Source: a virus | Strand: one strand, 5' to 3' | IMG/VR virus record: IMGVR_UViG_3300035034_000713 | Span: 1-23,976 of that record | DNA: 23,976 nt | Position numbers and translations under genes: made by a program | The notes under the pieces: model-generated | Database searches by the model: none | What the model saw: the letters and a program-made list of their open reading frames with translations, nothing else | What the model was told of the DNA's origin: nothing | Shown: positions 1 through 23,976 of the stretch, in pieces | Position numbering within the stretch: the stretch's first letter is position 1 | How the letters are laid out: each line of letters begins with the position of its first letter

Positions 1-3000
1 GTCCCCCATATCACTGACAGCACTGGCATTTGTGCTACCGTAGATCAGGGGTGTAGTTGCCTTCTTGACGGTCTTACGTCCGGCACTGGTGACCTCGTTT
101 ACACTGTCGAGGTTCGCCAAAGGCCCAGTGATCTTATAGATGGCCGCCAAAGCTATTTTTGCAGCTGGCTGTTCCTTTTCAAGCCTGTGCAACACCCGCG
201 TCAGTGTTCCAGCCATACCTTGGTACAGGTCCTGGTTTCCTGGTTGCTCGCTCCAAACGTTGGAATCTGCCTCCTCCCCCCTACGGAAGAAGCCACCCTG
301 AGCAGACATCTGCGCATCCAGAGCTCCCAAAGCCATGTTGGCAATGATTGGGCCGTTGGCCCGACCATCGACTTCGCCAGTCAGGCTCGTGAAGGTTTCC
401 TGCCCAGTAGCTCTGTTCTGGTAGAGGTGAGCCAGGTTCACCAAAGCATCAAGGCTGCGGAATGCGCCCTCACCGAGCTCGACAGCTTCGGCAATGATCA
501 CTTCTTGTTCAGGGCTAACGTCCTGATCTCTGTAGATAATTCCACGCAGAAGCTCAACAGCTTGTTGGATGGTTTCGTTGCCCAGGAGGCTGTCAGAGGT
601 CGCCTCTTGAGCTACGTCTGTGTGGCCAAGCAACTCCGTAAGTGTGGAGGTATGTGACTGCGTGTCTACGTCGATACCTAACCCCTGAGCTACGGCCACA
701 TAAAAGTGCTTCAGTGCTTCCGTATCGCCTTGCTTGGGTACGGGCTTCTTCCACCCAGCCATAGCCATCATTGGACGGTGGATCTTGCTTTGTAGCGGGT
801 TGACCAAGCTCCCCAGGATGCCTACACGCTGCGGACGCCAAGCTTCCCGTTCGAAGTACACCGGTGAGAATTCGCCTTCGACGGTATCCTCGACGGGGCG
901 GTTCTCCATAAAGATACGGAAATTGTCGAGCTGTCGCTTGAGGTCGTTGTTACGGGACTGTGCCCGGACGGCATTGACCTTGTGGTGCCGGTAGTCGACG
1001 GGCTGGACCCCGGCAATACGCTCCAATACATTCGGGAGCTTGCCCCAAGCCTGCCACATGTCCTCACGGACGACGTGGGCCTTCTTGTTCTCCTTTTTGA
1101 GGATCGAGGCCAGCATCTTCGGGACGTTCTGAACGCCCTTGATCATCTTGTCCACGAAAGGCTGAGGTTCTGTCGTGGGCACTTTCAGGCGGTCCTCAGC
1201 CCCAAAGAGCTTAGCCAGAACACCTTGGCTCTGGGTAGTGGCGCTCTTGATGTCCCGGCTCTTGATGGCTGCTTCTGGAGCTATCTCCAGCGTACGCTGG
1301 CCTTGAGTATTCGTAGCCTGGACCATCTTGAAACGAATAAAGTGGGTCTTGCCCCGGCTTCCCACATGGTCAGATACGTCTCTTTTTCTCAGGCTTTTCA
1401 ACGTCGCTGTAGGGATGTCGTGGATGTCCACGATGTCTTCGGACTCCAGCAGCCGCATAGCCAGGTGCCCGAGAGCGCTCTCGAAGCGGGCTTGCATCGT
1501 CTCGGGAGCGTGCTCCAGGGCCCGCAAACCAAGGGTTTGAGCAACCTTCTGTCCCACATTTCCGTACACCAGGTTGGCGTAAGTACCTGCATTACCCAAC
1601 AGGGCAATCTCTGCCCGGGTCACATGTTGATCGTCATACCTTCCCAGCATGCGGTTGATGTCGTCTTCGGTGTTGAACATCTGCCCAGCGTTTTCTGCGA
1701 CCCAAGCATGAGCAGCGTACGAGATCGCTGTCTTGACGTTCTCATCGATTTGCCCGCTTTCGTCCATGAAGTAGGCCAGGGGGTCTTCATAGTAGAAGTC
1801 TTCCCTGCGGGTTCCTGGAGCTGGGAGGAGGGCGTCGATCGTGGAAGACCACTCGGCTGCTTGCCCCACGAATCGACGCACAGTTACCTTCTGATCGTCT
1901 GTCAGAGGATCCTTGAGGAAATCCTGCACATCCACCGTCCCTTCGCGGAAACGGCTCAGAAAGCCGCGTACGGCCACCAGAGGCCGCATAGAAGCATCGT
2001 CGTCTCGGCTTTCTGATTGCTTGAAGAACTGGGTGAGGTGGTTGACCGTCCTGTAGATACCCGCCTTCATCCAGTTTGGATCGGGTTCTGGAGCATTCTC
2101 ATAGACAGAAAGCCTCCCCGTCTCCGGCTCCGCCTCGACGGGATCGGCTTCCGGCTCCCCTTCAAACGCGTACCGGACTGTGACGCGGCCAGGGTCACTT
2201 TCGTCTACGCCGATGACCTCGGCATCCACAGTGCGCCCATCATTCAGCTCAACAGGCCCTCGCTCCCCAAGCGCTGGTACTTCACTCCCGGATGCCAATT
2301 CTCGCTCGATGAATTCCGGAGCACCGGTGGATGTGTCTTCCTCAGCTTCGGCATCTTCTTTAGCCAAGTCCGTATCGAGATCCTCACTTGAGGATGTAGC
2401 TGCTTGAGTGCGTACGTCAACAGGCACGTCATTGCTTTCGGACGCAGGTACAGCACCACTCTCATCAAGAGGTACCTGCTGATTTGCCGAGGCTTCAGAA
2501 GCGTTCTCAGAGGAGGGGGCCTCTGCCGCTTGCGGCGAGGCCTCCGACTCAGGAGTGTTCACGTTTTCCGTCTGTTCAGATGAGTTGAACGCCCCATTTT
2601 CCTGAACAGGCTCAGTGGTTGCTTCCGGGACAGCCTGGTCCTCAGTGGGTTTCCAGTTCAGCTGCGCCGTCATGTCTTCCAGAGTCATGTTGACAGCGTC
2701 AGTCTCCATGCTCACTGCTTCGAGCAGATTGCCGGAGTTGCGGTGAATCAACAGGCCCCGGCCTGTTTCCGTATCATCCGGCCTGAGCTCAGCTACCCGG
2801 GACCAACGGCCATTTTCATCACGGCGTATGTTGATTTCCCTCTTGGGGCTATTCTGGTCCGTGACCTCATCGAACGCAGAGGCAATGGCGTCTCGCTTGG
2901 CTACCCGGCTTTTGGCAAACTGAGCCAGGCGTGCACGCACAGCTTGGGCAGCCTGAGTCTTACCGTTGCGTAGTGCCGCCTGAAAAGCGGTTTGGTGCTC

Positions 3001-5727
3001 CACAAGACCTTTGAAGCCATCGGTACCAGTCATGACACCTTTACGGACGCTGGCAATGTTCTTGAGCTCCTCGGTGGCCCGAATGGTGTCCACACGCTTG
3101 CGCAAAACATCCCGGCTGGCCGGGGTGAGAGCGTTCTCTTCGTTGGCCACCAAACGGTCAACTGCCTCGAGATCGAGGGTGTCCGGTGAGTTCATGGCTA
3201 TGGTGACGACTGAGTTTGCAGCAGCCGTGGAAGCAGGGGAAGGTGCAGAGTCTGCTTCTGCGAACACTTCCTCACGCTTCTTCTTGCCGAGGCGGACCTG
3301 CTCAGTCACGTCACCGGTAAACGTTTCGGCAGCAGTCAGACTCTCCTGAGTCTCTTTCAACAGCGAGAGCTGTTCACCCATGGCCACCACAGCTCGGGCT
3401 CTGGGATCGTCCTTAGGCAGCTTCAGCTCTTTGATTTTGGCCTCAGCCTTGAGTTGGGCACTCTCAGCAGCTTCCAGATCTTCGGCGGTCTTGATCTCGA
3501 GAGATGTTTCGAGTTCTTTCTTCTGCTTACGCAAGCCAGCAGCTACCTGGTTGCTCTTCTCAATGGTTGCTTCCGTAGGCTCATGACGAGCTACGTGCGC
3601 ACGTAGAATCTGAGACGCCTTCCCGGGGTTGTACGTATCCGTGCCTTCGTCGAGGTAGGGAGAGACTTCAGCATTGGCCACTTCCTCGGCCAGCTTGGCT
3701 CGAGCCGCTGCATTCTTTGCAGCGATCTGTCGACCACGACGAATGTTCCTGCGCATCCCAGACGCAGCGCCTGCGGCGGCACCGGTGCCGCCCCCGGCTG
3801 CTGCGCCAATACCCATGGCACCTGGGATACCTTGCCCCAGCTCCTCGAGCGGACGTACACCAGCACCCACCTCACCCAAGTTGGAAGAGAGGGCTTCACC
3901 GCCTTCCTGGATACTCTCTGAGACGGTTTCCTTGGAGCCTGCAACAGCAGCACCTCGGACAGCACCACCGGTGAGGGCTGTGCTCTTTCCGGCTGCCCAG
4001 TCTTCTAGGACGTTGGCCCTATACCGGCTTGCAACCCCCAAGGTGATGGCGTTTGAAACCCCCGTGGCTCCCAACGTCCTGGTGAATGCCCGGTCAGCCA
4101 TTTCCAGACGGGCCTGTTCAGGGCTCAGGCCTTTCTCTGTTGTGAGCTCGTCGAAGACCGGCGATTCAGCCAGCTGCTTATCAGAGAGATCCATCACCTG
4201 CAGGGCGACAGAGCTCGCATTCTGAACAGACGACACACCACCAACAGCAGTGATACCGGCAGAGCCTGCCAGGCTCTCCACAGCCTCATCAGACAGCTTG
4301 GCTGCTTTACCTACAGCACCTGCGGTCCGACCAGCTACCGCACCGGGAACCAAGAAGGCTGCGGTGTCTGGCCCCACGGTCGAAGCAAAGGACCCAGGGT
4401 TCGATACAGCGTAGCCCAAAGCTGCCATGAAGCCTTCTTGGGCTGCTTCAGAGAGATCCTGATCAGCCAGCTTCTGGCGATCAGACACAGCCTCTTTGCC
4501 CAAGTAGTCACCGAAGTCTGCGAGTGCGTCACCTGCCCGATTCAACGGATTGGCCAAGCGCTCCTCATTGAGGGAGGGAAGGCCCTCACTTTCACGCAAA
4601 GCATCTTCCGTGACACGGCGCTCAGCTTTGGCGTCTTCGCGACTTTCAGCGGAATCCCGGAGAGCTTTTCTCAGGCCTTCTGCCGGGTCAGGCAAGATGG
4701 ACCGCTCTTCAGCGATATAGTCGCCCAGGTCTGCAAAGCTGCCACCCAAACCAACGGTGACATCGCCCATACGGGTCAGGACTCGATCCAGCAGCCAAGC
4801 CTCACGAGCGACAGGGTCTGGGGAAGCCATGTCCACCAGGCCGCCTGTCATACTCAAGATACTGCCAGTGAGCTTTCGACTGGCATCTACGAAAGTCTCG
4901 CTTGCGGTCTTACCGTCTACGCGAATACGCATCTCTTCGGCGATCGGACCTGCTGCAGTTAGAGCATCCCTGAGCTGTTTCCGTTGGAAATAACTGGCTG
5001 CATCCAGCGTGGTGGGGTTTCCGGCTGCCCGGAAGCTCTCGAGATTTTCGAAGTCTCTCGGATTAGTAGAGGCCGTAGGCAAAGCCCGCTTTTTCTCGGC
5101 GCTGGTCGTCTCGAGCTTGGCCCGCTTCTCGGGGACCACGCTTTCCACTGCAGCAACCTTCTCAGTAGGACGTTGTTCCGCAAGATCCCCCGGCAGGACA
5201 GCCTGTTCAGGGGCTGCAATCTTTGCGAGCTCTTCATAGACGGGCCGCAACTTTCGTTGGGTAGCCAGCTCCTTGGTGTCGATCGACGCCAGAGCAGAAC
5301 CCCGTTCGGGCAGCTCCTGAAGAGCTGCGTGCGTAGGTGCTTGCTTACGTAGTCCCGGAGCGCCTACCAGGTCGATAGGCTCGAGCTCAGGCCCAGGCTC
5401 GGGCAGAGAGGCCAACTCTGCGTGTGTTGGTGCCATTCTCCGCTGGCCAGGGAAACCACTGGTCTCAACAGGGTTTACGTCTTCGGCGGGAGAAGGGAAG
5501 ACCATGGCCGCCCCTTCTGGACCGAACCGGGTGAACATCGCGCGCCCTTGTCTTTCAGCCTTCTGCGCTAGAGCCTCAGGACCACGCCCAAGGTCCCCAC
5601 CGGCAAGTGCTCGCAGCTCGGCTACAGCTTCTCTGTCTTTGTAGTTGGACTCTTTGATGCGCCGTGCCAATTCTCGGGGATCTGTGCGACGTGGCAACAC
5701 CCGATCCAAAGACGTATCTTGCGGCAT
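1..5727 (-). CDS. Virion RNA polymerase, N4 gp50-like (partial, C-terminus beyond left edge)
   Basis: An uninterrupted minus-strand frame of 1909 codons starts at ATG 5727, with TAAGGG upstream as ribosome site, and is still open at base 1. Three single-subunit (T7-like) RNA polymerase motifs are visible in the right order. An arginine motif WRPQRVG lies near residue 1634, followed by NPLQSK, aligning with the T7 R425 region. Motif A is EVDGRANG with metal-binding Asp1787. Motif B is R1884-x3-K1888-x7-YG, with exactly the T7 R627/K631/Y639 spacing. Motif C should lie about 280 residues further, outside the window. The N-terminal third has Gly/Ala-rich hydrophobic stretches (about 439-479 and 636-657), an ETVSESIQEGGE segment typical of giant ejected proteins, then coiled-coil-like helices and an acidic Ser/Glu linker (about 1023-1153). 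In N4 this roughly 3500-residue protein is packaged, enters the cell with the DNA and transcribes early genes from hairpin promoters. Matching hairpins occur at 21876, 22431 and 23363. It is the last late gene visible. Confidence 0.9.
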   Translation of the reverse strand, partial: MPQDTSLDRVLPRRTDPRELARRIKESNYKDREAVAELRALAGGDLGRGPEALAQKAERQGRAMFTRFGPEGAAMVFPSPAEDVNPVETSGFPGQRRMAPTHAELASLPEPGPELEPIDLVGAPGLRKQAPTHAALQELPERGSALASIDTKELATQRKLRPVYEELAKIAAPEQAVLPGDLAEQRPTEKVAAVESVVPEKRAKLETTSAEKKRALPTASTNPRDFENLESFRAAGNPTTLDAASYFQRKQLRDALTAAGPIAEEMRIRVDGKTASETFVDASRKLTGSILSMTGGLVDMASPDPVAREAWLLDRVLTRMGDVTVGLGGSFADLGDYIAEERSILPDPAEGLRKALRDSAESREDAKAERRVTEDALRESEGLPSLNEERLANPLNRAGDALADFGDYLGKEAVSDRQKLADQDLSEAAQEGFMAALGYAVSNPGSFASTVGPDTAAFLVPGAVAGRTAGAVGKAAKLSDEAVESLAGSAGITAVGGVSSVQNASSVALQVMDLSDKQLAESPVFDELTTEKGLSPEQARLEMADRAFTRTLGATGVSNAITLGVASRYRANVLEDWAAGKSTALTGGAVRGAAVAGSKETVSESIQEGGEALSSNLGEVGAGVRPLEELGQGIPGAMGIGAAAGGGTGAAAGAASGMRRNIRRGRQIAAKNAAARAKLAEEVANAEVSPYLDEGTDTYNPGKASQILRAHVARHEPTEATIEKSNQVAAGLRKQKKELETSLEIKTAEDLEAAESAQLKAEAKIKELKLPKDDPRARAVVAMGEQLSLLKETQESLTAAETFTGDVTEQVRLGKKKREEVFAEADSAPSPASTAAANSVVTIAMNSPDTLDLEAVDRLVANEENALTPASRDVLRKRVDTIRATEELKNIASVRKGVMTGTDGFKGLVEHQTAFQAALRNGKTQAAQAVRARLAQFAKSRVAKRDAIASAFDEVTDQNSPKREINIRRDENGRWSRVAELRPDDTETGRGLLIHRNSGNLLEAVSMETDAVNMTLEDMTAQLNWKPTEDQAVPEATTEPVQENGAFNSSEQTENVNTPESEASPQAAEAPSSENASEASANQQVPLDESGAVPASESNDVPVDVRTQAATSSSEDLDTDLAKEDAEAEEDTSTGAPEFIERELASGSEVPALGERGPVELNDGRTVDAEVIGVDESDPGRVTVRYAFEGEPEADPVEAEPETGRLSVYENAPEPDPNWMKAGIYRTVNHLTQFFKQSESRDDDASMRPLVAVRGFLSRFREGTVDVQDFLKDPLTDDQKVTVRRFVGQAAEWSSTIDALLPAPGTRREDFYYEDPLAYFMDESGQIDENVKTAISYAAHAWVAENAGQMFNTEDDINRMLGRYDDQHVTRAEIALLGNAGTYANLVYGNVGQKVAQTLGLRALEHAPETMQARFESALGHLAMRLLESEDIVDIHDIPTATLKSLRKRDVSDHVGSRGKTHFIRFKMVQATNTQGQRTLEIAPEAAIKSRDIKSATTQSQGVLAKLFGAEDRLKVPTTEPQPFVDKMIKGVQNVPKMLASILKKENKKAHVVREDMWQAWGKLPNVLERIAGVQPVDYRHHKVNAVRAQSRNNDLKRQLDNFRIFMENRPVEDTVEGEFSPVYFEREAWRPQRVGILGSLVNPLQSKIHRPMMAMAGWKKPVPKQGDTEALKHFYVAVAQGLGIDVDTQSHTSTLTELLGHTDVAQEATSDSLLGNETIQQAVELLRGIIYRDQDVSPEQEVIIAEAVELGEGAFRSLDALVNLAHLYQNRATGQETFTSLTGEVDGRANGPIIANMALGALDAQMSAQGGFFRRGEEADSNVWSEQPGNQDLYQGMAGTLTRVLHRLEKEQPAAKIALAAIYKITGPLANLDSVNEVTSAGRKTVKKATTPLIYGSTNASAVSDMGD

Positions 5728-5738
5728 AGAGAATACCC

Positions 5739-7052
5739 TTACTGGTTGTTACGGGGCGGAGAAGCACGCCGTTCGAGTGCCCGGATAGCTGCTGCCCCTG
5801 TCGGGGAGGCAGTCCTTATTTGATGATCTGTGCTCAACTCTTGCCGGATGATCCTATTTGTCTCAGAAACGAGAAACTCGTTCACAACCTCTATGAGGTT
5901 TGTCTTGTATGTCTCTTTTGGAATGTCTGGGTTGTCAACCCCAAAACTCCACCAGCTTGTTGCCCCTGTACGGTTACCTGCTTCAAGCATCAAAGCGCCC
6001 CAAGGCATAGTTGGCGGAAGGTTTTCTCCAGAAAACTCCTCCTTCACTTCCTGATAGGCATCTTGCACGTTCTTCGTCGTAGTTTCCGGGTCCTTTGGAG
6101 AAAGCGTTGATACCAATGTCTGGACAGCGCTTCCTGGAGTGACCTCATTGGGGTTGGCCACGCTTGTGAACACTGGGTTGTTAGGGTACTGCTTCATCTG
6201 TTCATTGTGGCGGACATCCAGATAAGCGCTGACCTCATCTTTTGCTCTAGCCTCTGTAGGGGTTGCCCCATATTGGGTAGCCCACAGTTCCCTAACCTGC
6301 TGAGCCCCTACACGCGATTCTTCAGCATTGAAATTGCGTGAGCGCGTCATGTTGTTGTACAGGTCGAGCGCGTCTCGCTCAGTATCAGCAAAATTGACCG
6401 ACTCAGAAACGACTTGACTGAGGCTGTCTCTTCTGGCCCGGGTTTCTTGGCCACGTTGGTACTCAGACTCGTTTCGGATACTGCCACGGCGCGCGTTGAA
6501 GGCGGCATTTCCGGCTTTCAGAAGATTCGCCACATGCCGGGGAGCGAGCTCCGAACCCTCCACATCGCCTCTGAACCCTGCACGTTGAGCAGCCAAAGCC
6601 TCCTCATCCTGGTACTGATTTAGGCCTGTCAGCCTTGTCCGAAAAGTGTCCAACAACGGTTGAGCTTCTTGGTCCTCCCGACGAGTGGCCAGGGCCAAGG
6701 CATCATCCTTCCGTTGTTCCAGGGTACTCAGGCGCTCGACACCCGCTTCCCGGAACTGGTTCCGATCGATCGCATCGCCGAAGCTATTCAGACGTTCTGC
6801 GATGAGTCCTTTTTCCTGGGCTGCTCGCAACTCTTCAGGCGACTTGAAGCTGGCCAGGAAATCGCGCATTTCCGTCGTGTTGGCTTCTTTCTCGCGTCCG
6901 AAGTTTGCCGCCAACCGGTTCTGGCGGTCCTTGATGATGCGCGAAAAGGTGTCCGTGGCGCCCTGGAAGTTCTGCTGGGCGCCCTGCATGAGATTCGAAA
7001 CCCCCGAGAAGTCGGGGGTGTTGATGTTCCGAAACGTGATGGGTCGGCTCAT
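5739..7052 (-). CDS. Probable internal virion/ejection protein, N4 gp51-like
   Basis: The product is 437 aa, with no signal peptide or clear membrane span. The start at 7052 has GGAG eight bases upstream and follows the stop of the 153-aa gene after only 2 nt. The next gene, the vRNAP, starts 11 nt after its stop. The N-terminus (FRNINTPDFSGVSNLM, residues 7-22) resembles the opening of internal virion proteins encoded next to vRNAP in N4-like phages. The rest is strongly helical and rich in Arg, Glu and Gln, with coiled-coil potential through about residue 240. Position immediately before vRNAP matches N4 gp51. By inference it is packaged and helps deliver vRNAP and DNA. No enzymatic motif was recognised. 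Confidence 0.65.
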   Translation of the reverse strand: MSRPITFRNINTPDFSGVSNLMQGAQQNFQGATDTFSRIIKDRQNRLAANFGREKEANTTEMRDFLASFKSPEELRAAQEKGLIAERLNSFGDAIDRNQFREAGVERLSTLEQRKDDALALATRREDQEAQPLLDTFRTRLTGLNQYQDEEALAAQRAGFRGDVEGSELAPRHVANLLKAGNAAFNARRGSIRNESEYQRGQETRARRDSLSQVVSESVNFADTERDALDLYNNMTRSRNFNAEESRVGAQQVRELWATQYGATPTEARAKDEVSAYLDVRHNEQMKQYPNNPVFTSVANPNEVTPGSAVQTLVSTLSPKDPETTTKNVQDAYQEVKEEFSGENLPPTMPWGALMLEAGNRTGATSWWSFGVDNPDIPKETYKTNLIEVVNEFLVSETNRIIRQELSTDHQIRTASPTGAAAIRALERRASPPRNNQ

Positions 7053-7054
7053 GC

Positions 7055-7516
7055 TTAGACTCCGTACTGCCGCATGTAGTCAGCCGTCGACATGTGCGCA
7101 TTCGGGTTGGCTGCTACCCGGGCATTCTGCCGGTCGGCGAACTGCGAGTTGGTCATGTTTCGCTGGGCCTCGAAGTTCTTGTTGAAGGCCTCTTTCTGGA
7201 ACTTGAACTGGTCTTTGGCCAGGCCGAATTGCTTCATCCCCAGGTAGGCATCCAGCCCACCAGAAATGGCCCCGAGAGCAGGAATACCCCAACCACCGCC
7301 ATCTTTGCCGCCCAGCATGTCTCCGAAAAACGAAGAATCGGTAGCAGGCGGGTTCACGCCTGCAATCGAACCCCCTTCGGGAATGAGGTTGGCGAGCTTG
7401 CTGATGTCGATCGGCTCTACTGCAGCTGCGGGCATCAAGCTTTCTGCCATACCTGCAGCTCCCGGGGTAGAGCCGAAACCAACCAACTTTCGATAGATAT
7501 CAAGCGCTGAAGACAT
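7055..7516 (-). CDS. Small virion protein with Gly-rich helix, N4 gp52-like position
   Basis: The product is 153 aa. The frame is open further upstream, but ATG 7516 is chosen because AGGAG sits eight bases before it and the extension would only repeat DNA of the 758-aa gene in another frame. The chosen start overlaps the end of that gene by 17 nt, which suggests coupled translation. The sequence has a Gly-rich weakly hydrophobic stretch (about residues 69-92). It is followed by an amphipathic Lys/Gln/Phe helix and a Gln/Asn/Arg-rich tail ending in YMRQYGV. This helix-then-amphipathic layout is common in small ejection proteins of podoviruses. Position matches N4 gp52. Specific function unknown. 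Confidence 0.6.
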   Translation of the reverse strand: MSSALDIYRKLVGFGSTPGAAGMAESLMPAAAVEPIDISKLANLIPEGGSIAGVNPPATDSSFFGDMLGGKDGGGWGIPALGAISGGLDAYLGMKQFGLAKDQFKFQKEAFNKNFEAQRNMTNSQFADRQNARVAANPNAHMSTADYMRQYGV

Positions 7517-9776
7517 TGAAATCACTCCTGATTGTCGTTTCTGTAGTAGGCAGTGTAAGGCTGATGTCCACGTAGGAGGAAATCGCATCGAGCCCGCGAA
7601 TTCCAACGTTCCCGGAATGGACAGTCCGGTTGTAGTACTCCTGAGGTTCTTCGCCCAGGATAGAGAAGGGCGCAAGGCCCACGAACTCGAAAGGGTTGAT
7701 CAGTGAAGACGTTTCCAGAAGCCTCTTGGCATCCTCGAGCAGATCCAGTTTCTCTTCGGCTGTCTCGAGGAAACTCCCAATCTCTTTCTTGAGATCGTCG
7801 ATGAGGTCTGCCGTATTGCGGTTCACGGCTTGCATCAGGCCTGTGGAAGCCATGAGCAGATCCTGTGCCCAAGGAGCGCCCTTGAGGCCTTTCACGCCGT
7901 ACTGGCCGTAAGCTATGGATACTACCGCAGCCACGGCTGCGATAATCAAGGCCAGGTCACCGCCGATAACGTTGACGATGAAGTCTGTGGCAGCCTGGAT
8001 CCCGAAGCCGATGGCTACGGTGGTCACGATCAGTTGGGCAACAGCCAGGGCCCCAGCCTCCATGGCAACCACAAGGGAGGTGTACAGAGCAATTCCTGTC
8101 TGCACCAGGATGACGACAGCGAGAACGATCATGATGGCCTTGAAAAGGCCTGACTGATACCACTTCACCTTGGTCACGATCTTCGAATTGAAGATGAAGT
8201 GCATCGATCGTGCGAAGAGGAACTCACGCTCCCGCAGGGAGTAGTCCCCAATGATTGAGAAGTCGACGGGCACCAGAAGCTCATCTGACCCAAAGCCAGC
8301 GACATGAGTCTTACTTCGGTAGATGTGGTAGACCAGCTCAGGCTTGAACACCAGGATCTCGTCATAGGCGTTCTCAGTGACCTGCTTTCGGTAAAAGAGA
8401 AACTCACCAGTCGACTCTTCAAGCAGCTTGGCGAATGCGCCACTGAAGCTCCTGCGATGGACTTCCTCAGTGGTTGTGGTTTCCACCACATCGCTACCGT
8501 GCTTGCCCACCTCAGCAATTTGGCCCCCCTTTCGGCGCTTACTGATGCCTGCATGTCGGAAGGTGAATTGGAACTCACGGTCAGCAATCACCTGAGCAAA
8601 CTGGTGGTCGATCTTCTCGTCGCCAGGCCAAGCAATGTTTCCGCTACCGACTGACCACAACGCATTGAAGTGGTCAAACAAGTACTTACGTGCCACCTCA
8701 CTTGTGTCGTGTGCATCGACGGCCATGACCATCATGGCTTGCTCGACATCATCGATATCTGGGTTTTCGTGGATAGCTTCAGCAACTGCCTGGAAATCCA
8801 TGTTGAAGTAGTTCAGCAACTCTACGCTGGTGTCGTAGTCCAGCGTCCCAACCATCGCCGGAGCTGACATGTCTTCACTGTCTCGCCGGAAGTGAACGAA
8901 GGGAAAGTAGGTTCCCAGACCGTCAAAGGGGATGTCTTGCACATCGTCGATCGCAGGGTACGTACCTGACCCATTTTCGTAGAGCCAGTACCGTGTCTTT
9001 TCAACGGGCTGAGCCCCGCTCGTATCGGTGTAGCGGTACCGGGCATGGTGATACTCCACGTCCTCATCGAAGCCAGTGATGGGAATGGTGAACATCCCTT
9101 GAACGACTTGGCCGGCAGCGTCCTGATACATGTGGTGGACTTCGACATGATCCTCTGTCGCAGCCTCATCGACGATGTAGGAAGTTCTCGCCTTGAAGGA
9201 TCCCAATGTCTCTGCTGTCGGACGCAGTGGGGTTGAGCCGCCTGCGGCGGGCTCACCCCACTGCTCGAGTGCTCCCAGGTCCCGGTTATCAAAGGTTTCT
9301 GTGGTGTAGATGGCAATCAGATCTTCCAGGTAAACCGGGAAGCCCTCTGTAGCGCTCAAATTCTCGAGCTCGTTCGTCTCAGGATTGTAGCCGTGGCTGT
9401 CGACCAGAGTGGTCCAGGCAACGTGCAGGGAGTTGATCGAAGTGAACGCGTAGTCCTCTATCGTGATCGGGAACCCGATCTCGTTTTCGATGGCGAACTT
9501 GACCGCTGTTTCGGCATCACCCTGAGCAGCGGTATGGCCCTCAGGCAGGCCATAGCTGTAGTGATCCTGGGCATAGCTGAAGAGACGTTCAGCCTTCAGG
9601 GCGATCGTATCGGCAAAGCCGCTGATGATGTACTCCGGGATCGAAGCGCCCACTTCTGGAGACATGACCGCCTTGATCACGCTCGTCTTGAGGGTATCAG
9701 GCAGGGACACATCGTCGATTACCCGTTGGACCTGAGCCCCGACCGTCACTTTCTTTTTGGACTTGAACAGCCCCAT
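7500..9776 (-). CDS. Large structural/ejection protein with membrane segments, N4 gp53-like
   Basis: The product is 758 aa and starts at ATG 9776 with GGAG seven bases upstream. The N-terminus is basic (MGLFKSKKKVTVG), and a YGLPEG motif near residue 75 recalls the N4 gp53 family of virion proteins. The middle (about 100-540) is mixed alpha/beta without a recognised enzyme motif. Residues about 545-625 are strongly hydrophobic and give two to four predicted membrane spans, followed by an amphipathic Asp/Glu/Leu helix (about 655-690). A membrane segment in a virion protein fits a role in forming the DNA or vRNAP delivery channel, but this is inference. A terminator lies directly upstream, so its transcription may be set by read-through or a separate promoter. 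The stop overlaps the next gene by 17 nt. Confidence 0.65.
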   Translation of the reverse strand: MGLFKSKKKVTVGAQVQRVIDDVSLPDTLKTSVIKAVMSPEVGASIPEYIISGFADTIALKAERLFSYAQDHYSYGLPEGHTAAQGDAETAVKFAIENEIGFPITIEDYAFTSINSLHVAWTTLVDSHGYNPETNELENLSATEGFPVYLEDLIAIYTTETFDNRDLGALEQWGEPAAGGSTPLRPTAETLGSFKARTSYIVDEAATEDHVEVHHMYQDAAGQVVQGMFTIPITGFDEDVEYHHARYRYTDTSGAQPVEKTRYWLYENGSGTYPAIDDVQDIPFDGLGTYFPFVHFRRDSEDMSAPAMVGTLDYDTSVELLNYFNMDFQAVAEAIHENPDIDDVEQAMMVMAVDAHDTSEVARKYLFDHFNALWSVGSGNIAWPGDEKIDHQFAQVIADREFQFTFRHAGISKRRKGGQIAEVGKHGSDVVETTTTEEVHRRSFSGAFAKLLEESTGEFLFYRKQVTENAYDEILVFKPELVYHIYRSKTHVAGFGSDELLVPVDFSIIGDYSLREREFLFARSMHFIFNSKIVTKVKWYQSGLFKAIMIVLAVVILVQTGIALYTSLVVAMEAGALAVAQLIVTTVAIGFGIQAATDFIVNVIGGDLALIIAAVAAVVSIAYGQYGVKGLKGAPWAQDLLMASTGLMQAVNRNTADLIDDLKKEIGSFLETAEEKLDLLEDAKRLLETSSLINPFEFVGLAPFSILGEEPQEYYNRTVHSGNVGIRGLDAISSYVDISLTLPTTETTIRSDFNVFSA

Positions 9777-9789
9777 CGCATTTCTCCAA

Positions 9790-9813
9790 CAAAAAAGGGA
9801 GCACTCAGCTCCC
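9790..9813 (-). terminator. Rho-independent terminator after the phosphoesterase gene
   Basis: On the minus strand GGGAGC-TGAGT-GCTCCC is followed by six T residues, a textbook intrinsic terminator between the 435-aa and 758-aa genes. A second, mutually exclusive stem exists: GGAGCAC (9798-9804) can pair with GTGCTCC (9818-9824), which would break the terminator stem. This leaves room for attenuation rather than full termination. Confidence 0.8.
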
Positions 9814-9838
9814 CTTCGTGCTCCTTATGGAACCGGAA

Positions 9839-11146
9839 TCAGTCAGCCGCTCGGCGGGCGAACTCTCCGATCATCTCGTCTGGCTGCCGATGGAGGTAGA
9901 GGCCCCCGACTACGGCCATGTCCGTCACGCTCACGTACTCGTGGTTGACAGCCTTCGTCTCCGTATTGATATGGACGATGTCGAAGCCCATGGACCAGAA
10001 CTCGCCTTCGCAGTAGCTTGCCCGAAGACGGTGCCCACACCCCAGTTGGAGCCACTGGTAGGCTCCCTGAAGGGCGTTCTTCTGGTGGAAGACCTTCCAT
10101 GAGTGGTGGTGACCGTTACAGCCAGGAAGGCCCCAGTTGCGCGCATGAGGGTGGTGGTGGAACAGGAAGGCGTCAGAATACGTCTTGTAGCTCTTCTCCA
10201 CCTGCTTGCGCTGGTCGGCCTTGTTGAAGGCCGCCAGGTCCGCCTTGGCGATGTAATTGATCTCGTACTGGTCCAGGCCGAAGATCTTCGAAACCGTCAA
10301 GCCAAGGAGATCAGAGAGGACGACTTTCAGCGCTGGAGTTTGGTCAGCCAGGTGCCGGAGGAGCCGGTACTCGTGATTGCCTTCGATGTAGTCGATCTGA
10401 CCGTCAACGGCAGCTTCACGAATCGGCTGGAAGATGTTCTCCTGGGCGAACTGGATCCGGCCTACCACATCCCAGTCCCGAGGATCGTTGTTGAAGCGCC
10501 CGAACTCAGGAAGGTCCAGAATGTCACCGCCCAACACGACCGTGTCAGGCTGCACCATCCGAATGGCTGAGAGCAGGGTGCGGAGGTAGAAAGGGTCGAC
10601 TTCGACATCGTGGAGGTCTGAAGCGACAATCAGCGTCTGCACCTTGCTGTTGTGTTGACGATCGTACCGGTCACCCAGATTCACTCGGGAGTTGAATTCT
10701 CGGTAGGTGTCGGCAGCCACATGCTTGGCAATCTGCCGCTCGAGGCCATGTTGGGTCCGGGAGAGCTCCAGACCTGCTTGGCGACGGAACTCCAGGAAGG
10801 TCCCGAAGTACCGGTTCCAGGTGGAATCCGAGATCCCAGTTTCCTTCCTGAAAGCCATGCGAGTGATGTGCCGCTCTGCACCCACCGTACCCTGCATTTC
10901 CCGAAGCCTTTCGATGAGCTCTTCAGGGGTCATGGGCGGGCAGAAAGTGGCCCGCATCTCAGGGATCAAGGCCTGTCCTGTGCCCGTCCCGGATCGGTCG
11001 ATCATGTGAAATTCGCCACTCCGGCGAAGGCGTTGCCCCCGACTCTTGGTCGAGAGGTAGGACTTCCCAAGGTACTCAGCAATCGAGCGAACCGTTGGGA
11101 AGCTGTCGAGGTCGTTCCACAGAGACGCGAACCCCGCATTCTTCAT
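9839..11146 (-). CDS. Calcineurin-like metallophosphoesterase with N-terminal DNA-binding-type domains
   Basis: The product is 435 aa. The catalytic half shows the ordered metallophosphoesterase motifs: D177-x-H179, GGD208-xx-D211, GN257-H258-E, a His cluster at 330-334 and GHHH at 346-348. These residues bind two metal ions in phosphoesterases and in Mre11/SbcD nucleases. The N-terminal 130 residues look like two DNA-binding units. Residues about 17-44 are helix-turn-helix-like ([19 protein letters not shown]). Residues about 75-126 resemble the homing-endonuclease-associated repeat, ending in [22 protein letters not shown]-type sequence. The start overlaps the gp54-like gene stop as ATGA, and an intrinsic terminator follows. 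N4 has no such gene between 53 and 54 as far as I recall, so this looks like an accessory insertion. A nucleic-acid substrate is inferred. An alternative is a general phosphatase with a fused targeting domain. Confidence 0.85.
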
Positions 11147-11766
11147 GCGTTCACTCCGGCCAGGAGCTTATTGACGATCCGGCCAATAGCCGCGTCGTCA
11201 AGCATGTTGGTGGCGTCTGCGATGGTCCCGCTGTCTGTCGTTCTGCGGACGTTCCAGGTATCGATGAGGGTCTTGGCCGACTTCTGTTCAGCATCCCGCA
11301 GGAAGCCGTCACTCTGGCGCTGGAACAGGATCTTCTGTTTGCCCACCACACTGTCATCGTCGACACCGGCAGCCACGATCTGAGCTTGCTCAGTCAGGCG
11401 CTTCTGGTTGAGCAACGAGGTTTCTGCGATGGCCTTGTCCTTGGTCAGCATGAGGACATCGAATTCAGCATCGAGCTTGCACTTCTGTGCCGTGACCATT
11501 GCCGTCTGCTGGACTTCAGTCAGGATCTGCTGGCTGAGAAGGTCTGCTTCGAGCTCAGCCTTCTCCTTGGCCAGAAGATACTGCAACGAGGTGTTCAGCA
11601 CTGCCTGCAGTGACCCAAGGTAGACCTGAGAATACTCAGGGCCCCTGATACGGTTTCTGGCGTACTCCGCGTCCAGGTGGGCTTTGGTAGCCCGCATCAA
11701 GACATCGAACACCCCCGATCCGTCGAGGGTTGCTTGAGAGAGTTCATCCAAGTTTGCGAGACTCAT
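11143..11766 (-). CDS. Virion structural protein, N4 gp54-like
   Basis: The product is 207 aa, with AGGAG seven bases before ATG 11766. The region [20 protein letters not shown] followed by [18 protein letters not shown] (residues about 20-57) matches a highly conserved block of the N4 gp54 family. The middle is a long Gln/Leu/Glu/Lys coiled coil (about 60-135), and the C-terminus has a WNVRR segment and a short helical tail. N4 gp54 is a virion protein associated with the tail or ejected material. The stop overlaps the phosphoesterase start as ATGA, so the two are probably translationally coupled. Assignment rests on recognised family features and order, not on a search. Confidence 0.7.
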
Positions 11767-11794
11767 CGATCTGCTCCTAGGTCACTGGGCAGGC

Positions 11795-12379
11795 TTACGC
11801 GCCCGAAGCCATGGCTTGGCGTTGGGCGAGCTCTTTCAGCTCCTTTTCAGTCAGGGCGGGAAGTTCTTCGATAGCGAACTCGTTGATGAGCTTGCCCTTC
11901 TTGAACGCCACACCGTTTTTGGTGCGGTCAGTGACAAAGACCTGGCACTTCCGGGACTTGATCATGTTGTAGATGATCCGAGGGACGTGCCAACCCTCGT
12001 CCGAGTTGAATGGGACGTACTTCCGTAGAGAGCCAACGACAGAGTTGCCTGCCGTGAAGACCTCGCCTTCGATGTCTTTCTTGGCCGGGTTCATGCAGGT
12101 GACCCGAATACGGACCAGCTGATTGGCTTCTTGCCGCAAACGCAGGCGGCGTTGAGACTCCGTTTCACCTTCGCCAGAGGTCGGACCAGGTTCTGCAGGA
12201 CTGTTCGCGGCAGCTGCTTTGGCTTCCTCCGCTTCGCGGACAGCCTTGATCTTCTCGGCCAGCTTCTCGGCTCCAATCGAGGGGTGGTAGTTGATCCCGA
12301 GCCGGTCTGCCGTGGCCTTCATGTTCTCGAGGTCAGCCGCCTTCATTGCTTCATCTTCAGAATTGTCTTGGTCATTCAT
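11795..12379 (-). CDS. Capsid-region protein, N4 gp55-like, with N-terminal LEM/SAP-like helices
   Basis: The product is 194 aa. Residues about 18-48 (LENMKATADRLGINYHPSIG followed by a charged helix) look like a small LEM/HeH/SAP-type helical domain. An Ala/Pro/Glu linker follows. A conserved C-terminal block includes VTCMNPAKKDIEGEVF, YVPFNSDEGWHVPRIIYNM and NEFAIEELPALTEKELKELA. This C-terminal block is typical of a conserved protein encoded next to the capsid gene in N4-like and related podoviruses. The ribosome site is weak (GGAAG). It lies 78 nt after the capsid gene, beyond a strong hairpin, so its expression is probably lower than that of the capsid protein. Role unproven; possibly head decoration or completion. 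Confidence 0.6.
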   Translation of the reverse strand: MNDQDNSEDEAMKAADLENMKATADRLGINYHPSIGAEKLAEKIKAVREAEEAKAAAANSPAEPGPTSGEGETESQRRLRLRQEANQLVRIRVTCMNPAKKDIEGEVFTAGNSVVGSLRKYVPFNSDEGWHVPRIIYNMIKSRKCQVFVTDRTKNGVAFKKGKLINEFAIEELPALTEKELKELAQRQAMASGA

Positions 12380-12409
12380 GGGGAGCTTCCAGGTCAGGTG
12401 GGGGTGAAA

Positions 12410-12433
12410 GGGCCCCGGAATGGTCCGGGGCCC
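12410..12433 (-). terminator. Strong GC hairpin after the major capsid gene
   Basis: A perfect 10-bp stem GGGCCCCGGA/TCCGGGGCCC encloses the loop ATGG. On the minus strand it is followed by TTTC, a short T run. It lies 24 nt past the capsid stop, a position where many phages place a partial terminator to uncouple capsid expression from downstream genes. Confidence 0.65.
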
Positions 12434-12438
12434 CAGAT

Positions 12439-12457
12439 CACGTACGTGGGTACGTGC
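12439..12457. repeat. CACGTACGTG palindrome next to capsid stop (late-block element 5)
   Basis: A perfect 10-bp palindrome CACGTACGTG (12439-12448) is followed by a second TACGTG (12451-12456), directly adjoining the capsid stop codon. It resembles the TACGTAAGTGC palindromes found in other gaps of the late block, but it is the most divergent of the five. Confidence 0.45.
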
Positions 12458-13624
12458 TTACAGCGGCGCGGCGGTCTTGACCAGCGCGATGCGTTCCGGA
12501 CGGAGAGCCATGAAACCGTAGTACCACTTGATGGACATGAAGCCCGTCTCATCATAGGGGTCATCACGAGTAGGCATGGATTCACCAGGCTTCCTGTGGG
12601 TGATCTTGAACTTCACGGTCTTTCCATCGGTCTGGAAACCAATGGTCGTGAAGCTCGCGTCGCCCACCACCAGCATCGGGAACACGTCGAACTCGGTACC
12701 GGTCTTGTAGTGCGTGGAGTTGGCCGTTGCGTCCGCACCAGCACCTGCCCACTTCAGCATTTCCGGCACGACCACGAGGCGGAAGTTGCCCACCGAACCC
12801 CACTCACCGTTCAGGGGGGTGGCCCCAGCGGCGTACTTCTGTACCGGAATGAAGGCCCGCTCACCATGGAGGTCCACCATGGCTTCGATGAGCGGCTGCA
12901 GTTCCGAGCCGATGTACATCACGCGGCAAGCCGGGATGGTTGCGGTGTCGATCATCCGCGTACCCGTGATCACCTTGGTGTGCTTCGGCGTACGGTTGTT
13001 GTCGAGGTCGATGGCCAGGCGCATGAGATCCCCGTAGGTCACCTCATCGGCTGCATCGATCTCAGCATCTGCCGTTGCGTCACCCGCGAAGCGCACGACA
13101 CCTGCAGCACCCAGAAGGTCGATCTGAAGCGCGGCTTCAGTGATCTCGACGGCACCGTTGACCATCTCGCGGTTGATGTGCATGCGCAGCCCGGAGTCCG
13201 AATCGAAGTCCACGGATTCCTGGGTGTACTCGTCGAAGAAGCCGAACTTCTCGATCGAGCCTTCAAGCTGCTTGCGCTTGAAGCCCACCCGGTTGACGCG
13301 GCCACCGTTCTCCGTGAGGGTCGGCAGCTTGCCGGTGATGGTGCCCACGTCACGGCTGGAGCCGTACAGGTTGCCGTCAGCGATGACAGAACCTGCAGCA
13401 TCCAGACCTTGGCTGTTCACGTTCTCGTCGTCGAGCAACGGGATGTAGTGGAAGCGCTTGATGGTCTTGCCCATGTGCTTCGGCATGGACGCGACATCAG
13501 CCGCCAGCATGAAGTATTGCTCACGGCGAGCTTCAATCAGAGCTTCCTTCTGGTAGAAGAACTCGGAAAGCTGACCACCAACAGAGGAGGCAGTACCTCC
13601 AGCCGGATCGTTGTATTCACGCAT
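12458..13624 (-). CDS. Major capsid protein, N4 gp56 family
   Basis: The product is 388 aa, close to the roughly 400 aa of N4 gp56. AGGAG lies nine bases before ATG 13624. The N-terminus has [18 protein letters not shown] (about 22-39). The C-terminal third carries the segment [20 protein letters not shown], then [11 protein letters not shown], and ends with [20 protein letters not shown]. These are recognisable blocks of the N4-gp56 family (HK97-like fold), which forms the icosahedral shell. The scaffold gene lies 28 nt upstream and a strong hairpin follows the stop, the usual setting for a highly expressed capsid gene. No frameshift or processing site was seen. Confidence 0.92.
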
Positions 13625-13652
13625 TTGGACTTACTCCTAACAATTGATTGAG

Positions 13653-14855
13653 TTACATGAGTCGTGAGTCGATCTGCTTCTTGAACTCCTCATCAGACAA
13701 AGCCAGGGGATTAAAATCGCCTGCTGGCTTCCTGGTGGAAGTGTCGGTCCGCGTGGGGCTTGCAGCCCGCCTTTTGTCATCCCGTTTCGGATCCTTCTTG
13801 CCGTTACCATCTGGCTTCACCTCACGCTTGGCAGGAGCTTCCGACGCTGAACTGTTTTGGCTCAGGTGGTTGAAACCTCCGCGTTCGTGAATAGCTGCAC
13901 CAACTTGTTGGTAGGCCTCGAGATCCGACAGGCCATTCAAGCGACCAAGCGCACGCTCTCGCTCCATCTCAGTGCTGATCACGTCGTACACACCACGAGC
14001 TATGTGCTCGTTGATGACTTCGATCAGTTGAGGGGCTTGCGTGATTGCCTGTTTACTGGAGCCATCCCACTTGTTACCCACGATATCAATCGTTTTCCGG
14101 TACGTCGGCGTGTCCTGGATTTTGTCCAGTACCTCGTCCAGCTCGATCTCTTTGTCGCTGACGGCGTAAGTGCCCGGCTTGTATTCGCTTCTTCCTTCTT
14201 CCTCTTCTTCGACATCCAGCGGATCAATCCCGCTGTCTTTCACCAGCTTTCTAACTGCCGAAGGGTCTTTCTTCTGCAGGTCAATCAGGTAGGTGAGCTT
14301 CTCCTCGCTGAGGAGCTCGTTGTTCTCGAGCATCTTCAGCAACTTCAGGTTTGGTTTGAGAGCCGCCATCTTCTTGTTGTAGTTCGCACCCATCTGCATG
14401 AGGGTGATGGCGTCGTCGACAGAGTCGACTTTCATCTCTTTCCCGTTCGCCTTGAAGGGTTTGGTGATCTGTTCGTAGAAGCCTTTGTAGTCAGGCTCTT
14501 CGCCTTCACCCTTGGGCTCGTCGCGCTTGTCAGTAGCCTTGGACGGGTCGTCGTCGTCGGCCCCCTGGCTTTCAGCCGGGGCCTCCTCCTCGCCCTCATC
14601 CTTTTCACCAACCGGAGGAGCGTTTGGGGCTTGCTCCTCGTCATCTTCCTCTTGTTCGGGCGCTTCAAGAGCAGCCTGTTCCTGCTCCTCTTGCTCTTCG
14701 CTCGCCTTACCAAGGTCGCCAGTTTCTACTGCCGGGGTATCCGGGTCCGGCTCATCCTGCGTACCAGGAGCGGATTGGTCCTCCTCTTCGAAGAGGCTGG
14801 GATCCAGATTCTTGAGCTCTTCGTCGGACAGCTCATAGAGTTTTTCCGGGCTCAT
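13653..14855 (-). CDS. Head scaffold/assembly protein, N4 gp57-like
   Basis: The product is 400 aa. Residues 1-125 are extremely acidic (long Glu/Asp runs with Gln, Pro and Ala). A conserved core at about 127-205 (FYEQITKPFKANGKEMKVDS, DDAITLMQMGANYNKKMAAL and a Lys-rich helix) is typical of the capsid assembly or scaffold proteins of N4-like phages. The C-terminus is basic and low in complexity, then ends in a helix (LSDEEFKKQIDSRLM), as expected where scaffolds contact the shell. It sits directly before the major capsid gene. Its ATG overlaps the stop of the 114-aa gene as ATGA. The same N4 position has sometimes been labelled tape measure; scaffold fits the composition better. Confidence 0.7.
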   Translation of the reverse strand: MSPEKLYELSDEELKNLDPSLFEEEDQSAPGTQDEPDPDTPAVETGDLGKASEEQEEQEQAALEAPEQEEDDEEQAPNAPPVGEKDEGEEEAPAESQGADDDDPSKATDKRDEPKGEGEEPDYKGFYEQITKPFKANGKEMKVDSVDDAITLMQMGANYNKKMAALKPNLKLLKMLENNELLSEEKLTYLIDLQKKDPSAVRKLVKDSGIDPLDVEEEEEGRSEYKPGTYAVSDKEIELDEVLDKIQDTPTYRKTIDIVGNKWDGSSKQAITQAPQLIEVINEHIARGVYDVISTEMERERALGRLNGLSDLEAYQQVGAAIHERGGFNHLSQNSSASEAPAKREVKPDGNGKKDPKRDDKRRAASPTRTDTSTRKPAGDFNPLALSDEEFKKQIDSRLM

Positions 14856-15196
14856 TCACTGATCTCCTCTGCCAAGATTTGCTCCCGCATGCTCTCGGCT
14901 TCCTCGATAGCCCCTGCGGCGTGATCAGCCAGCATGAGCTTGGTCCGGAGAAAGTCCTTGAAGCAGGCAATCGCGTCGATCTGCCGCAGCAGACACGCCT
15001 GTTGCTCGGGCTTTTGCATAACAGAGTCGGTACGCGCTTGAACGAGGCGGATGGCCTCTTGCTCGAGATACCCAGACAGAACGACCGTCTGGAAATCTCG
15101 GCTCTTCTGGAGGCGCTCGATAGCGGCACCCAGGTCGCGTGCTTGACGGTTGCTATTGATGTTGGCGTCGAGTTGGTCAATGAGTGATTCAGTCAT
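14852..15196 (-). CDS. Small helical head-region protein, N4 gp58-like position
   Basis: The product is 114 aa and almost entirely helical. The core (DLGAAIERLQKSRDFQTVVL near 21-40, GYLEQEAIRLVQ near 42-53, then a Gln-rich helix and LRTKLMLADHA) follows a pattern common in small proteins encoded between portal and scaffold in podoviruses. AGGAAG lies about ten bases upstream of ATG 15196, and the stop overlaps the scaffold start (ATGA). It follows a 115-nt gap with a palindrome. Function is unknown; an assembly role is inferred from position only. Confidence 0.6.
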   Translation of the reverse strand: MTESLIDQLDANINSNRQARDLGAAIERLQKSRDFQTVVLSGYLEQEAIRLVQARTDSVMQKPEQQACLLRQIDAIACFKDFLRTKLMLADHAAGAIEEAESMREQILAEEISE

Positions 15197-15257
15197 ATTG
15201 GTTACTCTTCCTACCGTTGTCGTAGAAGGTTAGGGCTGACATCCCGAAGGAAGATCA

Positions 15258-15277
15258 AAGCACCTACGTAAGTGCTT
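15258..15277. repeat. Late-block palindrome 1 (AAGCAC-NTACGTAN-GTGCTT)
   Basis: The 20-bp sequence from AAGCAC to GTGCTT is a palindrome with one mismatched pair, centred on TACGTA, in the 115-nt gap between portal and the 114-aa gene. The TACGTAAGTGC core recurs in other late-block gaps. As RNA it could form a short hairpin, but no T run follows, so a protein-binding or promoter-linked site is as likely as a terminator. Confidence 0.6.
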
Positions 15278-15311
15278 ATCCGGTCAGCGGAAAGAACCTT
15301 AATACAGAAGT

Positions 15312-17510
15312 TCATTCAGGCCGAAATTTTTCTAACGTTTTCAAGAAGTCCTGGATGGCCGCAGTAGCTTGGTCCTCCCTTTCAAACGCTCGATCCAAGA
15401 GTTTCAACTTGGCTTGGGAGTTGGCCTGTTCTGCTGTCTGTTGCAGGGCCCGAACCTGGCTGACACCAGACTCTTGTTCCACAAAGTTCAAGTTGGCCTG
15501 GTCCGTCTCACTTCTGAGGTTCTCCTCTTTAGCCCCTTCGGTAATGGCCTTGGCAGTGCGGAGATCTGCATCTGCCCGCTCACGCATGGCCTTGCCATCA
15601 AGCTCTGCAATCTCTTTCTGCAGCTTCTCGATCGTGAGGAGCTGGATCTGTTCCTGGTAGGGGTCCGGTTCCGGTCGATACTCCTCGATGTCCTTGGCCA
15701 GGTCAGGCATCTTCCGGAGGCGCATCAGGCTGGCCAGGAGCTTCCGGCGCATGGCTGGATCTTCGTCAGGGCCCACCGTCTGTAGGATGTAGGCAATGTC
15801 CTCTGCCTGGGAGTGCTCTTCCTCGGCGGTACTGATGCTCAAACGCAGGTCGAAGTTCCCGGCCAGGTCATCACGCCGAACCTTCACAAACTGGTCATTT
15901 GTGACGCGAACTACTTCCTCTTCGGAGAGGAACTCCTGATTCATGGAGATCAGCTTACGGGCAATATCGATCAGGCCTTGGGACAGGCGACGGAGAATGC
16001 CCAATTCGCGCTTGGAAGCTGCGTCGAGGACACCCCGGACACCGGTGGCCAGCTTCCCAAGAGACTCGCCTGAGAGCCCACCAGAGAAGGCTTTCACACC
16101 AGTCATGGACTCAGCTTCTTCATTCTGAAGCTGAAGCATGAACTGAGCAGAGTTGGGGATCTCTGGATACTGGTGCATGAAGATGGCGTGGCGAGGATCT
16201 GCGATCGTCGGGTTGAACTCGTAGTCCTGACCCTCTTCGAATTTGCGCCTATTCACTGTGTCCAAAGCGTCTTTTCGAACGCCTTGTTGCGCGTTGGCGC
16301 TCTTACCCATGAGGTCGATCATGCCCCGGGTGACGGCACCAAGAATCTTCTGATTGTCGATTAGAAGTTCCCCATCAGGCTCACCATAGATCGCCTTACG
16401 GACAGGGAGATACTGCACTTTGACGAAAGGAAGGCCTTGATCCGGGTAGGGGTTATCCTCCATACGGATCAGCGTGTCACCTACCCAAGCAGCGACAAAA
16501 GGACGTACAACACCAGTACCGTCAACATCGCGGAATCCCCAATACTCGTGTACGACGAATTTCTTACGCGCCTCATCGTCAAAGTTAAAGTTGCGTGATT
16601 CGTCGTCTGGGTGTGCATGGTCAGGTTCTCCAAGGGGGCTGTTGGTTTCAAGATTGATGTTGTCCAGGTTCTTGTAACGCCCGTCCTTTCTGAGTAGGGA
16701 CAGTGACGACTCAAAACGGTGGGTAATGAAGCCAGCCTTGTCCAGATCCCCTTTGCAGGTTGGATCCACAATGACATTTCGGTAGTCACAGACTTCCAGG
16801 CTAGGCTGGTTGCGTATGGTGCGAGATTCTTCGACTTCTTCAACACCATCCGCGACTGGCTCGATGGCTTCTCCCTCTTCCATGCTCAGCTCGAAAGCTT
16901 TCTGCATGGGTTCCGGCAGTTCGAAGAAGGCCCCAGGGTCACTGGCTTTTAGCTCAGCCATCTCCTGGACGATTGGGGCAAATTGCGGATTCACAAAGTA
17001 GCGGTAGGCAGTTCTCTCGACCTTCTGGGTTTTCTCTTCGAACTCCCAAGCCAGTTTGACGAAGACTGTTCCTTCATCGACTGCAGTACGAACATACTCA
17101 TCGATAAAGGCTGTCTTCTTCAGTTTCGTGTTGAACTGGTTGTTCAGAAGGATCTGGTTCTGTTCTGCCCCCTTCACGTCTTCCCAAGAAACGGGGCTGA
17201 CATTGAAAACGCTTGGGGTAGAGAGGAAGGGTTCGCTCAAGGCGGCGTAGCGCCATTCCGCTTGTTTGCGGATCAATTTCGGCTGAACAGAGGAGGCATT
17301 TTTTGATGTTTTGACTTTCGCGCGATTTTTGACATGTAGGTTGTCAAGCCACTCATCGATACGGGTTACCCCCGAATCGTGAGAAGCACGGGCCTCTTCG
17401 AGGTCTTTTTTCAGCTCCAGCAGCGTGGGCTCACGCTCCCAATTCGTCAGCTTCTCTGCTGACACGGTATCTTGTGGCTCCACCGTCTGTTCTTCCGGCA
17501 TTGGCTGCAT
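15312..17510 (-). CDS. Portal protein, N4 gp59-like
   Basis: The product is 732 aa, near the N4 portal length. The N-terminal region has a conserved WREP-like opening, then KLIRKQAEWRYAALSEPFLS (about 77-96) and NQFNTKLKKTAFIDEYVRTA. The central part has VCDYRNVIVDPTC, VVHEYWGFRDVDG, a loop DNPYPDQGLPFVKVQY and a long helix region around LLIDNQKILGAVTRGMIDLM. The C-terminal 130 residues are a Gln/Glu-rich coiled coil. These fit the portal ring through which DNA is packaged and leaves. Two start codons are possible: 17510 has GAGG only two bases upstream, while 17501 has it eleven bases upstream. The earlier one is listed. It begins a run of head-assembly genes and is preceded by a palindrome. 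Confidence 0.88.
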   Translation of the reverse strand: MQPMPEEQTVEPQDTVSAEKLTNWEREPTLLELKKDLEEARASHDSGVTRIDEWLDNLHVKNRAKVKTSKNASSVQPKLIRKQAEWRYAALSEPFLSTPSVFNVSPVSWEDVKGAEQNQILLNNQFNTKLKKTAFIDEYVRTAVDEGTVFVKLAWEFEEKTQKVERTAYRYFVNPQFAPIVQEMAELKASDPGAFFELPEPMQKAFELSMEEGEAIEPVADGVEEVEESRTIRNQPSLEVCDYRNVIVDPTCKGDLDKAGFITHRFESSLSLLRKDGRYKNLDNINLETNSPLGEPDHAHPDDESRNFNFDDEARKKFVVHEYWGFRDVDGTGVVRPFVAAWVGDTLIRMEDNPYPDQGLPFVKVQYLPVRKAIYGEPDGELLIDNQKILGAVTRGMIDLMGKSANAQQGVRKDALDTVNRRKFEEGQDYEFNPTIADPRHAIFMHQYPEIPNSAQFMLQLQNEEAESMTGVKAFSGGLSGESLGKLATGVRGVLDAASKRELGILRRLSQGLIDIARKLISMNQEFLSEEEVVRVTNDQFVKVRRDDLAGNFDLRLSISTAEEEHSQAEDIAYILQTVGPDEDPAMRRKLLASLMRLRKMPDLAKDIEEYRPEPDPYQEQIQLLTIEKLQKEIAELDGKAMRERADADLRTAKAITEGAKEENLRSETDQANLNFVEQESGVSQVRALQQTAEQANSQAKLKLLDRAFEREDQATAAIQDFLKTLEKFRPE

Positions 17511-17530
17511 GGCCTCTTCAGGTGAGTTGC

Positions 17531-17552
17531 TGCGTACTCACGTAAGTGCGTA
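17531..17552. repeat. Late-block palindrome 2, between portal and dUTPase
   Basis: An imperfect palindrome TGCGTACTCACGTAAGTGCG (plus two bases) is centred on ACGT and shares ACGTAAGTGC with palindrome 1 and TGCGTACTCAC with palindrome 4. It lies in the 83-nt divergent gap between the leftward portal gene and the rightward dUTPase gene. A weak rightward promoter, TTGCTG (17527) and TATAGC (17551) with an 18-nt spacer, would straddle it, so the element could act as an operator for one or both genes. Confidence 0.5.
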
Positions 17553-17593
17553 TAGCCGCTCATGTTAATCACACTTGCCAAGGACCACCTAAA

Positions 17594-18031
17594 ATGAATA
17601 TCAAGCCGATCCACCCCAACTTTCAGATGCCTACCCGTTCTTCCAAACTGGCCGGAGGTTTCGACCTTTTCATGCCTGAAGCAGGGAGAGTGTTTACCGG
17701 AGACGCATTCGGACGCCTCTTTGGTCTTGGTTTTGCTGCCGAAGTGCCGTATGGCCATGTGGCGCTACTTTTGCCTCGTTCAGGCGTAGGAGCCAAGAAC
17801 GGCCTTGCGCTCAACAACACCTGTGGGGTGATCGATTCAGATTACCGAGGGGAGTGGAAGGCATCATTGCGGGTCCACAACTGCCTATCGTTCGAATGGG
17901 AGGCGGGTGATCGTTTGCTGCAGATGCTGATCGTCCCGGTGTACATGCCGAACTTCTGTGAGGTCGATGAACTCAGCGAAACCACCCGAGGTGAAGGCGG
18001 ATTTGGTTCCACTGGAAAGGCTGGGGCATAG
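17594..18031 (+). CDS. dut: dUTP diphosphatase (dUTPase)
   Basis: The product is 145 aa, the normal size for a trimeric dUTPase subunit. All five motifs are present: motif 1 AGGFDL (20-25), motif 2 PRSG (61-64), motif 3 GVIDSDYRGE (78-87, with catalytic Asp81 and Tyr84), motif 4 GDRLLQM (105-111) and motif 5 RGEGGFGSTG (132-141). It hydrolyses dUTP to dUMP and pyrophosphate, supplying dTMP precursor and limiting uracil in phage DNA. ATG 17594 is chosen because AAGGA lies nine bases upstream; the frame extends to a GTG at 17546 without family support. It is the only plus-strand gene inside the leftward late block and faces the connector gene across a 16-bp hairpin. It looks like an inserted, separately controlled gene. 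Confidence 0.95.
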   Translation: MNIKPIHPNFQMPTRSSKLAGGFDLFMPEAGRVFTGDAFGRLFGLGFAAEVPYGHVALLLPRSGVGAKNGLALNNTCGVIDSDYRGEWKASLRVHNCLSFEWEAGDRLLQMLIVPVYMPNFCEVDELSETTRGEGGFGSTGKAGA

Positions 18032-18101
18032 TCATCTGACCGTTCCCAACGAACGCAAGGAGGTGATCCCAATCTCCGAGGCGGCTCCGGTTATCCGCCA
18101 T

Positions 18102-18136
18102 CCCAGGGCGTACCCGCGAAGCGGGTACGCCCTGGG
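18102..18136. terminator. Perfect 16-bp hairpin with GCGAAGC tip between convergent genes
   Basis: CCCAGGGCGTACCCGC (18102-18117) and its exact complement (18121-18136) flank the loop GAA. It lies between the convergent dUTPase and connector genes, 3 nt from the connector stop, so a bidirectional terminator is the simplest reading. No T run follows on either strand. The tip GCGAAGC is the known extra-stable DNA mini-hairpin, of the same GCGNAGC class as the N4 vRNAP promoter P2 tip. Confidence 0.6.
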
Positions 18137-18139
18137 GCT

Positions 18140-18850
18140 TCAAACAAACCCGCGTCGATGTAGCTTGTCCGATCCGTAGTCCCGATCGATCTCCATCCCC
18201 TGATTCCCAAGCAACATGACCTCTCGCTCGTAGAGGTTCATGTAGTTTCTCCCCTCATGGTTGCCTTCAGAACTGGCACCCATGGGTTGGAGCAACCGGC
18301 TCGCCACGTAGTAGAGGAGGGCAGGCAGATGAGTGTAGGGCAGCTCGATCTCTAGCTTCTCCGGATCTTCCCAGTCCCGCTCAACGAGTTTTCGGTGCCC
18401 TTTTCGGTACGTGACCTTACGAATCAGCCCTTCCTTGGTCACCGGTGGGGTCATCAGCGTGCGTTCGTCGATCGTTCGAATGCTGCAAGGATCCCCTAGC
18501 TGATTCAGGGGGATCTTCTCGTCCTCACTGTCCCGGATGCTCTCGACCTTCATCACGTCGTTCTTGAAGGGGTCGTCAGCGTCCAGAATGTACTTCACCG
18601 GTTCCTGTGAGCCCGTGTTGCTCACCGCGTAGGCGGAATCCAGTACGTACCTGGCTTGGTCCACCTGCAAGGCCAGGATGAGTTCCCCGTGCTTGAGCAG
18701 AAAGCGCTTGTGAAGGGCTGACAGAGCCAGGTTCACGCTCCGCCCGATACGCGGGTAGTCCCGTGGGTTGATGGGGCGGTCACCGTTGCCCAGGTTGACC
18801 TGTACGAGCTCCCCAGTGGAGAGCTGCTCAAAGATCTCGATCAGCTTCAT
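18140..18850 (-). CDS. Head-tail connector/virion protein, N4 gp67-like
   Basis: The product is 236 aa, with GGAG five bases before ATG 18850. The N-terminus (MKLIEIFEQLSTGELVQVNL), NPRDYPRIGRSVNLALSALH (28-47) and the following FLLKHGELIL block are typical of a conserved N4-like virion protein. That protein is encoded next to the terminase and matches N4 gp67, of about 30 kDa. The C-terminal region has LPYTHLPALLYYVASRLLQP (170-189) and NLYEREVMLL. It likely joins the portal to the tail, but that is inferred from family and position. It lies 38 nt after the large terminase gene, with a palindrome in the gap. Confidence 0.65.
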   Translation of the reverse strand: MKLIEIFEQLSTGELVQVNLGNGDRPINPRDYPRIGRSVNLALSALHKRFLLKHGELILALQVDQARYVLDSAYAVSNTGSQEPVKYILDADDPFKNDVMKVESIRDSEDEKIPLNQLGDPCSIRTIDERTLMTPPVTKEGLIRKVTYRKGHRKLVERDWEDPEKLEIELPYTHLPALLYYVASRLLQPMGASSEGNHEGRNYMNLYEREVMLLGNQGMEIDRDYGSDKLHRRGFV

Positions 18851-18865
18851 CTTGGCTCCGTCTCT

Positions 18866-18885
18866 GTACGTGCGTAAGTGCGTGC
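18866..18885. repeat. Late-block palindrome-like element 3
   Basis: GTACGTGCGTAAGTGCGTGC occupies most of the 38-nt gap between the terminase stop and the ribosome site of the connector gene. It shares GCGTAAGTGCGT with element 2, but as a palindrome it is weaker. It is listed because of its recurrent position and core sequence. Confidence 0.45.
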
Positions 18886-18888
18886 CCC

Positions 18889-20505
18889 TTATACGATATA
18901 TGACCCCATGCGGTCGATTCCTTCGTCCTCATCCTCGAGGCCCCAGATCCCGTCTTCGGAATTGGCCAGGGGCGCTTCTTCAGAGGGCTTCCAGGGCTTC
19001 ATGACGCCCAACATGGAGATGGTGTCGATGAAGTCATCGTGCTTGGACCTGAAACCGCCAGGTGAAGCCAAGGAGAGCTCGTTGATCGCCTCTTTCAGGG
19101 GCTCTGAGAGCTTTTTTTCGACCGGGAAGAAGATCTTACGGGTCTGGAACATGGGCACCATGACGTTGAAGCGCTCCATCTTGTTGGTATTCGGGCGAAT
19201 CCCAGGGAAATTGCGGTTTCCCTCCGAAGCCAAAGCAAAGAAGATGTTCCGGTTGAGCATCTCGTTCTGAATCCAGGGAATGAAGCCTTCCTGTTGGCCT
19301 GAAACTTCCACGCCGACCGACTGAGGCCGGTACATCTGGGCCAGACGGAAGAGATCATCGATATTTTTGCCCATTCCCTGATGTTTGCAGACCCCATCGA
19401 CCCACAGCCAGTCGCCGACGTTGTTGTACGCCCACACAGAGACAACAGAGAAGTCTGTGGCTTCTTTGGCAGAGGTCGCGAAGTCCGTTGTGATGTAGAA
19501 ATTGAACCGGCTCCGGTTCCGGAGCACTGCGTCGATGCGGTACCAGCCGATGTCGTGGTCCTGAACCAGCCGATCTTCATCGGACATGATTCGGAGCATG
19601 AGCTCCTGGTTGAATGTGTCGATTTTGCCGAGCTGAAGGGCCTTCTCGTACTTCGTCAAGACGTAGTCGTAGTCGAACCGGTCCGGCCAGCTGCCTTTGA
19701 AGTCTTCCCGGGAGCACGGGAAGGCCTCGCAGACCGGAAATACGTTCACAGCCCACGCGCCGGACTCCACAGCCTTGTAGAGCGGGTCCTTGGCGTTGAA
19801 CGGGGTGCCTGACCAGATGATCATGCTCTTCTTGGGGTGCAGCGCGTAGTCGACTGCCTTGTAGACCGTGTCCTCAACGGCAGCAATGACGGTCGCTGAC
19901 CGGGCATCCTCGTCCGAGATCAGGTCATCGAGTACCGCAAGCTGGGGACGTACGCCTTGTTCCTTGGTGCCCCGCACACCGGTCTTGGCCCCGTAGCCCT
20001 TGACGATGAAGATCTTGCCGTCTGCGTTACGGAACTCCCATCGCACGTCTGTGAATCGGGCCTCGGGGATGTACTCCCTCAGAAAATCGCTGTTCTCCCA
20101 ACGAAATTCGAGGTTCTTGCGCATGTTCTTGACGCCGTTCTCGATGGAGTCTGAGACATAGAGCGCCAGGTTGATCGGTCCGAAGCCTGGGATGGCTCCA
20201 TACGTACCCAAGTACAGGAACAGGTACTCGCCCATCAGGGTGGTTTTGGCGATACCCCGATGGCAGAGGTTCACCACCCGGGCCCCGTTCTCTGTCAGGG
20301 TGTCCAACATGTGGTAGTGGACCAGGGGAGTCTTGTTCTCTTCCCCGTCTTCACCATTCACGAGCTTGATGAAGGTGACGAACTCGAGTGCGAAGTCACT
20401 CGGGACGTAGTTGTGGTCAACGGCGTAGCTTACCTGGTTGAGATAATCCTCAACCTTAGGTGTCTCAGCGACTTCATCAATGATTTCGTCCAGGGCACTA
20501 CTCAC
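18889..20505 (-). CDS. terL: Terminase large subunit, N4 gp68-like
   Basis: The product is 538 aa. The ATPase domain shows Walker A as HRGIAKTT (82-89, Lys87), Walker B as AVLDD (190-194) and an SGTP coupling motif (232-235). The nuclease domain shows acidic residues in the expected order: TTDF (Asp341), VGVE (Glu400) and HDDFID (Asp490/491). It packages concatemeric DNA into the prohead through the portal and cuts it. The start codon is GTG at 20505, overlapping the stop of the upstream gene as GTGA, with GGGGAGG just before it, which indicates coupled synthesis with the putative small subunit. The C-terminal tail is acidic. The family is strongly supported. Confidence 0.93.
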   Translation of the reverse strand: MSSALDEIIDEVAETPKVEDYLNQVSYAVDHNYVPSDFALEFVTFIKLVNGEDGEENKTPLVHYHMLDTLTENGARVVNLCHRGIAKTTLMGEYLFLYLGTYGAIPGFGPINLALYVSDSIENGVKNMRKNLEFRWENSDFLREYIPEARFTDVRWEFRNADGKIFIVKGYGAKTGVRGTKEQGVRPQLAVLDDLISDEDARSATVIAAVEDTVYKAVDYALHPKKSMIIWSGTPFNAKDPLYKAVESGAWAVNVFPVCEAFPCSREDFKGSWPDRFDYDYVLTKYEKALQLGKIDTFNQELMLRIMSDEDRLVQDHDIGWYRIDAVLRNRSRFNFYITTDFATSAKEATDFSVVSVWAYNNVGDWLWVDGVCKHQGMGKNIDDLFRLAQMYRPQSVGVEVSGQQEGFIPWIQNEMLNRNIFFALASEGNRNFPGIRPNTNKMERFNVMVPMFQTRKIFFPVEKKLSEPLKEAINELSLASPGGFRSKHDDFIDTISMLGVMKPWKPSEEAPLANSEDGIWGLEDEDEGIDRMGSYIV

Positions 20506-21239
20506 TCGACCTCCCCTGAGTCGTTATCGATCACCACCTTGCTGTGTGCCACCTCTTCGGCGTTCACCGTCCCTGCAGTGAGGGCTTTGCGCTGCTGTTC
20601 CACCAGATTCAGTGTTGCCTGACGCAGGTGGTCGATCACGCTGTCTTCTTTCATACCTACCTGCAGCTCAACCTTGCTGGTTTCCGGTGGCTTGAGATGG
20701 GTTAGGATCGAGTTGGCAGCATCAGACCGGACCTTCTCACTGTTAGCTGTCGCCATCAGTTCGGCCTGAGTGTTCAGAGCCCTTTGGTACATGTCTTGGT
20801 TCAGTACCCAGAAGGGCACCATGGTCTGTTCGAAGATCAGGTTGACCAGCTTCGACTTGTTGTAGGCGGTCACATAGGACGCAATGTCCTTGGGAGCCAC
20901 CCCTTGAGCATTGAAGCGGGCGATCTTGTCCGGGAAGGTCTTACTATAGGCCAGGATGTTCGAGCAGCCCATCAGCTTGTGGCTGACGTACTTCACTGCG
21001 TCGATGTAGTTGGCCACCTTGAAGCGGCCTTCAGCCATGACCCGGGTGTAGGACAGCAGGTTGTCTCTGAATGACTCGTAGAGCTCAGGATCTGAGAGCG
21101 TCTGGTTGATCTGGTCTACCAGCGCCACACTCACAGACCTCTTCAGACTGGCAGGCAGCGCATCCTTGAACTGCTCCACAGTCAGAGCCTGACTGGCTTG
21201 CGGTGGAGTAGGGGCTGGTGATGGTCCTTGCGTACTCAC
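20502..21239 (-). CDS. Putative terminase small subunit, N4 gp69-like position
   Basis: The product is 245 aa and starts with GTG 21239, which overlaps the preceding stop as GTGA; GGAGG lies eight bases upstream. A Pro/Gln-rich N-terminus is followed by a long helical core (about 45-190). The core includes RVMAEGRFKVANYIDAVKYV, FPDKIARFNAQGVAPKDIASY and FEQTMVPFWVLNQDMYQRAL. The C-terminus is charged. Immediate coupling to the large terminase supports a packaging role. I did not see a clear helix-turn-helix, so DNA recognition is not shown from the sequence. A late palindrome covers its ribosome site. Confidence 0.5.
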   Translation of the reverse strand: MSTQGPSPAPTPPQASQALTVEQFKDALPASLKRSVSVALVDQINQTLSDPELYESFRDNLLSYTRVMAEGRFKVANYIDAVKYVSHKLMGCSNILAYSKTFPDKIARFNAQGVAPKDIASYVTAYNKSKLVNLIFEQTMVPFWVLNQDMYQRALNTQAELMATANSEKVRSDAANSILTHLKPPETSKVELQVGMKEDSVIDHLRQATLNLVEQQRKALTAGTVNAEEVAHSKVVIDNDSGEVE

Positions 21240-21248
21240 TTACGTACC
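21229..21248. repeat. Late-block element 4 over the putative small-terminase start
   Basis: TGCGTACTCACTTACGTACC (plus strand) shares TGCGTACTCAC with element 2 and ACTTACGT with element 1 in inverted orientation. It overlaps the GTG start and the spacer after the GGAGG ribosome site of the 245-aa gene, so a protein bound to this DNA or a fold in the RNA could affect expression. Confidence 0.45.
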
Positions 21249-21673
21249 TCCGGGATGTCGTGCAAATCGAACCGAGTGTTTTCCCGGGCTCTCAAACCAG
21301 GAAGTTCACTCGAGAGCTTGTCCAGGAGGGCACTGAACTCTTCGCCGATCGGAGGAGGGCGGTTGTCCACGTACAGATTCGTACCTTGCACATCGAGCAC
21401 CATGAGCAGGCAACACACAGCATGGGCCAAGTGGTGATGTCCGTCCTTGGCTTGAGTCTCACCACACCACCAAGCAAAGATATGCCGGAGCATGGCTCCG
21501 TAGTACACCGAAGCGCTGATCTTCTCTACGTGCCAGTTGTAAGGCTGGTACTTGAAACCACCATCAGCAAAACAGAGAGCCACGTATGCCAGAGCTCTGG
21601 GCGGTATCAAGTGGAAAGGGAGCTTGTTCATACCCCCAGCTGTAGTCTTCGGATTGTTGTCTGGCTGACTCAT
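21236..21673 (-). CDS. dATP/dGTP diphosphohydrolase-like protein (DUF5664 family)
   Basis: The product is 145 aa. The conserved layout is recognisable: KLPFHLIPPRALAYVA (17-32), a DGGFKYQPYNW segment (37-47), VYYGAMLRHIFAWWCGE (56-72) and HHHLAHAVCCLLMVLD (79-94). This matches the phage family formerly called DUF5664, now described as dATP/dGTP diphosphohydrolase N-terminal domain. The His-rich helix and the acidic residues are the likely metal and substrate sites. It would hydrolyse purine deoxynucleoside triphosphates and so adjust nucleotide pools, alongside the dUTPase. It is the first gene of the leftward block. The ribosome site before ATG 21673 is weak, and its stop overlaps the next start as GTGA. 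Substrate is inferred from the family name. Confidence 0.7.
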   Translation of the reverse strand: MSQPDNNPKTTAGGMNKLPFHLIPPRALAYVALCFADGGFKYQPYNWHVEKISASVYYGAMLRHIFAWWCGETQAKDGHHHLAHAVCCLLMVLDVQGTNLYVDNRPPPIGEEFSALLDKLSSELPGLRARENTRFDLHDIPEVRK

Positions 21674-21728
21674 ACACAGACCCAGTTAGCTTATCGTCTG
21701 TGCATCGTATGCGGGGTTTGGCAGAACT

Positions 21729-21747
21729 CCCAAAAATAATATTTGGG
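21729..21747. terminator. A+T-rich hairpin at the divergent junction
   Basis: CCCAAA and TTTGGG pair around an AATAATA loop. In the rightward direction a run of five T residues follows after seven bases, so it could be a weak rightward terminator, but no plus-strand gene lies just to the left. It also overlaps the candidate leftward promoter. Confidence 0.35.
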
Positions 21748-21763
21748 ATCAGGTTTTTCAGAA
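21736..21763 (-). promoter_or_regulatory. Candidate sigma70-type promoter for the leftward late block
   Basis: On the minus strand TTCTGA (21763-21758) and TATTAT (21741-21736) are separated by 16 nt and point at the first late gene. The -10 matches the consensus at five of six bases; the -35 is poor. N4 late genes are read by host RNA polymerase, so a sigma70-like site here is expected, but this one is weak and overlaps a hairpin. Confidence 0.3.
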
Positions 21764-21875
21764 TTTCATCAAGTAGGTACAGAAGCAGTACTGATAGTCC
21801 AGGAACAAAATAACTCGACTACCCCCCGGGGTCTTCTCTCTCAGGAAACTTTACTCAACCCCACCCCTGCGTATG

Positions 21876-21892
21876 GGCCTCCGGCCATGGCG
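21876..21892 (+). promoter_or_regulatory. vRNAP-type hairpin promoter A
   Basis: GGCC-TCC-GGCC forms a hairpin with a three-base loop, extendable by AT with one bulged G. On the template strand the loop is GGA, as in N4 promoter P2. Setting the loop centre (21881) at -11, as in N4, puts the start at G21892, 48 nt before the 73-aa gene. From the loop on it aligns without gaps with promoters B and C. Confidence 0.7.
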
Positions 21893-21939
21893 TGGTGCGA
21901 TGGACGCATCGTATGCCTAACTCAACTGGAGTACTCCAC

Positions 21940-22161
21940 ATGCGCATGTTTGCAATGTTCGGCACGTTCTTTGACATGCTTACCAAGCTCTTCTCTGCTG
22001 GTGAGCGTAGTGCTTCTGCCCTCGATCACCTTGCTCGTACTGCTGAGCAACAAGCCTCCCACTACGCTGACCGTCAACTCGTGCGCAACCACGCCGAGAT
22101 GGCTGAGGTCCGCAAGCAGGTGGCTCTCCTCGAGTCCATCAACCAAGGAGCATCTCACTGA
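21940..22161 (+). CDS. Small early protein, N4-like gp1-type
   Basis: The product is 73 aa. ATG 21940 is chosen because GGAG lies eight bases upstream and 48 nt separate it from the predicted start of promoter A; the frame is open further upstream but would run through the promoter. The sequence begins with Phe/Met-rich MFAMFGTFFDMLTKLFSAGE, then ASALDHLARTAEQQASHYAD and a charged helix (NHAEMAEVRKQVALLE). This hydrophobic-then-ALDHLA pattern resembles the first early gene of N4-like phages. No function is known to me. It is the sole gene of its unit and is followed by a strong terminator after 7 nt. Confidence 0.75.
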   Translation: MRMFAMFGTFFDMLTKLFSAGERSASALDHLARTAEQQASHYADRQLVRNHAEMAEVRKQVALLESINQGASH

Positions 22162-22168
22162 TACCACT

Positions 22169-22204
22169 AGGACCCTGGCCTCTGGCTGGGGTCCTGCTCT
22201 TTTA
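22169..22204 (+). terminator. Early terminator t1
   Basis: AGGACCC (22169-22175) pairs with GGGTCCT (22189-22195). The interior TGGCC/GGCTG also pairs, using two G-T wobbles, giving about 12 bp closed by a TCT loop. It is followed by GCTCTTTTA. It ends the first early unit and shares TGGCCTCTG and GCTGGG with terminator t2. Confidence 0.85.
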
Positions 22205-22205
22205 C

Positions 22206-22263
22206 ACAAGCATACCTACACATGCACAAGCACAAGCACAAGCACACCTACACATACACAAGC
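22206..22263 (+). repeat. Two 26-bp CA-rich direct repeats, period 32
   Basis: The unit at 22206-22231 and that at 22238-22263 agree at 24 of 26 bases, with core ACCTACACAT, separated by a CAAGC-type hexamer. The tract has almost no G or T beyond the AAG and CCT steps, giving strong strand asymmetry just after terminator t1. It could be a protein-binding array or replication-linked element, or neutral slippage. Confidence 0.7.
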
Positions 22264-22321
22264 CCAAGTCAGTAGGGTTTTAGGGAAGGAAGAGCTCAAG
22301 GTTCTACAGAACAAGCTCAGG

Positions 22322-22339
22322 TCAGTGTCGTATCACTGA
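22322..22339. other. Small hairpin in early leader region
   Basis: TCAGTG and CACTGA form a 6-bp stem around TCGTAT. No T run follows. It lies upstream of the duplicated 12-mer and promoter B. Significance unknown. Confidence 0.35.
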
Positions 22340-22359
22340 TTGTTACTACTTCCTCCCTT

Positions 22360-22400
22360 GTTCCGATATCTCTTCTACCTTCCAGCTCGTTCCGATATCT
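22360..22400. repeat. Direct repeat of GTTCCGATATCT upstream of promoter B
   Basis: The 12-mer GTTCCGATATCT occurs at 22360-22371 and again at 22389-22400, 29 bp apart (nearly three helical turns). A partial CCGATAC follows. The copies end 31 nt upstream of promoter B, a plausible place for a regulator or single-strand-binding protein to act. Confidence 0.6.
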
Positions 22401-22430
22401 ACCCGATACATTGCGTCACTCTTGTCGTTG

Positions 22431-22447
22431 GAGCTCCGCTCTTGGCA
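22431..22447 (+). promoter_or_regulatory. vRNAP-type hairpin promoter B
   Basis: GAGC-TCC-GCTC forms a 4-bp stem, extended by a G-T wobble, with the TCC loop (template GGA). Its tip GCTCCGC is identical to N4 P2 (GCGGAGC on the template strand). The predicted start is A22447, 49 nt before the 117-aa gene. TTGG after the stem aligns with the ATGG of promoters A and C. Confidence 0.75.
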
Positions 22448-22495
22448 CGGTTAGGTTCTTAGATCCTTCAACTTCCACCTGCCTGGAGACAGTCC

Positions 22496-22849
22496 ATGCC
22501 CTCACTCAAAAACATGACCAAGGCTCAACTCATTGATCGGATCATCGATCTAGAGGCTCAACTTACCAAGACTCAGGCCGAGACAGCACCTGTGCCTTGT
22601 GTCTTCTCGTTCACCACTCACGGGCATCTGGCCATCCTTACCAAGAAGAACAAGCTGCCTGTGGCTAAGCTCAAGACACCTCTGAAGAGCGAAGACCATG
22701 CCAAGTATTTACTCGAGTCCAAGATCATCCCTTGCCTCAAACGAGGTGAGCACCTGACTCCAGAGGCCTGGGACTTCGCTGAAGATGCTCGAGATATGCG
22801 AGGCGTACCTACCTACCGAGACATCCCGCTCTTCGCTCACGTCGCCTGA
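22496..22849 (+). CDS. Hypothetical early protein, 117 aa
   Basis: ATG 22496 follows GGAG by seven bases and lies 49 nt after the predicted start of promoter B. Residues about 6-30 form a helix likely to be a coiled coil (MTKAQLIDRIIDLEAQLTKT). A beta-rich segment (PCVFSFTTHGHLAILTKK) follows, then Lys-rich and Asp/Glu-rich parts. There are no Cys pairs, membrane spans or catalytic motifs. I do not recognise the family. By its promoter it should be made immediately on infection, when many N4-like early proteins act on the host. It is first in a three-gene unit. Confidence 0.75.
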   Translation: MPSLKNMTKAQLIDRIIDLEAQLTKTQAETAPVPCVFSFTTHGHLAILTKKNKLPVAKLKTPLKSEDHAKYLLESKIIPCLKRGEHLTPEAWDFAEDARDMRGVPTYRDIPLFAHVA

Positions 22850-22940
22850 TTCGTCCCACCTCTCACGTCTCACCACTGCAGCAGGGCCTACACAGGCTCT
22901 GTTGCATCCCTTCGTCAGTCAGTTGCCTAAGGAGGCAGTC

Positions 22941-23147
22941 ATGATCAACGTTCACGTATTCCAAGGCTCCACGTACCTCGAGACGGTCTGTCAGCACTCC
23001 TACGAAGACGCCAACGAGTGTCTTCAGCTCCTGCAGCTCCAAGGCCTCCGTGGCGAGTGCTACGGCCATGTGGATTCTGACCCGCCTGTGGAGGAGGTTG
23101 ACTCCTTCGAACAGGCTCAGAACCTCCGTCAGCTGCTGTCACACTGA
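22941..23147 (+). CDS. Hypothetical small early protein, 68 aa
   Basis: The strong ribosome site AAGGAGG five bases before ATG 22941 sets the start; the frame is open upstream but lacks such a site there. The product is small and acidic, with a short beta-like start (MINVHVFQGSTYLETV), Cys and His in CQHSYEDANECLQLL and CYGHVDSD, and a Glu/Gln-rich C-terminal helix. I do not recognise it. It lies 91 nt after the 117-aa gene without an intervening promoter hairpin, so it is probably in the same transcript. Its stop overlaps the next start by one base (TGATG). Confidence 0.7.
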   Translation: MINVHVFQGSTYLETVCQHSYEDANECLQLLQLQGLRGECYGHVDSDPPVEEVDSFEQAQNLRQLLSH

Positions 23148-23332
23148 TGGAGTTAGGCATCCTGGTCCTTCTCCTCGTCCTGGCAGTTCTCTGCTCGGGG
23201 TTCGCACTACTCAGTCTGTTTGCCCATCTGGTGATCTGGTTCTTGAAGCAGGCTGGGTGGTTCACAGAGGAGCATCCACGCTCCATGGCAAGGAGAAATG
23301 TCAAGCGAAACATCTTCTGGAACACTCGTTAG
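23147..23332 (+). CDS. Small membrane protein, 61 aa
   Basis: ATG 23147 shares its A with the preceding TGA stop, so translation is probably by re-initiation; no good ribosome site of its own is visible. Residues about 4-34 form one long or two short hydrophobic segments (ILVLLLVLAVLCSGFALLSL followed by FAHLVIWFL). After WFTEEHP comes a basic tail (SMARRNVKRN). By the positive-inside rule the tail would face the cytoplasm. Function unknown; early membrane proteins of phages may act in exclusion or host takeover, but nothing here shows that. Confidence 0.65.
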   Translation: MELGILVLLLVLAVLCSGFALLSLFAHLVIWFLKQAGWFTEEHPRSMARRNVKRNIFWNTR

Positions 23333-23362
23333 CGCCTGTATACAGTCCGGGCCCCAACCATG

Positions 23363-23380
23363 TGCGCTCCGCGCATGGAC
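23363..23380 (+). promoter_or_regulatory. vRNAP-type hairpin promoter C
   Basis: TGCGC-TCC-GCGCA is a perfect 5-bp stem with a three-base loop (template TGCGC-GGA-GCGCA), the closest match in the window to the N4 P2 hairpin. With a two-base bulge the stem extends to CCAT/ATGG. The predicted start is C23380, 56 nt before the 102-aa gene. An outer, imperfect GGGCCCC/GGGGTCC pairing surrounds it, and a CTGTATACAG palindrome (23336-23345) lies upstream. Confidence 0.8.
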
Positions 23381-23435
23381 AGGGGTCCAGGCCTCACATC
23401 TCTGTAACTACTCAATCACGTAAGGAATCACTCAC

Positions 23436-23744
23436 ATGACGTATATCTCCGATACTGCCAAGCCCGCTGACGACAACAGCAACGTTGCCTCGATCGGTCC
23501 CATGGCCCAGAACACGCGCTGGAAGCCCGCTGACGCCTTCCTGAACCTCTACATACCGGCCAAGGACGGTGGGCGTCCCAAGAAGATCGGGGCCCTGAAG
23601 CTGTACGCCAATCGCAGGCTCGACGCTGAACTCATCGAGTTCCTGCAGGCCGACGAGGCCAATGTCGGCAAGCTGCTCTCCAAGCTGACCGCCGACTTCA
23701 ACGCCATCGACCCCAACGATGACAGCACCGTTCTCGACCTCTGA
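23436..23744 (+). CDS. Conserved phage early protein of unknown function, 102 aa
   Basis: AAGGA lies nine bases before ATG 23436, and the start is 56 nt after that predicted for promoter C. The N-terminus is polar. The segment RWKPADAFLNLYIPAKDGGR (28-47) followed by PKKIGALKLYANRR resembles small proteins I have seen annotated as hypothetical in many phages. The rest is an acidic helical region with LLSKLTADF and an Asp-rich tail (DPNDDSTVLDL). No catalytic motif. It is the only gene between promoter C and terminator t2. Confidence 0.75.
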   Translation: MTYISDTAKPADDNSNVASIGPMAQNTRWKPADAFLNLYIPAKDGGRPKKIGALKLYANRRLDAELIEFLQADEANVGKLLSKLTADFNAIDPNDDSTVLDL

Positions 23745-23757
23745 TCTCTGAAGTCCT

Positions 23758-23798
23758 GGCACCACCTGGCCTCTGCGCTGGGTGGTGCCTCCGCTTTT
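23758..23798 (+). terminator. Early terminator t2
   Basis: GGCACCACC (23758-23766) pairs with GGTGGTGCC (23781-23789). The stem extends inward through TGGC/GCTG with two wobbles. TCCGCTTTT follows. It lies 13 nt after the 102-aa stop. The loop contains TGGCCTCTG as in t1, so both may be tuned to the same polymerase. The macro-domain gene begins 25 nt later without its own hairpin promoter, so some read-through is likely. Confidence 0.85.
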
Positions 23799-23822
23799 CA
23801 ATCCTTCCTCAGGAGACAGCTC

Positions 23823-23976
23823 ATGCCCAAATTCGAGCATGGCGACATGTGGTCAGTCCGGAATGACACCGATCGCTTTATCATCACGACCAACAGTTTC
23901 ATCAAGAAGAACGGCGCTCTTGTGATGGGTGCTGGTATCGCCAAGCAAGCTCGTGACCGTTTTCTGGGTCTCGACA
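23823..23976 (+). CDS. Macro-domain protein (partial, right edge)
   Basis: GGAG precedes ATG 23823 by seven bases, and 51 codons are visible. After an N-terminal strand (DRFIITTNSFIKK), the segment NGALVMGAGIAKQARDRF matches the ADP-ribose-binding loop of macro domains (Appr-1''-p processing family), with the GAGIA phosphate-binding turn at about residues 36-40. Macro domains bind or remove ADP-ribose. In a phage early gene this could counter ADP-ribosylation-based or NAD-linked defence, or serve nucleotide salvage; the sequence does not decide. The catalytic C-terminal part is outside the window. Confidence 0.75.
   Translation, partial: MPKFEHGDMWSVRNDTDRFIITTNSFIKKNGALVMGAGIAKQARDRFLGLD

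Follow-up and report, generated by a model that had tools for sequence, protein, structure and literature searches.

The phage protein Bxb1 gp47 is a recombination directionality factor that directs a serine integrase and is known for this function and not for nuclease action (PMC5737554). It belongs to a family of calcineurin-type metallophosphoesterases (MPEs) that also occurs in cluster-A mycobacteriophages. One of these proteins, A10ZJ24 Gp48, is reported to be a metal-dependent phosphodiesterase and DNA nuclease that gradually degrades linear, plasmid and genomic DNA in vitro, the tested mutants being inactive, and that is toxic to the host and counter-defensive, acting through DNA damage (PMC12287305). 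Mycobacteriophage directionality-factor MPEs have moreover been reported to carry inteins beside a conserved motif (PMC5050341).

Here we analyse a stretch of 23,976 nucleotides (positions 1 to 23,976 of virus record IMGVR_UViG_3300035034_000713, referred to as the window), which encodes a relative of these enzymes with two additional modules at its N-terminus, a helix-turn-helix (HTH)-like unit and a homing-endonuclease-associated repeat (HEAR). The available text of PMC12287305 does not treat this subfamily, and our literature search retrieved neither a published assay for a phage MPE with HTH and HEAR nor a paper combining Schitoviridae with metallophosphoesterase; the term 'homing endonuclease associated repeat' did not appear in the ten papers listed of 214.

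Results

The open reading frame at 9839-11146 on the minus strand starts with ATG, contains no internal stop and codes for 435 amino acids. An earlier note on this DNA had read the product as an MPE with a complete set of metal ligands, and Pfam, PHROGs, a structure model and an alignment with 36 homologues all agree with this assignment. The calcineurin-type domain comprises residues 169-419 (9890-10642, minus strand). Pfam Metallophos matches the window protein with an E-value of 5.7e-4 and 20.8 bits, just missing the curated cut-off of 21.5, and is matched in 36/36 aligned homologues (scan with E up to 0.1). In the PHROGs search phrog_20266 matches residues 75-421, i.e. most of the protein (E 1.4e-81), and the broader phrog_221 gives a further match (E 2.8e-17); no NCBIfam family was found. 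The complete ligand set consists of D177 and H179 in motif I (D177-x-H179, 10610-10618), D208 in motif II (G207-D208-I-L-D211, 10514-10528), N257 and H258 in motif III (G256-N257-H258-E259, 10370-10381), H331 (10154-10156) as well as H346 and H348 in the motif G345-H346-H347-H348 (10103-10114), all on the minus strand, and these eight residues are invariant in the alignment.

The N-terminus had been described in the same note as HTH-like and HEAR-like, and both descriptions hold. HEAR (PF18780, HNH_repeat) is helical and matches residues 73-127 (10766-10930, minus strand) with an E-value of 0.0016, which falls short of the Pfam cut-off in the window protein alone, and the scan with E up to 0.1 recovers it in 30 of the 36 family members with a best E of 1e-6; positions W110, G115, T116 and F117 are likewise invariant in the alignment. 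The HTH-like three-helix unit (residues 3-43, 11018-11140, minus strand) rests on three confidently modelled helices (3-10, 19-26 and 30-43), the alignment and weak NUMOD1/HTH matches (NUMOD1, E 0.022). Since the first HTH is absent from at least seven of the 36 aligned rows (L003, L048, L057, L058, L061, L063 and L065), HEAR is the steadier module. The composite protein forms a widespread phage family, phrog_20266, and HEAR is thus a standing part of it. HEAR is shared with HNH homing endonucleases, but in the window protein an MPE domain takes the place of the HNH catalytic domain, and the Pfam scan detected no HNH, GIY-YIG or LAGLIDADG catalytic domain in it.

An AlphaFold model of the full protein (mean pLDDT 84.5) contains two small helical units and the MPE domain. 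Structure comparison confirmed the MPE fold, with superfamily matches at Z 12-14. The top solved structure was the PolD DP1 proofreading exonuclease (Z 14.3, rmsd 3.5, 200 aligned residues), followed by Mre11, LpxH and SbcD at Z 12-13, so that the lipid-A enzyme LpxH lies within about 1-1.5 Z of the nucleases. The window MPE thus has the fold in common with the Mre11/SbcD and PolD DP1 nucleases over about 180-200 residues, but in sequence it is not significantly related to any solved structure, as a profile search against PDB sequences gave no significant match to the whole protein (SbcD, E 0.64). Unlike in Mre11/SbcD systems, no SbcC/Rad50 partner gene was named beside the MPE gene in the window, which is an incomplete genome. 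Modelled separately, residues 1-135 retained their helices (pLDDT 86.6). At the level of fold, a search with this segment matched mostly TetR-type HTH proteins with a best Z of 6.7, predominantly over residues 69-131; the profile search that the earlier note had called for, run with the N-terminus against PDB sequences, returned no significant match. According to the tool's own note the TetR-type matches may reflect a common arrangement, and Foldseek gave a best E of 0.32; the fold search thus lends weak support to an HTH-like N-terminal structure.

Among 50,697 annotated phage records 409 match the window MPE, and six of these cover at least 80% of the query, namely PHB04 (twice), RD-1410W1-01 (twice), ANB28 and BUCTxx99. 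The remaining records are nearly all from actinobacteriophages and, among the matches listed, match in the MPE domain. Relatives also occur in 64 viral contigs and 14 genome contigs, and the plasmids gave one weak Nocardia match. The phrog_20266 members of Bordetella phage PHB04, Roseobacter phage RD-1410W1-01 and Stenotrophomonas phages ANB28 and BUCTxx99 share 44-46% identity with the window protein over the MPE domain and the preceding stretch. In those phages the gene lies among early, DNA-metabolism or lysis/replication genes, whereas in the window it lies in the late structural block. Bxb1 gp47 is matched by tblastn with 26% identity over query residues 163-435 (E 2e-6) and by pairwise BLASTP over the MPE domain (E 1e-12). 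Gp47 and the cluster-A MPEs, including Gp48, share with the window protein the motifs GDxLDLP, EGNH(E/D)xR and GHxH as well as a C-terminal W-x-MGF stretch beyond the metal site, but these proteins comprise about 255 residues and lack the N-terminal HTH and HEAR. As a member of this Bxb1-type cluster-A family, A10ZJ24 Gp48 is the nearest homologue with reported biochemistry that we found, and a distant one.

Motif III is the site of intein-like inserts in two other lineages. Directly after GNHE an insert predicted from sequence is present in ANB28 and BUCTxx99 (325 residues; L005:7977-10034 and L004:7977-10034) and in a Parasutterella contig (227 residues; L181:7986-9938). The inserts begin with Cys and end with NFTGN before Cys, and for one of them the annotation gives a LAGLIDADG homing endonuclease gene.

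The usual genomic home of the family was determined from 77 loci, after L050 and L053 (from the genomes of L002 and L003), L066 and L068 (cut), L179 (interrupted frame) and the window itself (L001) had been left out. The 77 loci formed 44 clusters at 90% identity, and in 40 of these 4.5 kb or more was available downstream. PhoH, phrog_2500 and DnaB genes follow the MPE gene in 20 of the 40 non-redundant loci, with a primase gene too in 19, and in 16 of the 40 PhoH starts no more than 100 nucleotides from the MPE gene. At the other 20 loci the neighbours include genes for helicase, thymidylate synthase, dNMP kinase, primase and ribonucleotide reductase, and likewise tail fibre, portal and endolysin genes (114 of 138 neighbours named, from 18 of the 20 loci; PHB04 and RD-1410W1-01 from annotation). 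A converse survey started from phrog_2500 and covered 68 loci, not reduced for redundancy, that extend 4.5 kb or more upstream of it. An MPE gene was found in 17 of the 31 in which PhoH immediately precedes phrog_2500 and in none of the remaining 37. That none was found in the other 14 of those 31 indicates that the MPE is an optional member of the replication module and is not required. Genes of the phrog_20266 type are thus often found beside the DNA-replication genes of roughly 100-kb phages. The phrog_2500 protein itself (L006:8409-9110 and relatives) is conserved between PhoH and DnaB in many such phages and is a candidate replication factor. In one contig (L027 and L254) the MPE gene lies about 16 kb from a PhoH-phrog_2500-DnaB operon that has no MPE gene in front, the gene having moved within or into this genome.

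The genes of the window belong to an N4-like (Schitoviridae-type) late block on the minus strand, in the order terminase (18889-20505), portal (15312-17510), gp57-like gene, major head protein (12458-13624), gp55-like gene, gp54-like gene, MPE, gp53-like gene, two genes and virion RNA polymerase, of which the N-terminal 1909 residues lie in the window (phrog_2206, E 3.1e-166). The neighbours that the earlier note had named for the MPE gene were recovered, i.e. the virion structural gene at 11143-11766 (phrog_2050; N4 gp54-like in Littlefix) upstream and the gene at 7500-9776 (phrog_2220; N4 gp53-like in Pseudomonas phages) downstream. The gp52-like frame (7055-7675) overlaps the gp53-like frame by about 176 bases and may have a later start. 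The 437-residue protein encoded at 5739-7052, which adjoins the virion RNA polymerase gene, matches phrog_6467, a family of unknown function, at its N-terminus. The gp54 protein is strongly variable in length, with 207 residues in the window, where it lacks a middle stretch present in relatives, and 220 to 839 residues in relatives (L071, L074, L081 and L083). In seven relatives (L076, L077, L078, L079, L081, L082 and L086) the major head gene is matched in two pieces that part near query residue 84-88 and are separated by about 200-300 additional bases, so that the capsid protein may contain an insertion domain.

The gp54-gp53 slot was inspected in 98 N4-like loci, none of which contains an MPE gene; 96 of them come from viral contigs, and the other two are Littlefix and the RD-1410W1-01 late region. 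By tblastn both gp54 and gp53 were matched in 73 loci; gp53 as query in the viral contigs retrieved no relative. The two matches are 22-139 nucleotides apart in 72 of the 73, leaving no space for an MPE gene at those junctions. The exception is L081, whose large distance arises from a gp53 match that begins at residue 240 of a longer gp53 frame; with the gp53 start unmatched, this locus was skipped in reading the junctions. After removal of repeat contigs (L103, L116, L140 and L145) 68 distinct junctions remained, and 64 of them contain a hairpin followed by T residues, as compared to 1-7 in ten dinucleotide shuffles, the pattern being our own. In the window a terminator of the same kind, a hairpin with T6 at 9791-9813 on the minus strand, stands 3' of the MPE gene. 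The comparison indicates that this terminator predates the MPE gene and belongs to the ancestral gp54-gp53 junction. The earlier note was thus right that a terminator closes the gene, but the idea that this terminator is the MPE gene's own was rejected in view of the 64 junctions. As the relatives' junctions are empty and already possess the terminator, the MPE gene was added between the gp54 stop and the terminator of gp54.

At the upstream border the ATGA noticed before was confirmed at 11143-11146, a four-base overlap between the start of the MPE gene and the stop of gp54. The window gp54 ends with VNA-stop as in relatives, many of which have VDA, VGA or similar, and ATGA occurs at the gp54 stop in none of the 68 relatives. 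GGAG at 11154-11157 on the minus strand, 7 nucleotides before the MPE start and within the last gp54 codons, is a likely ribosome-binding site. Its presence is no proof of adaptation, since Shine-Dalgarno-like tetramers occur in the gp54 tails of 19 of the 68 relatives.

In a tree of 60 rows (reduced from 78 by removing rows with identical last 250 residues; for L172, whose start codon is uncertain, a later methionine was used) the window MPE pairs with L006 at 100/100 support and 57% identity. L006 is a 102-kb contig with its MPE gene in a PhoH-phrog_2500-DnaB-primase operon. RD-1410W1-01, the other N4-like phage found with an MPE, has the gene beside thymidylate synthase and outside the late block, and its protein groups with L175 and L055 in another clade. 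A single origin of the N4-like MPEs was rejected on this ground, and two separate acquisitions are the simplest reading. Base composition was likewise rejected as evidence of transfer, as GC (0.589), GC3 (0.748) and codon distance are in the range of the neighbours. With the slot empty in relatives and the sister protein encoded in a replication operon, it is well supported that the gene has come to occupy a late-gene slot, as the earlier note had supposed, and horizontal acquisition is most likely.

Discussion

The reading that we consider probable, if far from assured, is that the window MPE is a horizontally acquired, DNA-tethered nuclease of the Bxb1 gp47-containing family that is expressed late together with gp54. 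The protein would be a metal-dependent phosphodiesterase whose MPE domain most likely cuts DNA while the HTH and HEAR modules keep the enzyme on DNA, and the fact that these two modules precede the MPE domain makes a DNA-tethered nuclease the most economical reading. One copy would have been gained horizontally and have inserted precisely between the stop codon of gp54 and the gp54 terminator. Because it lies inside the gp54 unit and ahead of the terminator, we propose that the gene and the late structural genes are transcribed together, and its translation would be coupled to gp54 through ATGA with GGAG upstream. That the N-terminus binds DNA, that translation is coupled and that the gene is expressed and acts late is what we infer, late expression from the gene arrangement; the role would most likely be degradation or trimming of host DNA, competitor DNA or replication intermediates. 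Of the functions offered in the earlier note, nuclease is accordingly retained as the best reading in view of the DNA-binding-like N-terminus, the homology to Bxb1 gp47 and reported DNA degradation by a family member (PMC12287305), with cleavage by the window protein itself being suggested by analogy; end processing, which the note had named beside it, may also apply. Against the favoured reading weigh the substrate promiscuity of the MPE fold and the closeness of LpxH in Z, the lack of a significant match among PDB sequences, the weak fold support for the HTH, the 20 of 40 non-redundant loci outside the replication operon, the 14 of 31 PhoH-phrog_2500 loci at which no MPE was found, the inconspicuous base composition, and the directionality function by which Bxb1 gp47 is known.

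An unlikely but substantial alternative is a phosphodiesterase for anti-defence or host takeover whose substrates would be small nucleotides or RNA ends and not DNA polymers. LpxH-type enzymes have the same fold at nearly the same Z, the MPE gene is optional and comes and goes beside replication genes, phage calcineurin-type enzymes have been predicted to counter nucleotide signals (PMC7824862), and Gp48 is reported to be counter-defensive (PMC12287305). The reported counter-defence of Gp48, however, operated via DNA damage, and two likely DNA-binding N-terminal modules would be odd for a small-molecule enzyme. Somewhat more doubtful is a sharper version of the nuclease reading, a site-directed Mre11-fold nuclease with homing-type recognition modules that would have been redeployed late to cut host, competitor or concatemer DNA during head filling, the same module being an optional and exchangeable member of replication operons in many phages of roughly 100 kb.

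We regard as improbable that the protein is a non-catalytic, regulatory DNA- or partner-binding protein. Its homology to Bxb1 gp47, a serine-integrase director (PMC5737554), would fit such a function, but all metal ligands are retained across 36 diverse members, and no integrase was found among the window proteins scanned (ten and seven), the window being a 24-kb fragment. Hardly better placed, and slightly less credible still, is a selfish free-standing element, relic or active, which would home into intergenic slots and use the MPE domain for cutting. HEAR owes its name to homing endonucleases, the insertion is at one junction in one phage only, and the contig with the MPE gene about 16 kb from the usual operon could be taken as a sign of mobility; yet the window protein has no homing-type catalytic domain, HEAR is conserved in a large family, half of the non-redundant loci have the gene in a fixed position ahead of PhoH, and the family itself hosts inteins, fitting a gene under functional selection. 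The selfish relic considered in the earlier note is therefore not supported. A virion component that is packaged and injected is the least credible reading, as only the position between gp54 and gp53 speaks for it, while relatives have no MPE at that position and the homologues in other genomes mostly neighbour genes for replication or DNA metabolism.

The locus documents the clean gain of a replication-associated gene by a late operon that is constant in other respects, and dozens of relatives show both the unoccupied site and the terminator already in place. It also points to a phage MPE subfamily carrying two probable DNA-binding modules, which may explain a choice of DNA over small phosphoesters.
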